Shown here: in pieces, positions 1 to 64,000 of the stretch
How positions within the stretch are numbered: position 1 is the first letter of the stretch
Layout of the letters: the number at the start of each line of letters is the position of its first letter
DNA from: Oceaniferula flava
GTDB taxonomy: Bacteria; Verrucomicrobiota; Verrucomicrobiia; Verrucomicrobiales; Akkermansiaceae
Assembly (NCBI RefSeq): GCF_016811075.1
Contig: NZ_JAFBGL010000002.1
Location: 1 to 64,000, forward strand
Length of the DNA: 64,000 nucleotides
Direction: 5' to 3'
Program-made: the position numbers and the translations under genes
Notes under the pieces: generated by a model
Database searches by the model: none
The model's input: the letters and a program-made list of their open reading frames with translations, nothing else
What the model was told of the DNA's origin: nothing

Positions 1-483
1 GGTGAGGACGGCGTCGACTCCGAACTCGACCTCGGCGTCGGCTGGCAAGACCCCGCCGTGATCCGCGAAACCGGTCTTTGTGTCTGGCGCAGCGGCCAGC
101 GGCCGGTGCTCGATTTCAAACGCAATGGCGACATGCTCACGGGCAAGATGGCCATCCTCTGGACCCAGGGCGAACACGATACCCCAAGCTTCGCCGACGA
201 CGACCGCGACTACGCCACCATCGAGCGTTCCGGCCACCTCGCACGCGAGGGTGTCCTCAACGAAGACATTCACAAGCTCGCCGAGGGCATCCAAGTTTAC
301 CACGGAGTGCAGCTCGAGGAAGGCATGGAACCCCTGCCGGAAATTGCCGGTAGCATTGCTAGGAAATACAGTGGTGGTGGCCACGGAGGCTACGCGCTCT
401 ACCTCTTCGAATCAGAATCTGCCCGCCAGGAAGCACTTGAAATTACGTCCGATCTGAAAGCTGTCGAACCCTACTGTGTTTAA
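1..483 (+). CDS. GHMP-kinase-like sugar kinase, C-terminal part (partial at window edge)
   Basis: The reading frame is open from the first base, so the gene begins outside the window; a GTG at 58 is only an internal codon. About 160 residues are visible. The segment GGGHGGYALYLF near the end resembles the glycine-rich C-terminal motif of GHMP kinases (galactokinase, heptose kinase and mevalonate kinase relatives), and the preceding helix-rich stretch (LAREGVLNEDIHKLAEGI) fits the C-terminal subdomain of that fold. Such kinases phosphorylate sugars or isoprenoid alcohols with ATP in the cytoplasm. The next two genes make surface polysaccharide, so activation of a sugar for that pathway is a reasonable inference. 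The ATP-binding N-terminal half is not in the window, so the family call is moderate and the substrate is unknown. Confidence 0.55.
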   Translation, partial: GEDGVDSELDLGVGWQDPAVIRETGLCVWRSGQRPVLDFKRNGDMLTGKMAILWTQGEHDTPSFADDDRDYATIERSGHLAREGVLNEDIHKLAEGIQVYHGVQLEEGMEPLPEIAGSIARKYSGGGHGGYALYLFESESARQEALEITSDLKAVEPYCV

Positions 484-590
484 GGAGGGCTGGCTCCTTG
501 CCTACTGCCTACTGAAAACCACCAAACTTCCTCTCACTGCCAACTGATAAACTGAATACTGAATCAGTACCGCTGGGGCGGCGGGAAGCG

Positions 591-646
591 GCGGATTGAG
601 GCCCCTTCTTCGTCGTGCTACGCAGGACACGCAATCTGCCCTACCG
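591..646 (+). repeat. Dispersed palindromic intergenic repeat, copy 1
   Basis: About 56 bases sharing the pattern GGATTG-(A/G)GGCCCCTTCTTCG ... GCTACGCAGG(G/A)CACGCAATC ... CCCTACCG with copies at 652-708 and 3567-3626. The ends are imperfect inverted complements (GCGGATTG against CAATCTGC), so the unit could fold as a hairpin. It lies between protein genes only. This looks like a REP- or MITE-like element; no transposase is nearby. Confidence 0.6.
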
Positions 647-651
647 TGAAA

Positions 652-708
652 CGGCGGCGTGAGCCCCTTCTTCGCCAAGCTACGCAGGGCACGCAATCAG
701 CCCTACCG
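652..708 (+). repeat. Dispersed palindromic intergenic repeat, copy 2
   Basis: Second copy, in direct orientation and only a few bases after copy 1. It shares the central GCCCCTTCTTCG and the end GGGCACGCAATC-A-GCCCTACCG. Its left arm has drifted (GGCGTGAG in place of GGATTGAG), so its own palindrome is weaker than that of the copy at 3567-3626. Confidence 0.6.
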
Positions 709-826
709 ATTGCGGATTTTTGTTTTATTGGTATTTCGAGTTTGAAACTTGAAGTTTAAATCCACCGTCTCCCCAGCAGCACAAACCCCCATTTCCCAAT
801 CCCAGCTTCCCATTTCCCATCAACAC

Positions 827-1618
827 ATGAAATTTTCCATCATCACCATTTGTTATAATCCTGGGCCTGTGTTGCGCTCTGCTTTGGAGTCTGTGTTAGG
901 TCAATCCTATGATGGTGTGGAATACCTCGTGGTGGACGGTGGTTCCACTGATGGCACGGTAGAAATGTTGGCGACGTTGGCTGATACCTTGCCTAAGATA
1001 CGCTTTGTTTCTGAACCTGACGACGGGCTTTACGATGCCCTCAACAAAGGCGTGGCGATGGCCACAGGGGACGTGATCGGATTTGTTCATGCCGACGACT
1101 TTCTTGCGCATCCGGATGTCTTGAAAAACATTGCGGCTAAGTTCGAGGAAAGCGGTGCCGATGCGGTGTATGGCGATCTGCAATACGTTGCCCAGAAGGA
1201 ATCATCTGAAGATGACTTTAAGGTCATCCGTCATTGGGTCTCAGGTGAATACGACAGGAAAAATCTAAAGTGGGGATGGATGCCTCCGCACCCCTCACTC
1301 TACCTGAAACGCTCCGTCTATCAGCAAGCAAAAATGGACAATGGTGAATACTTCAACACCGGCTTCAGTTGCGCGGCTGACTATGACTTCATGATGAGAG
1401 TTTTATCTAAACTAGACATTGCTCCCGTCTATCATCCTGAGGTCTTGGTGAAGATGAGGGTGGGCGGTGTCAGCAACCGTAGTCTCAAACATATACTCAC
1501 AAAATCTCTCGAAGATTGGCACGCTATCCGCTGCAACCGCATCGGTCATGCCCACACACTAGTGTGGAAAAACCTTCGTAAGCTCAAGCAGTTTATTCCC
1601 TCGGCGGCAAAAGCCTGA
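827..1618 (+). CDS. Family 2 glycosyltransferase
   Basis: Cytoplasmic GT-A-fold glycosyltransferase of 263 residues, expected to add a sugar from a nucleotide-sugar donor to a growing surface glycan. The N-terminus reads MKFSIITICYN, the usual first strand of GT2 enzymes. VVDGGSTDGT (residues 35-44) is the nucleotide-binding signature, and HADD (residues 88-91) supplies the metal-binding acidic cluster after GDVIGF. The start at 827 is preferred over an in-frame ATG at 749 because the extra 26 residues are low-complexity Ser/Pro/Gln and the domain begins exactly at 827. No Shine-Dalgarno is present; the leader is C/T/A-rich. It lies upstream of a sugar-phosphate transferase on the same strand, supporting a polysaccharide role. 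Donor and acceptor cannot be told. Confidence 0.85.
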   Translation: MKFSIITICYNPGPVLRSALESVLGQSYDGVEYLVVDGGSTDGTVEMLATLADTLPKIRFVSEPDDGLYDALNKGVAMATGDVIGFVHADDFLAHPDVLKNIAAKFEESGADAVYGDLQYVAQKESSEDDFKVIRHWVSGEYDRKNLKWGWMPPHPSLYLKRSVYQQAKMDNGEYFNTGFSCAADYDFMMRVLSKLDIAPVYHPEVLVKMRVGGVSNRSLKHILTKSLEDWHAIRCNRIGHAHTLVWKNLRKLKQFIPSAAKA

Positions 1619-1755
1619 GAGATCTAGAGATTATATAAAATAACACCGGCGCATGTCGCATTGGTGGTATTTTTCAAAACACTTTGTTAGATATGGGAGT
1701 CTTTCTGTATCTAACCTAAACAACAACGCTATAAATTCTCTACCGAGTAAAAACT

Positions 1756-3300
1756 ATGCCTTCCCCTTATTACCGTGAATCTGGAATCGATCATGTAGAC
1801 CCTGAACCTGTTAATGTATTACCTGCTAGTGAGATGACGATCGGCTCAGTATTCGCCGATGGTCATGTCGATGATGCCGCAGTGGTGAAAAAACACCGCC
1901 GTCGTAGTCTGATGGCCGATATCTATCCCGTGATGATGGTCTTAGCCGATCTGATGCTGATCTCAGCCATCTTCGGTTTAGCCTGCTGGCTTCGCTACGA
2001 CACTGAACTTCTGCATGCGATGAGCCGAAAAGTGCTCCTGGTATGTGGAGCTATTAGCATGCTGGGGGTCGCAATGGTGGGCGGCTATAGCTACAAGACG
2101 AACACCACGAGCGTGCGCTTCGTTTCCGAGCACATTATTGTTTCCATCGCTTCCTTCATTGGAGTGTTCTTCATCATCTATTCCTTCGTCACCTATGGTT
2201 ACCAGATGAACTCAGGGCGTAGTGTGGTGGCGCTTACGATGGTGGCTTTTCCTGTCTGCTCGATTCTTTATCGAATGGGGCTGGGTAAGGTGAAAAACCA
2301 TTTCCGCAAAGGCAACGCACTCTGCATCATCGGAACAGGGTGGTCGGCTCGGGACCTTTACCGTCGATTGAAAGCCAGTAATTCCACCTGTGAAGTCATG
2401 ACTTTTGACCCTCATGGCGACCGGGAAGGGCAGCGACTTTGTAACCGCGATGACAGCTCGCCGATGATTGAGCCGCTAGGGGAGGTCCGTTTGCGGTCGT
2501 CCATGCGTGGTAAATATGTCGAAAACTACGTGCTGACCTGTCCTTTGGAAGAGCTTCCGTCCGATTTCCAAAAACGACTCGCCGTGGCTCAGTTCTCTGG
2601 GCACAAAGTGTGCTCTTATGAATCATATCTCATGGGGCAGATGAAAATCATGCCTCCTGGCAAAGTTTCTATGAGCTGGGCGCTGGAAGAAGGGTTCCTT
2701 TGCAACCGCAATAAGACCTACGAGCGGATCAAACGCTTTGGTGACATCATGGTGGGGCTGACCGGACTGATTGTTTTTGCTCCCGTGTTTATCGTCGTCG
2801 GGATCCTGGTGAAGCTGACCAGTCCGGGACCGATCATTTTCAAACAGCAACGGGTCGGGCGCCGTGAAGAGCCCTTCGATATCTACAAGTTCCGTAGTAT
2901 GACGGTGCGCACAGAGGAAGAAGCGGGATCGATGTATACGCAGAAAAACGACCCTCGCGTGACCAAGATCGGAGGTTTCCTACGCAAGACCCGGATCGAC
3001 GAGCTGCCGCAATTCTGGAACGTGCTCAAAGGCGATCTCAGCCTGATCGGTCCGCGCGCCGAGTGGGTGGACCTGGTCAAGGGTTACGAGCAAAGATTCC
3101 CCTACTACCACTTCCGCCACGCCGTCAAACCCGGCATCACCGGCTGGGCCCAGGTGAACTACTCCTACGGTGCCAACGACGAGGATACCGTGGAAAAACT
3201 CAACTACGACCTCTACTACGTGCGCAAACACTCGATGATCCTCGACGCGGTCATCGTGGTGAAAACCGTGTATATGGTCCTCTTTGGTCGGGGGCAGTAG
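1756..3300 (+). CDS. Polyprenyl-phosphate sugar phosphotransferase (exopolysaccharide initiating enzyme)
   Basis: Membrane enzyme of 514 residues that moves a sugar-1-phosphate from a nucleotide sugar to undecaprenyl phosphate, the first step in capsule or exopolysaccharide assembly. The N-terminal half has several hydrophobic helices (about 55-165) followed by a nucleotide-binding-like region near 190-240. The C-terminal bacterial sugar transferase domain starts near residue 324 (RFGDIMVGLTGL) and shows its conserved blocks: SPGPIIFKQQRVGR, YKFRSM, KTRIDELPQFWNVL, GDLSLIGPRAEW and KPGITGWAQVNY. The length and two-part layout match the WcaJ/ExoY-with-N-terminal-extension family. It follows the GT2 gene after 137 bases and is followed by repeats, not another gene. 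Sugar specificity is unknown. Confidence 0.92.
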   Translation: MPSPYYRESGIDHVDPEPVNVLPASEMTIGSVFADGHVDDAAVVKKHRRRSLMADIYPVMMVLADLMLISAIFGLACWLRYDTELLHAMSRKVLLVCGAISMLGVAMVGGYSYKTNTTSVRFVSEHIIVSIASFIGVFFIIYSFVTYGYQMNSGRSVVALTMVAFPVCSILYRMGLGKVKNHFRKGNALCIIGTGWSARDLYRRLKASNSTCEVMTFDPHGDREGQRLCNRDDSSPMIEPLGEVRLRSSMRGKYVENYVLTCPLEELPSDFQKRLAVAQFSGHKVCSYESYLMGQMKIMPPGKVSMSWALEEGFLCNRNKTYERIKRFGDIMVGLTGLIVFAPVFIVVGILVKLTSPGPIIFKQQRVGRREEPFDIYKFRSMTVRTEEEAGSMYTQKNDPRVTKIGGFLRKTRIDELPQFWNVLKGDLSLIGPRAEWVDLVKGYEQRFPYYHFRHAVKPGITGWAQVNYSYGANDEDTVEKLNYDLYYVRKHSMILDAVIVVKTVYMVLFGRGQ

Positions 3301-3311
3301 TGGGGAGTCAA

Positions 3312-3363
3312 GGTAGGGAGGATTGCGTGCCCACACGGTAGGGCGGATTGGCCTCAATCCGCC
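3312..3363 (-). repeat. Dispersed intergenic repeat, inverted and internally deleted copies
   Basis: The 21 bases at 3312-3332 are the exact reverse complement of the right end of the copy at 3567-3626 (3605-3625). Directly after it, 3337-3363 joins an inverted right end (CGGTAGGGCGGATTG) to an inverted left end (GCCTCAATCCGC), as if the middle of a unit were lost. The 3301-3819 gap holds these, the full copy at 3567 and a possible tRNA promoter; I see no protein gene in it. Confidence 0.5.
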
Positions 3364-3566
3364 GCTCCTCGCCGTCCGCCGCCGCCCTGATTCAGGATTC
3401 AGTGATTTTTTTGACCGCAACCGGAGCGCAGCGGAGATAGCCCCTAGGCAAATATTGCGAATTGGGCGAATTTTGTCTCTTGGAATTTGAGACTTAGCAC
3501 TTAATGCTTCGCGCCCCCAGCTCTGGAGGAGCGATAGAAAGCGATCGCAAAGAGTGAGTTTCCCAA

Positions 3567-3626
3567 CGGAGGATTGGGGCCCCTTCTTCGCCATAGCTTC
3601 GGCAGGGCACGCAATCCTCCCTACCG
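3567..3626 (+). repeat. Dispersed palindromic intergenic repeat, copy 3
   Basis: Best-preserved palindrome of the family: GGAGGATTG at the left pairs with CAATCCTCC at the right (9 of 9), with GGGCCCCTTCTTCG and GGCAGGGCACG inside. It shares the centre and right end with copies 1 and 2 about 3 kb away. Confidence 0.6.
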
Positions 3627-3724
3627 CCTCTTGGAATTCAAAACTCAACACTTAAATCTTCCTCATATTTGGGGGAGAAACATGAGGGAAATCTGCCGAT
3701 CTGAGAAAAAGCAGCATTTTTCCC

Positions 3725-3753
3725 TTGTCAGTGATGCCCCTCACAAGTAAGAA
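3725..3753 (+). promoter_or_regulatory. Possible sigma-70 promoter for tRNA-Tyr
   Basis: TTGTCA (3725-3730) and TAAGAA (3748-3753) are 17 bases apart and lie 66 bases before the tRNA. The -35 matches consensus at five of six positions, the -10 at only three, so this is a weak call by pattern alone. Confidence 0.25.
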
Positions 3754-3819
3754 CTCCCCGCCCTGCCAAGGGGCACCTCCTGAACTAACCAGCAGGCGGT
3801 AAAAACATCCAATTATTAT

Positions 3820-3905
3820 GGGTAGGTGGCCGAGTGGTTAAAGGCGGCAGACTGTAAATCTGCTCTCGTATGAGTACGCTGGTTCGAATCCAGCCCTGCC
3901 CACCA
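3820..3905 (+). tRNA. tRNA-Tyr (anticodon GTA)
   Basis: A full class II tRNA cloverleaf. The acceptor GGGTAGG pairs with CCTGCCC at 3895-3901 (one G-T pair). The anticodon stem GCAGA/TCTGC holds the loop CTGTAAA, giving GTA. The extra arm is long, as expected for bacterial tyrosine tRNA, and the T arm is GCTGG-TTCGAAT-CCAGC. Discriminator A at 3902 and an encoded CCA at 3903-3905 complete it. Its last 19 bases are repeated twice downstream at 184-base intervals. Confidence 0.97.
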
Positions 3906-3913
3906 TTTTTATA

Positions 3914-3946
3914 AAGACCCGGAGCGAATGCTTCGGGTCTTTTTTT
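3914..3946 (+). terminator. Rho-independent terminator after tRNA-Tyr
   Basis: AAGACCCG and CGGGTCTT form a stem around GAGCGAATGCTT, followed by a run of T. An almost identical structure recurs at 4282-4315. Confidence 0.85.
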
Positions 3947-4096
3947 GTGGGCAGAGCTGGATGAGAACCTTGGTTCGAGCGCACGACGAAGTAGCGTGTG
4001 TCACGCTTTCAGGGTGTTTCAATGCGGAGGAGCATTGGAGATGATTGCACAGATGGAGAGGAACGGAATCAATCCAGCCCTGCCCACCATTTTACT

Positions 4097-4126
4097 CACC
4101 CCAGTTCTTTGACTAGAGCTGGGGTG
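4097..4126 (+). terminator. Hairpin after the second tRNA-Tyr tail
   Basis: A 12-base stem (CACCCCAGTTCT against AGAGCTGGGGTG, one G-T pair) with loop TTGACT. It occupies the position of the terminators after tails 1 and 3 but has unrelated sequence and only a weak T-rich tail (AAATGTTTT). It may be a processing hairpin, not a terminator. Confidence 0.5.
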
Positions 4127-4281
4127 AAATGTTTTGGAGCTGGATGAGAACGTAGTTCGAGCGCACGACGAAGTGGCGTGTGTCACGCTTTTAGGGGGGG
4201 CTTGTTTCCTGAGGAGGAAACGAGGATATGTGCACAGCCTGAGCGGGCGAGGGCAATCCAGCCCTGCCCACCATTTTCCTA

Positions 4282-4315
4282 AAAGACCCGGAGCGAATGC
4301 TTCGGGTCTTTTTTT
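4282..4315 (+). terminator. Terminator copy after the third tRNA-Tyr tail
   Basis: Same stem as at 3914-3946 (AAGACCCG ... CGGGTCTT) followed by seven T. It probably ends any transcript that reads through the repeat array. Confidence 0.8.
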
Positions 4316-4393
4316 GTAGCGAGGCGTTTGCACGCTTCGGAGGGAGAGGGTGATGGGGGTGTGAGAGGACGAAGGGTGCAAACCCTTTGCTAC
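4316..4393. repeat. Long imperfect inverted repeat downstream of the tRNA array
   Basis: GTAGCGAGGCGTTTGCACGC at 4316-4335 is complementary, with a few mismatches, to the segment at 4370-4393 (GGGTGCAAACCCTTTGCTAC is its right part). The arms enclose a purine-rich spacer. Function unknown; it abuts the array and ends about 45 bases before the DUF1287 gene. Confidence 0.45.
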
Positions 4394-4437
4394 GGGTGGG
4401 TGAAATGTTGATTGTGTTTGTGGCGTATGAATCACTT

Positions 4438-5040
4438 ATGCGTGGATTGATTGCTTGGGTATTGTGTTGTTGCCTGCTGGTTACTTCCGGTTGTGGGCAG
4501 GAGGAGTCGGTCGTGTCGGCTCCATCGGGGGTGAGTGACATTGTGAATGCGGCGCGGAGCCAGATTGGCAAGACCACGAGCTATGACCCGGCCTACGTCG
4601 GTTTGGCTTATCCCATGGGCGACATCGATATCAGCAAAGGAGTTTGCACCGATGTGGTGATCCGAGCGCTGCGCAAGGCACGCAAGATCGACCTGCAGCA
4701 GCGGGTGCACGAAGATATGCGGGCGCATTTTTCCAAGTATCCGAAGATTTGGGGGCTGAAGCGGACGGACAAAAACATCGACCACCGACGGGTGCCGAAT
4801 TTGCAAACCTACTTCAAGCGCCAGGGCTGGTCGTTGCCGGTGAGCAAGGACAAGGCCGACTACTTACCGGGCGATCTGGTGACCTGCACGGTAGCGGGTC
4901 GCTTGCCACATATCATGATTGTTAGTGACGTCAGCGATGCAGACGGCGTGCCAATGGTGATCCATAACATCGGTGGAGGCGCGCGTGAGGAGGCTCGGCT
5001 GTTCGAGTTTCCTCTGACTGGGCATTATCGGGTGAACTAG
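4438..5040 (+). CDS. DUF1287-family lipoprotein
   Basis: About 200 residues. The N-terminus MRGLIAWVLCCCLLVTSGC is a lipoprotein signal ending in a slightly atypical lipobox (TSGC), so the protein is probably anchored in the envelope. The rest carries DUF1287 features: an early ARSQIGKT helix, YDPAYVGLAYPMGDI, GVCTDVVIRALRKA with the likely catalytic Cys, a conserved DKNIDHRRVPNLQTYF block, PGDLVTCTV and a late HIMIV and IHNIGGG. DUF1287 is thought to be a papain/NlpC-like cysteine hydrolase family, but its substrate is unproven. The start at 4438 is chosen over the in-frame ATG at 4405 because the signal peptide begins there. Neighbours on both sides are functionally unrelated. Confidence 0.85.
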   Translation: MRGLIAWVLCCCLLVTSGCGQEESVVSAPSGVSDIVNAARSQIGKTTSYDPAYVGLAYPMGDIDISKGVCTDVVIRALRKARKIDLQQRVHEDMRAHFSKYPKIWGLKRTDKNIDHRRVPNLQTYFKRQGWSLPVSKDKADYLPGDLVTCTVAGRLPHIMIVSDVSDADGVPMVIHNIGGGAREEARLFEFPLTGHYRVN

Positions 5041-5136
5041 CTGGGGGGATGTTACGATTAAGCAGCGAAAAGAACGCTCCACATTCTCAGGATTCTAGCT
5101 AGGAATATTAGCAAGCTGAACTAGGCTCATTCTAAT

Positions 5137-5796
5137 ATGCATTCGGAACCTGCTGCTCAATCGACCCTTCACTCGGTGGATGCGCTGCGTACTCGGGTCA
5201 GTTTGCTACAGCGTGCCAGCGACGGTAGCGACCACTTGGCGTGGGAGGAGCTACTGAAGTTCTACAGCCCATTCATTGCCAAAGTTCTGCAATCGATGGG
5301 TTTTCGTGGCGCGGACCTCGACGATGCCCGCCAGCAGGTATCGCTGGCACTGTGGAAAGGTCTGCAGTCCTACGATCGCGATCCGGACCGGGCGAAATTC
5401 CGCACCTGGTTTGCCCGTCTGATCAAGAACACGGCAATCAACCAGATCCGTTCGAACCAGCGGAAACCGAGCGGTCCCAGTCTGGACGACGAGCACAAGG
5501 AAGTGGCGCTGGAACTCAGCGATGATCCGGAGCTGGATCAGCGGGTGGAGCAGGAATGGCAGGAATACGTCGTGGACCTGGCGATGGAGCGAGCCACTGC
5601 GGTCTTTTCCGGCAACGCGGTGGAGGTGTTTCGCCTCTCACTGGCTGGAAAATCTGTGGAAGATATCTCCGCCGAGTTGGGGATCAAGGTGAACACCGTT
5701 TACATTCTCAAACATCGGGTGAAGGCGGTGCTGTTGAAGGAAATCCAGAAGTTGAAAAATGATCTCGAATCGTTTGGCCATGTGCCCGCTGCCTGA
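5137..5796 (+). CDS. ECF-like RNA polymerase sigma factor
   Basis: Sigma-70-family factor of 219 residues, expected to direct RNA polymerase to a small set of promoters. Region 2 spans about residues 28-110 (AWEELLKFYSPFIAKVL, then DLDDARQQVSLALWKGL and FRTWFARLIKNTAINQIR). Region 4 lies near 165-205 (FRLSLAGKSVEDISAELGIKVNTVYILKHRV), a helix-turn-helix. The pattern is that of sigma factors paired with Ser/Thr kinases in Planctomycetes and Verrucomicrobia. Its TGA overlaps the ATG of the kinase gene by one base (TGATG), indicating coupled translation and a shared regulatory function. No anti-sigma factor is visible, so the kinase may be the control partner; that is inference. Confidence 0.9.
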   Translation: MHSEPAAQSTLHSVDALRTRVSLLQRASDGSDHLAWEELLKFYSPFIAKVLQSMGFRGADLDDARQQVSLALWKGLQSYDRDPDRAKFRTWFARLIKNTAINQIRSNQRKPSGPSLDDEHKEVALELSDDPELDQRVEQEWQEYVVDLAMERATAVFSGNAVEVFRLSLAGKSVEDISAELGIKVNTVYILKHRVKAVLLKEIQKLKNDLESFGHVPAA

Positions 5797-7829
5797 TGTC
5801 TGATAGCTTATCCATCTACCGCAGTCTCTATGACGAAGCGGATGAACTCACCGGCGACCTGACGGAGGGGGCGACCGAGGCGCTATGCCCGCTTTACCAT
5901 GCGTTGGAAAAAATTGAGAACCGCTACGAGAACGAAGAACTCATCGGTCAGGGCGGGATGAAGCAGGTGCTGCGGGTTTACGATCGGCAGACCGAACGTG
6001 AGGTGGCGCTTGCACTACCGCGTAACGATTTCGCTCCCGAGCGCTACGATGCTTTCCTGCGTGAAGCCCACATCACGGCACGGCTGGAGCACCCGAATAT
6101 CATCAAACTGTTCGACATGGGGATCGATGCCGAAGGGCGTCCGTTTTTCACCATGGAGTTCAAGCGTGGACTGTCGTTGCGCAAGATCCTCAGTCAGCTA
6201 CGGGCGGACAAAGAGCTCGATCGCTACCCGGTTTCCCAACGACTCTCGATCTTCCTCAAGATCTGCGAAGCCATGGCCTACGCGCACTCGCGGCATGTTC
6301 TTCACCTCGATCTGAAACCGGAGAACATCCAGATTGGCACATTCGGTGAAGTGCAGGTCTGCGACTGGGGGATGGGGGAAATCGTTCGGGGTGACAGCGA
6401 GCGGCAATCGGCCGAGGCATTGTTAGATCCGGATCTCTACGGTGATCAGTTAGAGCCCGCGGTGAAAGGCACTCCCGGCTACATGGCACCTGAGCAGGAG
6501 AGTGCGCGGGTGGCCAAGTCCGCGCAGACAGACATCTACGCGCTTGGCTGCATGCTCTACGAGCTGGTGACGCTGCTGCCGCCGGACGCCCGCAGCTCGA
6601 AGCCGGCTAGTTCCAAGGCGATCAGTGCGATCGTGGACAAAGCCTGCGCGGAGAGCCCCTACGATCGCTATCTCTCGGTCGACATGATGCACTCCGATGT
6701 CAACCGGCACCTGATGGGCTTCAGTGTGGGGGCGGAAAAGGCCGGGTTTCTGCGGGAGATGCGGCTGTTTTACCGTCGGCATAAGCTCACCAGCACCATC
6801 ACGCTGCTATTCACCATTTTCTTGTTAGGTGTGGCATTTTTCTTCACCCAGAAGCTCAAGGACAGCTACGACAACACAGCCCAGGCGCTGGACACCACAG
6901 CGCTCGCTCTGACAACGGCTGAACAGGAGCGCGACCGCGCTGAGCAGGCATTGAACAAATACCTCAAGGAAAAGGAATACTCGGCGGCCTTGTTAGAAAG
7001 CCAAGATGCCGACACCCTTGATGGCACGCTGATGCTGATGGAGGATGTCATCATGCACGAAGGCATCGGTGAAGTGGCGATCCAGAGAGCGATGGATAAG
7101 CTCGACGAGCGGCTGAAGGTTTCCCAAGAAAAAAGCAACCGAGCCTGGACGTTAAAAGCCTATCTGTATTTCCTGACCCAGCGGTTTGTCGAAGCGGAAA
7201 TTTACTACAAGATGCGCACGGGAGACCAGCAAGAGCTGCGTGATGTCATCCCCGAGTTTGCACCACTCGTCCGGAAAGAAGATGGACTCCTGCCGCCAGA
7301 GGCCTTCATTCGACTGATGGGGAAAATCATGGAATTCAAAGGGCGGAACCGGGCACCGCTGATTGAGAAAATGGTGACCTACGATAGCCTCAAGCGGTCG
7401 TCGCTGGAGGAGCGAACAAGGATCATCCGTGCCTTTCTTCAGCTCTCGAACCCAAAGTGGCTGAGCACAAGATTCGAATACGATGCCAGGCAGCGTCATT
7501 TAAAACTGAGTGGGAATATGCTCACCACGCTTTTCCGGCCTCGGGTATCGGCTACGAATCCGAGTAAGAACGCACGCAGTGTGCTGCGCCTGCTGCCTAT
7601 ACGCTCGCTAGAGCTCGCCACGCCGATGCTGCATGACTACCGACAGCTGCGCGGCTTAGGGGTCGAGGTGCTGGACATCAGCAAGATGCCAGCAAAGAAC
7701 TTGGCGCCCTTGGCCACGATGAAATCGCTGCGGGTGCTGATCGTGCGCCCCGGACAATTTGGTCGGTTACAGCTGGATCAACTGCCGGCTCATGTCACCG
7801 TTAGAGTGCATGACACTAGGGAGGAATGA
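5796..7829 (+). CDS. Membrane Ser/Thr protein kinase with WNK-like lysine placement
   Basis: Hanks-type kinase of 677 residues. The glycine loop is IGQGGMKQV (residues 50-58). The beta-3 motif reads VALA (70-73), so the usual VAIK lysine is alanine, while K56 sits in the glycine loop as in eukaryotic WNK kinases. Other catalytic parts are intact: E90 in helix C, HLDLKPEN (170-177) with D172 and K174, CDWG with D190, and GTPGYMAPE. An active enzyme is therefore likely. A single transmembrane helix lies near 331-351, followed by a coiled coil (about 360-400) and a helical, repeat-like extracytoplasmic part ending in leucine-rich-repeat-like segments (about 600-665). The gene is translationally coupled to the sigma factor, so it probably senses an envelope signal and modulates that factor. 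The signal is unknown. Confidence 0.88.
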   Translation: MSDSLSIYRSLYDEADELTGDLTEGATEALCPLYHALEKIENRYENEELIGQGGMKQVLRVYDRQTEREVALALPRNDFAPERYDAFLREAHITARLEHPNIIKLFDMGIDAEGRPFFTMEFKRGLSLRKILSQLRADKELDRYPVSQRLSIFLKICEAMAYAHSRHVLHLDLKPENIQIGTFGEVQVCDWGMGEIVRGDSERQSAEALLDPDLYGDQLEPAVKGTPGYMAPEQESARVAKSAQTDIYALGCMLYELVTLLPPDARSSKPASSKAISAIVDKACAESPYDRYLSVDMMHSDVNRHLMGFSVGAEKAGFLREMRLFYRRHKLTSTITLLFTIFLLGVAFFFTQKLKDSYDNTAQALDTTALALTTAEQERDRAEQALNKYLKEKEYSAALLESQDADTLDGTLMLMEDVIMHEGIGEVAIQRAMDKLDERLKVSQEKSNRAWTLKAYLYFLTQRFVEAEIYYKMRTGDQQELRDVIPEFAPLVRKEDGLLPPEAFIRLMGKIMEFKGRNRAPLIEKMVTYDSLKRSSLEERTRIIRAFLQLSNPKWLSTRFEYDARQRHLKLSGNMLTTLFRPRVSATNPSKNARSVLRLLPIRSLELATPMLHDYRQLRGLGVEVLDISKMPAKNLAPLATMKSLRVLIVRPGQFGRLQLDQLPAHVTVRVHDTREE

Positions 7830-7881
7830 CACAGTTCTGATCTGCTCCGAGTGCCTGCTTAATGCTAATCTTAGCTGTCTT

Positions 7882-8682
7882 ATGATTCACGCATCCTCAC
7901 AGAAAACACGCCGCCAATTTCTGAAAACTGCCAGCCTGATGGCCTCAGGCTGTGCGGCACCGCAGCTGGCCACCGGCTTGAGCCGCGATGAGCCATCGGT
8001 GAAAAAAGGATGGAGTGGCGGCAATGCCACGGCCCATCGCCAAGTGCTGCCTCACTGGTATTACAACTGGACACGGAGCGGCCGCTCAGGCGGAGCCGGG
8101 GGACCTGAGTTCGTGCCGATGATCAAGGGTAGGAAGAATCTGGGGAAGCAAACCTTCGACGTCATCCGGGCGCAGGAAAACATCACTCACTTGTTAGGAT
8201 ACAACGAGCCGGAACGCAAAAAACAGGGCGACCTGAGCGTGGAAGAGGGGCTCAAGCACTGGCCGAAGCTGGAGCAGCTGGCGATTGAAAAAAATCTTCG
8301 TCTCGGCAGCCCGGCAGTCTCCAATGACCAGGGTGGCAATCAATGGTTGGAGGCCTTCATGAAAGGGGCGAAGCGGAAGAAGATGAAAGTCGATTTCCTC
8401 GCGATCCATTGGTATAGCGGCACGGACGTCAAACGATTCGACCAGTGGCTGGATGACCTTTACAAAAAGTATCGTCTACCGATCTGGCTGACCGAGTTCA
8501 ACGGCTGGAGTGGTAGCCACAAGGAGATGGCGGACTTCGCCATCAAAGCCTTCAGGGTGCTCGAGCGACACCGTCGGGTAGAGCGCTACGCCTACTTCAA
8601 CAAGCCGAAGGGCCAGCCGGGGTCGATCTGGAAGGCCGACGGCTCACTCTCTGAGATCGGTCTGGCACTTCAGGCGATCTAA
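7882..8682 (+). CDS. Secreted GH128-like glycoside hydrolase (glycosyl hydrolase catalytic core)
   Basis: About 266 residues with a Tat-type N-terminus (TRRQFLKTASLM). The mature part resembles the Asl1/glycosyl_hydrolase_cc family, classed as GH128, whose known members cut beta-1,3-glucans. Expected sites are present: GYNEPE with E109 as candidate acid/base, IHWY, and LTEFNGW with E205 as candidate nucleophile. SKASL-type family length fits. The start at 7882 is chosen because an upstream in-frame ATG (7759) would overlap the kinase by 70 bases and delay the Tat signal. It follows the sigma/kinase pair on the same strand and could be in their transcript. Substrate is inferred from the family only. 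Confidence 0.8.
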   Translation: MIHASSQKTRRQFLKTASLMASGCAAPQLATGLSRDEPSVKKGWSGGNATAHRQVLPHWYYNWTRSGRSGGAGGPEFVPMIKGRKNLGKQTFDVIRAQENITHLLGYNEPERKKQGDLSVEEGLKHWPKLEQLAIEKNLRLGSPAVSNDQGGNQWLEAFMKGAKRKKMKVDFLAIHWYSGTDVKRFDQWLDDLYKKYRLPIWLTEFNGWSGSHKEMADFAIKAFRVLERHRRVERYAYFNKPKGQPGSIWKADGSLSEIGLALQAI

Positions 8683-8757
8683 GGGGCTCGCATTTTCGAC
8701 GTCTGGCAAATAGGCGAATCGGAGCGGTGGGGGCAGCCTCACGTGCGACTCCCGCAC

Positions 8758-9492
8758 TTACTTCGGCATGTCCTGGATCGCAAGCATGCGCAGGGGAGTG
8801 GATCCCAGCTTGGCGCGGGCAACACTGGGGAAGGCAATCAGAATGATCCGGCGGCCGGGCACGAGGCGGAGGCGCTTGCTCGACATGATTTTATTTTCCC
8901 CCTTATAGCGCATGATCACCTTCGCAGAGGTGTAGGTATTCCGTGTGGTGTTGACGAAAGGGTAGGTGAACTTGCTGAACGGCTGGACCACGGTCTTGGT
9001 GGTATTGACCTGCAGCCCGAGTGGGGCGGTGCTCTCGTTGTAGAAGTAGATGTTGTTCGCTGGCATCGACGAGCTGCTCAGGTTCAGTCCGGCGCTGGTG
9101 ATTGGGGATTTGGCATCCTTGCGTTTCAAGATCACGAGATGAGATTTACCGGTGCCGGACAATGCCTGCTGGACGGCTGGCTTGTAGGTGACCTTTCCTT
9201 CCTCGTCCGTGACCTGCTTGTAGAGCGTGAAGGTTCTCGCGCCGCGGACGGGGAGAGGCTGCGAGACGGTTTCACCGTAGAGCTCGATCTGATAATAATT
9301 CTCACCAACCTTGAGGAAGAAGACATCGTCCTTTTTCAGCTGGAAGGTGGTGACACACTTGCAGACGAGATCTTCAGCCTGTGGTGTTGGCAGAGGTGGC
9401 AGCTGGTTGGGATCTGTTATTTTGTCTTGGGCAATAGCTGCGGAGCTGGCGAAGCAGAGCGCCAACAGCGGGATGAGAATGCGGGAAATCAT
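8758..9492 (-). CDS. Secreted protein of unknown function next to Verru_Chthon protein A
   Basis: 244 residues with a clear signal peptide (MISRILIPLLALCFASSAAIAQ). I do not recognise a domain. The mature part is rich in beta-type segments (YYQIELYGETVS, FTLYKQVTDEEGK, NNIYFYNESTAPLGLQV) and contains one CKC pair. It starts 52 bases downstream of the stop of the very large pilin-like gene at 9545-13129 on the same strand, so the two probably form one transcript and may work together at the envelope. An accessory role for the pilin-like protein is inference only. It converges with the GH128-like gene. Confidence 0.7.
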   Translation of the reverse strand: MISRILIPLLALCFASSAAIAQDKITDPNQLPPLPTPQAEDLVCKCVTTFQLKKDDVFFLKVGENYYQIELYGETVSQPLPVRGARTFTLYKQVTDEEGKVTYKPAVQQALSGTGKSHLVILKRKDAKSPITSAGLNLSSSSMPANNIYFYNESTAPLGLQVNTTKTVVQPFSKFTYPFVNTTRNTYTSAKVIMRYKGENKIMSSKRLRLVPGRRIILIAFPSVARAKLGSTPLRMLAIQDMPK

Positions 9493-9544
9493 AAGAAGTC
9501 TGGGTGAGGTGGTTGATCAATGGTGAAGGGTAGCCATTAGCAGC

Positions 9545-12500
9545 TTAGTTGACGATGGAGTCATCGTCACCGAATGGCATCACATCTTTCTCATTGAGCC
9601 AACGGAAACTCATGACATTAAAACGGCGACCAAAGCCCGTCTCATTCAGCGCTTGTGGCTGGACGAGCTTCGAGTTGCTGCCGTCCCAACCGACAGGTTT
9701 GGCGCTGCGCTGCACCACCGCTTCACACCATGCTCTGGCTTGCACCTCGCCGGTGGTGGGATCGATCGAGTCGCCGTAGGCGCGGATCACAAAGGTATCG
9801 CCACGCACGGTGATGCTTGGGCCGATCTTGCTGAGCACGTCGGCTTGCGAGATGAAGTTGGGTGCGTAGCTGTGGATCAGTCCTCCGTCGCTATCGATCA
9901 CAGATTTTGGAGCACCGAACATGGCTTCCTGAGCATCGGATGAGACGCTGAAGTTCATGCTGCTACCGCTCCAGTCTTGGCTGGGCTTGATCGTCATCTT
10001 CGTGCCGGAGCTGGATTCGGCGGCGTAGTAGTGATAGTTGATCTGTTGGTCTTCTGTGGTGGCCTTGTTGATGGCAGCTTGCAGGGTGCCGAGCACTTCC
10101 TGGTAGACCCGCTCATCGCCGGTGACATCGCTGTCGGGCTCGAGGCGACGATTGACAAAGTCACCCAAGGAAAGGAACGGGCCACGGAGCTTCACCTCCT
10201 CGACAATGCGGTTCGCCAGAGTGTCGATTTCCGTGCTGTTCAAGGTGCGGGTCGCAGCCCAGCTGTTCACCTCGGAGAAGTCCGTGTTGGCGCTGCGGTC
10301 TTCTGGAACATCGTTAGGCTCTTCCACCAGTGGGGCGAGAAAGCGGCCCATGGCGGCGGCGTCGGCGGTGTTACTATCGGTCGAGCTGTGCAGCGTTTCC
10401 ACGCTTTGTCCCAGTGCGCCTGAGAGGAAGGCCTTCCAGGCGGTCACCGAGGTGGAGTTGACGTTGAAGCCACCGTGCACCATCACACTGGAAGCGGAGA
10501 GGTCGAAACCATCGGCATTGGTGAGGATGGAACTATCGAATTCACCATCGTTGCCGATGCTGGTGAGGTATTGACGGCTATTTGGCAGGCGCATGCCGGG
10601 CTCAAGAGTTTCGCCGCTCTGAGGAATGGTGCTGAGGTAGTAGCTGTCCCAGGTGGAAGCATTGAGCAGGTAGGAAATGTCGTAGAGATCCTGCTGCGAG
10701 CTGGACTTGAACTCGGAGCGATCGAAACGTGGCGGTGCCTGGGCGTTGCCGAAGGCGTAGGTAGGCTGCCAGGAGTAAACCGAGAGATCGGCGTGCTGGA
10801 AGCTCCCCAGGGAAAGCGGGCCGTAGTCTCCGGTGGGGTAATCAAAGAAGGGGTATGCCATGTTGGGCACCTGTGAGCGGTGCCAGCCACCGAGGCGATC
10901 GGTGGAGAGATTGCCATACAAGTTATCGGTGGATTCCCAAGTTGCTTTGAAGGTATTTACGGAGCGGAATGAGAAGGCATTTTTCCACTCAGTGGCTTCG
11001 ACAGAGCCGCTTGGCCAATTGTCCGAGCCGGAAAAGCTCTGCTGATTTCGGACGTTCCAGTAGCTGAGCATGGAGTGCGGCTGACCGGCTTTGGGCGGTT
11101 TGTTCATGTTGGAACCACCGACGAAGATATCGAAATTACTCACCAGCATCGAGGAGCCGAAGTTGATCAGTGCGCTCTTGTAGTCGTAGGTGTCTGAGGC
11201 GAGACGGGATCCATCGAGGTAGCTGCTCAGAGGATAGGTGGAGCGCTGCCAGTTTCCGAAGCGTTCATTGCGCTGCGGTTTTTTGATCGCGTGCAGCAGC
11301 GTCGGGTTTCCGTTTTCCACCGAGTAGAGGTTGAGGTGCATGTCGAGATCTTCATCATCGCTTGCACCGGAGCCGGTTTTGTCCGAGCGGAAATTGGGCT
11401 CGGTTTTCAACTTGGAGGTCAAGTTTGCGTTCGAGCTGGCGTCGAGGGTGCCTACCGATGGGCTGACGAGGTAGAAAAATTCGTCCAAGTTGCCTTCGTT
11501 GACCAGCAGGTTGAGGTCGGCGTCGTTGGAGTAGTTTTTCAGGATGTCGGTATCGGCATTTGAGTTGATGTTGTAAGGCACGCCGGAGATCGATCCGGAC
11601 GAAGGCGGTTTGGCGTGGAAAAGCAGCGATTCGCCGGGCTCGAATGCCTGGTTTTTAATGACAAAGGTGAAGAAGCGTTTGTTGTCCTGGTAGTCGATGT
11701 CCTCGTTGTCTGCCGGTTTGTGTGGAGGCAGCGGGGTGTGGCCGTTGTTTTGCTCCCACGAATGCCAAACTGGGTTGGTGTTATACGTCGCTTTATCGGT
11801 GTTACGAAGGCCGGTTTGCATCCACCAGCGGAACTGGTAGCCAATTTGAACGATGTAGTCCTGGGCCTTGAGTGGCACGTTGTGTGGGTTCCACAGCTGG
11901 AACTGAGGCATAATCATGGTGACCGGATTGAAGGTCTTGGTTCCGGTGATTTCATAAGAGTGCTGCATGGCAACGGCTCCCTGGGTGATCACGGGGTATA
12001 GGCCGTGGGATGGATTCGAGGAATCGTAGTTTGCGGCGACCACGTCTTGGGGTTCGGTCGGGTCATCGACCAGATTGGCCCACTGCTTGAGGAGGTCGAA
12101 GGTTGGAGTGCGATCGGCGCTGATCGAGAAGCGGCTGTCGATCATCGATTTTTTATCGTGACCGGTGTAGGAACCCTTCAGGTAGGCGGTGAGATCCTGC
12201 TTCAGTTTACCATTAACCACATCCACCGGCAGCGAGAGGGAGTAGGGGGTGAACTTGTCCTGATTCAGGCGGCTCCAGCTTTTCCATGAAGAGTCGGAGG
12301 CCTCATCACCGAGGCGCTCGAGCTGGTTATGAGTCACCAGCTTGAAAAGCTTCTCAGGGGTTTCCTTATACGTGGGAAGTTGGCTGGAAAAGTTGGTGCT
12401 TTGGGTTACTTGGTAGCTGCTTTGGCGCTGGTCATCAGCGTCCACCGAGCTGCCGGCGAGCACATCCGAGCCATCGATGGAAGCCAGGGTGTTCACGCGG

Positions 12501-13129
12501 GCCTTCATGCTTTCATCACCGATCCACCAAGCGTAGCGGCCGGAGTTATCCTCCACCTTCACCAAGCCGGCTTGAGCCTTGGTCAGCTGAGTGGCTGCGA
12601 GGCTATCGGCGTCTTGAGGGATGACCACGGAGGCGTCTTTGATAAACTGACCGAGGGTGACCACGTCGCCATTGATATTCGCTGTGGGGTCCAGGGCGGT
12701 TGTGTTATCGGCATTGGAAACCAACCATTCCATGTTTTCCAAACTCCAGTCACGCAGTGAGCGTGGATCGATCAAGCTGTCATCCGGGCTGTTTGGGTTG
12801 ACCGTGGGGTAGACACCCAGCCAATGCGGGTGCAGCACGCCATTGATCTCGCTGCTGCTGGGATCGGTATCAAGAATGGAAGCGTTGGCGGTGGCGCGGG
12901 CGTCAGGGCCGAGAGTGCTCTGCAGCTGGCCGAGGGCGATTTGTAAGGCCATGCGGGCATTCGCCTGGGCTTCCGCCTGGGCATCGGCATGACGACCGGC
13001 ACGGATTTCCAAGGTGCTAAGGCTGAGCATCGCCAAGGCGATGAGGGTGAGCAAGACCATCACGGAGATGGTGGCAATCAGGGCAAAACCTCTGGCCTGG
13101 GTGGGTGCGTTGTGGAGACGAATCTTCAT
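9545..13129 (-). CDS. Verru_Chthon cassette protein A-like giant pilin-like protein
   Basis: About 1194 residues. The N-terminus has a type IV prepilin-like leader: a short basic stretch ending ARG, then FALIATISVMVLLTLIAL, with cleavage expected between Gly and Phe. This N-terminus plus the great length matches what I know of Verru_Chthon cassette protein A, found in Verrucomicrobiota. The remainder is a large, Asn/Ser/Asp-rich extracellular region with no motif I recognise. The start at 13129 is preferred over an in-frame ATG at 13252 because it places the prepilin leader correctly. Partner cassette proteins B, C and D are not seen in the window; only one small secreted protein follows. Role is likely a pseudopilin-like surface or secretion component; function is unproven. 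Confidence 0.82.
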   Translation of the reverse strand: MKIRLHNAPTQARGFALIATISVMVLLTLIALAMLSLSTLEIRAGRHADAQAEAQANARMALQIALGQLQSTLGPDARATANASILDTDPSSSEINGVLHPHWLGVYPTVNPNSPDDSLIDPRSLRDWSLENMEWLVSNADNTTALDPTANINGDVVTLGQFIKDASVVIPQDADSLAATQLTKAQAGLVKVEDNSGRYAWWIGDESMKARVNTLASIDGSDVLAGSSVDADDQRQSSYQVTQSTNFSSQLPTYKETPEKLFKLVTHNQLERLGDEASDSSWKSWSRLNQDKFTPYSLSLPVDVVNGKLKQDLTAYLKGSYTGHDKKSMIDSRFSISADRTPTFDLLKQWANLVDDPTEPQDVVAANYDSSNPSHGLYPVITQGAVAMQHSYEITGTKTFNPVTMIMPQFQLWNPHNVPLKAQDYIVQIGYQFRWWMQTGLRNTDKATYNTNPVWHSWEQNNGHTPLPPHKPADNEDIDYQDNKRFFTFVIKNQAFEPGESLLFHAKPPSSGSISGVPYNINSNADTDILKNYSNDADLNLLVNEGNLDEFFYLVSPSVGTLDASSNANLTSKLKTEPNFRSDKTGSGASDDEDLDMHLNLYSVENGNPTLLHAIKKPQRNERFGNWQRSTYPLSSYLDGSRLASDTYDYKSALINFGSSMLVSNFDIFVGGSNMNKPPKAGQPHSMLSYWNVRNQQSFSGSDNWPSGSVEATEWKNAFSFRSVNTFKATWESTDNLYGNLSTDRLGGWHRSQVPNMAYPFFDYPTGDYGPLSLGSFQHADLSVYSWQPTYAFGNAQAPPRFDRSEFKSSSQQDLYDISYLLNASTWDSYYLSTIPQSGETLEPGMRLPNSRQYLTSIGNDGEFDSSILTNADGFDLSASSVMVHGGFNVNSTSVTAWKAFLSGALGQSVETLHSSTDSNTADAAAMGRFLAPLVEEPNDVPEDRSANTDFSEVNSWAATRTLNSTEIDTLANRIVEEVKLRGPFLSLGDFVNRRLEPDSDVTGDERVYQEVLGTLQAAINKATTEDQQINYHYYAAESSSGTKMTIKPSQDWSGSSMNFSVSSDAQEAMFGAPKSVIDSDGGLIHSYAPNFISQADVLSKIGPSITVRGDTFVIRAYGDSIDPTTGEVQARAWCEAVVQRSAKPVGWDGSNSKLVQPQALNETGFGRRFNVMSFRWLNEKDVMPFGDDDSIVN

Positions 13130-13296
13130 AATGATGTGATGGGGTCGATTTGACTGATGAAAAAAAGATGAGAAATCACAGATGTATATTCTCAGTATAT
13201 TCATAAACACGCCGATCGCTAACATCTTTACACGGAAATGAATGTTTTTCATTAAGTTTATACTCTGAACTGCATTTAGAGCGGTCTGAAGTGAGT

Positions 13297-13311
13297 CAAA
13301 TCAATGATTTG
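13297..13311. promoter_or_regulatory. Short palindrome in the divergent intergenic region
   Basis: CAAATCA-A-TGATTTG is a perfect 7-base inverted repeat between two divergent genes (9545-13129 and 13504-14298). It could be an operator for either gene; nothing identifies the regulator. Confidence 0.3.
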
Positions 13312-13503
13312 AGCTCAATCAGATGAGTTCAGCGCGGGTAAAACAGGTCCTCAGTGAAATGCGCTAATTGATTTCATGGCATCTAGTAAACTAGCTCATT
13401 GGCTAGGTAGCCGAAATGAGGATTTGCTGCTAGTTTTTAATAATCACACAATTGTTTGATTTGTACCATCGAGTAGAAAAGACATTCATCCACATCATAA
13501 CTT

Positions 13504-14298
13504 ATGAAAACACACACATTATTAAGCGTCAGCCTGCTTTCAGTAGCGATATCAGCATCGTCTCAGGCGGCATTGCTACTTCAGTATGATAGTGGCTCAA
13601 ACCCTCCTCAAAACAATAGTGGTGTAGGCCACTTAGTAACTTATAACGTTGATGCAGCCTTCATCAGCTCGCCGTTAAGCCACATCGGAAATGATGGAAC
13701 TTCGGTTCAAGGTGTGGGTTCGGTGGCTTCCTACCCTGGAGCAACCCCACCTGACGCCACTACCGTCAATGGCGGGACTCCCACCCAGACCAATACGACA
13801 ACGGTAGGTGCGCAAGGAGGATTGACATTCTCTGATGTCACTTTTGAAATAAATCCGAATGGGGGCCTAACTGGTACAACTGCTGATTCACTTGCTGGAG
13901 GGAACTTTATTTTCTTCACGTTTACAGCAGCACAAGCATTCAACCTGACTGAACTTTCAGCAATTTCGGATCCCAACAATGGAACTGGAAGACATGGAGC
14001 CCAAACCGCCGGGGCGTTTGTCAGTGTGAATGGGGGGACATTCAATCAGTTTGGAAGTGATTTCTCGTTACTTAACAATGCTCCACGCACCAATGTGTTC
14101 ACTGACACATTATTTATCGACGCGGCTGATACAGTAGAAGTTCGATTAGCATTCACAGAAGAGGAATTCTCCAATGGATTCCAAGCAGCTACTCGTATCG
14201 GCAGCATTTCCGTTAATGGTGATCCTATCCCTGAACCATCTTCCGCCGCCCTTCTCGGACTTGGTGGACTGGCTTTGATCCTTAGACGTCGCAAGTAG
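13504..14298 (+). CDS. PEP-CTERM sorting-domain protein
   Basis: 264 residues with an N-terminal signal peptide (to about SSQAA) and a C-terminal sorting signal: IPEPSSAALLGLGG, a hydrophobic helix and RRRK at the very end. Exosortase systems cleave such tails and attach or release the protein at the cell surface, often with exopolysaccharide. The mature part (ALLLQYDSG..., FFTFTAAQAFNLTELSAISD, GSDFSLLNNAPRT, VRLAFTEE, AATRIGSISV) is a beta-rich domain shared with the PEP-CTERM protein at 25417-26166. Base composition is less GC-rich than the neighbours. No exosortase gene is in the window. A strong terminator follows immediately. Confidence 0.9.
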   Translation: MKTHTLLSVSLLSVAISASSQAALLLQYDSGSNPPQNNSGVGHLVTYNVDAAFISSPLSHIGNDGTSVQGVGSVASYPGATPPDATTVNGGTPTQTNTTTVGAQGGLTFSDVTFEINPNGGLTGTTADSLAGGNFIFFTFTAAQAFNLTELSAISDPNNGTGRHGAQTAGAFVSVNGGTFNQFGSDFSLLNNAPRTNVFTDTLFIDAADTVEVRLAFTEEEFSNGFQAATRIGSISVNGDPIPEPSSAALLGLGGLALILRRRK

Positions 14299-14316
14299 AC
14301 GTTCCTTATTTCAATC

Positions 14317-14346
14317 AAGGCCGTTCCTTCGGGAGCGGCCTTTTTT
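14317..14346 (+). terminator. Rho-independent terminator after PEP-CTERM gene
   Basis: AAGGCCG and CGGCCTT pair around TTCCTTCGGGAG and are followed by six T. It also lies at the convergent end of the response-regulator gene. Confidence 0.85.
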
Positions 14347-14378
14347 GGGGCCCTGTAATTTGACCTGGTGGGGTGCGA

Positions 14379-15044
14379 TCAGATGATGCCCTTGCGAATT
14401 CCCTTGGCCACAGCTCCGGCCTGGGACTGGACGTTGAGTTTTTTGTAGGTGTTGGCGACGTGGAATTTTACGGTGTGTGGGGAAAGCTGGAGCAGGTCCG
14501 AGATTTCCTTGATAATTAAGCCGTCGGCGAGGTGTTTGAGCACTTCGATTTCCCTCTCGGTAAGGTCGTGTTCCTTCGGAAGAGCGTTGGTTTTGGGGAA
14601 GGCGTTGAGGACGATGGATGCGACCTGCGGGTCCAGTGAGGCCCCACCTTCCATGACGTCTTGAATACTGTGCACAATCTGATCCATGCTGGTGTTCTTG
14701 AGCAAATAGCCGTCGGCGCCGGCGCAGATGGCATCGAAGACATCCTGTTGCTTGTCCGAGCCGGTGAGCACAATACATTTAATTTCGGGTGCGATATCCA
14801 GAATATGTTTCAGGCCTTCGATGCCACTCATGCCCGGGAGGGAGATATCGATCAACATAGCTTGAGGTTTTTCCTCGCACTGTGGCAGCGATTCCAGAGC
14901 TTCTTCACAGGATGAAAAATCACGTGAGCACTCGATGTGATCGGTCGAGTTCAGCATTTCCGCCAGGTTCGAGCGGAAGGCAGCATTGTCCTCGATCAGC
15001 CAGAGGGCGACAGGAGCGGGAGTATCTCGGTAGGTGTTAGGCAT
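14379..15044 (-). CDS. NarL/LuxR-type response regulator
   Basis: 221 residues, two domains. The receiver domain (about 12-130) has the acidic pair E18/D19 and the phospho-acceptor D66 in MLIDISLPGMSG, with VLTGSD giving the Thr/Ser switch and LLKN the conserved Lys. The C-terminal LuxR-type helix-turn-helix (about 150-215) reads LTEREIEVLKHLADGLIIKEIS and SPHTVKFHVANTYKKL. It is a DNA-binding transcription regulator controlled by phosphorylation. Its ATG lies within the last codons of the upstream histidine kinase gene (8-base overlap, ATGCCTAA), so the two are translated together and are a cognate pair. Confidence 0.95.
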   Translation of the reverse strand: MPNTYRDTPAPVALWLIEDNAAFRSNLAEMLNSTDHIECSRDFSSCEEALESLPQCEEKPQAMLIDISLPGMSGIEGLKHILDIAPEIKCIVLTGSDKQQDVFDAICAGADGYLLKNTSMDQIVHSIQDVMEGGASLDPQVASIVLNAFPKTNALPKEHDLTEREIEVLKHLADGLIIKEISDLLQLSPHTVKFHVANTYKKLNVQSQAGAVAKGIRKGII

Positions 15045-17118
15045 GAGACGAATGGTGGATGGGCGTGCTGAGTATCACGCAAGTTCCCTCGTTCGGGGCA
15101 GATTGGACGATTAACTCGGCTCCTAGAAGCTTAGCTCGTTGTTCCATGTTCGACAAGCCGCGCCCTGAGCCGCTATTGGCCGAGGTTTCGCAGTGGGGAT
15201 CAAAGCCGCAGCCATCGTCACGCATGGAAATTTGCAGCTGGCTGTCGATGATTTCAGCGCGGATGACCATGGTGGTGGCTTTGGCGTATTTCGAGCAATT
15301 ATAGAGGGTTTCCTTAACCAGCAGGGTAATATTCCTGCGGGTGGCTACCGGCACGATGGAGTTCTCATATTCGCTGGGAAAGTCATAACTGACGCGGCAC
15401 TCAGAGAGGATGCTCTGGGAGGTGCGCTTGATTTGTTCCAGTAGGTCTGAAATGCGGATCACTCCGGTTTCGGTGTGCCAGATGATTTCTTTGAGCGAAA
15501 CAAAGCTCTCCTGAGCGAGATGTCTGATTTCGCGTAATTTCTCTTCGGTTAAATCGGGGTCAGCCTGATTCTGCAGGCGGCTGGTGATCATGGAAATGGT
15601 GCCAAGGTTGCCGCTGATGTCATCGTGCAGATCGGCTGAGATCTGCTTCTGAACCTCACGGACTGCGCGATTTTTCGAGGATCTGAGGTGAATGATCCAG
15701 AGGAGAATGGCAAAGAGAATGATAGTGGCCGCGGTGATACCGAGCGTCCAATAGCGCTGGGTGCGTGTGATTTGGGCAACGACCAGGCTTTTCTCAACAT
15801 TCGCCATGGCATTCTCGACTAATTGCCGCTTTGCCAGCTGTTCGATGTATTGCTTTTCCGGCACAATTTCTCGGCCATTGGTCAGACCGTCTACAAGCAG
15901 GCGCGGATCGGATCCAAGGCTGTTGCTCGGCGCGTGTGTAAGTTTGATGCTCTTCCCCTTGGCCAGGTTGACGCGGTTGGGGCCTTCGTCACCAAGAACT
16001 CGAATTTCACCGAGGGCCAGGATCGGGCGACCACGATATTGCGGGAGTTCGGTGGTGGTGATTCGGAGGTAACGGGCGTTGTGCGAATAGAGCGGATGCC
16101 AGCGCATCTTTTGGATCAATGGCGCTTGGATGGTGGTGGACTTGATCAAGCCACCCTCACCGAGGTGATTGAGGAGATCGATCCGGTAGGTCGTGGGCAT
16201 CGCCAAGGCTGGGATCGGGAGCTCGGGCAGCGTTGCGGCGTAGAGCTCGACCCGCCCCAGGCTTTCGCTTTGTCCCAGATCGATCAAGATTTCAGGTGGC
16301 TCTGTGATCTCGCTGTTTTTGGGGAAATAGCGGATAAAATCGGGTGTTTGCTGAGCGGCATGCTGGAACTTGCCGAGGTGCTGTTTGCGATCGACTAAAT
16401 AGTTTAAACTCCAAAAGGTATCGAGCTCGGTAGAGCTTGATGCGGTCAGGCTATGTTTGGATGGGAGTCCGATGTTATTTCCGGCGCGGAAGACCATCAG
16501 CTCGTCGAGAGCAAAAAACTGCGTCTCCCCATCGAGCGCTCCCCGCGTTACCGTGAGGATGATGTTTTGCACCTTCATTGCCGGCATGGTGAATATCACT
16601 GGTGACAGTCCGGGGTCTGGAAAATCCTGCTGAGTCCAGTCGACCACTGTGACCGCCTGCTCGGGTGCTTCCGCACTAAACACCTCGATTTTAAAACGCC
16701 GGGGGAAGCCGTAATGATGCTTGAGCGAAAATGCCGGGTAGCAGGCTGGGACCAGAGCGATGGCTTCAATGCTAAGCGACAAATCTGTATGAAGCTGAAG
16801 CTTGATCCACTCTTCAAAATCCGCATCTGGAATGGAAACCGGATGACGTGCACTGAGGTAGCCAAACGTCTCGCGTGGCGGAGAGGTTTGTGTTTCCGAT
16901 GGAGGAAACCTGCTGAGCTCTCGGCGTAGCCAGCTAGCTTGCTGCTTCAGGGCCGCGACACTTTTCGCAGGGATCAGACTTGGTTCAGTGTATCGATCGG
17001 CATGATGTTCAATGTCCTCGGGGCTGTGCGGGAACGACTCTCTTTCCAAGCGCAAGCTCTGAGCCCCAGCCGTGAACGTGGCAAGGGTGAGTAGGAAAAG
17101 GGCAAGGCGGGTAGACAT
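15037..17118 (-). CDS. Sensor histidine kinase with discoidin-like extracytoplasmic region
   Basis: About 693 residues. A signal-like N-terminus (TRLALFLLTLATFTAGAQS) leads into a long extracytoplasmic part (about 25-450). Two stretches in it look like F5/8 type C (discoidin) beta-sandwiches; the second contains ARYLRITTTEL and ALGEIRVLG, typical of that fold, which often binds sugars. A transmembrane helix lies near 454-476. The dimerisation/phosphorylation segment SADLHDDISGNLGTISMI (His near 494) is of the HPK7/NarX type, and the HATPase region has ETLYNCSKYAKA, DDGCGF and GRGLSNM. It phosphorylates the overlapping response regulator. A carbohydrate or surface-glycan signal is inferred from the discoidin-like domains. 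An upstream ATG at 17127 is possible. Confidence 0.88.
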   Translation of the reverse strand: MSTRLALFLLTLATFTAGAQSLRLERESFPHSPEDIEHHADRYTEPSLIPAKSVAALKQQASWLRRELSRFPPSETQTSPPRETFGYLSARHPVSIPDADFEEWIKLQLHTDLSLSIEAIALVPACYPAFSLKHHYGFPRRFKIEVFSAEAPEQAVTVVDWTQQDFPDPGLSPVIFTMPAMKVQNIILTVTRGALDGETQFFALDELMVFRAGNNIGLPSKHSLTASSSTELDTFWSLNYLVDRKQHLGKFQHAAQQTPDFIRYFPKNSEITEPPEILIDLGQSESLGRVELYAATLPELPIPALAMPTTYRIDLLNHLGEGGLIKSTTIQAPLIQKMRWHPLYSHNARYLRITTTELPQYRGRPILALGEIRVLGDEGPNRVNLAKGKSIKLTHAPSNSLGSDPRLLVDGLTNGREIVPEKQYIEQLAKRQLVENAMANVEKSLVVAQITRTQRYWTLGITAATIILFAILLWIIHLRSSKNRAVREVQKQISADLHDDISGNLGTISMITSRLQNQADPDLTEEKLREIRHLAQESFVSLKEIIWHTETGVIRISDLLEQIKRTSQSILSECRVSYDFPSEYENSIVPVATRRNITLLVKETLYNCSKYAKATTMVIRAEIIDSQLQISMRDDGCGFDPHCETSANSGSGRGLSNMEQRAKLLGAELIVQSAPNEGTCVILSTPIHHSSHA

Positions 17119-17257
17119 ACGGACCACGAAGGTAGCGGAAGTCTCAATCTTGGTGTTTCAAATACGACAAGACAACCATCAATCAGCCTTCCTCGAAAAT
17201 GTGATGCCCGGGGTCAGAAGGGAAAGCATTGACTCAGGGCTGATGAGTCGGAATCCT

Positions 17258-17914
17258 ATGTGCATCATGCGCCTCATCTTACTCAGCTCGATCATTCCCT
17301 GCGTCCTTCTCTTATCGTCCTGTTCCGGAGTTTATTACGGAGCGATGGAAAAAGTGGGTTTCCACAAGCGAGACATCATGATTACCCGGGTGAAAAAAGC
17401 CCGCAGCAGCGAGCAGAAGGCGAAGGAGGTGTTCAACTCCGCCCTCGATGAGTTCTCGGCAGTGACGGGGTTCAAAGGTGGAAATCTGGAAAAGCAATAC
17501 CGCCGCGTGAACAAGGCGTATCTGTCGGCCGAAAAGCAAGCCGCCGAGGTGAAGGCACGCCACGACGATGTGGAGAACGTTTCCAAGGCGCTCTTCAAGG
17601 AGTGGAAGAAGGAGATCAAGCAGTATGAAAATGTCGAGTTTAAGGCCGAGTCTAGCCGACAGCTCAAGGCCGCCCAAGAGCGCTACACCCGCCTCATGGC
17701 CGCCATGCGCCGTGCGGAAAAATCGCTGGACCCGGTGCTGCGCAAGTTCCGCGATCATAACCTCTTCCTGAAACACAACCTCAACGCCCGCGCTATTGCC
17801 TCGCTCGAGGGTCAGGTGAAAACCACCCGCATCGAAGTGGATCGATTGATCCGTGAAATGGAGGCTGCCATCGCTGAGGCCGATACCTTCATCAAGCAGC
17901 TCGAGCAGCCGTAA
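17258..17914 (+). CDS. DUF2959-family lipoprotein
   Basis: About 218 residues. The N-terminus ends in a lipobox (LLLSSCSG), so the protein is probably a lipoprotein. After YYGAMEKVGFHKRDIM, a conserved opening for DUF2959, the rest is strongly helical and charged and is predicted to form coiled coils (repeated Lys/Glu/Ala-rich heptads). The function of this family is unknown. In-frame start choices are 17258 and 17267; both keep the signal. It is divergent from the histidine kinase, with about 140 bases between, and is followed by the YihY-type gene on the same strand. Confidence 0.82.
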   Translation: MCIMRLILLSSIIPCVLLLSSCSGVYYGAMEKVGFHKRDIMITRVKKARSSEQKAKEVFNSALDEFSAVTGFKGGNLEKQYRRVNKAYLSAEKQAAEVKARHDDVENVSKALFKEWKKEIKQYENVEFKAESSRQLKAAQERYTRLMAAMRRAEKSLDPVLRKFRDHNLFLKHNLNARAIASLEGQVKTTRIEVDRLIREMEAAIAEADTFIKQLEQP

Positions 17915-18006
17915 GGGGGATTTTTTCTCACTGCCGCGAACCAAAGTCTCGCCGACTTCATCCAGTCTGGCAATTTGTCGGACATCGGTTAGGGTTGGAA
18001 GTGCCA

Positions 18007-18978
18007 ATGGAGAAGTTCCAACAGTTTGTCACTCTTTGGGCGCGGTTGCTGTATGTGGCCGCGGTGAAGTGGTGGCGGCGGAAACATGCAGATGAAGCCG
18101 CGGCCTTGGCATTTTACTCACTGATCTCGCTGGTTCCGATTTTGTTAGTCGGGGTGTCGATCGCCTCGATCTTCGTCGATGAACAAACGGCTACCCGGAT
18201 CTTACTGACCGAGGCGGACAAGGTGGCCGGCGCCACGGTGCACGGCTACTTCGCCCAGATCCTGAAAACCGACATCCAGTGGGCGGGCTCCGCGATCTCG
18301 CCGGTGGTGGGTGGTCTGCTGCTCTTCTTCGCCGCCACCAAGGTGATTGCCGAGCTGCGAAAATCTTTGGGAAAGGTCTTTGGCTCACCTCGCAGAAAGG
18401 GGCGCAAGGCTGCGCTTTCAGGGCTTGCGGGGCGGTTGATTGCGCTGATTATGTTAGTGGCTTTGGGCATCTTTATTGCTTCGGCGGTGGTGTTCGAGAC
18501 CATGATGGGGGTGCTGGTGAACTCGCTCAATGACTCGCCCTTGCTGCTGCGAATTGCCTCGGCGGTGTCGCCGGTAATTTCCTTTGCTGGCCTTGCCTTT
18601 TTAGCGGCTGTGGCGATGCGACTGCTTCCGGTGCGACCTCCCAAGTTCAAGGAAGCGCTGATCGGAGGCTGTGCCAGTGGCGTGCTGCTGGTCGGGCTAA
18701 AAGTCGGCCTCGCCCAGTTCCTGCAACACACCGATGTGGGAAGCTTTTACGGCAGTGCCCTGACCCTCGTGCTGGTGCTGTTTTGGATTTATTTTGCGAT
18801 GCAGACTTTCCTCTACGGTGCAGAACTCGCGGCCGAGCTGGCGCGCAGTAGGCGGACCGAGGAACGACGGATTGAGAGAGAGCTGGAAGAAGCCCGACTT
18901 GAAACGGCTCGACTGCTGGAAACTCAGGTGGTGCCCGATGATGAACCGGGTGGCCCGATGAAGCAGACGTCGAGCTAG
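18007..18978 (+). CDS. YihY/virulence factor BrkB family membrane protein
   Basis: About 323 residues with six predicted transmembrane helices. The opening helix region contains DEAAALAFYSLISLVPILL, the family signature (A-x-AYY-x-LFSL-x-P), and later SALTLVLVLFWIYFAMQTFLYGAELAAELA matches the conserved final helix with the GAE motif. The C-terminal tail is charged and helical. The family is widespread in the inner membrane, but its biochemical role is unsettled; the old RNase BN assignment is not supported. I used the ATG at 18007; a TTG at 17995 and GTG at 18001 are in frame. It probably follows the DUF2959 gene independently. Confidence 0.9.
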   Translation: MEKFQQFVTLWARLLYVAAVKWWRRKHADEAAALAFYSLISLVPILLVGVSIASIFVDEQTATRILLTEADKVAGATVHGYFAQILKTDIQWAGSAISPVVGGLLLFFAATKVIAELRKSLGKVFGSPRRKGRKAALSGLAGRLIALIMLVALGIFIASAVVFETMMGVLVNSLNDSPLLLRIASAVSPVISFAGLAFLAAVAMRLLPVRPPKFKEALIGGCASGVLLVGLKVGLAQFLQHTDVGSFYGSALTLVLVLFWIYFAMQTFLYGAELAAELARSRRTEERRIERELEEARLETARLLETQVVPDDEPGGPMKQTSS

Positions 18979-19003
18979 GAGGGCGTTTTTCCCGTGTCGG
19001 GAA

Positions 19004-20365
19004 ATGAAATGGTTTGGCATCGCGCCAGATTCTGGCAGGGCTGTGGGCATGGCAGGTTCTCATGCATCCACTCCGAATCAGGAATTACTAGAAAGAAACC
19101 TGCGGCTTTTTGTCTGGTTCCGCGCCTTCTTTAACGCGCGCTTTTACTACCCGGTGTTCGCGGTGTTTTTCACCGACCTCGGCCTAACCATGGCGCAGTT
19201 CCTCTGGCTGAACGCGATCTGGGCCCTGACGATTGTGATTTTCGAAGTGCCGTCTGGTGTGCTGGCGGACCTGGTGGGTCGGCGCAAGCTGGTGATCTTC
19301 TCCGCGCTGAGCATGGCGGTGGAAATGCTGCTGCTGATTGTGGCTCCGCAGCACGGCGGCTGGGGGCTCTTTGCCATCTGCGCGGTGAACCGAGTGCTCA
19401 GTGGACTGGCGGAGGCGGCGGCCAGTGGCGCGGACGAGGCACTGGCTTATGATTCGCTCAAGCTACTCACAGACGATGCGGGCAAGATCGAGCACCGGTG
19501 GGACGACACCTTGGTGGCCGTGATGCGCTGGCGATCGCTCGGTGGGGTTTTGGCAATGCTGGTGGGAGGTTTTGTCTTCGACCATGAAGGGATGATTGCC
19601 ATCTTCGGAGACTTCCCCCGCACCATCAGTCTGAAGCTGCCGGTGATTCTTTGTTTTGTTTCCGCCTGTGTTTGCGTGCTGCTCGCCTTCCGCCTGACCG
19701 ACCTCGGGATTTCCAAAAAACAAGCGGGTCAACGGACTTCGGTGGTGGATGTCGGGCGCGGCATGCTGGCTGCTGCCGGCTGGGTGCTGAAGACCAAATG
19801 GATTGCCGCCTTGATCGTGGCCGCGGTGCTGATCGATGCCATCACCCGCACTTTTGTCACCCTGCAGAGTGAGTATTTCCGTTGGATCGAGCTTCCGGAA
19901 TACAGCTTTGGCATCATCGGTGCAGGCATGTCGCTGGCCGGCGTGGTGGTTCCGTTTTATGTCAAACCGCTGGTGCGCAAGTTCGCGCCGCGGGTGAATA
20001 TGCTGATTGCCGGAGGTATCGGAGTCGCTGGTCTGGCTGGAGTTTCATGGCTGCAGAATGGGGGAGGTATTGCCGCTACCTTTGTGATCATGCTGACCCT
20101 GATTCACGTGGGCTTTCTAATGAGCCGCTACATCAACCGGGACACGCCCTCGGAGCAACGGGCGTCGATTCTCAGTGTCAACAATCTCACCCTGAACATC
20201 GGCTATGGTCTCTTCTCCGGAGTGTTTGCGTTGCGATTGAATCACGTCGATTTTGGCGAGGCGATTAAGATGCTGCCTCTAGTTCTGCTAGTCGGAATCG
20301 GGCTTTGGTTTGTGGCGAGTCGCGGCGCTCGCAAGTCCGCCCAGCAGCAGGGTGCCGATGCCTAA
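19004..20365 (+). CDS. Major facilitator superfamily transporter
   Basis: 453 residues with about twelve hydrophobic helices. The loop after the second helix reads SGVLADLVGRRKL, the MFS motif A (G-x-LaD-x-x-GrR). It is an inner-membrane solute transporter, probably an exporter or proton symporter, with substrate unknown. An alternative start at 19049 (MAGSHAS) would still precede the first helix, and I cannot decide between them. The last 26 codons overlap the 3' end of the convergent NhaC-type gene by 78 bases, which is a long overlap but both C-termini remain plausible (Arg/Lys-rich tails). Confidence 0.88.
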   Translation: MKWFGIAPDSGRAVGMAGSHASTPNQELLERNLRLFVWFRAFFNARFYYPVFAVFFTDLGLTMAQFLWLNAIWALTIVIFEVPSGVLADLVGRRKLVIFSALSMAVEMLLLIVAPQHGGWGLFAICAVNRVLSGLAEAAASGADEALAYDSLKLLTDDAGKIEHRWDDTLVAVMRWRSLGGVLAMLVGGFVFDHEGMIAIFGDFPRTISLKLPVILCFVSACVCVLLAFRLTDLGISKKQAGQRTSVVDVGRGMLAAAGWVLKTKWIAALIVAAVLIDAITRTFVTLQSEYFRWIELPEYSFGIIGAGMSLAGVVVPFYVKPLVRKFAPRVNMLIAGGIGVAGLAGVSWLQNGGGIAATFVIMLTLIHVGFLMSRYINRDTPSEQRASILSVNNLTLNIGYGLFSGVFALRLNHVDFGEAIKMLPLVLLVGIGLWFVASRGARKSAQQQGADA

Positions 20366-21910
20366 CAATAACCAAGCGGGCAGTCCCAGCGCCAAACCAC
20401 AGAACCCAACGCCCAAAGCCACCGCCGCCGCAAGCAGGGCGTAAGGCAGCTGAGTGACCACGTGCTCCTGCGCAGTGATGCCGCAGGCGAAGGCTGAGAC
20501 GATGGTGGTATCGCTGAAGGGGCTGCAGTGATCGCCAAAGACCGCACCACTGAAGACCGCGCCGATGACCGCGGAAAGCAGCACCGGCTGGTCGGGTGCG
20601 AGGTCGAGATACGCGGGTAGGGCCAGCGGCATCAGCAACGCCATGGTGCCCCAGGAACTGCCGGTGAGAAAACTGATCGCCGCTCCGGTGATGAAGATGG
20701 CGGCGGGGAAATAATCGACCGGAAAAGCTCCGCTCATCGAACTGGCCAGCCACTTTGCGGTGCCGAGCTCACCGAGGATCGAGCCAAAGGTCCAGGCGCT
20801 CACCAGAATAAGCAGCGGCCCTAACATGCTGGCCGCGCCCTCGCTGACGGCGGTGGCCAGTTCGGGTTGCCGTTTCCGCGGGAAGAAAAAACAAGCGGCT
20901 AACAGACCGATCACGCTGCCCAGGGTGAGCGCGTAGGGACCGGCATTGCCGCTGAAGGCGGTGGAGAGCTTGTCGCTGGTGACGGGCCAGAGAGGTCGGG
21001 TTTCCCAAAGGTAAAATAGGGAGACGATGCTGATGGAAAGAATGATGATGGGAGCGAGGGCAATCCAGATGGAGGATGTGCTGTCGGCCACCTCACTGCT
21101 TGTTTCGTGCGGAGTGGACTTGGCCTTTTTCATCGGGCCGAAATCCCAGCGCCGCCAGACGACGAGGGCGGCGAGGATGAGGGTGAAGAGGCAGTAGAAA
21201 TTCTGCGGGATCGATTGGAAAAAGAGCGCGTAGGCGGACTCGGAGATGCCTCGGCCATCGATGGATTGCTGGATCAGACTCAGCTGGGTGGCGATCCAGG
21301 TGGAGATGAAGGCGATGCAGGCAATTGAGCTGCTGGTGCTGTCCACCAAGTAAGCCATCTTCGCGCGAGCGACACCGATGCGGTCGGCCAAGGGGCGGGT
21401 GATCCGTCCTAACAGAAGGCTGTTGGCCAGGCCATCGAAGAAGCAGAGCACGCCTAACAAGCCGGTGGCGGTTTCGAGTCGGCGGCGCGGATCGGCCGCA
21501 TGTTTCCCCAGCAGTTTGTTCGCCACCGATTCAAACCCGCCGCCCCGTTCGATCACCACCGTGAAGGCTCCAAGGATCAGAGTGAACAGAATGGCACCCA
21601 CTCGCCAAGGGCCTTGCATTGATGGGAAAAAGTGGTCTTGCACCAGGGCTAGGGTTGCATTTCCCCAGTGACCGTCGGTGAGCAGCACACAGCCGGCGAA
21701 GCTACCAGCCACCAGCCCCAGCACCGCTTGTCGCAGCAGAAGAATAGTCGCCAGCGCCACCACGGCCGGCCAGACAAAGGCAAGAGCCGACCCACTGGCA
21801 AAGGCAGAGATCAGCGAGCTAACAAGAAGGATGGAGGCCAGTAGGGCGACTCCGGAGCGGCGGACATGGTTCACGGCCCCGATATTGCACCGCCGTAAGC
21901 CAGAGCGCAA
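20288..21910 (-). CDS. NhaC-family Na+/H+ antiporter
   Basis: 540 residues with about twelve or more transmembrane helices. The conserved motif FGDHCSPFSDTTIVSAFACG near residue 465 is diagnostic for NhaC/YheL-type antiporters (PF03553), and FDGLANSLLLGR and DSTSSSIACIAFISTW match other family blocks. These proteins exchange sodium for protons across the inner membrane; some relatives carry amino acids or organic acids, so the exact substrates are open. It starts 20 bases after the stop of the large esterase-like gene on the same strand, suggesting co-transcription. Its 3' end overlaps the MFS gene on the opposite strand. Confidence 0.88.
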   Translation of the reverse strand: MRSGLRRCNIGAVNHVRRSGVALLASILLVSSLISAFASGSALAFVWPAVVALATILLLRQAVLGLVAGSFAGCVLLTDGHWGNATLALVQDHFFPSMQGPWRVGAILFTLILGAFTVVIERGGGFESVANKLLGKHAADPRRRLETATGLLGVLCFFDGLANSLLLGRITRPLADRIGVARAKMAYLVDSTSSSIACIAFISTWIATQLSLIQQSIDGRGISESAYALFFQSIPQNFYCLFTLILAALVVWRRWDFGPMKKAKSTPHETSSEVADSTSSIWIALAPIIILSISIVSLFYLWETRPLWPVTSDKLSTAFSGNAGPYALTLGSVIGLLAACFFFPRKRQPELATAVSEGAASMLGPLLILVSAWTFGSILGELGTAKWLASSMSGAFPVDYFPAAIFITGAAISFLTGSSWGTMALLMPLALPAYLDLAPDQPVLLSAVIGAVFSGAVFGDHCSPFSDTTIVSAFACGITAQEHVVTQLPYALLAAAVALGVGFCGLALGLPAWLLLGIGTLLLGGLASAATRHKPKPDSD

Positions 21911-21929
21911 ACCAAGAAGCGCGGCCCGA

Positions 21930-24900
21930 TCATTCCTCGCTGACTTTCAGGCGGACAAACATTTTTCCCTCAGCAGCCATGCTTGCAGGGATGGCAACCG
22001 GGGTGGAATCACTGCTGGTGAGTTCGGCAAAAGCGGGGTCGCTCCAACTTGTCATGTCGGTGGAGATCAGCACCTGATAGAGCACTCCTTCTTGAGCGTT
22101 GTTGAAATCGTAGAGGTAATCACTGCCGCTGGGGGCGAGGGTGGGGAGGCCACTGGCATTGGCCACCAGAGGGTCGAGACCGAGGGCGAACTCGAGGAAG
22201 TTTTCAATGCCGTCGTGGTCCGGGTCGCCGGCGATGCTGGGGTCGTCGCCACTTCCCCAGGCGATGCCGCTCCGCCAGCCGTAGTAGCTTGTCTGGACGC
22301 CAGTCACGCTGAGGGTGACCGTAGCGGTCTCCGAGGTCAGTCCTCCGTTGGAACACTGGTAGGTGAAGCTATCGGTGCCAGCGAAGCCGCTGTGCGGGGT
22401 GTAGCTGAACGAACCGTCCGCTTGCAGGGCAAGTGTGCCGTGACTGACGTCACTGACCAGGGTGGCGGTCAGGGGGTCGTGATTGAGATCGATATCATTT
22501 TCCAGCACGCCACCTGCGGCAACATTCAGGGTGGTGTTCATGGCGAGCTCGTATGCGTCGTCCACGCTCAGAGGTGTCTTGGCACCGATGCCGGGCAACG
22601 GCCAGGAATCGGTGCGGAAGGGGGCGGCAGGTAAACCGGCGCCATTGTAGAGGTTGACATCATTGACCGGTGCCGGGCTCCAGGCGTAGCGCACGGCCAC
22701 GGGCGATGCGACATTGGTGGAGCTGAGAATGACGTCGCTGCCACTGATCGAAGAAGTGGTCGCGGCGTGAAACACCTGGTCCGAACCGGCGATCTCGAAC
22801 TCCGCGGGGGCAAGGCCGTTGTCGGTGGTCAAGCCGTCGGCATGGCTGAAGCTGATGGTCACCTGATTTCCAGTGATTGCGATGGCCTCGAAGCGTGGGC
22901 TCTCGGCGACGATGGATTCGCCCAGGGCGTATTTGCGTGCCAACAGGGCGAGGCGGCCGCCTGTTTTTTCCTTACTGGTATCAGTAGGGTGAATGTTTCC
23001 AGAGATCCCCGTATCGATATTCACCGCAACATAGCTGTTATTCAGCGTTAGAAGCTGGTCTTGGGATTCCCGGAACCATGGCCAGTAGGTTCCGTTGTAT
23101 GAGGGGAGCTGCACGCCTAAAAAGGGGATGTCTCCCTGGCCGAAGCGTTCACGGTATTCTCTGACCAATTTAGGCAGAGCAAAACTGTAGAGGGAATAAT
23201 CCGGAGCGCCGGTATTGGCTTCACCTTGATACCAGATGAAGCCAGAGATGCCGTAATTTCGCACCGGGTGAACCATTTTGTTGTAGAGAATATTGGGGCG
23301 CGTGCGCATGAAAATATCAGCGTCATTGTTCCCCGATGACCAGCCGTTGGCGATGATGCCGCTGATGGCGTCGACGTTGGACGAGTAGCCCAGGTTTTCC
23401 GCCCGGTCCGCGACGGTGTCGCCGCTGCGATACTCGCTGATGCTCTGATAGAGCTGCATCATGTCGTCAAAGTGGGGAAGCTCACCAGTGAGTTCTTGCG
23501 GCAGCCATCCCTCGATCGAGCTACTGCCCCAAGCGGCCCAGATGATGGCGACAGGCACATTGGTGGCTGCGTGCAGATCGTGCGCGAAGATCGAGCCCAC
23601 GGCGGTCCATGTGCCGGCGGACGAGTTGGCCAGCCAGCTCATGCCAGCGCTTTCCTCTTCGGTGAGTGACCCGTCTTGATCGATTTTCAGGCAGCGGATG
23701 TTGTCGTTGGCTGCGATCGCCGTCGTGTAGGCATCGGCCCATGAGTTCATCTGGTTCAGGGTGTAGACCATGTTTGACTGGCCGAAGCAGAACCAGACAT
23801 CGCCGATTAGAACATCGTTGATAGTTCGAGTGGTGCTACCGCTGGTGACCACGAGACTGTAAGGTCCGCCGGCAGTCTGGGAGGGCAGGCTGAGCTGCCA
23901 GTTTCCCGTGGCATCGGCGGTGCCATCGACCGTTGAGCCATTGATGCTGGCGGAGACGCTGGCATTCGGGTCGGCCGTGCCCCACACCTTCACCGCTTTG
24001 CCGCGTTGCAGCACCATTCGGTCTTGAAAGGGGGAGGCGAGGACGAGAGTCGGGTTAACATCACCTGCCGGGGAGCCTTGCACGTAATGAACGACCCTGC
24101 GTGACGAGGATATGGCGTGACTGCTGGTGGTAACGGAAATACGTCCGCCGCCGCTGGTGTCTTCATAGTGGCGGAATCGGTTTTGACTGCCGCCCACTTG
24201 TTCGTAGGTCATAAGAAAGCCGAAATCGGTATTTTCTTTGACCGTGACCGGGCTGCTGAGTTGGAAGGTGATGTAGTCGCCATCGCTGTAGCTGCCGTTG
24301 AGAGTGAAGGTTTCGCTGTGCACCGGGTCGACGGCGGTGTCGACATAGTAGTCGTCGCCATCGGTGGCCGTGGAGTGGCCGCTGCCGCTATCCCAGTCCG
24401 CCTCGCTGCCCTCGAACAGGCGCAGGGTGAGCAGATCATTGGAGAAGCTTTGAGTGCTGCTTTTTTTCACCGTGATACTGGAAATCTCGTAGGCGGTGCC
24501 GCTGCCGTCAGCTAGGGCGAACAGCTGGCCGCGCGCGTGATTGGCATCTGCGTCTTCATCGTAGAGTGAGGTGTCGGTGCTGCCAGTCGCCGAGGAGGCG
24601 ATGACACCGGTGCTCGGAGCGCTGGACGAGGCTGTGACCGTTCCTGTCGGGGTGATCGGGCTGCCTTTGACGAAGTAAACGAAGTTTCGGGCTGAGGTGC
24701 TGTGACTGCTGGTGGTGATGGATGTTCGACCACCACTGTTGCCTTCACGGTAGCGGAATCGATCTTGAGTGCTGCCACCTTGGTCGTAGGTCATGAAAAA
24801 GCCAAAGTCGCTGCCCTCGCTGACGACCAGAGGGGTAGCGAGGGTGAAGGTGACGTAATGGTTATCGGAAATAGAGGCGTTCAGGGTGAATGTTTCACTG

Positions 24901-25286
24901 CGCAGCGGGGTAGCTGTGGTGCCGACGTAGTAGTCATCTCCATCAATGCTGGTTGTGTGGCCCGTTCCGTTGTCCCACTGTGCCTGACTGCCTCGGAAAA
25001 TGCGAAGCGTGAGTGTGTCGTTACTGAACGCCTGGGTGCCGCTTTTCTTCACCGTGATGGCATCGATCTGATAAGCGCTGCCGCTGCCGTTGGGTAGCGA
25101 GAACAACTGGCCACGGGCGTGGTTCGAGTTTGCTGCCTCGGAGAAGATCGTGCTTTCGGTGCTGCCACCGGAGATCGATGCGATGATGTCAGTGGTCGGG
25201 GCAGCGGAGGAGCTGGAAACGGATTGGGCCAAGGCGTGGCTCGCGAAGAAAGCGAGGCTAAGGGAACAGGCAAAAAGTTGTCTCAT
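21930..25286 (-). CDS. Large secreted sialate O-acetylesterase-like protein with duplicated N-terminal domain
   Basis: About 1118 residues, secreted (MRQLFACSLSLAFFASHALAQ). Residues about 22-205 and 210-395 are two copies of one beta-rich domain, each with NHARGQLF, a GDDYYV block and DFGF-MTY. The SASA esterase region follows: MVLQRGKAVKVWG, then GDVWFCFGQSNM with the catalytic Ser, IWYQGEANTG, and HPTD with the likely catalytic His. It ends with a cadherin-like repeat (VDDAYELAMNTTLNVAAGGV) and a tail with DPDHDGIENFLEFALGLDP, a calcium-binding-like segment common in secreted Verrucomicrobia proteins. Known relatives remove O-acetyl groups from sialic acid or plant/algal sugars. The start at 25286 is chosen for its signal peptide; an upstream ATG at 25358 lacks one. 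Confidence 0.86.
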   Translation of the reverse strand: MRQLFACSLSLAFFASHALAQSVSSSSAAPTTDIIASISGGSTESTIFSEAANSNHARGQLFSLPNGSGSAYQIDAITVKKSGTQAFSNDTLTLRIFRGSQAQWDNGTGHTTSIDGDDYYVGTTATPLRSETFTLNASISDNHYVTFTLATPLVVSEGSDFGFFMTYDQGGSTQDRFRYREGNSGGRTSITTSSHSTSARNFVYFVKGSPITPTGTVTASSSAPSTGVIASSATGSTDTSLYDEDADANHARGQLFALADGSGTAYEISSITVKKSSTQSFSNDLLTLRLFEGSEADWDSGSGHSTATDGDDYYVDTAVDPVHSETFTLNGSYSDGDYITFQLSSPVTVKENTDFGFLMTYEQVGGSQNRFRHYEDTSGGGRISVTTSSHAISSSRRVVHYVQGSPAGDVNPTLVLASPFQDRMVLQRGKAVKVWGTADPNASVSASINGSTVDGTADATGNWQLSLPSQTAGGPYSLVVTSGSTTRTINDVLIGDVWFCFGQSNMVYTLNQMNSWADAYTTAIAANDNIRCLKIDQDGSLTEEESAGMSWLANSSAGTWTAVGSIFAHDLHAATNVPVAIIWAAWGSSSIEGWLPQELTGELPHFDDMMQLYQSISEYRSGDTVADRAENLGYSSNVDAISGIIANGWSSGNNDADIFMRTRPNILYNKMVHPVRNYGISGFIWYQGEANTGAPDYSLYSFALPKLVREYRERFGQGDIPFLGVQLPSYNGTYWPWFRESQDQLLTLNNSYVAVNIDTGISGNIHPTDTSKEKTGGRLALLARKYALGESIVAESPRFEAIAITGNQVTISFSHADGLTTDNGLAPAEFEIAGSDQVFHAATTSSISGSDVILSSTNVASPVAVRYAWSPAPVNDVNLYNGAGLPAAPFRTDSWPLPGIGAKTPLSVDDAYELAMNTTLNVAAGGVLENDIDLNHDPLTATLVSDVSHGTLALQADGSFSYTPHSGFAGTDSFTYQCSNGGLTSETATVTLSVTGVQTSYYGWRSGIAWGSGDDPSIAGDPDHDGIENFLEFALGLDPLVANASGLPTLAPSGSDYLYDFNNAQEGVLYQVLISTDMTSWSDPAFAELTSSDSTPVAIPASMAAEGKMFVRLKVSEE

Positions 25287-25337
25287 ATGAAATTGTGTGT
25301 GCAAGGACGCTAGCACGAAGTGAACCAAGATAGAGGC

Positions 25338-25375
25338 TAAAAAAACGGCTGGCCGCACGAAGCAGACCAGCCGTT
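25338..25375 (-). terminator. Rho-independent terminator (minus strand) after PEP-CTERM gene
   Basis: Read on the minus strand, AACGGCTGG pairs with CCAGCCGTT and is followed by a run of T. It lies between the stop of the 25417-26166 gene and the start of the esterase-like gene, so the two are separately transcribed. Confidence 0.85.
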
Positions 25376-25416
25376 AGTGTTGTGTGTGTGCTCTTGTGTT
25401 TGCAAGATCTGTGTTA

Positions 25417-26166
25417 CTATCTCCGTCGGCGGAGGATGAAAGCCAGGCCGCTCAGGCCGAGCAGGGCTGCCGATGAGGGCTCGGGAATGGGCACGGCTGA
25501 GATTTGCACGTCGCCAATGCGGGTGGCGGCCTGAAGGTCGTTGTTGGTGCGGGTTCGATCGGTGAACGCGAGTCGGTAGGTCACCACTTCACCACTGGAG
25601 ACGGCGACATTGTCATTAAAGGTCACAGTGCCCTGGTTGCCATTATTCGTCGCGCTATCGAAGGTTGATCCGAATTGCGAATAACCGCTCCCGTCAATGT
25701 CGACAAAGAGCCCGGCCTCGCGTGCGGAGTAGCTATTGCTGTTATTGGAGTTATTGAACAGTTTGAAGGATAGCTGGTCGAGGGTGAGGTCTTGGGCGGC
25801 GGTGAAACTAAATTGGATGTAAGCACCGGCTGCGAGAGAGTCGCTGACCGTGCCAGAGAGCACGCCACTGCCGCCTGCGTTGCTACCAAAGCGGAAGAGC
25901 ATGTCGTTTTGGTCGCCTGCACCGTCGACTTGGTTTTGGCTGCCATGGACAAACCCGCCCGCGACATTGCTGCCTAGAACGCTGTTACTGGCGGGGGCTG
26001 AGACGAAACTGGCATCGGTGGTTCCGACGATGCTTAGAGCCGAATCAGATCCGTCGGAAGCTGGTAAGAGACTGTCATACTGTAAAACAACAGCGGCATG
26101 GGTGGCCGTCGTGGTGAGGGCTGTCGCCAGTGCGAGCGAGAGTATTGTGGTATTCTTGGATTTCAT
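25417..26166 (-). CDS. PEP-CTERM sorting-domain protein (paralogue)
   Basis: 249 residues with signal peptide (to THAA) and the tail IPEPSSAALLGLSGLAFILRRRR, a PEP-CTERM exosortase signal. The mature domain (VVLQYDSLLP..., YIQFSFTAAQDLTLDQLSFKL, SGYSQFGSTFDS, VTYRLAFTDRT, AATRIGDVQISA) matches the protein at 13504-14298 segment by segment, so they are paralogues with diverged sequence. It is monocistronic: a terminator follows and about 215 bases separate it from the thioredoxin-like gene. Likely a surface or matrix protein associated with exopolysaccharide. Confidence 0.9.
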   Translation of the reverse strand: MKSKNTTILSLALATALTTTATHAAVVLQYDSLLPASDGSDSALSIVGTTDASFVSAPASNSVLGSNVAGGFVHGSQNQVDGAGDQNDMLFRFGSNAGGSGVLSGTVSDSLAAGAYIQFSFTAAQDLTLDQLSFKLFNNSNNSNSYSAREAGLFVDIDGSGYSQFGSTFDSATNNGNQGTVTFNDNVAVSSGEVVTYRLAFTDRTRTNNDLQAATRIGDVQISAVPIPEPSSAALLGLSGLAFILRRRR

Positions 26167-26381
26167 GATAAGTGATGGTGTTGATCTGTCAGGGGAGGGC
26201 TTTCCCCTGACAACAGGTTCATCGAGAGGTCAAAAACCTCTGCTTCTTATCCATACACGCTGGGTGCTGGCGAATCTATACACCGATTCACCATTTAGAT
26301 GATTTTTTCTCATAAGGTCGCCGTGGCGACATATTTCAGCGGCGGAAAAAATCAATATCTGTCTGCCGATGGGGCCCTCCC

Positions 26382-27521
26382 TTACGGTCGTAGCAACTTG
26401 CGGTAGTCGGGAAATGATCCCTGGTCCACGGCCTTGATCGCGTTGCCGACTACGGTGGTGTAGTATTTCGCAGAACCCTGATTATCGATTTTGGCGATCG
26501 ATTCTTTCGCCAAGGCGAGCTCTTTTTTGCTGCTAGCCACATCGCCAGCCATGTAGAGCAGGCGGGCTTTGGTGAAGTGGTGTTCGGTGCGCTTGGCCGG
26601 TTTGTCATCGGCATTAGGCACCGCGTAGTCGGCCAGTGCGATGTCAGCGTAGCTTTTCGCTTCCTCGCTTAAAGCGCCTTCGCGGGCTACGGAAACATCG
26701 ATCATGTGGGTGTTGTAGCGTCCCTTGTAACGATTGTTCTGAATGTCTTTGCGGGTGGCGATCAGGGCGGGCCAGTTGTTGGTCGCGAGGTCGGCGTGCA
26801 GGGTGAGGCTGAATTTGATCGATTCGCTGTCGTCCAGAGTGGCGGCGAGCTTTTTCACACCTTCCCAATCGCCGGCGCGTTGCAGCGGGCGCAGCTTGGC
26901 GGTGAAAGCGGCTTTGCGTTGAGCGGCGTCTTGCTGCTGCAGAGCAAATGCCTGAGGGTCGAAGCTGTTGTCGAGCAGGCTTTCAACCAAGGCGTCATCG
27001 ATCTGGCGAGGGTGAATGCTCAGCACCAGTTTGCCGTCCTTGACCACCAGCGCGCGGGGGATGCCAGTCACGCCGGCGGGTTTCATGACCTTGTCGGCAA
27101 AGGGTGACTTCCGTCCTCCGGAAAAGGCCACGCGGTAGGCCATGGCGTCGCCTTTTTTCGCGACGAATTTCTGCGCCTTTTCCAGTCCGTCCTCCCAGAC
27201 GTTCATGCCGATGATGACCAGTCCTTTGTCGGCGTATTTGCCGTGCAGGGCGTTGACGTGGGGGATGGCGGCGATGCATGGACCGCACCAGGTGGCCCAG
27301 CATTCCAGCATGTAAACTTTCCCCGGCTCGTTCAGCTGAGCCACGGGAGTGCCCTGCACCCAGGTGACATCAGCCAGGGCGTCGGCCGGTAGGGCATCGC
27401 CGACCTTCAGTTGGGCGGCTTGAGGGGCCTGGGCGTAAGCGGTGGGGAGGAGGGTATTCGCTGCCGCGAATCCGAATGCCAAAGAGGCGAACGCAGCGAG
27501 GCGGTGGTTTTTTATGTTCAT
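26382..27521 (-). CDS. Secreted thioredoxin-fold (TlpA-like) protein with C-terminal helical domain
   Basis: 379 residues. The signal peptide runs to about residue 30 (LLPTAYAQA). A TlpA/AhpC-TSA-like domain follows (about 40-190) with CWATWCGPC at 74-82, the redox pair being C79 and C82, then HVNALHGKYADKGLVIIGMNV and the cis-proline segment VTGIPRALVV. The C-terminal half (about 215-379) is helical and unassigned. The protein probably reduces or isomerises disulfides in the periplasm, for example in cytochrome maturation. It starts 37 bases after the upstream glycosyltransferase stop and may be co-transcribed. An in-frame ATG at 27629 overlaps that gene and is rejected. Confidence 0.9.
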   Translation of the reverse strand: MNIKNHRLAAFASLAFGFAAANTLLPTAYAQAPQAAQLKVGDALPADALADVTWVQGTPVAQLNEPGKVYMLECWATWCGPCIAAIPHVNALHGKYADKGLVIIGMNVWEDGLEKAQKFVAKKGDAMAYRVAFSGGRKSPFADKVMKPAGVTGIPRALVVKDGKLVLSIHPRQIDDALVESLLDNSFDPQAFALQQQDAAQRKAAFTAKLRPLQRAGDWEGVKKLAATLDDSESIKFSLTLHADLATNNWPALIATRKDIQNNRYKGRYNTHMIDVSVAREGALSEEAKSYADIALADYAVPNADDKPAKRTEHHFTKARLLYMAGDVASSKKELALAKESIAKIDNQGSAKYYTTVVGNAIKAVDQGSFPDYRKLLRP

Positions 27522-27558
27522 GTATTCTTCATAAACAGACACACAGCGCTTGAGAAGG

Positions 27559-28770
27559 TTAAAGGAGGGACGTGCTGGGGACGAGCTGACTTGGCTTTGA
27601 AGCGGCATGGGTCGGTTGGCGGGTGGCATGTAATGCTTCAGCCGATGAAGGGGAAGGACGCGGTATCCGGTAGGCGTTCAGTAGCACGGTCGACTCCGGC
27701 TGCCCCGCGGTCAGCAGCTTTTCCGCGAAGCGGCCTTCGGCCAGGTGGCGGTGGTAGTAGTCGAGAGCATTCTCCCGCATGATGCGCACTGCGGCAGGTG
27801 GCATGACGCTGGCGAGATCGAGGGCGCGCTTGAGCGACGCCCGATCGTGGAAGGTCAGGCAGTTCTCGCCATGCACCAGGTGCGGATCGAGGAAGTGGCC
27901 GTATTCGATGATGGGGATGGTGCCACAGGCGAGGCTTTCGATCAGGTTGTGGCAGAGTGGCATGGCGACGCCCGGGCAGCAGAGAAAGAAGTCGGCCCGG
28001 CTCAATATGGGTAGCCACTCATTGCTGGGAATGCGATGACGGCTGGATTCCACACATTGAAAAAAATGATCCGATGGCGTCCGCAGGTCTTGCTCACAGG
28101 CGACGTCTTTGCAATCGACTGCTCCAAAGTGCGCCTTGGTGATCTCCAGCACTTCGTTGCGCGGCATCATGTTAAATTTGCCTCGCACATTGCCCTTCGA
28201 ATATTGCTTGGAGCGGGTGTTGCCGGCGAAAAAGAGGCGGATGTCGCGGGCGCTGGAGGTGTCCGGGCGCGGTGGGAAATAATTGCTCACGGTGACCGCC
28301 GGATGGACGAAAAAAGGGAACTCGAACTCGCTGGTGTCCGATTTTCGACGTTTATCATAGCTGATCCGGATGATCGCCTCGGCATTGGTCGGTGCTTTGG
28401 TGGGGTGGTCGGTGATGTAGATGAAGTCTCGATCGGGCAGCTGATTCTTGGGCACCGTATGGAAGGGAATATCGAGCAACAGGCGCTTGTAGCGCTTGCG
28501 ATGCACGCTGGCGAGGAACTTGAACCGATCGGTGTAGGCGGGGTAATAGCCAAGCGAGAAGAAGTCGCGCACCAGGTGGAAGAGGTAGCGGCCCATGACA
28601 TTGTCGATATCGATGTGATGGAAATCGTAGACCGCCAGATTACGTCGCGAGGAGTCCTCGGGGAGAGGTCGGTCGCGCAGCTCGAAATACGAGGCAATCA
28701 TCCGTGGGTGCACGTAGCCGCGCAGGCAGTGGATGCCGCGTTGCGCTTGATGAAGAAGTTCCGGGATCAT
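27559..28770 (-). CDS. Exostosin-like glycosyltransferase
   Basis: About 403 residues. The second half reads like the GT47/exostosin type GT-B domain: SRADFFLCCPGVAMPLCHNLIESLACGTIPIIEYG, with the following region LVHGENCLTFHDRASLKRAL. The first half has FHHIDIDN and repeated Tyr/Arg-rich strands and is not diagnostic. It would transfer a sugar in the cytoplasm during surface glycan synthesis. The true start is taken as 28770, since the longer frame from 28965 reads Ala/Pro/Ser-rich sequence inside the preceding GT2 gene. It begins 13 bases after that gene stops, so they are an operon. Confidence 0.75.
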   Translation of the reverse strand: MIPELLHQAQRGIHCLRGYVHPRMIASYFELRDRPLPEDSSRRNLAVYDFHHIDIDNVMGRYLFHLVRDFFSLGYYPAYTDRFKFLASVHRKRYKRLLLDIPFHTVPKNQLPDRDFIYITDHPTKAPTNAEAIIRISYDKRRKSDTSEFEFPFFVHPAVTVSNYFPPRPDTSSARDIRLFFAGNTRSKQYSKGNVRGKFNMMPRNEVLEITKAHFGAVDCKDVACEQDLRTPSDHFFQCVESSRHRIPSNEWLPILSRADFFLCCPGVAMPLCHNLIESLACGTIPIIEYGHFLDPHLVHGENCLTFHDRASLKRALDLASVMPPAAVRIMRENALDYYHRHLAEGRFAEKLLTAGQPESTVLLNAYRIPRPSPSSAEALHATRQPTHAASKPSQLVPSTSLL

Positions 28771-28783
28771 GGTTTTAATGGGC

Positions 28784-29614
28784 TTAGATGGCAGACTTGC
28801 GGGCGGATTTGACGATGCCGCGTGGTGTCCAGGTGGAGCCGCTGCTGCGGGTGGCGGCGCGCACAGCGAGGTTTTTCCGAATGCTCTCCGGGGTTTTGTA
28901 GCCGCGCGGGTGATCGAGGTGCAGCAGCACCGCGCGGTGGCGGAACTGCTTGGCCTGGACGCCAAGGTTCATCAGGCGCTCGCCCATCTCGCGGTCCTGG
29001 CCGCCGTATTGCATTGATTCGTCGTGACCGTTCACTGCGAGGATGTCTTGGGTCCAGCCGGAGGCATTGCAGCCATTCCAAGTGGCCTTGGTCGGGGTGA
29101 TGCCGTCGGCGAGTCGGGACAAGGGTTTGTGCAGGCCGATTTTCATCATGCTGTCGAGCTTGTGAAACCCGCGCGTCCCGAGCCAGCGGGATTGAAAACA
29201 ACGACCGCTGCGGATGTCTTCCTCGGTGATCGCCCGACTGAGGTCGAGCGGGAGTTTGCAGTATCCCCCCGAGATGAAGTGCCCCGGCTGCGCAGCGTCG
29301 AGGTGGGTGGAAACGAAGTCGTGGCGTGGGATGCAGTCGCCATCGCTGAAAATCAGGTAATCTCCTTCGGAAAAGAGAATGGCCTTGTTGAGGATGGTGG
29401 ACTTGCGGAAGCCATCGTCGTCGTGCCAGACGTGTTTGATAGCGAAGGGGGCGCTGTGTTGGAAATGCTCGATCACCTTCCGGGTTTCCTCACCTGATCC
29501 ATCGTCGGCGATGACGATTTCGAAGTTGTGAGTGTCCTGGTGAACATAGCCGAGCAAGGTTTTGCGGAGCCACTTCGGTTGTTTGTAGGTGCTGAGGATG
29601 ATGCTGGTTTTCAT
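28784..29614 (-). CDS. Family 2 glycosyltransferase with GT7-like C-terminal part
   Basis: 276 residues. The N-terminus MKTSIILSTYKQPKWLRKTL and FEIVIADDGSGEETR are the GT2 nucleotide-binding region, and IFSDGDCIPRHDFV supplies the metal-binding DGD. GWTQDILAVNGHDESMQYGGQDREMGERL near residue 205-235 resembles the galactosyltransferase/chondroitin-synthase type C-terminal block with a catalytic acidic pair. It is the first gene of a minus-strand operon with the exostosin-like transferase (and perhaps the thioredoxin-like gene). Its promoter should lie in 29615-29982. Confidence 0.87.
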   Translation of the reverse strand: MKTSIILSTYKQPKWLRKTLLGYVHQDTHNFEIVIADDGSGEETRKVIEHFQHSAPFAIKHVWHDDDGFRKSTILNKAILFSEGDYLIFSDGDCIPRHDFVSTHLDAAQPGHFISGGYCKLPLDLSRAITEEDIRSGRCFQSRWLGTRGFHKLDSMMKIGLHKPLSRLADGITPTKATWNGCNASGWTQDILAVNGHDESMQYGGQDREMGERLMNLGVQAKQFRHRAVLLHLDHPRGYKTPESIRKNLAVRAATRSSGSTWTPRGIVKSARKSAI

Positions 29615-29942
29615 GGATGCGGGTAGAAGACGTGCTTTTGACGTAGTCTATCGTGTTCAGTAACTTGCAGAGGAGTGCTTTAAGGTGACCTTCTCGTAAC
29701 CTTCTTCGATGGGTGGGGAAGGTGGCAGTGGAGGTGGTCGGGATGAGGGCGATTCGACCCGTCCTCGGACATGAAAGAGGTGGAAAATGGGGTTGCTGAG
29801 TAGCTCGAAGCGGCAGAGGGAAAAGATGATAGGGTTAATCGGTGGCCACTTTTTTGCGCTGGTTTTCAGTGTCTTAGGCGCTTTGCTGTGGGGGCGGATT
29901 CGCGTGAAAGCAAATCGTCAAATTCTTTTGAGCAAATTATGC
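29615..29942. other. Divergent intergenic region before the respiratory operon
   Basis: About 330 bases between the GT2 gene (minus) and the ACIII operon (plus), with no convincing ORF. A weak -35-like TTGAGC lies at 29928-29933 with TATTTC 17 bases on, inside the palindrome at 29943-29960. Apart from that palindrome I see no clear element. Confidence 0.4.
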
Positions 29943-29960
29943 TTGTGAATTATTTCACAA
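29943..29960. promoter_or_regulatory. CRP/FNR-type operator before the ACIII operon
   Basis: TTGTGAA-TTAT-TTCACAA is a perfect 7-base inverted repeat and contains TGTGA-N6-TCACA, the CRP half-site spacing. Its centre is about 31 bases before the ActA start. If the -35 at 29928 is real, the site overlaps the -10, fitting repression; if the promoter lies elsewhere, activation is possible. Regulator unknown. Confidence 0.5.
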
Positions 29961-29982
29961 GGAGTAGAAGCGGCGCGACGAC

Positions 29983-30729
29983 ATGGCTAATTTTTTCCCG
30001 CGATGGACCAATTTGCTACCGCTTAAGATAGCGGTATGTGTTATATTTGTAGTATTAGGGCTCACAGCAGCCTTCTCGTACTATGCTACCCCTAAAGCCC
30101 AGCGCGTGGGCTACCAACCTGATCAGCCGATTGCCTACGATCATGATTTGCATGCAAATCAGCTAGGTATTGACTGCCGCTACTGCCACAGCTCTGTGGA
30201 TAAGTCGCCAAGTGCTGGTGTGCCGACTGCGAATACCTGCTGGAACTGCCACGAGCATGTTGCCAAGGGTTCGGACAAGCTCGGGCCGCTGCGCGCAGCG
30301 ATGGGAGTGGATAAAGATCACGCCCCCATTGAAGGTGCTGTGAAGAAGCCCATCGAGTGGGTGCGCATTCACAAGTCTCCTGACTACGTTTACTTCGATC
30401 ACTCCGCTCACGTGAACCGTGGGGTTTCCTGCCAGAGCTGTCACGGTCAGGTAAACCACATGGAGAAGGTGCATCACGCCAAGGATCTCAGCATGGCTTT
30501 CTGTCTCGATTGCCACCGCGCCCCTGAGAAGCACCTCCGCCCACTGGAGCAAGTTTACAATCTCGACTACAACGTACTCACTTACCTCGCTGACAAGGAT
30601 GAGCTGAAAGAGCAGATCGGGTTTGAAGAAGGCGACTCCGCCGAAGAAGCCCAAGAGAAGCTGGGTAGCCTGTTGAAGACCAACTGGAACATCCATCCGA
30701 AAGACAGCTGTTTCACCTGTCACCGTTAA
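29983..30729 (+). CDS. actA: Alternative complex III subunit A, pentaheme cytochrome c
   Basis: 248 residues with an N-terminal membrane helix (IAVCVIFVVLGLTAAFSYYA). Five heme-binding CXXCH sites are present: CRYCH, CWNCH, CQSCH, CLDCH and CFTCH, the last four residues before the stop region. This equals the pentaheme ActA subunit, which relays electrons within ACIII, the quinol:cytochrome c (or oxidase) oxidoreductase that replaces the bc1 complex. It is the first gene of the operon, preceded by a CRP-type palindrome and an AAGGAG 18 bases upstream of the ATG, an unusually long gap for ribosome binding. ActB follows after 39 bases. Confidence 0.95.
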   Translation: MANFFPRWTNLLPLKIAVCVIFVVLGLTAAFSYYATPKAQRVGYQPDQPIAYDHDLHANQLGIDCRYCHSSVDKSPSAGVPTANTCWNCHEHVAKGSDKLGPLRAAMGVDKDHAPIEGAVKKPIEWVRIHKSPDYVYFDHSAHVNRGVSCQSCHGQVNHMEKVHHAKDLSMAFCLDCHRAPEKHLRPLEQVYNLDYNVLTYLADKDELKEQIGFEEGDSAEEAQEKLGSLLKTNWNIHPKDSCFTCHR

Positions 30730-30768
30730 TTTTTTTCCTAATCAATTTCACCTTTTCCCATCAAGCAC

Positions 30769-34203
<3,435 letters not shown>

Positions 34204-34248
34204 GTGCCCACCTCTTTAAGTTTCAAACTCTAAATTCCAACTAGTAAC

Positions 34249-35712
34249 ATGGCGGAAACCACCATTGATAAAGACCCAAATAAGCCCGTGATTCCAGTCA
34301 TGGAGCGTGAGAAGCTGATTCTCAACAATCGTTCCTACAATTGGATCACCGAGCGTATCTGCGGTATTCTTGAAAATAAACAACCAGCGATCTGGTGGAT
34401 TCTTTTCCTCCCCAGCGTGCTGATCGCCATGATTGGTGTCGGTGGTGGCCTGTTCTACCTCGTATCCACCGGTGTCGGTGTCTGGGGTAACAGCAACCGC
34501 ACGATGTGGGGTTGGCCGATTGTGAACTTCGTGTTCTGGATTGGTATCGGTCACGCCGGAACGCTGATTTCGGCGATTCTTTTCCTGACTCGTCAGAATT
34601 GGCGGACGTCGATTAACCGAGCGGCGGAAGCGATGACGATTTTTGCCGTCTGCTGTGCCGGTATTTACCCGATGTTCCACGTCGGTCGTGTCTGGATGGT
34701 CTGGTTCCTCGCCCCCATCCCCAACGCCAACGCCATCTGGCAGAACTTTAAGTCGCCCCTGCTGTGGGACGTGTTCGCCGTTTCCACCTACTTCACCATC
34801 TCCCTGATCTTCTGGTATCTCGGCATGGTTCCTGATTTGGCCACCATCCGTGACCGTTGTAAGCCAGGTCTCCGCCGTCTTCTCTACGGGATCTTCTCCC
34901 TTGGATGGCGTGGCGGTAACCGCCAGTGGAGTCACTACGAGGTGGCTTACCTGCTGCTCGCAGCACTTTCCACCCCGCTCGTGCTCTCGGTGCACTCCGT
35001 GGTGTCCTTTGACTTCGCGACCTCCGTGGTGCCAGGCTGGCACACCACCATTTTCCCTCCTTACTTTGTGGCGGGTGCGGTGTTCGGTGGTTTTGCCATG
35101 GTGCTGACCATCATGATTCCAGCCCGTTACATCTACGGCCTGCACGACATGATCACGATGAAACACATCGAGAACATGTCCAAGATCATCCTGCTGACCG
35201 GAACCATCGTTGGTTACGCCTACCTGATGGAGCTCTTCGTGGCCTTCTACTCGGGTGCCAAATACGAGGGTGCCGCCTTCTTCTACCGGATCGCCGGTCC
35301 ATACTGGTGGGCCTATCTGGCGATGATGTCCTGTAACGTGCTTTCACCGCAGGTGTTCTGGTTCAAATACTGCCGAGAGAACCTCTGGATTGTCATGGCC
35401 GTGTGTATGTGCGTGAACGTCGGCATGTGGTTCGAACGTTTCGTGATCATTGTCACCACCCTGCCACGGATGTGGTTCCCCGGTGACTGGAAATACTACA
35501 ACCCGAGCTGGGTGGATATTCTCACCTTCGTGGGCACCATCGGTATGTTCCTCACTCTCTTCCTGCTGTTCCTTCGCTTCTTGCCTTGCATTAACATCGC
35601 CGAGGTGAAATGGACGCTGCCACAGAGTGATCCTCACCACGACGACAAGGAGGCCCTCGATGACCGCGGTGCCGAATCCGAAGCCGCTTACCAGCACGAG
35701 CTCCAGTCCTAA
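34249..35712 (+). CDS. actC: Alternative complex III subunit C, NrfD/PsrC-like membrane protein
   Basis: 487 residues with about ten transmembrane helices. It matches the NrfD/PsrC-like quinol-binding subunits Act[76 protein letters not shown] and the late [16 protein letters not shown]. These subunits oxidise menaquinol/ubiquinol at the membrane and form one of the two large membrane lobes of ACIII. The C-terminus ends in a charged tail. The leader before the ATG (TCTAAATTCCAACTAGTAAC) has no Shine-Dalgarno. It sits between ActB and ActD as in all ACIII operons. Confidence 0.95.
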
Positions 35713-35771
35713 TCCATTCGCGGCCTCCGGGCCGCACCCCATTTCCCAACTTCACAATTCCGATTTCCGAT

Positions 35772-36323
35772 ATGACAGTTAAACGCGTTTACGGCTACCT
35801 GGCCGAGTTCGAAAGTGCATCCGCCCTCTATAAGGCTGCGGAGAAAGTGCGCGATGCCGGGCATAAAAAGTGGGATTGCTATTCGCCCTATCCGATCCAC
35901 GGACTGGACAAAGCGATGGGCATGAAAAAATCCATCCTGCCTTACCTTGTGTTCTTCGGTGGAACTCTGGGTATTTTGACTGGCTTCACGCTTGCTTACA
36001 CCACTCAGGTAGCGATCTATCCGACCGTGGTTCAGGCCAAGCCTGCAAACATCTTCACCACAGCGGCGTTCTTCCCGATCATGTTTGAGCTGACGATTCT
36101 GTTCTCCGGTTTCACCACGCTCTTTGGTCTTCTGGCTCTGATGGGTCTTCCTCGTCTGAACCACCCGCTGTTCGAAAGCCGTCAGTTCCAACGTGCCACC
36201 GATGATGGCTTTTTCATCGCTATCGAAGCTCGCGACGCCCGTTTCTCCACCGAGGAAACCAAGAGCCTGCTGGAAGATGCCGGCGGCACCAACCTGGAAC
36301 TCGTCGAAGAACCAGCGTCCTAG
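35772..36323 (+). CDS. actD: Alternative complex III subunit D (DUF3341)
   Basis: 183 residues. The DUF3341 pattern is clear: KRVYGYLAEFESASALYKAAEKVRDAGHKKWDCYSPYPIHGLDKAMG, then two transmembrane helices (LPYLVFFGGTLGILTGFTLA and FFPIMFELTILFSGFTTLFGLLAL) and NHPLFESRQFQRATDDGFF. ActD is a small structural subunit that binds ActA/ActB to the membrane lobes; it holds no cofactor. It lies between ActC and ActE with the usual order, and the C-terminus (ETKSLLEDAGG) matches the predicted cytoplasmic part. Confidence 0.93.
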   Translation: MTVKRVYGYLAEFESASALYKAAEKVRDAGHKKWDCYSPYPIHGLDKAMGMKKSILPYLVFFGGTLGILTGFTLAYTTQVAIYPTVVQAKPANIFTTAAFFPIMFELTILFSGFTTLFGLLALMGLPRLNHPLFESRQFQRATDDGFFIAIEARDARFSTEETKSLLEDAGGTNLELVEEPAS

Positions 36324-36438
36324 AAACTCAACATTTCAACCGTCACCACCCAATTTTCAACCACGGACGACCCAGTCTGAGCGGAAAGCATCAGCTTCCT
36401 GCTTCACCGGTTGCCCGCTCTAAAAAACAACTCATCGC

Positions 36439-37059
36439 ATGAGATACTTTTTCCTAACATTCGCCCTGATCGTCGTTCTCGTCATCAGCTTCTTTGGTTT
36501 CCGTGGCCAGATGTTCAGTGGCACGCCATTGCGCATGTTCCCGGACATGGACGACCAGGATAAGATCAAGACTCAGACTGCCAGCGCATTTTTCGCCGAT
36601 GGCATGAGCGCACGTCAACCGGTCGCTGGCACCGTCCCTCGCGGGTTCGAGCCTGACGGATCGGGTCACAGCTTCGGCAACAGCACTAGCTACCTGCACA
36701 CCGGCGAACTCGACGGATCCTACGGCGACGGCATGCCTGAAGAGCTCGGTCTGAACGATGACAATCTCGACGCCTTCCTGCGCCACGGCGAGGAGCGTTA
36801 CAAAGTGTCCTGCATGCCCTGCCACGGTGAGTCCGGCAACGGTAAAGGCACTGTCGCTGTCATCGGCATCCCCGCCACCCGTAACCTCGCCGACTTCCCT
36901 CGTTCCGAATACCCTGACGGCAAGATGTTCCACACCATCACTCACGGCCAAGGCCTGATGAGTGGCTACGGCTACAACATTCCTGTGGAAGACCGCTGGG
37001 CCATCGTGGCCTACGTGCGCGCCCTGCAAGCCGCCCGCCAAGTCTCCGTCGAACAATAA
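36439..37059 (+). CDS. actE: Alternative complex III subunit E, monoheme cytochrome c
   Basis: 206 residues. An N-terminal membrane anchor (YFFLTFALIVVLVISFFGF) is followed by MFSGTPLRMFPDMDDQDKIKTQ, a conserved ActE opening, and a c-type heme site CMPCHGESGNGKG near residue 133. A later methionine-rich block (MFHTITHGQGLMSGYG) should supply the axial Met. ActE is the heme subunit that passes electrons to the next acceptor, either a soluble cytochrome or the oxidase. The gap to ActD is 115 bases, larger than others in the operon, with no terminator seen. Confidence 0.93.
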   Translation: MRYFFLTFALIVVLVISFFGFRGQMFSGTPLRMFPDMDDQDKIKTQTASAFFADGMSARQPVAGTVPRGFEPDGSGHSFGNSTSYLHTGELDGSYGDGMPEELGLNDDNLDAFLRHGEERYKVSCMPCHGESGNGKGTVAVIGIPATRNLADFPRSEYPDGKMFHTITHGQGLMSGYGYNIPVEDRWAIVAYVRALQAARQVSVEQ

Positions 37060-37092
37060 ATCTCTCTTCATTTTCCAATCACTCCATTCACC

Positions 37093-38442
37093 ATGGGTCA
37101 CTTTATCACATCCAAAGACATCCCCGCCGATGGGGAACATATCGCTAAAGGCAAACTGGCTAAGCCCATCATGGTTTGCGGCATCGTTGCCTTGGTCGGT
37201 ATCATTGTCAGCATCTGCCTGCTGCTTTTGAACAACCCCTATAAGGGTGAAGCGGCCGATACCGTAGCCGGACGTTACGCCTACTCCTGGTTGTTTGCTT
37301 TTGCCTTCTTCGTGAGCCTCACGCTCGGCGGCTGTTTCTGGCTGCTGCTGCACCACGTTTCCAACTCCGGTTGGGGGGTGTCGGTTCGCCGTTTGATGGA
37401 GCACCTCGCCTGTGTCTTCCCTTGGATGGGCATCATCGCCATTCCTTTCCTGTTCCCCTCCGTGCAGCAGCACTTGTTCGAGTGGATGAACATTCACCGC
37501 GGATTTGACGGTGTCGGCATGTATGGTTCCGCCAAGGATGCCCTGCACCACGGTCACGGCCAGTTCGATCACTTGCTCTACGCCAAGCACTTCTACATGA
37601 ACCTGCCATTCTGGCTTGGTCGCATGGTGTTCTACTTCGTCGGCCTCGGTGGTGCGATGTATTACCTCAGAAAACTTTCCGTCGATCAGGACAACGATCC
37701 GAACCCAGACAGCAGCCGCTTGAAGAAAGCTCGTCGTCGTAGTTCCTGGATGCTGATCATCTTCGCCCTCACTGCCACCTTCCTCGCCTTCGATCTGATC
37801 AAGGCCCTCGACTACAAGTGGTTCTCCACCATGTATGGTGTCGCCTTCTTCGCCGGTTGCGTGCTGAATGGCATGGCCCTGCTGATTCTCACCACCATCG
37901 TGCTGCGTCGCGCTGGCTACATGCAGCAGATCATGAGCCCTGAGCACCACCACATCATGGGTAAGCTCACCTTCGCCTTCGTGGTTTTCTGGGCCTACGT
38001 TTCCTTCTCCCAGTTCTTCCTGATCTGGTATGCCAACATCACTGAGGAAACCAGCTACTTCATCCTGCGTAACACTGGAAACTGGAACATCGCCAGCATC
38101 GCCCTGGTCTTCGGCCACTTCGCGCTGCCCTTCCTTTTCCTGATCCGTTCCGACGTGAAGAAGAAGCCCGGCCTGATGATTCCGATCACCATCTACCTGT
38201 TCATCCTGCATGCCCTCGACCACTACATCATGGTGGCACCCGAGCGTGGACCATCGCTCACCATCAACGGTGAACACGGAGCGCAACTGATGCCAACCGG
38301 TAGCGTGATCTGGCTGGACCTGCTCGCCTTCATCACAGTGGGATCCTTCTTCGCCTTCTTCTATCTCCGTTCGCTGACCAAAACCAGCCTCTACCCGAAC
38401 CGCGATCCGCGAATTCTCGAATCCGCCAACCTTTTCAACTAA
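37093..38442 (+). CDS. actF: Alternative complex III subunit F, membrane protein
   Basis: 449 residues with about ten transmembrane helices. It resembles ActF, the second NrfD-like membrane subunit: RYAYSWLFAFAFFVSLTLGGCFWLLLHHVSNSGW, RLMEHLACVFPWMGIIAIPFLF, AKHFYMNLPFWLGRMVFYFVG, FDLIKALDYKWFSTMYGVAFFAGC and KLTFAFVVFWAYVSFSQFFLIWYANITEET. In ACIII this subunit is structural and may provide a proton path; it is not known to bind quinol. It completes the six ACIII genes here, so the complex should be fully encoded. Confidence 0.93.
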   Translation: MGHFITSKDIPADGEHIAKGKLAKPIMVCGIVALVGIIVSICLLLLNNPYKGEAADTVAGRYAYSWLFAFAFFVSLTLGGCFWLLLHHVSNSGWGVSVRRLMEHLACVFPWMGIIAIPFLFPSVQQHLFEWMNIHRGFDGVGMYGSAKDALHHGHGQFDHLLYAKHFYMNLPFWLGRMVFYFVGLGGAMYYLRKLSVDQDNDPNPDSSRLKKARRRSSWMLIIFALTATFLAFDLIKALDYKWFSTMYGVAFFAGCVLNGMALLILTTIVLRRAGYMQQIMSPEHHHIMGKLTFAFVVFWAYVSFSQFFLIWYANITEETSYFILRNTGNWNIASIALVFGHFALPFLFLIRSDVKKKPGLMIPITIYLFILHALDHYIMVAPERGPSLTINGEHGAQLMPTGSVIWLDLLAFITVGSFFAFFYLRSLTKTSLYPNRDPRILESANLFN

Positions 38443-38487
38443 CCCTGACGACCCTACAGCGTCACGTTTTCATCCATCATTTCAGAC

Positions 38488-39360
38488 ATGTCTACTCAGT
38501 CATATAACCATCGCGACACCCCGCTGCGCCGCTTCAGCACCTTCTGGTTGGGCTTGGCCGTCTTCGGTCTCTTCGGGCTTCTGTCCGCCATCGTAGTTTG
38601 CTGGTCCGGTAGTTCTGCCGGTGTCGAGCAGGTGCTCAAGGAGCAGCGTCTCGATGTCAAAGAGACCGTTGCCGAAAACCAAGCCACCATGCTCGAACGC
38701 AAGGTGCTGGAAGAGGGGAAAACCGAGCAGGTGCCACCCTCCGAAGTGTTTGACGACATCAGTGCCGATCTGAAAAAAGCTCCTGTCTCATCTGGTGAGG
38801 CAAAGCCGATGACCAAAGCTCCCGGCGGTGACATCGCCAAGGGCAAGGAACTTTGGCAGAGCAAAAACTGCTTCACCTGCCACGGTGCCGATGCCAACAC
38901 ACCGCTGACACCGAACTACCCTAAACTGGCCGGTCAGGACTCCGTTTATTTGCTTGCTCAAATGAAGGCCTTCCACGATGGCTCTCGCAAGAGTGGTCAG
39001 AGCGCAGTGATGACCGCCACCCTGATGGGCGCAAACCTGAGCGATGACGAGACCAATAACATCGTTGCTTGGTTGGCCAGCCTGGACACTCCCGACGTCA
39101 AGCACGCCGACGACGCTGGTAAGCAGTTGTTCACCGCCAAGCTCTGTGCTTCCTGTCACGGTGCCGATGCCGACAAGCCGCTGCAGCCTGGCTACGCCAA
39201 GCTGAAAGGCCAGAACCCACAGTATCTCATCGATCAACTCAAAGCCTTCAAATCCGGCGCCCGCACCAACGGTCAGGCCGCTACGATGACAGCCATCATG
39301 GCAAACGTCAGCGAAGAAGAGATCAAGGTCCTCGCCGAGTGGATCGCTGGCAGCAAGTAA
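38488..39360 (+). CDS. Membrane-anchored diheme cytochrome c (c4-like)
   Basis: 290 residues. Residues about 18-40 form a membrane anchor (FWLGLAVFGLFGLLSAIVVCW). A linker rich in charged residues leads to two similar c-type domains with CFTCHGAD and CASCHGAD. The domains share PNYPKLAGQDSVYLLAQMKAFHDG and PGYAKLKGQNPQYLIDQLKAFKSG, a c4-type internal duplication; each ends in a Met-containing segment (SAVMTATLM, AATMTAIM) that can be the sixth ligand. It probably carries electrons from ActE into the oxidase part of the cluster. Its position, between ActF and the CcoN-like gene, supports that. Confidence 0.9.
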   Translation: MSTQSYNHRDTPLRRFSTFWLGLAVFGLFGLLSAIVVCWSGSSAGVEQVLKEQRLDVKETVAENQATMLERKVLEEGKTEQVPPSEVFDDISADLKKAPVSSGEAKPMTKAPGGDIAKGKELWQSKNCFTCHGADANTPLTPNYPKLAGQDSVYLLAQMKAFHDGSRKSGQSAVMTATLMGANLSDDETNNIVAWLASLDTPDVKHADDAGKQLFTAKLCASCHGADADKPLQPGYAKLKGQNPQYLIDQLKAFKSGARTNGQAATMTAIMANVSEEEIKVLAEWIAGSK

Positions 39361-39393
39361 CACCCATCATATTTTTCCCTAGAATTTAAAATC

Positions 39394-40887
39394 ATGTCTA
39401 ACCCAAGTCAGATTTCACCTGCCAAAGACGCTCAAATGCGTGTTGAGATTGATCGCTCGCTGCGCCACCCTGTGATGTTCTTCTTCACCAGCGGCGCCGC
39501 CTGGTTGGCCGTGTCCCTGGTGCTCGGCATCATCGCCTCCGCCAAGACCCACAGCCCCACCTTCCTCGGTGAGTGTGGTATTTTCCAATACGGTCGCTCG
39601 TTTCCTGCTCACATCAACACCCTGATCTACGGCTGGGGTGCGCAGGCAGGATTTGGTGTGATGATCTGGCTGATGGCACGCTTTGCTCGCCAACCGAGTA
39701 AAAATGCCGGAACCATCCTCACCGCCGGTCACATCTGGAACCTCTGCGTGCTGATCGGCACTATCGGCATTCTCGCAGGTCACGGAACCGGCAAACACTG
39801 GATGCAGTTCCCTACTTTCGTCTGGCCAGTCATGCTCGCCGCCTATGCCGTGATCGCCGTTTGGTCGATCGTTGCCTTCCGCTGCCGCAAAAACAACCAC
39901 GTCTACATCTCCCAGTGGTATCTCTTGGGCGCCATCATCTGGTTCCCATGGGTCTTCCTGACTGCTAACCTCTACGTCAACGTCTTCGATGTGCACCCAC
40001 TCATGGCCGCTGCCATCAACGGTTGGTTCCGCCATGCGCTGATCTTCCTGTTCTTCACACCGATCGCGATTGCGAGCGCTTACTACATCTCCGCGAAGGT
40101 GAGTGGTCGCGCTATCTACAACTACTCCTATTCTATCGGCGGCTTCTGGGCTTTGGCCATCGTCGCTCCCTGGGCTGGTATGCAGACCATGATGGGTTCT
40201 CCGATCCCCGTGTTCCTGCAATACGTCGGCGCCGCCGCGACCATGCTCGTGGGTGTGCCACTGCTGGCCGCTGGGGTGAACATCCTGAAAACCGCCTCCG
40301 GACAGCAGGAAACTGTCGCCTACAGCCCATCGCTGCGCTTCAGCATCGCTGGTGTCTTCGGCATGCTCTTGCTCGCATTCGCCAGCCTGATCTTGGCGCA
40401 TCCTTCCGCCATGCGCTTCACCCAGTTCACCATCGCCGGCTACGGCTATGATGTGCTCGCGATCTACGGATTCTTCAGCATGTGCATGTTCGGTGCGATC
40501 TACTTCATCGTCCCCCGCATCACTCGCCGCGAGTGGCTTTCACGTCGCCTGATCCGCACCCACTTCTGGTTCTCTATCTACGGTGTGCTCTTCATCTTTC
40601 TGTTCTGCACCCTGCTCGGTGGCTTCCAGCAAGGCGCCGCTCAAGAGAATTACACGCAACCATGGATTCAAGCGGTGGCTAACACCTTCCCATTCACCGT
40701 GGGAATGACCGTGGCCTGGTGCTTTGTGCTCTACGCGAACTTCTTCTTCTTTGTCCACCTCGCTCTGATGTGGCTCCGTCTGGGTCGCCGCAGCTCCCAC
40801 CCAACCCTGCTCCGCCGCGAACATTCCGCTCTCGGACCGCACGGACCTGAAGGCGACATCGAAGAACTCGAAAGCGCCAAAGCGTAA
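39394..40887 (+). CDS. CcoN-like (cbb3 oxidase subunit I) protein lacking most metal ligands
   Basis: 497 residues with about twelve transmembrane helices. Overall sequence follows CcoN: FPAHINTLIYGWGAQAGF (His73, the first low-spin heme ligand), INGWFRHALIF (His214, position of the first CuB ligand), GRAIYNYSYSIGGFWALA and GAIYFIVPRI. However, CcoN's WAGPHHLHYTALP corresponds here to WAGMQTMMGSPIP, so the two CuB histidines are Q264 and T265. The TVGHVHSGAL segment corresponds to TIAGYGYDVL, so the histidines for heme b3 and heme b are G349 and G351. An O2-reducing site cannot form. It may be a structural or assembly relic, or a cytochrome docking subunit. It is followed by a CcoO-like gene, so the pair is inherited from cbb3. 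Residue numbering by eye. Confidence 0.85.
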   Translation: MSNPSQISPAKDAQMRVEIDRSLRHPVMFFFTSGAAWLAVSLVLGIIASAKTHSPTFLGECGIFQYGRSFPAHINTLIYGWGAQAGFGVMIWLMARFARQPSKNAGTILTAGHIWNLCVLIGTIGILAGHGTGKHWMQFPTFVWPVMLAAYAVIAVWSIVAFRCRKNNHVYISQWYLLGAIIWFPWVFLTANLYVNVFDVHPLMAAAINGWFRHALIFLFFTPIAIASAYYISAKVSGRAIYNYSYSIGGFWALAIVAPWAGMQTMMGSPIPVFLQYVGAAATMLVGVPLLAAGVNILKTASGQQETVAYSPSLRFSIAGVFGMLLLAFASLILAHPSAMRFTQFTIAGYGYDVLAIYGFFSMCMFGAIYFIVPRITRREWLSRRLIRTHFWFSIYGVLFIFLFCTLLGGFQQGAAQENYTQPWIQAVANTFPFTVGMTVAWCFVLYANFFFFVHLALMWLRLGRRSSHPTLLRREHSALGPHGPEGDIEELESAKA

Positions 40888-40931
40888 CGGCAACTGAAAC
40901 CTGAATACTTTCAACTGAATACTTTCCCACC

Positions 40932-41666
40932 ATGACATTCAAATCTTTCCTTATCGGCATGTGCCTTAGCTTCGGCATGGCGTGGATGTTCGTGATTGCT
41001 ATCCCCACGGCAAAAATGAACAACCTGTCACCAGTGAAAATGAACAACGAGGAGGATGCTCCTTATTACCAGCACAAGCGCTCCGGCCGCGTGCTCAATG
41101 GTGCCGAGATCTATGCCTCGAACGGCTGCTACGCCTGTCACACCCAGCTGATCCGCCCCACCTATGCGGGTCGTCAAATCTGGCGCGACGACATGGCAGG
41201 TGTGGTTGATTCCGACGGCAACGATTCACGTCGTGAAACCACTTACTTTGATTACGCTGGTGAAAAATACGCACAGATCGGTCTGATGCGCATGGGGCCA
41301 GATCTGAGCAACGTCGCTTACCGGATTGAAAAATACGCCGCCGCAACGAACCTCAGCGCGGAACAATGGCTGATGGAGCACCTTTACAATCCCCGCAACA
41401 ACAAGCTGCGCGTGGGTGAGGGCGGTGAGCTAATGAACATGGACTGGTCCAACTGCCAAGCCCAGCATCAGATGTTCAAGAAATCTCCTGTCGTTGGCCA
41501 AGGCAATGTGCTTGCCCTTCGTGAAAAAACCGAAGACGGTGAAGAAATCGTGCCTAAGGAAGACGCCCTGGTTTTGGCCAGTTACCTGATGTCGCTTCGC
41601 CGCGACGATGTGGTTCCTGCCAGCATGAACAACGCCCCCGTCGAGTCGGCTGAGGACGCCGAGTAA
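40932..41666 (+). CDS. CcoO-like monoheme cytochrome c
   Basis: 244 residues. An N-terminal membrane helix (FLIGMCLSFGMAWMFVIAI) is followed by SGRVLNGAEIYASNGCYACHTQLIRP, closely matching the CcoO heme site (CYLCHSQMIRP type) with CYACH at 66-70. Further CcoO-like blocks are GLMRMGPDLSNVAYR and WLMEHLYNPRN. It has one c-type heme. Unlike standard CcoO it has an insert between the heme and GPDL blocks (about 30 residues) and a long Glu-rich tail. It is translated from an SD-free leader with a near-perfect direct repeat (CTGAATACTTTC twice). It probably sits beside the CcoN-like protein and conducts electrons without an oxygen site in its partner. Confidence 0.85.
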   Translation: MTFKSFLIGMCLSFGMAWMFVIAIPTAKMNNLSPVKMNNEEDAPYYQHKRSGRVLNGAEIYASNGCYACHTQLIRPTYAGRQIWRDDMAGVVDSDGNDSRRETTYFDYAGEKYAQIGLMRMGPDLSNVAYRIEKYAAATNLSAEQWLMEHLYNPRNNKLRVGEGGELMNMDWSNCQAQHQMFKKSPVVGQGNVLALREKTEDGEEIVPKEDALVLASYLMSLRRDDVVPASMNNAPVESAEDAE

Positions 41667-41710
41667 TTTCACCGCTACGAACTGAGTTCCCTTTTATCTA
41701 ATTTCATATC

Positions 41711-42448
41711 ATGTCAGACCAACATTCCCATACTCCGGATCTGGACGAAACCACCAGTGTCATCACCGATGCCGCTGCAGTCAGCCGTGAGAACCACATG
41801 CTGACCGAAGGCGCAGAGCCGATTTCGCTCTGGGTCATCCTCGGAAGTGCCATCATCGTGCTCATCGGTGGCGGTGTGCTGTTCAGCGGTAGCCTTTTCA
41901 ACTACAACGACGTTGTGCAGAGCGGCTACAGCCGCCAGGCTCCAGAAGGTGATGGTGCAGGCAAGGTGGTTCCAAAACCCGCCATCCTCGCATTCTCCAA
42001 ACTTGGTGAGAAGAAGAGTGTGTCCTGCAAAGGCTGTCACGGTAACGACGGTGGCGGTAGCGGCGACATTCCTCCCTTCGTCGATTCCGAGTGGATCAGC
42101 GGACCAAGCCTGCGTCCTGCGATGATCATCTTGAATGGTTGTAAAGGCCCTATCACAGTGGCTGGTAAGGAATACAACGGCAACATGCCCGCACAAGGTG
42201 ACGGCCTCAGTGCCCAAGACCTCGCCGGTTTGCTCAACTACCTGCGCAACAACTTCGGCCACGAGAGTGATACTCTGATCACCATCGAAATGGCCGAGGA
42301 TGCACTTGCCACCTCGAAAGAACGTGGCGGCGGACAGGTTACAGCTGCTGAACTCAACGAGAAGTATAACCGCGATCTCAAAGGTGAGCCGATGGATCCC
42401 AATACTCTCGTCGATCCCAAAACATTCGAGCCTGTAGCGGCTGAATAG
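41711..42448 (+). CDS. Membrane-anchored monoheme cytochrome c
   Basis: 245 residues. A charged N-terminus is followed by a transmembrane helix at about 38-62 (ISLWVILGSAIIVLIGGGVLF) and one heme-binding site CKGCHGNDGGG (106-110). YNGNMPAQ near residue 160 likely gives the Met ligand, and QDLAGLLNYLRNNFG matches the end of a class I cytochrome domain. It occupies the place of CcoP but has only one heme and no CcoP-type second domain. It probably delivers electrons to the CuA subunit of the downstream oxidase. The last 60 residues are hydrophilic and unassigned. Confidence 0.88.
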   Translation: MSDQHSHTPDLDETTSVITDAAAVSRENHMLTEGAEPISLWVILGSAIIVLIGGGVLFSGSLFNYNDVVQSGYSRQAPEGDGAGKVVPKPAILAFSKLGEKKSVSCKGCHGNDGGGSGDIPPFVDSEWISGPSLRPAMIILNGCKGPITVAGKEYNGNMPAQGDGLSAQDLAGLLNYLRNNFGHESDTLITIEMAEDALATSKERGGGQVTAAELNEKYNRDLKGEPMDPNTLVDPKTFEPVAAE

Positions 42449-42510
42449 TCATTTTTCTCTCGATTTTTTCAATTTTCAAAATATCACCCCGACCCATCTA
42501 AGCTAAGGCC

Positions 42511-44358
42511 ATGAGCGATCACCACGACGATCATCACGATCACCACAACCCTGGATTTATCCAGAAATACGTCTTCTCCACCGATCACAAGATGATTGGT
42601 ATCCAATACGGTATCACCGCGTTGGCATTCCTTCTGTTCGGATTCTATCTGATGATGGTGATGCGCTGGAGCATTGCATATCCGAACGAGCCTCTTCCTG
42701 TCTGGATGAGCTGGTTGTTCACTGAAGATTGGAAAGCGCAGTGGCTCGTTGAAGGCAAGCTTCCCGGTGAAACATACAACATGTTCGGTGCCATGCACGG
42801 AACCATCATGGTTTTCCTCGGTATTGTGCCTCTCGGTTTCGGTGCCTTCGGTAACTACGTCACACCTCTGCAAATCGGTGCGCCCGATATGGCCTTCCCT
42901 AAACTGAACATGGCGAGTTACTGGATGTATCTCGTGGGTGGCCTGATGATGTGTGCATCGTTCTTCATGGAGTCTGGCGCTGCCAAATCCGGTTGGACCA
43001 ACTACCCGCCGCTGGCATTCTTCGCGGATTCACAATACCCGCACCAGTTCTGGACAGGTCAGACACAGTGGCTCATGGGCCTCGTGATGCTGATCTCCTC
43101 CTCACTGCTCGGTTCGGTGAACTTCATCACCACCATTATCAACCTTCGCGCCAAAGGTCTTACTTGGATGCGCATGCCATTCCTGGTGTGGGCGATGCTG
43201 GTGACAGCCTTCCTGCTGCTGCTTTCCTTCCCGCCACTTGAAGTTGCCGGGATCATGCAGGTGGTCGATCGGATGTTCGGCTCCAGCTTCTTCCAGCCAT
43301 CCGGCCTCTACCATCAGCAAATCGGTCTTGCCGATGCTTCCGGTGGTGGTAGCCCACTGCTTTACCAGCACTTGTTCTGGTTCTTGGGTCACCCTGAGGT
43401 ATACGTTCTGCTGCTTCCTGCGATTGCCTGTGTGGCGGAAATCATTCCTGTCAACACCCGCCGTCCAATCTGGGGCTACAAGTCCATGGTCTACGGTGTG
43501 CTGGTTCTCGGCTTCCTCTCCTTTATCGTTTGGGCTCACCACATGTATATGACTGGAATGGGACCCGCCATTTCCACCTTCTTCCAGACCACGACGACGC
43601 TAATTTCCATCCCGTCGGTGATCCTGCTGACCTGCCTGCTGATTTCACTTTGGGGTGGATCGATCCGCTTCACCTCTCCCATGCTCTGGGCCTGTGCGTT
43701 CCTTCCAATGTTCGGTATCGGTGGTCTCACCGGTCTGCCGCTGGCATTCAACCTGGTGGATCTGCACTTGCACGATACTTACTACGTGATCGGTCACTTC
43801 CACTACGTGGTAGCACCCGGAATTCTGTTTGGATTCTTCGCTGGTATTCACCACTGGTATCCGAAGATTACCGGTCGCTTCATGAGCCGGACGCTGAACC
43901 ACCTGCACTTCTGGCCCTCATTGATCCTGATGAACACCTTGTTCTTCCCAATGCTGATTCAAGGTATGGCCGGCTTCCACCGTCGTTGGTATAACGGTGG
44001 TGACGCTTACCTGACGGCTGATCCTGAGAGCGTGAATGTTTTCGGTCGCACCGTGGCTGAGCACCTCGACCTGAACATCATGATGTCCTGGTCCGCATGG
44101 CTGCTCGCCGCTGCCCAGATTCCTTTCATCATCAACCTGTTCGGATCGATCAAGTTCGGCCTCAAGGTGACTAGCGACAACCCTTGGGACGCCTGTTCCT
44201 TGGAGTGGGCAACACCAACGCCTCCGGGCCACGGCAACTTCCTCGAAGAGCCTGTGTGCTACCGCGGTTCCTACGAATTCGCCCGCCCTGAGGTCGAAGA
44301 AGACTTCTACCCGCAGTGGAAGAAGCCTGTCGACAGCACCGAAGAGGGCAGCAACTAA
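42511..44358 (+). CDS. ctaD: Cytochrome c oxidase subunit I (aa3-type)
   Basis: 615 residues, twelve or more helices. All catalytic ligands are present: MFGAMHGTIM (low-spin heme a His), FLGHPEVYVLLLP (CuB His with the Tyr and the Glu of the D-channel), WAHHMYM (two further CuB His), HLHDTYYVIGHFHYVVAPG (heme a3 and heme a His). YKSMVYGV has the K-channel Lys. This is a type A1 heme-copper oxidase, reducing O2 to water and pumping protons. It is the true terminal oxidase of this cluster, unlike the upstream CcoN-like protein. It lies just after the monoheme cytochrome gene, and its leader (TTTTCAATTTTCAAAATATC) has no Shine-Dalgarno. Confidence 0.97.
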   Translation: MSDHHDDHHDHHNPGFIQKYVFSTDHKMIGIQYGITALAFLLFGFYLMMVMRWSIAYPNEPLPVWMSWLFTEDWKAQWLVEGKLPGETYNMFGAMHGTIMVFLGIVPLGFGAFGNYVTPLQIGAPDMAFPKLNMASYWMYLVGGLMMCASFFMESGAAKSGWTNYPPLAFFADSQYPHQFWTGQTQWLMGLVMLISSSLLGSVNFITTIINLRAKGLTWMRMPFLVWAMLVTAFLLLLSFPPLEVAGIMQVVDRMFGSSFFQPSGLYHQQIGLADASGGGSPLLYQHLFWFLGHPEVYVLLLPAIACVAEIIPVNTRRPIWGYKSMVYGVLVLGFLSFIVWAHHMYMTGMGPAISTFFQTTTTLISIPSVILLTCLLISLWGGSIRFTSPMLWACAFLPMFGIGGLTGLPLAFNLVDLHLHDTYYVIGHFHYVVAPGILFGFFAGIHHWYPKITGRFMSRTLNHLHFWPSLILMNTLFFPMLIQGMAGFHRRWYNGGDAYLTADPESVNVFGRTVAEHLDLNIMMSWSAWLLAAAQIPFIINLFGSIKFGLKVTSDNPWDACSLEWATPTPPGHGNFLEEPVCYRGSYEFARPEVEEDFYPQWKKPVDSTEEGSN

Positions 44359-44395
44359 TCATTCAACATTTTCTAACACTCTAGCAAACTTTCTC

Positions 44396-45991
44396 ATGGA
44401 AATTCCCTACATTGTAGAACCCCGGAAGGATACCGGGCTGACTAACTCCAAAATCGGTATCTGGCTGTTCCTCGCATCCGAGGTGATGCTCTTCGGTGGC
44501 CTGTTTTCCGGCTATGTGTTCCTGCGTATTTACGCTGACTACCCATGGCCTGAGCGGACACTGCCTGTGCTGCCCGGTCTGATTAACACTTTCATCCTGA
44601 TTGCATCTTCGGTCACGGTGGTCTTTGCCTGGGTGTCGTTGAAATTACGGCAGTGGGGCAAGTTCCAGATTTACATGGGAATCACCCTTATCTGTGCTTT
44701 CCTGTTCTTGGTGCTGAAAGGTTTCGAATACAATGCCAAGTTCCATCACCAAGCGGTGCGCTTGGATGACTACACCGTTATCGAAGGTCACGCTCACCCT
44801 CAGGGGCATGGTGATGACGCCGATAAGAAGGTTACCAAAAACCTGAACATCAAAGCAGAGCAAGTCGTCATCGACCTGCGTCGTGTGGATGATATCTACT
44901 ACGAAAACCTTGGTGAGCAATACGGCGACCAATTTGTCCTCAGCGACGATGTGGTTCTGAACGACGAAACGGTCTTGGAAAAAGGCACTCCGATCAGCAA
45001 GGACATCATTGATCAGGCGAAGGAAGACTTCCTCGACGCCGTGGCCAATAACAGCAACCTCGACATCGAAGCCAACCGCGGTGCTTGGAAAGCTGCCAAG
45101 CAAGAAGCCAACCTCAAGGACAAACGCTACTGGGACAAAGAGAAAAAAGCCTTTGTCTCCGAGCAGATGAAGAAGTTCAAGGAAGCGCACAAAGATGATT
45201 ACCTGCGCGTCACTCCCAAGCTCACCTTCGTCGCGAGCAACGAACCTGTTGAGATCTCTGTCAATCCATACTGGGGCAAGCTCAGCCAGCCGAAGGCAGG
45301 TGAAAAAGGCACCCTAAACTTGAAAGATCAAACGGTGATCATGGGCACGACCGCTGACAGCTCGATCACTCTGCACGTCGATGGCATCGACTTCCGTCAC
45401 ACGGTGATGAAGGCCGAGGAAAAAGGTATCGACCCTGAGCTCGCCATCAAGAATTCATGGTTGCTCAAGCAGGAGTCCATCAAGCCTGTCTGGGACAAGC
45501 ACCTGGTGGTGGTTGCCAAGCTCAAAGAATACCTCGAAGAGCACGGTAAAGAACCTACCGAAAACGACCTCTACCGCGTCAACTGGCAGGAAATCGCCGG
45601 CACCGCCGATAAGACAATCGCCGACCTCGAAGCGATGGGTCACCACGAGATCGAGAAGCTATTCCCTGGCGACGTCGAAGGATTCACCGGCCCGAACCAC
45701 AAGAAGGTGCACTACCCAGAAGTGGTGGTTCCTCGCGAACAAGTTCGTTTCGAATCCCTGTTCACACCACGTTGGAACACCTACTACGCCACTTACTTCA
45801 CCATCACTGGCTTGCACGGTATCCACGTGCTCATTGGTGCCTTCGTTCTCGGTTACTACATGTTCTTCGGACGTAAGATGTATGATTCCAATCCTGAGTG
45901 GTTGGCTAACCGAGTGGAAGTTGGAGGCCTGTTCTGGCACTTTGTGGATCTGGTATGGATCTTCCTCTTCCCAATCCTCTACTTGATGTAA
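44396..45991 (+). CDS. ctaE: Cytochrome c oxidase subunit III with a 340-residue hydrophilic insertion
   Basis: 531 residues, whereas five-helix bacterial subunit III is usually about 200. The first three helices (IGIWLFLASEVMLFGGLFSGY, FILIASSVTVVFAWVSLKL, MGITLICAFLFLVLKGFEY) and the last two (TYFTITGLHGIHVLIGAFVLGYYM, VEVGGLFWHFVDLVWIFLFPILYLM) are canonical. Between them, residues about 117-455 are hydrophilic and absent from ordinary subunit III. They contain His-rich stretches (HAHPQGHGDDADKK), repeated Lys/Glu helices and beta-type segments; I find no known domain and no CXXCH. From the family topology the loop is on the periplasmic side, so it could dock the cytochromes or ACIII. No frameshift or stop interrupts it. 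Confidence 0.9.
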   Translation: MEIPYIVEPRKDTGLTNSKIGIWLFLASEVMLFGGLFSGYVFLRIYADYPWPERTLPVLPGLINTFILIASSVTVVFAWVSLKLRQWGKFQIYMGITLICAFLFLVLKGFEYNAKFHHQAVRLDDYTVIEGHAHPQGHGDDADKKVTKNLNIKAEQVVIDLRRVDDIYYENLGEQYGDQFVLSDDVVLNDETVLEKGTPISKDIIDQAKEDFLDAVANNSNLDIEANRGAWKAAKQEANLKDKRYWDKEKKAFVSEQMKKFKEAHKDDYLRVTPKLTFVASNEPVEISVNPYWGKLSQPKAGEKGTLNLKDQTVIMGTTADSSITLHVDGIDFRHTVMKAEEKGIDPELAIKNSWLLKQESIKPVWDKHLVVVAKLKEYLEEHGKEPTENDLYRVNWQEIAGTADKTIADLEAMGHHEIEKLFPGDVEGFTGPNHKKVHYPEVVVPREQVRFESLFTPRWNTYYATYFTITGLHGIHVLIGAFVLGYYMFFGRKMYDSNPEWLANRVEVGGLFWHFVDLVWIFLFPILYLM

Positions 45992-46062
45992 TCCACGAGC
46001 GCATCGCAATGCGATGCGCAATCCATCTCATTTCCAATTCCAACTTTCTAATTACTAAAAAA

Positions 46063-46401
46063 ATGGCTGACTCTCCTGAAGAAATCAAGAAACACCTAAA
46101 GAGCTACAAGATCGTAGCCGCTGTCCTCTTTGTCTGCACCATCCTCACCGTGGCCGTTGCCAAGATTGAGTGGCTCGACTTCGGTTCACGCGGATTCGGC
46201 ACAGCGGATATGGTAATCGGTTTGCTCATTGCCACATTCAAGGCTACTTTAGTGGCGCTGATCTTCATGCACCTTAACCATGAAAAATCCATGGTTTACT
46301 GGATCTTTGGAGGCAGCATGCTGTTCGCCGTCGTGCTGATGGCTCTGACCGGTTTCGCCTTCACTGACCCCATCCAATTCAAGGCATTTTTCGGCTACTA
46401 A
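46063..46401 (+). CDS. Cytochrome c oxidase subunit IV-like membrane protein
   Basis: 112 residues with three transmembrane helices: KIVAAVLFVCTILTVAVAKI, TADMVIGLLIATFKATLVALIFMHL and MVYWIFGGSMLFAVVLMALTGFAF. The pattern, with FKATLVALIFMHLNHEKS, is that of bacterial subunit IV/CtaF (caa3_CtaF, COX4_pro-type), a small structural or assembly subunit. Its start at 46063 is preferred over an in-frame ATG at 45955 because the longer form overlaps the end of subunit III and begins with unrelated sequence. The leader is SD-free (CATTTCCAATTCCAAC). Confidence 0.88.
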   Translation: MADSPEEIKKHLKSYKIVAAVLFVCTILTVAVAKIEWLDFGSRGFGTADMVIGLLIATFKATLVALIFMHLNHEKSMVYWIFGGSMLFAVVLMALTGFAFTDPIQFKAFFGY

Positions 46402-46441
46402 GCTTCTGAATTCGCCTCACAACCCACAACTACCCGTAACA

Positions 46442-46636
46442 ATGTCCATCAAAGGTTTTCACATCCTCTTCATCACCATCGCCACTCTGCTTTGTGTGTT
46501 CGTCGCGCTTTGGGCATTCGTGCTTGAGACCAGCACTTCGCTCGGCCTGCAAGTATTCGGTGGTAGTTGTGCCCTCGCCGCTGTGGTGCTCCCGCTTTAC
46601 GGCGTGAGTTTTTACCGCAAAGCTCAGAAGATCTAA
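46442..46636 (+). CDS. Small two-helix membrane protein in the oxidase cluster
   Basis: 64 residues with two hydrophobic helices (FHILFITIATLLCVFVALWAFVL and LQVFGGSCALAAVVLPLYGVSFY) and a basic C-terminus. I do not recognise a family. It stands between subunit IV and subunit II, with SD-free leader and 28 bases to the next gene. It could be a small supernumerary subunit or assembly factor for the oxidase. The codon use matches its neighbours, so I judge it real. Confidence 0.7.
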   Translation: MSIKGFHILFITIATLLCVFVALWAFVLETSTSLGLQVFGGSCALAAVVLPLYGVSFYRKAQKI

Positions 46637-46664
46637 TCATCCTTCAAACCAACCTATTTATCCA

Positions 46665-46856
46665 ATGACTCTGACTACCATTGCATGCGCTGTCTGTATG
46701 GGCAACGGCCCTGACCACCTTGACTCCGTGGCCGCCGGCTACGCGATGCTCGTCATGCTGCTGATCATCGTTCCCATGTTGATCACGATCATTTTCTTCA
46801 TCCGTCGCATGGCGATCCGCGAACGCGAGAACCTCGACCCTGCACTCTCCGATTAA
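46665..46856 (+). CDS. Small CAVCMG-type membrane protein in the oxidase cluster
   Basis: 63 residues. The N-terminus carries a CXXC pair (CAVCMGNGPDHLDS), then one long transmembrane helix (AMLVMLLIIVPMLITIIFFI) and a charged tail. Short membrane proteins with a CxVCxG opening occur near oxidase genes in other Verrucomicrobia and related phyla as far as I recall; their function is not known. A role in copper or cofactor handling is possible because of the two cysteines, but this is a guess. It lies between the two-helix protein and subunit II. Confidence 0.7.
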   Translation: MTLTTIACAVCMGNGPDHLDSVAAGYAMLVMLLIIVPMLITIIFFIRRMAIRERENLDPALSD

Positions 46857-46919
46857 CTGGCCCTTCGTGCCAGTGGATAACTTCTTTTCTCATCCCAGCT
46901 TCCTAATTCCACATACACT

Positions 46920-47693
46920 ATGTCTATTTTAGATTATTTCGGATTGCCCGAAAACTACTCCCAACACGGCGAGCAAGTCGATCAGATGAACTCTGTGATC
47001 ACTTGGTTGATGTTAGTTCTCTTCGTTGGTTGGTCCACGTTCTTCGTGATCGCTCTCTTTAAGTTCTGGCACAAGCGTAACCCCAAATCTTCCTATGCTG
47101 GGGTGAAAAACCACGTTTCCACGCACATTGAAATCGGTGTGGTTGTGGTAGAGGCTGTGTTCCTGCTTGGTTTTGCTTTCCCTCTCTGGGCTGAACGCAC
47201 CGATAAATTTGAGCGTGTCGTTGCCAACGACCCCAATGCTCCGCGCGTTCGCGTAGTTGGTCAGCAATACAGCTGGACCTATCACTACCCTGGTAACGAT
47301 GGTGTCTTCGGACGCACAGACAACACTCTGATTACAGGTGACAACTCACTGGGCATCGATCCTGAAGATCCTAATGGCGATGATGACTTCATCTCTACGT
47401 CTGCACTTAGGTTGCCCGTGGGCCGCGACTGTATTCTGCAGGTTACCTCCAAGGATGTGATTCACAACTTTGCCATCGTGCCGATGCGTATTCAGCAGGA
47501 TTGCATTCCCGGTAAGGAAATTCCAATGTGGTTCAAGCCCGTCAAGGAGCTGGAAACTTACGTCGTCTGTGCTCAGCTTTGCGGTGAGAAACACGCCGAC
47601 ATGAAAGGCAGCATGGAAGTTATTAACGCCAAGGAATACTACGAGTGGGCCAAGAAGCGGAGTGACGAAGAGCTTGCGAAAAAGCAAAAGTAA
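46920..47693 (+). CDS. ctaC: Cytochrome c oxidase subunit II (CuA subunit)
   Basis: 257 residues. Two transmembrane helices (VITWLMLVLFVGWSTFFVIALF and IEIGVVVVEAVFLLGFAF) precede the cupredoxin domain. QYSWTYHYPG gives the aromatic patch, DVIHNFAIVP the first CuA His, and CAQLCGEKHADM the two Cys, His and Met of the binuclear CuA centre. No cytochrome c domain is fused to it, so the enzyme is aa3 rather than caa3. Unusually the gene is last in the cluster; subunit II commonly precedes subunit I. Electrons should arrive from the upstream membrane cytochromes. A strong terminator follows. Confidence 0.95.
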   Translation: MSILDYFGLPENYSQHGEQVDQMNSVITWLMLVLFVGWSTFFVIALFKFWHKRNPKSSYAGVKNHVSTHIEIGVVVVEAVFLLGFAFPLWAERTDKFERVVANDPNAPRVRVVGQQYSWTYHYPGNDGVFGRTDNTLITGDNSLGIDPEDPNGDDDFISTSALRLPVGRDCILQVTSKDVIHNFAIVPMRIQQDCIPGKEIPMWFKPVKELETYVVCAQLCGEKHADMKGSMEVINAKEYYEWAKKRSDEELAKKQK

Positions 47694-47720
47694 CATCGTT
47701 AAGCACCATCAATTTTACAG

Positions 47721-47753
47721 AAGAGCAGTTGGTTTTCCAACTGCTCTTTTTTT
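47721..47753 (+). terminator. Terminator of the ACIII/oxidase operon
   Basis: AAGAGCAGTTGG pairs exactly with CCAACTGCTCTT around TTTT, followed by more T. No other strong terminator was seen between here and 29983, which supports one long transcript of sixteen genes. Confidence 0.92.
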
Positions 47754-47791
47754 GCTCCCTGTTCTCAAGCTTCGTGCCTTAAGATGACGCT

Positions 47792-48898
47792 GTGCGTCTA
47801 TCTGTGTTTCATTGCCTCATCGCTGGAGTTTTAGCCTTTAACTCTGGCTTGTCAGCGAGCGACGATGTCCTGACTCCCGCAGAACTCGAGACCATTGATC
47901 GACTGCCAAAGGTCGCTGGTGGCCTGAATGTAGGTTATGAGATTGACCGCAGAGCTACAAAGCGTGTGGATACGACGCTTTTTTACATGGTGATGGCACC
48001 GGAACTTCAGGCAAGTCACTGGGAGTTCATCGCCCCTTGGCCTCCAGACCTTCCCAGTCAGCAAGTCCACTACGTGCGCAGTTCTCCCAAGGCAGATCGA
48101 GGCTCTGAACTGAGTGCTCTTCGAAGAAAGATTCTCGTCATCAATCTAAAGGCGGGCAAACACACCCAAAACACGGCAGGTGTGAAAATTTACTATGGGG
48201 CCCAACTGTATGCGCGCAGTTTACGGGTTGATAAAAGCAAGATTGCGAAAGCTGATGTTACTCTGAGTGATCTGCAACGCAAGCTGTTCCTTAGACCCAG
48301 TCCACTTGGCGATTATACGTCAGAAGAGTTCCAAGATTGGATTCATAAAAACGGTTTTGTTAGGAAGTCGGATGAAGGCGAAATCGACCTGGCACGGCGC
48401 GTTTTCCAAGGGCTTGCTAGCAAGTTCCGCTACCAAGCCGACAGTAAGTTGGATCGAAGCCTGATAGCAGTCTGTCGATCTGGAAAGTCTGACTGTGGAG
48501 GCCTTTCCAATCTCTTTGTCGCCACATTGCGTGCGCAGGGCATCCCTGCGCGGAGTCTGGTCGGTCGATGGGCAAAGTCCGCGGTGAAGGGTGAAAAAGT
48601 GGGAGGTGTGCCGTATTTCCAATCACACGTAAAAGCAGAGTTCTTTGCTCAAGGTGTAGGGTGGATTCCAGTCGATCTTGCCTCAGCAGTCCTTGACGGC
48701 GAAACACCGGACAAGCTGATATTTTTTGGTCGAGACCCCGGTGATTTCATCACCATGCATGTGGATCCTAGGCTCCGTGTTGTTAGTGAGTATTTTGGGA
48801 TGAACGACTTAACTTGGCTACAGGATGTGACCTTCTGGGTGCGAGGTGAGGGGGCGTTGACAGGACATGTTAGCACAGGAACTTGGCAAGTGAAGTAA
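47792..48898 (+). CDS. Secreted transglutaminase-like protein
   Basis: 368 residues beginning with GTG at 47792; no in-frame ATG precedes the signal peptide (MRLSVFHCLIAGVLAFNSGLSAS). The C-terminal half is a transglutaminase-like papain fold: SDCGGLSNLFVATLRAQGIPARSLVG (Cys near 235), QSHVKAEFFAQGVGW (His near 278) and PVDLAS (Asp near 295), completing a Cys-His-Asp triad. Members act as envelope peptidases or transamidases. The N-terminal half resembles no domain I know, though it contains beta strands. It is on its own after the oxidase operon terminator. Confidence 0.87.
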   Translation: MRLSVFHCLIAGVLAFNSGLSASDDVLTPAELETIDRLPKVAGGLNVGYEIDRRATKRVDTTLFYMVMAPELQASHWEFIAPWPPDLPSQQVHYVRSSPKADRGSELSALRRKILVINLKAGKHTQNTAGVKIYYGAQLYARSLRVDKSKIAKADVTLSDLQRKLFLRPSPLGDYTSEEFQDWIHKNGFVRKSDEGEIDLARRVFQGLASKFRYQADSKLDRSLIAVCRSGKSDCGGLSNLFVATLRAQGIPARSLVGRWAKSAVKGEKVGGVPYFQSHVKAEFFAQGVGWIPVDLASAVLDGETPDKLIFFGRDPGDFITMHVDPRLRVVSEYFGMNDLTWLQDVTFWVRGEGALTGHVSTGTWQVK

Positions 48899-49068
48899 GT
48901 GTCAATTAAGAGGACTGTTAGCTTGAGCTGTGTAAAATTAATCTGATGATGGAACAAGAATTGCATCGATATGCCTACAATTACTGATTCCTATGATTAT
49001 GGGCTACATCTTTCTTGCTAGGAAGTAAGCCAACGGTTAAACCTATGAGTAGTAATCCCTGAAAAACA

Positions 49069-50646
49069 ATGAGCACCCAAGAAAACCTTCGCAGCGAACG
49101 TGAGTTAGAAAAGCAGATGGCCGCTGCAGCCAATGGCGAAGCTGTCGAGTCCGACAGCAAGAAGCCGACGATTCTTGTGGTCACGCCGGAGATTACTTAC
49201 TTGCCAGAAGGGATGGGGAATATGGCTCAGCGGATGCACGCCAAGGCCGGAGGGATGGCCGACGTTTCTGCATCACTGGTCAGTGCTCTCTATGACCAGG
49301 GGGCAGACGTGCACGTCGCTCTGCCGAACTATCGCCGGATGTTTAATATGGACGTCCAAGCTCACCACGACCGGGAATACAGTCGGGTGCGGGAGAACTT
49401 GGGAAAGGAGCGGATTCACTTGGCAGAGGACCGGGTGTTCTATCACCGGGATCAAATTTATGCCGATGAGAACTTGCGCGTCTCACTCGCATTCCAGCGT
49501 GAGGTGATCAATCACATCATCCCGCAGGTTCGGCCTGATTTGATCCACTGTAACGACTGGATGACGGGGCTAATCCCAGCCGTGGCCAAGCGTTTCGACA
49601 TCCCCAGCCTGATCACCCTTCATAACATCCACACGGAAAAAGTCACCATGGCCGAGATCGAGGATCGCGGCATTGACGCCGCTGAGTTCTGGGAACATCT
49701 CTTTTTCGAACGCCCGCCATACTCCTACGAAGAATCACGCATCCATAACCCGACTGATCTGTTAGCTTCGGGGATCTTTGCCTCCGACCACGTCAACACC
49801 GTCAGTGAAACCTTCCTCTACGAAGTGGTGGAGGGGCGTCACGACTTTGTACCTGACTCGATCAAAAACGAGCTCGCGAACAAACACTACGCCGGCTGTG
49901 CGAGTGGCATCTTGAACGCCCCTGACGTTTCTTATGATCCTTTGACGGACGACTCGCTTGCGTTCAAATACAGCGCTGAAAACGTCATGGAGGGGAAGGC
50001 AGCGAACAAGCGTCGACTGCAGGAAGCCACCGGGCTAAACGTGAACCCGAACGCTCCCGTGCTGTTCTGGCCATCGCGACTCGATCCCATGCAAAAAGGA
50101 TGCCAGCTGTTTGCTGATATCCTTTACCAAACGGTGGCCGACTACTCTGATGTCGATCTGCAAGTCGCCATCATCGCCAACGGAACTTTCAAGACGCATT
50201 TTGAAAACATCGTGAAGATGCACGGACTGGCTGGGCGCGTGGCGGTGGTTGATTTTGACGAGGACCTTTCACGTCTCGGTTACGCCGGAGCTGACTTCAT
50301 GATCATGCCCTCACGCTTCGAACCCTGCGGACTGCCGCAGATGGTGAGTCCGAAATACGGCACACTCTCGGTGGCCCACGATACCGGTGGCATCCACGAT
50401 ACGGTGGAGCATTTGCACCAGGACTGCAGCCAGGGCAATGGCTTCCGCTTCCAGCACTACAGCCCGGAAGGTCTGCGCTGGGGCATCAACGAAGCGATTG
50501 GTTTCTTCAAACGGTCTTACGAGGAGAAGCAGCATGTGCTCGCACGCATCATGCGCGAATCCGCCACCCGCTTCAATCACACCACCACCGCGGCCGCCTA
50601 CATCAATCGATACGAGACGATGTTAGGTTGCAAAGTAGGAGGCTAA
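49069..50646 (+). CDS. glgA: Glycogen synthase (ADP-glucose type, GT5)
   Basis: 525 residues. Transfers glucose from ADP-glucose to the non-reducing end of alpha-1,4-glucan in the cytoplasm. After an unusual 33-residue charged N-terminal extension (possibly species-specific), the domain opens with TILVVTPEITYL and KAGGMADVSASL (the KxGG donor-binding motif at 59-62). The C-terminal GT-B half has LFWPSRLDPMQKG and PSRFEPCGLPQMVSPKYGTL, the conserved E-x-x-GL catalytic block. DLIHCNDWMTGLIP and TLHNIHTEKV match other GT5 blocks. It is a single gene with no glg partner in the window. Confidence 0.95.
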   Translation: MSTQENLRSERELEKQMAAAANGEAVESDSKKPTILVVTPEITYLPEGMGNMAQRMHAKAGGMADVSASLVSALYDQGADVHVALPNYRRMFNMDVQAHHDREYSRVRENLGKERIHLAEDRVFYHRDQIYADENLRVSLAFQREVINHIIPQVRPDLIHCNDWMTGLIPAVAKRFDIPSLITLHNIHTEKVTMAEIEDRGIDAAEFWEHLFFERPPYSYEESRIHNPTDLLASGIFASDHVNTVSETFLYEVVEGRHDFVPDSIKNELANKHYAGCASGILNAPDVSYDPLTDDSLAFKYSAENVMEGKAANKRRLQEATGLNVNPNAPVLFWPSRLDPMQKGCQLFADILYQTVADYSDVDLQVAIIANGTFKTHFENIVKMHGLAGRVAVVDFDEDLSRLGYAGADFMIMPSRFEPCGLPQMVSPKYGTLSVAHDTGGIHDTVEHLHQDCSQGNGFRFQHYSPEGLRWGINEAIGFFKRSYEEKQHVLARIMRESATRFNHTTTAAAYINRYETMLGCKVGG

Positions 50647-50659
50647 GGCTCGTCGATGG

Positions 50660-52141
50660 TCAGACCGAGGCCAGGGCATTCAGGAGAACGGCGCCGATGC
50701 CGATGCCTGGAAATGGCGATGCGGCAAAAAAGATGATGCTCGGCCACTCAGGTTTTTTCTGCCCCTGAGCAAGGCGACTGATGCCGAGGAGGATGCCCAC
50801 CGTGCAGACGATGCTGCCGGTGCCCAGAAAGGCCAGCAGGCTGACGGCAATTGCCGCGCTGCTCATGACGGCGACCGCAAGCAAGGGAGCTGCCAGCAGG
50901 TTCACAAAGCTTATCAGGATTAAGAATTTGGTCCACGGGTGTAGGGCGGGGTTTTTCCACATCGCGACCGCTGCGATGATCATGATGATGAACGCCAGCA
51001 GCCCGAGCAGCGGCGCTATAGCGAGGACGGCGTCCAGTAGTTGGATTCGGAGCTGATGGACTGCATATCCGGACTTCTCTTGCAGCTTGGCGAGCGGGGG
51101 AGTGGGGCTGCCGACGGCGGATTCAAAGTTACTGCGCTCGACCTTCGCCCTAACAAACCGTGCTCCAGTGAGCTGGGAGCCCTTAAAGTGCGCGTAGGAA
51201 ACGTTGGCGTGCCTGAACTCGGCCGCCGTCAGGTCGGCGTGGCTGAAATTGACCCCATGGGCATGAGCCTCGGTGAAATTGGCCTGCTGCATCGAGGCAT
51301 GATGGAACTGGGCAAAGGCAAGCTCGCTGCGAACGAATTGCGCATGCTTGAGCTTGGAGTTGGTGAAATTGGCGCCTCGAAGGTCGCAATCTGAGAAATC
51401 CACCCCCTCGAGGTTGAGGTCATTCAGCTGCGCCCCGTCGAGTTTTCTCCCCACGAAGCTGACACCTCGGTCGACCGCTGCCTGCATCGAGGTTGCGGAG
51501 GCGATCGCACCCGCTTGATCCAGCGTGTCCAAATCCGCCTGCGTCAGCCCGCGGGCACCAAGCACGAAGAATTCCTTCGCCATGACACCCGACCAATTCG
51601 CTCCGGTGAACTTGGCACCAACGCCATTGGCCAAGGTGAAGTCACAGCGACTGAGATCGGCGCCCGAGAAGTCGGTGGAGGCGAGATCGCATCGTGCGAA
51701 GCTGAGGCCGGATAAGTTGGCTCCTTTGGCCGTCACTCCCATCACAAAATCGAGTCCAAACCCAAGACTCTCTCGGAGATCGGCTCGGTCAAAATGGCAA
51801 CGGTCTAAGCTACATCCTATAAAGTCAGCGCCCCTCAAGTCGGTATCGAAGAACTCGGCAAGATAGAGATGCGCGGAGCTAAAAGTGCTTTTTCTCAGGT
51901 CACTATCGTGGAACTTGCAGTCGCCCAAATCAGCATGGCTGAAATCCACGCCAGCCAGATTGAGTTTGGAAAAATCGCTGCCCCAGAGGTCGTTGCCAAA
52001 ATGTCCGGTGATGTCCGGCACGCGCTCCGCTGCCCTCTCAGCAGTGACGTAAGCAACGATGTCTGCCCGTGGAATGGCCGCGTGGAGGGGAGCGCTCGCC
52101 TGCAGTAGGAGCCATAGAATGAGGGAAGAGAGCCAGCGCAT
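50660..52141 (-). CDS. Pentapeptide-repeat membrane protein
   Basis: About 493 residues. A signal peptide (LSSLILWLLLQASAPLHA) is followed by many tandem pentapeptide repeats of the A(D/N)LXX type: DFSKLNLAGVDFSHADLGDCKF, ADFIGCSLDRCHFDRADLRE, LNLEGVDFSDCDLRGANF and further ones to about residue 330. These fold into a right-handed quadrilateral helix. The C-terminal part (about 355-493) has four hydrophobic helices (AVLAIAPLLGLLAFIIMIIA and others). Function is unknown; such proteins often serve as scaffolds. The start at 52141 is chosen for its signal peptide; an ATG at 52285 gives an unrelated extension. It diverges from the MYG1 gene by 102 bases. Confidence 0.85.
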   Translation of the reverse strand: MRWLSSLILWLLLQASAPLHAAIPRADIVAYVTAERAAERVPDITGHFGNDLWGSDFSKLNLAGVDFSHADLGDCKFHDSDLRKSTFSSAHLYLAEFFDTDLRGADFIGCSLDRCHFDRADLRESLGFGLDFVMGVTAKGANLSGLSFARCDLASTDFSGADLSRCDFTLANGVGAKFTGANWSGVMAKEFFVLGARGLTQADLDTLDQAGAIASATSMQAAVDRGVSFVGRKLDGAQLNDLNLEGVDFSDCDLRGANFTNSKLKHAQFVRSELAFAQFHHASMQQANFTEAHAHGVNFSHADLTAAEFRHANVSYAHFKGSQLTGARFVRAKVERSNFESAVGSPTPPLAKLQEKSGYAVHQLRIQLLDAVLAIAPLLGLLAFIIMIIAAVAMWKNPALHPWTKFLILISFVNLLAAPLLAVAVMSSAAIAVSLLAFLGTGSIVCTVGILLGISRLAQGQKKPEWPSIIFFAASPFPGIGIGAVLLNALASV

Positions 52142-52243
52142 GGTGCTGCAGTCTAATGCCTGCCGCCGACATTGCAGCTCCAATCGACTGCACTCTGTGG
52201 GGTTATGATGGACACACCTGCCCATCCTCCCTATGCACGCCCC

Positions 52244-53107
52244 ATGAACATCAACTCCATCATCACCCACCCTGGAGGGGCGCATAAGGACGACTTTTTG
52301 GCGTGTAGTCTGTTAGTCGCTGAGCACAACGTGCCGATCTACCGCAAAGATCCCTGCGAGGAGGAGTTGAAAGACCCCAGCGTGGCCGTGGTGGACGTCG
52401 GGCATGTGCATGAGCCGGAGAATAGTAACTTCGATCACCACCAGTTCCCGCGCGACTATCCACCGACCTGTGCCCTCACCCTGGTGCTGCAGCATCTCGG
52501 GATTTACGAGGACGCCAAGATGTTCTGCGATTGGTTGGAGCCGGCCGAGTGGTTTGATACCCGCGGACCGAAAAAGACCGCCGAGTGGCTGGGCGTCGAG
52601 CGCGAGGTGATTTCCAAAATGAATTCACCCATCGATATCACCGTGCTGCGCCGTTTCGCCCAAGCGGAAAAACATCAACCTGGTGAAGTGATTTACGAGC
52701 TGATGAAAATGATCGGCGGTGATTTGTTAGAATACCTTCGCGATGTCAGAACGCGACTCGATACCGTCGGCCAGCATGTGCAGCGCTGGGAGATTGACTC
52801 CGGTGACGAGACCTTCAGTGCGCTTTATTTCCCACGATTGGACGACCCGCTCGACGATGCCTCCAGCGGCCTCGCGCGTTACATTCTGGTCAACAATCTG
52901 GATCAAGAAATTGCCGCCATGGTCTACCCGGACAGTCGCGGCGAGGGTTTTGGTCTGGCTCGTTTCAACGACCACCCGAAGCTGGATTTCACCCGCATCG
53001 AGGAAGATGCCGATGTGCATTTCGCGCACAACAGTGGCTTCCTTTGCAAAACCAGCGCCACCGAGGTGCCTCGACTGCAAGAGCAACTGGCCGGTGCTTG
53101 GGGATAA
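52244..53107 (+). CDS. MYG1 family (UPF0160) DHH-type hydrolase
   Basis: 287 residues. The N-terminus has the metal motif HPGGAHKDDFLA and VVDVGHVHEP, then FDHHQFPR, the DHH-like signature of the MYG1 family. Eukaryotic MYG1 is a 3'-5' RNA exonuclease; bacterial members are little studied, so nuclease activity is an inference. The rest (VEREVISKMNSPIDITVLRRFAQ, GFGLARFNDHPKLDFTRIEED, FAHNSGFLCKTSA) matches MYG1 and is full length. I use the ATG at 52244, as earlier in-frame ATGs give an unrelated extension. It ends one base from the stop of the convergent VIT gene. Confidence 0.88.
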   Translation: MNINSIITHPGGAHKDDFLACSLLVAEHNVPIYRKDPCEEELKDPSVAVVDVGHVHEPENSNFDHHQFPRDYPPTCALTLVLQHLGIYEDAKMFCDWLEPAEWFDTRGPKKTAEWLGVEREVISKMNSPIDITVLRRFAQAEKHQPGEVIYELMKMIGGDLLEYLRDVRTRLDTVGQHVQRWEIDSGDETFSALYFPRLDDPLDDASSGLARYILVNNLDQEIAAMVYPDSRGEGFGLARFNDHPKLDFTRIEEDADVHFAHNSGFLCKTSATEVPRLQEQLAGAWG

Positions 53108-56100
53108 TTAACGCTTGAACTCCAGCGTGTATTCCGCAGCAGTGGTATCCTCACGGCCTAACAAAATAGTGCTCCACTGACAGCTTTGTTCAGGCTTTCC
53201 CCAGTGGCTGTAGAGCGCAACCTGGACTGTCACAGGCTGCCTCGCGTTACACTTAATCGTGTAGGTCCCCGGCATCGCACGTTTCAGCATGTATTCATGC
53301 ATGCCTGGGTAAACTGAAATCTTGCCACCCTGTCTGGAGTCACTCCAGCGCGTTGTTCTATTACTGTCCGGTTCATCGGTGGTGGTAGAAAACTTCACTG
53401 ATGGGTCGGCGCAGTAGATCACGCAGCGCAGGTCCGTGCTCAGGTTTTGAGTGTGTTTCTGATAGGTCTTTTTTTGAGTCGCTGAACTGTAGGCATTGCG
53501 CTCGGTGAGTGCCAGGATTCGAGGTTCTTGTGTCGCCCTTGTGCTGGTGAGAAAAGTGAGGTCGTGGTAAGCCGTGGCGGCGTCCCATGTTGGCTCCAGC
53601 TGGTGCCGGTAGCGGATGACATCGAGCTGGTTGATGGCATTGCTTGGGTCGGATTTCCTCAATTCCATCAGTTTTGCGAGTGCCGGCTTGAGAAGGCCGA
53701 TGTCACCAAGCCAGTAAGCGAAGGCTCGGTCCATGCTGTCGGAGCTGGATCGGTTTTCCATGATGTTGGAAAGCACTTGCTCGGCTAGATCTGTGTGGCC
53801 GTGCTTGGCGAGAATGCGGGCGGCATCAATGTAGAATGAGCGGGTGTATTCCTGCTTCTCTTTCAAAGCCGCATAGGCGCGCTGTGCATCTTCACGACTT
53901 TGCAACGACTGCTCAAAGCGCTTCATCGCCTCGGTGTTGAGCTCGGCTGCTACGGGGCGGGTGATCTTGATCGCCATGTCATCGGCATCACTGGCTGTCG
54001 ATTTTCCTCCACCAAATGGATCGGCACCAGCTCCGCCGCCTAGTGTGGTGTATCGAGGTTGTTTCTGAGTGACGGCGGGGGCTTTACGAGGGTCGACCTT
54101 AGGGCTGTCATCACCGGCGAAAAAGGGATCCACATCTCCAGATGAATCATAGGGTTCTGGCTCCACCACAATCATGTCACCTGGTTTCAGGGTAACATCA
54201 CGGTATTGCTCGCTCAGGAGATTGTAAGTCAGCACCCCGGCATTGCGGTAGAGGCTGACGTATTGCAGCGAACCAAGGTAGCTGGGACCTCCGGCAAGAT
54301 CGAGCGATTGTTTCAGAGTGAGTGGCTCATCGCTACGATAGGTGTCCGGGTTGAGCACTAGGCCGCGCACGGAAATCGCGAGTGGCTGGCCGGGTTTCCG
54401 TTTTGGCTGAAGTTTGGAAAACTTGTCCCAGTCCTTCATCAGCTGGATCTGCTGCTTATTCCAGTCGTCATAACCCTTGCCTGACTTGAGCTCTTGATCG
54501 GCGGCGGCGAGCGCTTTGGTTTTCCGCTGCCATGTTTCGATCACCGCGTAGGTTTGGAGATCGAGGTCGGATTTCGCAAAAACCTGGTCCACGGCATTCA
54601 TCCAGATCGACGTTTGCTGCGCACACGCCATCATACTTTCGCTGAACCAGCTGTAGGTCTTCTGATACCAACTGAGCCGAGCATACCACTGGGCATTGAT
54701 GCGGTCGTTATGCTCCTCTGGGCTCGGTGTTTTAGTATTGAACTTTTTACGTGCGATTTTCCAGCGCGCTTTGATCTCCGGTTCTGGCGGCGGGATATTG
54801 AAGCGCACGTAGTCACGGAATCGTTCTAACACAATCAGCGAGGTGTGATCACTGACTAGCCCGTGTTCGCGGCAGTGGGCGATGATTCTTTTCTGATCAC
54901 CTGAGCTTCTCTCCAGAACCCCCAACTGTTCCTGCGCCCAGAAACGTTTGATCAGTGAGGTTCCATCGAGTCTGTTGGTAGAGGTTGATACGTTCTGGCG
55001 GATCGTTTCTCGATTGGCATTCCGGTAGCTGACAGTGAAGTCGGTTGGCTCACCATCGCAGCGGCCTAACAAGATTTGCCGATCGTTCACCTGCTTGGCG
55101 ATCACGGTCAGACTGGGCAGCTTCAGCGGCTGCATCTTGAACTGCGTATGGGTCATCTGGTGAATTACTTTTTCGATCGGTAAGTTCTGCCAGTTGATGG
55201 TTTCCACCAGTCCATTGCGAGCCACCGGGTTGATGTTTGAGACGTTCGATGAGTGGAAAATGAAGCTGTTCTGCTGGGTGTTGAGCGTCAGGTTCTGGGC
55301 GAAGTCGCCATCGGTGAACAGCAGAGTCAGGTCCGCCTCTTTCTGGAGCTGGGCCACCGAGGGGTAGTGAGTGGCGCCATCGTAGAGGATGTTTTCCAGC
55401 GTGGTTCTGAGCCTTTTCCAATCTGACTCCTTGATCTGATACGTTCCGCCGTCTTGCAGGGTGTTGCGCAAAATTTGCAGGGTGACTCGGGTGTTGGGGA
55501 TCTTTTTGAAGTATCGGTCGAGGATTTCCAACTGCTGTTTCAGCGGCTGGTAGCTGCGGGATTCGGACGCATCCCAGATGAGGTTGATGTGTTTGGGTGC
55601 GATACGTTTTCTCTCTTTGATATCCGCTGGTTTGGCAGTGTTGATCAGAAAATAGGAACGATTTCCGTGCCTCTCTAACCACGCTCTTGAACCAGCGTTT
55701 TGTGGACAGGTGACGGCGATGGTCTTGGGGAGTATTTGGTTCGTCGCAGAGGCTTGCGAGGAATTTCGTGCCGTGGCTTTGAAACTTAGGCCGGGCGCCT
55801 TGATGCTCGCTTCTCCATTGTGTTGGATGGTGCAGCGGAAGTCATTGATCAAACCTGGGTAATCGGTGGGCAGGCTGTAGTGGAGCTTTCCTTGATGCTC
55901 TGTTAGGTGCTCGATGTAAGCGATCCTTACTAGCTTCGTTCCCTTCGCTGGAATAGGGAAGACCTTGGTGCGGTAGATGTTTCCCGCCTCGCGTTCGACG
56001 ATGCCCGGATCGATCATCTGCCGCTTGATCGTCTCATAGGCGTGCCGTGCCTGCTTTTTCTCCACCGCCACGCCATCACGCAGTGCACCGTTTACTTCGA

Positions 56101-56356
56101 GGGCATATTGGGAAACGGTCGATCCTTCTGGCAGCGGCATGACAAACTCGCCTTCCTGCATGCGGTTTGTTTCATTGCGGAAGCGAAGTGTTAGAACAGT
56201 CTCGGCAATGCTGCCGGTGATGGTGACATCCGCCTTGATGGTGTCGATGCGTAGCGGTATCCGATTTCCCCCGGTTTTCACCCACATCTTCGGCGTGGCT
56301 GCTTGGGCGGATGCGAGTAGCAGAGCTAGGAAAAAGAAAAGGCTGAGAGATTTCAT
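53108..56356 (-). CDS. Secreted VIT/VWA/SLBB-domain protein
   Basis: 1082 residues with signal peptide (LSLFFFLALLLASAQA). A VIT domain (about 20-150) shows ITGSIAETVLTLRFRNETN, GEFVMPLPEGSTV and EREAGNIYRTKVFPIP. A degenerate von Willebrand A-like region follows (about 255-375): NLIWDASESRSYQPLKQQLEILDRYFKK with a DxSxS-like metal site, and LLFTDGDF. At about 655-740 AISVRGLVLNPDTYRSDEPLTLKQSLDLAGGP is SLBB-like, as in polysaccharide export proteins. The C-terminus (LRCVIYCADPSVK ... PGTYTIKCNARQP) resembles DUF2135. The gene is third in a minus-strand operon with two secretin-like paralogues; its ATG overlaps the previous stop (ATGA). Mixed domains suggest surface adhesion or export. Confidence 0.82.
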   Translation of the reverse strand: MKSLSLFFFLALLLASAQAATPKMWVKTGGNRIPLRIDTIKADVTITGSIAETVLTLRFRNETNRMQEGEFVMPLPEGSTVSQYALEVNGALRDGVAVEKKQARHAYETIKRQMIDPGIVEREAGNIYRTKVFPIPAKGTKLVRIAYIEHLTEHQGKLHYSLPTDYPGLINDFRCTIQHNGEASIKAPGLSFKATARNSSQASATNQILPKTIAVTCPQNAGSRAWLERHGNRSYFLINTAKPADIKERKRIAPKHINLIWDASESRSYQPLKQQLEILDRYFKKIPNTRVTLQILRNTLQDGGTYQIKESDWKRLRTTLENILYDGATHYPSVAQLQKEADLTLLFTDGDFAQNLTLNTQQNSFIFHSSNVSNINPVARNGLVETINWQNLPIEKVIHQMTHTQFKMQPLKLPSLTVIAKQVNDRQILLGRCDGEPTDFTVSYRNANRETIRQNVSTSTNRLDGTSLIKRFWAQEQLGVLERSSGDQKRIIAHCREHGLVSDHTSLIVLERFRDYVRFNIPPPEPEIKARWKIARKKFNTKTPSPEEHNDRINAQWYARLSWYQKTYSWFSESMMACAQQTSIWMNAVDQVFAKSDLDLQTYAVIETWQRKTKALAAADQELKSGKGYDDWNKQQIQLMKDWDKFSKLQPKRKPGQPLAISVRGLVLNPDTYRSDEPLTLKQSLDLAGGPSYLGSLQYVSLYRNAGVLTYNLLSEQYRDVTLKPGDMIVVEPEPYDSSGDVDPFFAGDDSPKVDPRKAPAVTQKQPRYTTLGGGAGADPFGGGKSTASDADDMAIKITRPVAAELNTEAMKRFEQSLQSREDAQRAYAALKEKQEYTRSFYIDAARILAKHGHTDLAEQVLSNIMENRSSSDSMDRAFAYWLGDIGLLKPALAKLMELRKSDPSNAINQLDVIRYRHQLEPTWDAATAYHDLTFLTSTRATQEPRILALTERNAYSSATQKKTYQKHTQNLSTDLRCVIYCADPSVKFSTTTDEPDSNRTTRWSDSRQGGKISVYPGMHEYMLKRAMPGTYTIKCNARQPVTVQVALYSHWGKPEQSCQWSTILLGREDTTAAEYTLEFKR

Positions 56357-57066
56357 GGGTTTGGTAAAAGCTGGGCGCTGGCCTTGACGAATAACAATAA
56401 CAGCCGGGCTGGGTCGGCTTTGCCTTCGGCGTTCATCGCATTGAAGCTACAGACGAATTGCGAATGCCCATTGTAAAGTGTGAGAGCGCTGCGGCTGCGC
56501 AAGGTGTAGAAGATCGGGCGTTTGATGTCTGCTTGTCCCCACTGATCCTTGTGCGTGACCCAGCGGTAGATGCTGGGCATTTGAATCCACCGAATATCGA
56601 AGTAGAGATCAATGATCTTGTGATGTTCTCCTAGCGTGGGCTCCATTTCTACAATGCAGCCGACGTTGCGAGTCTCAAATGCCAGAGGGTGGGGCCGGAC
56701 CGCTCTGAGCGAGCGGTTGAACTTCTTGATGTCTTCTTGGGTTATCGAGCCACTGAGCCCACTTCCTGTGATCTCGGTCGGGGAGATGATTTCGCGCGCG
56801 GATTGGATCGTGCAGCGTTGGCCGGAACGTGCGAGAACCAGCGAGCTATGCACCATCTTGGCTTGTTTGTTCGCGATCAGTGGCTGCACAGCGGCGTGGA
56901 GGTTTTTGCCAAGGCCGCCTTTTCCAGAGGTGAGCTGGGCTAAGGTGTCTCGCTGGATCTCGATCCATTCCGTCTGCAATCGCACATTTCTAGAGCCTGA
57001 CACATCCGCCACCAGCGGCTGCGCTAGTGTTAGAATGAGCAGAGTGGCTGTTAGGAACGATCTCAT
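56353..57066 (-). CDS. Secreted secretin-like small protein, paralogue 2
   Basis: 237 residues with signal peptide (ATLLILTLAQPLVA). The motif set IQRDTLAQLT, LVLARSGQRCTIQSAREIISPTEI, FETRNVGCIVEMEPTLGEH and DLYFDIRWI corresponds block by block to the next gene upstream. The segment around ETRNVG-x-x-(V/L)E(I/M)EPT resembles the C-terminal half of the secretin domain, but there is no full secretin ring region. The role is unknown. It stops in an ATGA overlap with the VIT gene, implying coupled translation. Confidence 0.75.
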   Translation of the reverse strand: MRSFLTATLLILTLAQPLVADVSGSRNVRLQTEWIEIQRDTLAQLTSGKGGLGKNLHAAVQPLIANKQAKMVHSSLVLARSGQRCTIQSAREIISPTEITGSGLSGSITQEDIKKFNRSLRAVRPHPLAFETRNVGCIVEMEPTLGEHHKIIDLYFDIRWIQMPSIYRWVTHKDQWGQADIKRPIFYTLRSRSALTLYNGHSQFVCSFNAMNAEGKADPARLLLLFVKASAQLLPNP

Positions 57067-57078
57067 TGCGAGAGGTTG

Positions 57079-57843
57079 TTAGCGCCCGATTACCAGCACG
57101 TCAGCTTTGAGAAAGACGAGGACCTTCCGTGAGGTATCGGTCACTCCTTTGTCGTCCTTGGGTGATAGCGCCGCGATGAGTGTGGGTTTTCCATTAGCGA
57201 GGGTGACCGCTGTGTTAACCCTTAACGTATAAATAACGGGCATCATGATGTTGGATTCCCCATGTTTGTCCTTCCACTCGCTCCAGACTGTATTTTCCAC
57301 ATGATAGGTGATTTCTGGGGAGAGCCGGACGTCGATGGTTTTGTTGCTGTCGCCAATGGTCGGTTCGATTTCCAAGGTTGAGCCGAGGTTGCGGGTCTCG
57401 AAGGCCGTGGGGGTGGGGCCGGTGGCGAACTCTTTGCTGGCGATTTTACTCTCAGCACCTTTTTCGATCTTGATGGTGTTGGGAAGTTCTGGTGGCTCGT
57501 ATTCGGTGGGGTAGATGAACTCACGGATCGATTCTACGGTCGCCTTCTCTCCACTGCGGGCGACTAACATCTGGTTCTCGATGAGCTTGGCCTTGCCGCT
57601 TTGCATCAGCTTGGCGACGGCCTGACGCAGAACGGTGTCGCCTTTGCTAGCGGTGGCATCTGACATCACGGCGCTCATTTGCTCCAGTGGCATCTCGATG
57701 TATTCCACTTGGATGCGCACCTGTCTGGGAAGATTCGCTTCAGCCGCTTCGCCTAACGGGTCGAAGGCATTCTCTTGTGCAAAGATAGGTGTCGCTGCGA
57801 ATAGCAAGGGACAAAGAGCGAGGGTTTTGAGCGATCGTTTCAT
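57079..57843 (-). CDS. Secreted secretin-like small protein, paralogue 1
   Basis: 254 residues with signal peptide (ALCPLLFAATPIFA). It has VQVEYIEMPLEQMSAVMSD-like text, LVARSGEKATVESIREFIYPTEYEPP, FETRNLGSTLEIEPTIGDSNKTIDVRLSPEITYH and ALSPKDDKG. This sequence pattern occurs at the end of secretin-type proteins in Verrucomicrobia and Planctomycetes as far as I recall, here without the usual N-terminal domains. It is first of three genes on the minus strand; the paralogue follows after 12 bases. A secretion or surface-display role is a guess. Confidence 0.75.
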   Translation of the reverse strand: MKRSLKTLALCPLLFAATPIFAQENAFDPLGEAAEANLPRQVRIQVEYIEMPLEQMSAVMSDATASKGDTVLRQAVAKLMQSGKAKLIENQMLVARSGEKATVESIREFIYPTEYEPPELPNTIKIEKGAESKIASKEFATGPTPTAFETRNLGSTLEIEPTIGDSNKTIDVRLSPEITYHVENTVWSEWKDKHGESNIMMPVIYTLRVNTAVTLANGKPTLIAALSPKDDKGVTDTSRKVLVFLKADVLVIGR

Positions 57844-57955
57844 AGCTAACGGATAACTTAGAGATGGCTCGCCAGGGTGTCGAGATTGATCTCGGAGCTG
57901 CCTTGTAGGGGGATTCTTCTTGGGCTGAAGTGGAGTGCCGTGTTAATGATAAGGC

Positions 57956-58858
57956 ATGTCTAAATACCTCCTTCCTTGTCTCGTCAGCCTCGCGTCCCTG
58001 AGCATCGCTCAGGCTCAAAACTCGCCAGGGGTGAGTATCGATGATTTTGTCCTCGGCCATGATGATGCCAATGCGCCGTCTGCCAAGCTGCAGTATGGTG
58101 CGGCGGGGGAAATGGATTTTGACGATATCGACGACAGTTTTTCACACAGTCGGCTGCTCTTGGAAATACCGCTCGGTGGACTCATTCCGATCAACGATTG
58201 CAATGCTCTGAGTATCGGGCTGCGCTATGAAGCTTCGTGGCTGGAAACGGATACTTTTCTGGGCGATCAAAGTCTACACGATGCCCGAGTGAACTTCACC
58301 TGGATGCACCATCAGGCAGGCAGTCAGTGGTCGTTTCTCGCTTCGTTGTCACCCGGACTTTCCAGCGATTTGGACGGTGTCGATGGTGATGATTTTTCCG
58401 TGAATGGCAAAGTGGGCTTCCGCTATGAGTTCAACGATCGCTTTGCCCTCATCGCCGGTATGGGGATCGATAACACCACGGGCGATCGCTCGCTCTTTCC
58501 TGCGGTGGGCTTTCAATGGCGACCTCTGGACGATGTTCATCTGGCGCTACTGGGGGCGACCTTCACGGCGACTTGGCAACCTCACTCTGACTGGCTGGTC
58601 CGCTGTGGTGTCTGGCCGGGTGGAGGAGTGTGGAATGTCGAACACCACGGCGATAGCTTTGACGTGTCGCTGCGGAGCTACCGGGCAGCAGTCGGGGTTG
58701 AACGTCGGCTTGGGGAGAAAGTTTGGCTCAGCGTCTGGGCGGGCACGACCTTGGCGAACAGCTTGGAAATCGAAACCGACTCAGGAGGCGACATTTTTGA
58801 CGAAGATGCCGAAGCCAGCTGGTTCTTCAACGTGGGCCTGAGGGTGGCGGCTTGGTAG
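57956..58858 (+). CDS. Beta-barrel-like outer membrane protein (DUF6268-like)
   Basis: 300 residues with signal peptide (LLPCLVSLASLSIAQA). Alternating strands such as ALSIGLRYEASWL, DARVNFTWMHHQAG, WSFLASLSPGLSSDL, VNGKVGFRYEFND and KVWLSVWAGTTLAN indicate a small outer membrane beta-barrel, ending FFNVGLRVAAW with a terminal aromatic residue typical of barrels. I think it fits DUF6268 but cannot confirm by search. It diverges from the secretin-like gene by 112 bases. Substrate unknown. Confidence 0.7.
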   Translation: MSKYLLPCLVSLASLSIAQAQNSPGVSIDDFVLGHDDANAPSAKLQYGAAGEMDFDDIDDSFSHSRLLLEIPLGGLIPINDCNALSIGLRYEASWLETDTFLGDQSLHDARVNFTWMHHQAGSQWSFLASLSPGLSSDLDGVDGDDFSVNGKVGFRYEFNDRFALIAGMGIDNTTGDRSLFPAVGFQWRPLDDVHLALLGATFTATWQPHSDWLVRCGVWPGGGVWNVEHHGDSFDVSLRSYRAAVGVERRLGEKVWLSVWAGTTLANSLEIETDSGGDIFDEDAEASWFFNVGLRVAAW

Positions 58859-58870
58859 GAGTTTTTTGAA

Positions 58871-59002
58871 CCGCGAATGGGCGCGAATTTACGCTAATGA
58901 GGATGTTTTTTGATGCCTCGAGCAAGTGAGTCCGTCATCGCGTGAAATGCGTCAGCATACCGGCGTATCCAATTAAGAAATATTCGCGTCCATTCGCGAT
59001 TA
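58871..59002. repeat. Inverted pair of a CGCGAATGG-type repeat
   Basis: CCGCGAATGGGCGCGAAT at 58871-58888 is complementary to ATTCGCGTCCATTCGCG at 58982-58998 (one or two mismatches). The pair lies in the gap between the barrel-like gene and the GNAT gene and could fold into a long hairpin or be ends of a small mobile repeat. Confidence 0.45.
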
Positions 59003-59020
59003 AGAATAGCAGGCCAAGCC

Positions 59021-59611
59021 TTACTCCGGCGTCAGCTCGGCCAGCCACTGCGCCAGGTCTCCGGCGGCGGGCGTCATGGGTAAGTGCGAAACATCACCGA
59101 GGCGCCAGCGGAAGATCGCTTGGTAGCCGTCCCAGTGGCCATCGGCGCCGGTGTCACACATCCAATCGATCGCTTGCTGGTTCTCCGGGATCACATAGCC
59201 GGTAAGAGTTTCGATCCCTTGCTGGTAAGCCTGTATCCAAAGAATGGCGAGCAGCAGGGTGCCAATGCCCCGACCATGCTCGGAGTCGAGCACAGTGACC
59301 GAGAACTCGGCGTCCGTGGGATCGGTCTTCGATCTCCAGTAGCTGGCTGCGCCCAAACCGGGATACTCGCGACTGCGGTCGAGCACGGCCCAGATGGCGT
59401 GGTTTCTGCCGTCGTTGTTCAGCAGACGATCGAGCGTGCTATCGCTGATGACCTCACCGGAGTGCACCCAGAAGCGTTGATAGCGTGCCTCGGGCGACAG
59501 GAGACGATACCCTTCCGCAAGACCCTCACGGTCCTCTGGAGTGAGAGGGCGTGCGACCACATCCGTGCCATCGCGCAGTTGCAGCTGGAGTAGATTGGGA
59601 AACGTAGACAC
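59021..59611 (-). CDS. GNAT-family N-acetyltransferase
   Basis: 196 residues. The acetyl-CoA-binding loop is DSEHGRGIGTLLLAILW (R/Q-x-x-G-x-G/A pattern), preceded by AEFSVTVLD and followed by GYVIPENQQAIDWMC, which match the GNAT fold. RDGTDVVARPLTPEDREGLAEGYRLLSPEARYQRFW is a known opening of acetyltransferases of the protein-lysine or small-molecule type. The substrate is unknown. It stands alone between a repeat-bearing gap and the ribosomal genes. Confidence 0.88.
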   Translation of the reverse strand: MSTFPNLLQLQLRDGTDVVARPLTPEDREGLAEGYRLLSPEARYQRFWVHSGEVISDSTLDRLLNNDGRNHAIWAVLDRSREYPGLGAASYWRSKTDPTDAEFSVTVLDSEHGRGIGTLLLAILWIQAYQQGIETLTGYVIPENQQAIDWMCDTGADGHWDGYQAIFRWRLGDVSHLPMTPAAGDLAQWLAELTPE

Positions 59612-59725
59612 ATCATTAAACTAGGGCCAAAGATCTCGCCGTCAATGGTAAGCGCGGATGAGTGTCAGGAAACATGAAACATTCGTTTCCAGGCAGTGCC
59701 TCAGGGGGAGGGGACGTAATTTCAC

Positions 59726-59762
59726 AAAAAAAAGCCCCGCCGGGCGAACCGGCAGGGCTTTT
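59726..59762 (-). terminator. Terminator of the rplU-rpmA operon (minus strand)
   Basis: On the minus strand AAGCCCTGCCGG pairs with CCGGCGGGGCTT around TTCGC, with one A-C mismatch, followed by a run of eight T. Confidence 0.9.
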
Positions 59763-59783
59763 GGAAATTGATGAATCGCTGTG

Positions 59784-60038
59784 TTAGCTAGCTTCTGCAA
59801 GCTTCACGTTGACGCGGCGACCGTTCTTGTCGAAGTAAACGTTGCCGTCGGCTTTAGCGTGGATGGTGTGATCCTTGCTGATGTAAACGTTGTTACCGGG
59901 GTGCCACTTGGTGCCACGCTGGCGGATGATGATGTTGCCGGCTACGACAACTTCACCACCGAATTTCTTAACGCCGAGGCGCTTGCTGCGTGAATCGCGA
60001 CCGTTCTTGACGGAACCCTGTCCTTTCTTATGAGCCAT
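59784..60038 (-). CDS. rpmA: Ribosomal protein bL27
   Basis: 84 residues, beginning [16 protein letters not shown], the usual bL27 start, and containing [24 protein letters not shown]. It contacts the peptidyl transferase centre of the 50S subunit. It follows rplU by 28 bases and precedes the terminator. No Shine-Dalgarno before the ATG (ACTTACTACTTTTATACC), unlike rplU. Confidence 0.98.
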
Positions 60039-60066
60039 GGTATAAAAGTAGTAAGTGTTTTAAAAA

Positions 60067-60378
60067 TTAGCCAATGCTGGTGATTTCCAGCTTGGTGAGG
60101 TGACGGCGGAAGCCCTTGGTCTTGTGGTAGCCTTGGCGACGCTTGAATTTGAAAGCAACTCCCTTTTTACCGCGGAACTGGTCAACCACCTTGGCGGTGA
60201 CGACGGCGCCGTCTACGAATGGAGCACCGACGGTGACGTCGCTGCCGTTGTTGGTAAGGAGGACTTCCTCGAATTTTGCTTCGGATCCGACTTCGGCGTC
60301 GATCTTCTCAACGTCGAGTGTATCACCTTCTTGAACGCGGTATTGTTTACCACCTGTTTTGAAAACTGCGTATGCCAT
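60067..60378 (-). CDS. rplU: Ribosomal protein bL21
   Basis: 103 residues; MAYAVFKTGGKQYRVQEGD and GAVVTAKVVDQFRGKKGVAFKFKRRQGYHKTKGFRRHLT are diagnostic. A component of the 50S subunit. The start at 60378 follows a good Shine-Dalgarno (AAGGAGAAC, 6 to 9 bases before the ATG), in contrast to many genes here. In-frame ATG at 60429 is rejected, as it extends past the family start. Operon with rpmA. Confidence 0.98.
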   Translation of the reverse strand: MAYAVFKTGGKQYRVQEGDTLDVEKIDAEVGSEAKFEEVLLTNNGSDVTVGAPFVDGAVVTAKVVDQFRGKKGVAFKFKRRQGYHKTKGFRRHLTKLEITSIG

Positions 60379-60500
60379 GGGAATGTTCTCCTTGGGTTGC
60401 TTGAATGCTTGAAAACCGACGGAACACACCTTGTGCGCCGTTCGGGGAGCGGGAATTCATCACAATCCTGCCAGACGGGCAAGCAAATTTTGATCAGGAT

Positions 60501-60529
60501 CTCAGTTTTTTTAATATTATTTAACTGAG
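60501..60529. promoter_or_regulatory. AT-rich inverted repeat in rplU promoter region
   Basis: CTCAGTT ... AACTGAG (7 bases) flanks an AT-only centre (TTTTTAATATTATTT). It lies about 120 bases before rplU on the minus strand and may mark the promoter or a leader structure, or end of unrelated transcripts. Confidence 0.3.
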
Positions 60530-60610
60530 CCTGAGTATCGGGCGTCACTTTCTCTGGAAATTGCAGGGCAATCTTGCATACTCAGCCACCTCAGCCGTTA
60601 TCGATCCCAT

Positions 60611-61132
60611 ATGATGAAAAAACTAGCCACCCTCTTCCTTCTCGCCCTCCTCCCCATGACCAGCCTGGCCGGCTCACGCGGAGTGGAACTTGCATTCGTG
60701 GACGCCTCGCCGCCGCACACCACCCCCGAGGGCAAACGCCTCGCCGAGCTCTTGGTAATGGATATGAAGGCACTCTACACTGGGAATCTTGTGGGAGGTC
60801 TCTTTCCCTGGAGCGAAAACACTCTGGATCTGAAAGTGGTCGATCCCCGGGCATACGGGATCTCGTTTGACCGACTGCTTAATACCAAGGACGCGAAAAA
60901 GATCGGCCCGATTCTGGAAAAGAACCGCGTCTTCGATGGCATGATCGTCTTCTACTACGATCGCGCCAATGGCTACGCCCGACTCAAACTCTACGATAAC
61001 GACGGCAGCGAACTCCTCCTCCTCCGCCTACCGCTGGAAGGCAAAAGCTCCGCGATGAAATACTCCCTCATGAAAGGCCACCGCCGCGGCGCCCTCACAG
61101 CCATCGGGGCGAATGTTAGGTGGAGTCCTTGA
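60611..61132 (+). CDS. Small secreted protein of unknown function
   Basis: 173 residues with a signal peptide (MMKKLATLFLLALLPMTSLAG). I do not recognise a domain. Recognisable features are EGKRLAELLVMDMKALYTGNL, a short FDRLLNTKDAKKIGPIL helix and YDRANGYARLKLYDNDG. Composition matches native genes. It points towards the convergent SIR2-like gene, with 55 bases between. Confidence 0.7.
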   Translation: MMKKLATLFLLALLPMTSLAGSRGVELAFVDASPPHTTPEGKRLAELLVMDMKALYTGNLVGGLFPWSENTLDLKVVDPRAYGISFDRLLNTKDAKKIGPILEKNRVFDGMIVFYYDRANGYARLKLYDNDGSELLLLRLPLEGKSSAMKYSLMKGHRRGALTAIGANVRWSP

Positions 61133-61187
61133 GGTTAATTATCTGCAGCTTTAAAAGTGCTGTTTGAGGTAATGCTGGTATGAAGCC

Positions 61188-62399
61188 TTAAGAGAAAAGA
61201 ATCGTATGAGGAGCTTTGTTGAGAAGGTCCACAAGATGATTAAAGGTTCCTCTGTTCTTACCCCACTTTTCGTCAATTGGCGGGTTGAATGAAATGCGAT
61301 TCCTGAGTGCAGGTGAGAAATTAGATGCATATCTATTCTTCAGTGCGTCCGCAGCCTCTTTCTTAGAAGTATCGAATAATACAGGGTCGAAGACAAAAAT
61401 GTTGTTTAAATCTTGATTGGGGCCAAGAGCGGACTTGAAGAAGTATTGCATGTATACATCAGATGCCGGAAGGCTATATCCACAGATGATCAAGTTCTTA
61501 CAATGTCGAAGAGCGTTGAGAGCGTTTTTCCAAATTTCAACACTTTTGGGGTTGGTGGCTTTATTAAAGACGGGCGGAACAATCGATGGGTTTTCAAGAG
61601 CCGTAACTAGTTTTATGTTTTGTTCATCACCAGCAATTCGAGCTTTAGATCCATGAGGAAAGTTTATAGAACCATGAAGTTTGTATAGTTGTATTTTAAA
61701 AGTATCCTCAAGAGGGGATTCAACTGAGTTTTCCAGACCAATACCGGAATTCCTCTCGATTCCTCGGCTTGGTGAAAGCCTCTCCCACGTCAGCGGTTTG
61801 GAATTAAAGTCGATAGGGCCAAGTGCTGAGGAGCCGTAATCTAGCTTAAGGTGCTTCCATGGAAAACTTTTAGCTGTATGGCTGGTGCCGATAATCGATT
61901 GTAGGAGAGCTCGTTCTAGTATGAGGTCATAATTGAACGTGATAATGCAGGGTGGTGGCTGATTTGTGTCGCGACTCCAGTTGATAAGAGCGTTCCAAAA
62001 GTTTTGATATATCTTCGGGCCTTTTTCATACTGCATGACGGTGAGTTCTCCCGATTGCTCCGATTGCCCAGTGACCTCTATAACCACAGCGATGGCTTTG
62101 ATCATCCAACCAAGTCTTTTTTTCTCACCCTTTCCACCAGCTAGAGCATTCATAGAAAGAACTGAGAGCAAGTCTTCAATGTTCCAGACATCTACAGAGA
62201 CACGACCGTGATAACCGTCTAATTCCTCGCGGGCCTTGATGGCTTCAATTAGAATTTTCTTTTGATCATCAGTGAGTTTCTTTTCTTCATATCTCCCAGT
62301 TTGGGCCATCTTCCACATAACGTCCATGAAGTTGCCCATTAAAGGGATCCCCGCATCGAAACTTGTTCCTGCGCCAAAGATGAAAACGTTATCACACAT
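61188..62399 (-). CDS. SIR2-like domain protein (putative defence NADase)
   Basis: 403 residues. The N-terminus has the SIR2-like nucleotide site FGAGTSFDAGIP (GAGxS at 9-13), later ITFNYDLILERAL and LYKLHGSINFPHGS, and CGYSLPASD, as in SIR2_2-type proteins. In several anti-phage systems such domains cleave NAD+ to kill the infected cell; here that is inference from the family. No additional domain (TPR, STALD, nuclease) is evident. Base composition drops to about 40% GC in parts, unlike the surrounding genes, suggesting transfer. It follows the NYN gene by 6 bases. Confidence 0.78.
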   Translation of the reverse strand: MCDNVFIFGAGTSFDAGIPLMGNFMDVMWKMAQTGRYEEKKLTDDQKKILIEAIKAREELDGYHGRVSVDVWNIEDLLSVLSMNALAGGKGEKKRLGWMIKAIAVVIEVTGQSEQSGELTVMQYEKGPKIYQNFWNALINWSRDTNQPPPCIITFNYDLILERALLQSIIGTSHTAKSFPWKHLKLDYGSSALGPIDFNSKPLTWERLSPSRGIERNSGIGLENSVESPLEDTFKIQLYKLHGSINFPHGSKARIAGDEQNIKLVTALENPSIVPPVFNKATNPKSVEIWKNALNALRHCKNLIICGYSLPASDVYMQYFFKSALGPNQDLNNIFVFDPVLFDTSKKEAADALKNRYASNFSPALRNRISFNPPIDEKWGKNRGTFNHLVDLLNKAPHTILFS

Positions 62400-62405
62400 A
62401 GCTTT

Positions 62406-63080
62406 TTATTGGGTAGACCAGACACGGGGTTTATTGAAGGTCCCCACGGAATCACTGAGGTGAGATGGAAACTGCGAAGATTGTAGCTGAGCATCTCTGA
62501 TGCCGTTGCGATAGACTTGGGCGGCGGACTGTAAGCCAGCACTACCACGGCGCTGTTTGCGACGGTGGGGGCCGGAAATCAATTGAGGGTTAACGACACA
62601 GACGGCCTTTCCTAGCTCCTCATTGACCATGCGTATGGGTGTGATTAGATCAGAATCACCCGTTATCACGATGGCTGTGGTAAATTTATCCTGAAAAGCG
62701 TTTAGCAATAAATGCGCCCCTAAATTGACATCGGAACCTTTTTCCTCCGTGCTGTATATTTCAATGGTGTTCGGCGGCGGAGTTACGACCTTGGCTCGTT
62801 TTTTACGGACACGAAAATGACCTTCGATAATTGTCATATTGGGCAATGTCCGTAGAGCACGCCAGTAGGTCATCTGGCGAGTAGGTGCATCAGGATCATT
62901 CGGCAAGGCAGAGACAGGGGCTGAGCAGTATTTCGTGGCAACGATTTCGTTATTCCGAAACATTTGAGAAGCAAGTGCGATAGGATTGAGCCATTTATAG
63001 GGCGTATCCTTGATTGCTCCGTAGTAGAGATTGAAACCATCAATGTAGAGAATGGTCTTGAGCCGTCGCCGCTTAGGCAT
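62406..63080 (-). CDS. NYN-domain (PIN-like) ribonuclease
   Basis: 224 residues. The NYN/DUF88 (LabA-like) catalytic residues are visible: IDGFNLYYG (D14, N17), EKGSDVNLGAHLLLNAF (D117) and VITGDSDLITPI (D142, D144). They form the metal site of PIN-like RNases, which cut RNA. The C-terminal tail is basic (GPHRRKQRRG) and may bind RNA. A good Shine-Dalgarno (AAGGAG) lies before the ATG at 63080. The gene overlaps an 80-codon ORF by 8 bases and is followed by the SIR2-like gene; the trio is AT-rich and probably a unit. Defence role is inference. Confidence 0.85.
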   Translation of the reverse strand: MPKRRRLKTILYIDGFNLYYGAIKDTPYKWLNPIALASQMFRNNEIVATKYCSAPVSALPNDPDAPTRQMTYWRALRTLPNMTIIEGHFRVRKKRAKVVTPPPNTIEIYSTEEKGSDVNLGAHLLLNAFQDKFTTAIVITGDSDLITPIRMVNEELGKAVCVVNPQLISGPHRRKQRRGSAGLQSAAQVYRNGIRDAQLQSSQFPSHLSDSVGTFNKPRVWSTQ

Positions 63081-63315
63081 AACAGTCTCCTTCCACCGTG
63101 GCTGTAAACGGCAGCCCTCTTACAAAGGCAAGGGCAGCGTCCCAGAAGGAGGCTGCCCTGCATCCTGTAGCCGAAGCTATCAGGAGTGATGTGCGCGGAA
63201 GATAGTCTCCACTGTATGGATCCGTCAAGTTTGTATTTTGTAACACGATTCGGCGGCAAGAACCAGACTCTAGGCAGAAGCTATAGATTTTGTTCGACGC
63301 TGGGATATCTTTCAT
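63073..63315 (-). CDS. Possible small protein upstream of the NYN gene
   Basis: 80 residues, no recognised domain; two Cys near the start region (CLESGSC) and one at the end. Support comes from its position: its stop overlaps the NYN start by 8 bases (ATGCCTAA) and a candidate promoter lies just before it. It could instead be a leader whose translation is coupled to the NYN gene, or a chance ORF. Confidence 0.4.
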   Translation of the reverse strand: MKDIPASNKIYSFCLESGSCRRIVLQNTNLTDPYSGDYLPRTSLLIASATGCRAASFWDAALAFVRGLPFTATVEGDCYA

Positions 63316-63321
63316 AGCGAG

Positions 63322-63349
63322 ATGTTAGACTCAAGATCACCTATTTCAA
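63322..63349 (-). promoter_or_regulatory. Possible promoter for the NYN/SIR2 cassette
   Basis: On the minus strand TTGAAA (63344-63349) and TAACAT (63322-63327) are 16 bases apart. Transcription would begin near the ATG at 63315, giving an almost leaderless mRNA for the small ORF. Matches are partial; weak call. Confidence 0.3.
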
Positions 63350-63412
63350 GAAAAATAGATGATCTAATGAACACTTTGTTTGTGATGGGGAAACGATGAG
63401 AGCTAGCCTTCG

Positions 63413-64000
63413 TCAACCTTCTTCCTGATACAGCTCCTGCCTGACTCTTCGGCGTTCGGCGCGGTGCTGGATTTGGCGTTTTTGTTTGGGGGTGAGGTCT
63501 TCTTCTTTCCATGGGCCGCGTTGTTTGGCGCCGGCCATGATGCAGCCGAGCGGTTGGATCTTGCCGATAATTTCGGCGAGTTTGAACTCTTCGATCTGAG
63601 CGGTGACTTGGTCGGCGTTTTTGTAAGCGATAGGTGTTTCGCTTAGGTCGGCCTTGCCACAGTACCAGCGGACGTCGATGTCCTTGGTGGAGTGGCGGAT
63701 GGCGTTCTGGCGATCGGCTTCATCGGCGAACTGTCGCTTCAGCGCGGTGCGTGAGACGTTGCGTCCGGCACCGTGGGGAGCGAAGGAGAGATACTCGTCA
63801 TTGTCAGAGCCTAGCACCATCAGGATCGGCTCCGCCATGTTGAGCGGAATCAAACCTAACAGCGGGTTGCCATTTTCATCCTTCCATGCAGGGGTGGCAC
63901 CTTTGCCGTGGTAGTAGGTGTCGCCACGTTTCCAGACAAAGTTGTGTTCATTGCCAAACTGGGCGGTGACTTCGCCGCCGATGCGTTCGATGAAGCGGGC
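63413..64000 (-). CDS. rtcB: RNA-splicing ligase RtcB, C-terminal part (partial at window edge)
   Basis: The last 195 residues are visible; the gene enters from beyond the right edge. Family blocks include EHNFVW, YYHGKGATPAWKDE, GLIPLNMAE, PHGAGRNVSRTAL (with the guanylylated His), IRHSTKDIDVRWYCGKADLSETP and AYKNADQVTAQIEEFKLAEIIGKIQPLGCIMAGAK. RtcB joins RNA with 2',3'-cyclic phosphate to 5'-OH ends with GTP and manganese, in tRNA splicing or RNA repair. It reads into the AT-rich NYN/SIR2 cassette on the same strand; its own GC content is native. RNA repair next to a putative RNase may be functional or coincidental. Confidence 0.93.
   Translation of the reverse strand, partial: ARFIERIGGEVTAQFGNEHNFVWKRGDTYYHGKGATPAWKDENGNPLLGLIPLNMAEPILMVLGSDNDEYLSFAPHGAGRNVSRTALKRQFADEADRQNAIRHSTKDIDVRWYCGKADLSETPIAYKNADQVTAQIEEFKLAEIIGKIQPLGCIMAGAKQRGPWKEEDLTPKQKRQIQHRAERRRVRQELYQEEG

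Follow-up and report, generated by a model that had tools for sequence, protein, structure and literature searches.

The RNA rtT was reportedly described by Bosl and Kersten in 1991, and to our knowledge its role is still unsettled. Integrative elements that target tRNA genes provide a further comparison, as the attachment sites of their tyrosine recombinases copy the tRNA 3' end from the T-loop onwards. In the accessible parts of the respective reports a tandem GA motif in RtT is noted by CaCoFold (PMC7657543), some rtT-like elements are tied to BIMEs (PMC2965389) and rttR is listed among the REP-containing sRNAs (PMC12306157). The available excerpts of a study of Actinobacillus pleuropneumoniae give northern signals for the RtT sRNAs Arrc20 and Arrc21, which lie beside tRNA-Asn and tRNA-Lys (PMC4986893); going by these excerpts, non-tyrosine hosts and expression are thus already known in Gammaproteobacteria. 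The Escherichia coli sRNAs rrA, rrB and rrF are placed, in the portions at hand of another report, between the dual terminators of rrn operons, where they are made by read-through (PMC8144298). In the open-licence literature we found no account of comparable units in Verrucomicrobiota or of the T-stem rule and T-loop insertions set out below, and recognised none of RtT outside Gammaproteobacteria.

The window analysed here, a stretch of 64,000 nucleotides from Oceaniferula flava (Akkermansiaceae, Verrucomicrobiota), carries a tRNA-Tyr gene followed by a two-unit array (Table 1). The sequence AATCCAGCCCTGCCCACCATTTT, consisting of the last 19 bases of tRNA-Tyr and TTTT, stands at 3887, 4071 and 4255 with identical letters and steps of 184 and 184. 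The cores repeat with 95% identity over 42 bases (3973-4014 versus 4155-4196), and the variable hairpin reads CAATGC-GGAGGA-GCATTG in unit 1 versus GTTTCC-TGAGGA-GGAAAC in unit 2. Two of the three hairpins behind the tails are listed by the terminator scan (3913-3942 and 4096-4127); the third, 4282-4317, is absent from that list and is recognised by its sequence identity with the first, and the middle one differs in sequence from both. A first-pass annotation made from the letters alone had claimed a tRNA tail recurring at exact 184-base spacing, a hairpin behind each tail, and a conserved core with a hairpin whose pairing is preserved while its sequence changes between units, all of which is confirmed. 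The general design of a unit, read off the sequence, is an anti-tail, GATGAGAAC-NNN-GTTCGA, a hairpin core, AATCC and a tail copy. In RNA letters the window units thus carry GUUCGA; GUUC is named as the TruB motif in PMC11623569. As in tRNA-targeting integrative elements the tail duplicates the tRNA 3' end starting in the T-loop; unlike such elements, the 184 bp units show no sense-strand coding frame of at least 80 aa in the ORF list, and so no evident integrase of their own, the two ORFs of that size which overlap them both being antisense (4019-4435 and 4191-4577), and their core is structured and covarying. In layout alone the window recalls rrA, rrB and rrF as presented in the portions at hand, namely a small RNA between two terminators of a stable-RNA operon, although those RNAs belong to rRNA operons (PMC8144298). 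Upstream of tRNA-Tyr there is also a perfect 21-base inverted repeat, GGTAGGGAGGATTGCGTGCCC, at 3312-3332 and 3605-3625, and a second, direct repeat at 3477 and 3628.

Table 1. Features of the tRNA-Tyr locus and its array, in coordinates of the window
Feature	Position	Strand	Basis
tRNA-Tyr (GTA), CCA encoded	3820..3905	+	tRNA call on sequence
Tail 1: tRNA 3' end from T-loop base 59 to CCA, plus TTTT	3887..3909	+	repeat search
Terminator-like hairpin 1 with T run (terminator scan: 3913-3942)	3913..3948	+	36 letters same as 4282-4317
Unit 1 anti-tail, one mismatch to the tail complement; rebuilt T-stem and acceptor 3' strand (predicted)	3947..3962	+	sequence and two predicted folds
Unit 1 GA-GAACC-TT-GGTTC-GA: P2 hairpin between tandem GA letters; 3' end is T-loop-like GTTCGA	3963..3978	+	
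Unit 1 core	3979..4070	+	alignment, model match
Unit 1 core parts	P4 3993-4007; P5 4020-4037 (loop GGAGGA 4026-4031); GCACAG 4047-4052; P6 about 4052-4070	+	
Tail 2, closes unit 1	4071..4093	+	repeat search
Hairpin 2, weak T run	4096..4127	+	terminator scan
Unit 2 anti-tail GAGCTGGAT	4137..4145	+	sequence; inside R1 match 4134-4267
Unit 2 GA-GAAC-GTA-GTTC-GA (P2 and tandem GA letters)	4146..4160	+	sequence
Unit 2 core: P4 4176-4188, P5 4201-4224, P6 about 4237-4254	4161..4254	+	alignment, model match
Tail 3, closes unit 2	4255..4277	+	repeat search
Hairpin 3 at array end, same 36 letters as hairpin 1	4282..4317	+	absent from terminator scan list

The likeness to E. coli tyrT/rtT pointed out in the first-pass annotation is real. 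As with RtT at E. coli tyrV/rttR, the units directly follow a same-strand tRNA, come in tandem, end in a copy of the tRNA 3' end to which a 5' arm is paired, and have GATGAGAA with tandem GA letters, GGTTCGA and an AATCC tail; the letters GA-GAA...GTTC-GA, which may form the tandem GA motif reported for RtT, are invariant in the genus alignment A1 described below. Unlike RtT, they have a longer core with P4, P5 (often with a GGAGGA loop) and P6, a terminator-like hairpin separating each tail from the unit that follows, numerous tRNA hosts and no conserved frame from ATG, and their score is under the Rfam cut-off. The Rfam RtT model (RF00391) spans all of unit 1, positions 1-130 of 130, with 23.7 bits against a cut-off of 45 bits; unit 2 is not listed among its matches in the window, and BLAST of unit 1 against E. 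coli genomes gave no match. With the same model a Chthoniobacterales unit (L135) scores 45.8 bits, above the cut-off, Terrimicrobiaceae units score 33.6-37.9 bits, and a unit on contig C4 of the own genome scores 14.9 bits at E 7.3, which means nothing by itself. Applied with stricter filters and E up to 0.01 to 288 genomes of the phylum it yielded 13 matches in 8 genomes, with the gathering score reached in none of the 288; all 13 follow a same-strand tRNA, two as second units and 11 directly, the latter starting from 7 bases inside the tRNA end to 54 bases past it. Model R1, built from the 23 genus units of A1 without E. coli sequence, recovered a single E. coli RtT unit out of three (rttR, 21.4 bits, rough E 1e-4 in 80 kb). 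Its only matches across the entire Ewingella genome are two RtT units behind tRNA-Lys (E 2.2e-4 and 0.019), so that known RtT units are detected in part by an independently trained model (1/3 in E. coli, 2/3 in Ewingella). Its match to unit 2 of the window (4134-4267, 118.8 bits) is to a training sequence. The tpr frame is annotated at the E. coli locus and was not treated as defining for RtT; in our units it has no counterpart, as the first stop after ATGAGAA lies 3 to 180 codons away in the 50 units compared, at a distance of 3 codons in five of them, and a conserved small protein from this start was rejected on these stop positions.

The 5' arm/tail stem, the same-strand downstream position and the tandem units with tRNA 3' ends are all present, but the window copy fails the Rfam score, and we therefore call the units RtT-like and do not file them as RtT members; they point to an RtT-like RNA family wider than tyrT. 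With Arrc20 and Arrc21, as portrayed in the available excerpts, they share the placement of RtT-type units beside non-tyrosine tRNAs; those RNAs are gammaproteobacterial, lie upstream of tRNA genes and were detected by northern blot, whereas the present units are known from sequence (PMC4986893). The window also has low-scoring matches to further Rfam families (SdsR, Leu_leader, ncr1241 and others), which were set aside as below cut-offs and mostly on terminator hairpins. Matches to the proteobacterial sRNA sX4 in three loci (L117, L123 and L133), also sub-cut-off, overlap tRNA-Ser genes, so that tRNA-Ser sequence may be part of the sX4 family.

A search of the own genome with the 425-base array gave a full-length match at this locus only, and among the matches listed none elsewhere spans the whole tail. 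Further copies of the core lie there behind tRNA-Gly-GCC, as two units of which the second is truncated, behind tRNA-Arg-TCT and, by eye, after an apparent tRNA 3' fragment on contig C4, which may be the attR of an island that separated the tRNA from its units; the open frame adjoining this C4 unit (L004, G000:C4, about 1780 onwards) resembles, again by eye, the start of a phage-type integrase. The pattern GATGAGAAC-N(1-25)-GTTYGAG is present in 17 of 58 genomes searched, the own genome included, with 2 matches in total for the reversed-pattern control; short-gap first units start mostly 19-70 bases past a same-strand tRNA, and some long-gap matches have no tRNA nearby. Across 84,980 named species genomes GGATGAGAACN{2,5}GTTCGAGCG gave 64 matches in 58 stretches. 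Records classed by their titles as Verrucomicrobiota account for 38 of these, with a same-strand tRNA at most 500 bases upstream in 33, and four of the remaining five sit at most 150 bases from the start of the available stretch. Two of the 26 matches in other records are tRNA-linked, to tRNA-Cys in a Gemmatimonadetes MAG and to tRNA-Lys in Ewingella americana. Among the other 24, one at a contig end of a MAG labelled Eubacteriales (L093) looks by eye almost the same as a contig from Verrucomicrobiota (L140), which suggests misbinning.

R1 at E up to 0.1 has matches in 12 of the 14 genus genomes. Within 77 genus loci, a chosen set outside which genus matches scored 37 bits or weaker, it gave 107 matches, 106 of them unique (1 duplicate); 75 of the 106 have a same-strand tRNA at most 1 kb upstream, covering 16 isoacceptor types. 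Among the other 31, 15 start at most 200 bases from an end of the available sequence, several lie inside or beside tRNA copies, and some fit neither class (e.g. L087, L192 and L213). In the model search of other Verrucomicrobiota advised at the outset, R1 gave 11 matches in 9 further genomes of the phylum; 7 lie 30-225 bases past a same-strand tRNA, 1 is doubtful and 3 have no tRNA called. R1 also finds divergent Arg and Asn units in other families. Hosts outside the genus are Lys, Cys, Asn, Pro, Ser and Arg tRNAs, and motif-to-motif spacings in related arrays are 137 (L037), 138 (L133), 156, 182, 187, 191, 239, 247, 274 and 310. Two points that had seemed striking, the shared tyrosine and the near-equal period (184 versus 178), are thus incidental: the spread over isoacceptor types rules out tyrosine-specific regulation, and that range of spacings rules out equal period as a sign of kinship.

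The structure was assessed on A1, an alignment of 23 complete genus units out of 24 references prepared, L052 having been dropped for its lost tail and L064, L068, L070 and L037 left out during preparation. A1 has the helices P1 (anti-tail with tail), P2, P4, P5 and P6; 96.0% of its 683 cells are paired, both sides have changed in 16 of 30 pairs, and the covariation score is 0.440 against 0.132 for a shuffled control, which ignores relatedness, and at most 0.103 when slid. The P2 pairs are invariant and hence uninformative on covariation. Units were kept only with the inner stem, so that P1 pairing is partly selected for, and a core-helix-only test and an anti-tail test on pattern-found units were run to avoid this selection. 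In the former, the three core helices alone have 96.1% of 407 cells paired, both sides changed in 12 of 18 pairs and a score of 0.519 versus 0.158 shuffled and at most 0.144 slid, relatedness being uncorrected. The structure-preserving changes initially noticed between two units are thus borne out by covariation in 23 related ones, which contradicts the possibility, raised against a functional RNA, that relatives would show no structural covariation. At paired columns G-U exceeds A-C by 18:7 in A1, the smaller and cleaner test, and by 123:56 in A2, which was fitted to the model; the shuffled ratios are 1.27 and 1.26, and 0 of 500 shuffles reach the observed values. This excess favours selection on RNA of the tRNA sense. 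The predicted fold of unit 1 has P1 and P5 present (z -4.46), and RNAalifold, applied to 24 units drawn from E. coli, Ewingella and Verrucomicrobiota, yields only the anti-tail/tail helix, with compensatory change in 3 of 7 pairs. The unpaired motifs GATGAGAA, GTTCGAG and CAATCC are common to units across phyla. Unit structure and tRNA linkage are well supported. Most of the 23 A1 units have GGAGGA as their P5 loop, on a stem that varies freely, and this loop resembles a Shine-Dalgarno sequence; at E up to 0.01, CsrA (PF02599) was found in none of the 14 genus genomes versus 3 of 14 control genomes, and a CsrA sponge acting through these loops was rejected on this ground.

For the anti-tail test, 9 variable positions before GATGAG were compared with the unit's own tRNA. 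Among units found by the motif pattern, which is blind to the anti-tail, the own-tRNA match averages 6.06 of 9 versus 3.26 for shuffled tails (36 units, 7 more being left out for want of a usable tRNA; maximum 4.33 in 10,000), and among pattern-found loci outside the genus 5.45 versus 2.88 (11 loci; maximum 4.82), with 0 of 10000 shuffles reaching the observed value in both sets. R1-found units give 6.40 versus 3.40, with the own tRNA strictly best in 29 of 50, these being the units parsed among the 75 tRNA-linked ones of the genus after 25 without exact GATGAGAA were left out. Loci outside the genus with Rfam matches included give 5.28 versus 2.89 (25 loci of 28 tried; L072, L240 and L242 were not parsed and skipped). 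Pairing is strongest towards the T-stem, at bases 63-65 (0.84 in the genus and 0.91 elsewhere; shuffled 0.37 and 0.38), and weaker along the acceptor strand (0.65 and 0.43; shuffled 0.38 and 0.29). There are exceptions to the fit, such as L058 at 2/9. A tail copy of the own tRNA matching at least 14 of 16 bases lies near the unit end in 26 of the 50 parsed units, a level that foreign tails reach in 23 of 2248 comparisons. Given the own-tRNA fit, the position profile and the RNAalifold helix, there is a general tendency for anti-tail and tail copy to restore the T-stem of the tRNA behind which a unit lies, which puts the core at the position of the T-loop.

In four cases the core lies within a tRNA copy itself: L182 (Ser-TGA), L201 (Ser-CGA), L205 (read as Leu-TAA) and the Ewingella tRNA-Lys array. 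The insertion point in all four is in the T-loop, between TTCGA (TTCAA or TTTGA in two of them) and the 3' strand of the T-stem, and ARAGORN calls a tRNA in 4/4 with the core skipped versus 1/4 with the core present. The 5' flank and the 5' part of the tRNA are duplicated ahead of an intact gene at L182 (162/162 bases) and L201 (117/120 bases). The interrupted copy at L205 (192-309, minus strand, G007) has no intact Leu-TAA counterpart in a genome sequence that is 81% complete; it could be a remnant or could still function with the insertion in place. By eye, L196 (G013:C2:114900-116200, minus strand) has two tandem 5' parts of tRNA-Arg-CCT with upstream flank preceding an intact gene, each with a related core after the D-arm, that is at a point other than the T-loop. 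Two features appear to be new, the T-stem complementarity rule and the core inside T-loops of tRNA copies in Verrucomicrobiota and Ewingella.

From these sequence comparisons we lean towards reading the units as structured, RtT-like RNA modules borne on the 3' portion of the tRNA transcript, modules that would be reached by read-through, displayed on a T-arm and released by tRNA processing. This reading draws on the covariation, the G-U excess, the fit of anti-tails to their own tRNAs, the models that match across lineages, the cores in T-loops, the fold of unit 1 and the Actinobacillus northern signals. We infer transcription, processing and function as follows. RNA polymerase would pass the first terminator into the units. 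The anti-tail, otherwise able to unfold the tRNA, would pair with the next tail copy instead; we invoke this role of the tail copy because the predicted fold of an RNA of tRNA, terminator and anti-tail (-74.1 kcal/mol, z -6.74) pairs the anti-tail with the T-arm and acceptor 3' strand of the tRNA. The tRNA 3'-maturation enzymes would then cut at each tail, freeing the tRNA together with an RNA of about 180 nt from each unit, in which a tRNA-like T-arm and 3' end would form a handle and the hairpin core a payload. Units would multiply along a locus through tandem duplication, and the first gain at a new tRNA would probably occur when a core enters the T-loop of a duplicated tRNA gene. Several results count against the RNA-module reading: a terminator-like hairpin with a T run stands between tRNA-Tyr and unit 1; shuffled sequences fold about as well as unit 2 (z -1.15), and P1 is missing from the minimum-energy fold of that unit; 20 of the 50 parsed units have no good tail copy near their end, in a search limited to 30 bases from the unit end and able to count doubled-core units as tail-less; of the 12 genus genomes in which tRNA-Tyr was matched, 6 have a unit at this gene, including one truncated and one without its tail; L090, L097 and L130 have no Rfam RtT match at E up to 0.05; and R1 does not list the other two RtT units in the 80 kb of E. 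coli and misses the third Rfam-listed Ewingella RtT match and the Gemmatimonadota unit.

The main rival is mobile DNA. A selfish cassette, whose non-coding core targets tRNA T-loops after TTCGA and is mobilised in trans by a recombinase, with tails as attachment-site copies and hairpins as recognition structures in single-stranded DNA, would account for the identical insertion point in broken tRNA copies of two phyla, for core modules duplicated within units (by eye), for the patchy presence of units and for the possible integrase frame seen by eye next to one own-genome unit. It would also suit the nearest core outside the own array, which shares neither tRNA nor genome in 36 of 68 cases (same tRNA in 16, same genome in 16). 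Recent bursts are nevertheless not apparent, as mean core identity is 0.618 between different tRNAs of the same genome versus a background of 0.607, an excess reached by 111 of 2000 permutations; cores at the same tRNA in different genomes are more alike (0.650; 0 of 2000 permutations), which weakly suggests inheritance at the tRNA with slow or old exchange. Phage carriage was rejected, as none of 5 motif matches in viral contigs lies near a tRNA, and the G-U excess fits RNA better than DNA. We consider a cassette of this kind unlikely, if still deserving of attention.

The fold of the anti-tail onto the tRNA 3' half is also what a cis switch would predict. In such a switch the anti-tail acts as an anti-tRNA arm: in read-through RNA it opens the T-arm and acceptor stem except where a tail copy further downstream captures it, and the array tunes tRNA yield. 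However, the complementarity that is conserved lies mostly over the T-stem and declines along the acceptor strand, especially beyond the genus, and the covarying core is left unexplained, which makes such a switch improbable. Quasi-palindrome correction can produce matched arms, and the arrays look tandemly duplicated (same-array core identity 0.750), so that functionless palindromes made or kept perfect by DNA template switching and tandem duplication might be imagined; the unpaired motifs held in common across phyla, the G-U excess and the placement of all 13 RF00391 matches behind tRNAs render this very improbable. That simple attachment-site or recombination scars lie behind tRNA-Tyr, as the att-like shape of the tail copy might suggest, is scarcely credible in view of the covariation and of a core common to 16 isoacceptor types.

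Extending the RNA-module reading to the family at large, we tentatively propose, with more doubt than conviction, that RtT is a widespread bacterial RNA module of tRNA T-arms, its core occupying the T-loop of a broken copy (after TTCGA) or else a T-arm that is re-formed downstream of an intact tRNA, and the T-arm serving as an exchangeable handle that would recruit tRNA-maturation enzymes to a non-tRNA payload. The Verrucomicrobiota units offer many diverged copies at many tRNAs, and thereby expose a T-stem rule that the E. coli copies alone could not. Together with cores in real T-loops, this rule makes clear predictions on the enzymes handling the RNA and gives a testable design for an old RNA family; if the proposal is true, it describes an RNA that spreads by borrowing tRNA processing signals.

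Single arrays show further variations. At L179 (about 735-945) a unit seems to be interrupted near ATGAGAA by some 200 bp with short inverted ends, TACCA/TGGTA, which by eye resembles a small insertion element. In the tRNA-Tyr array L223 (G005) the distal tail copy has AATCCTTCCC instead of the T-stem version AATCCAGCCC and matches the tRNA-Tyr of sister species; old tails may thus keep ancestral tRNA sequence.
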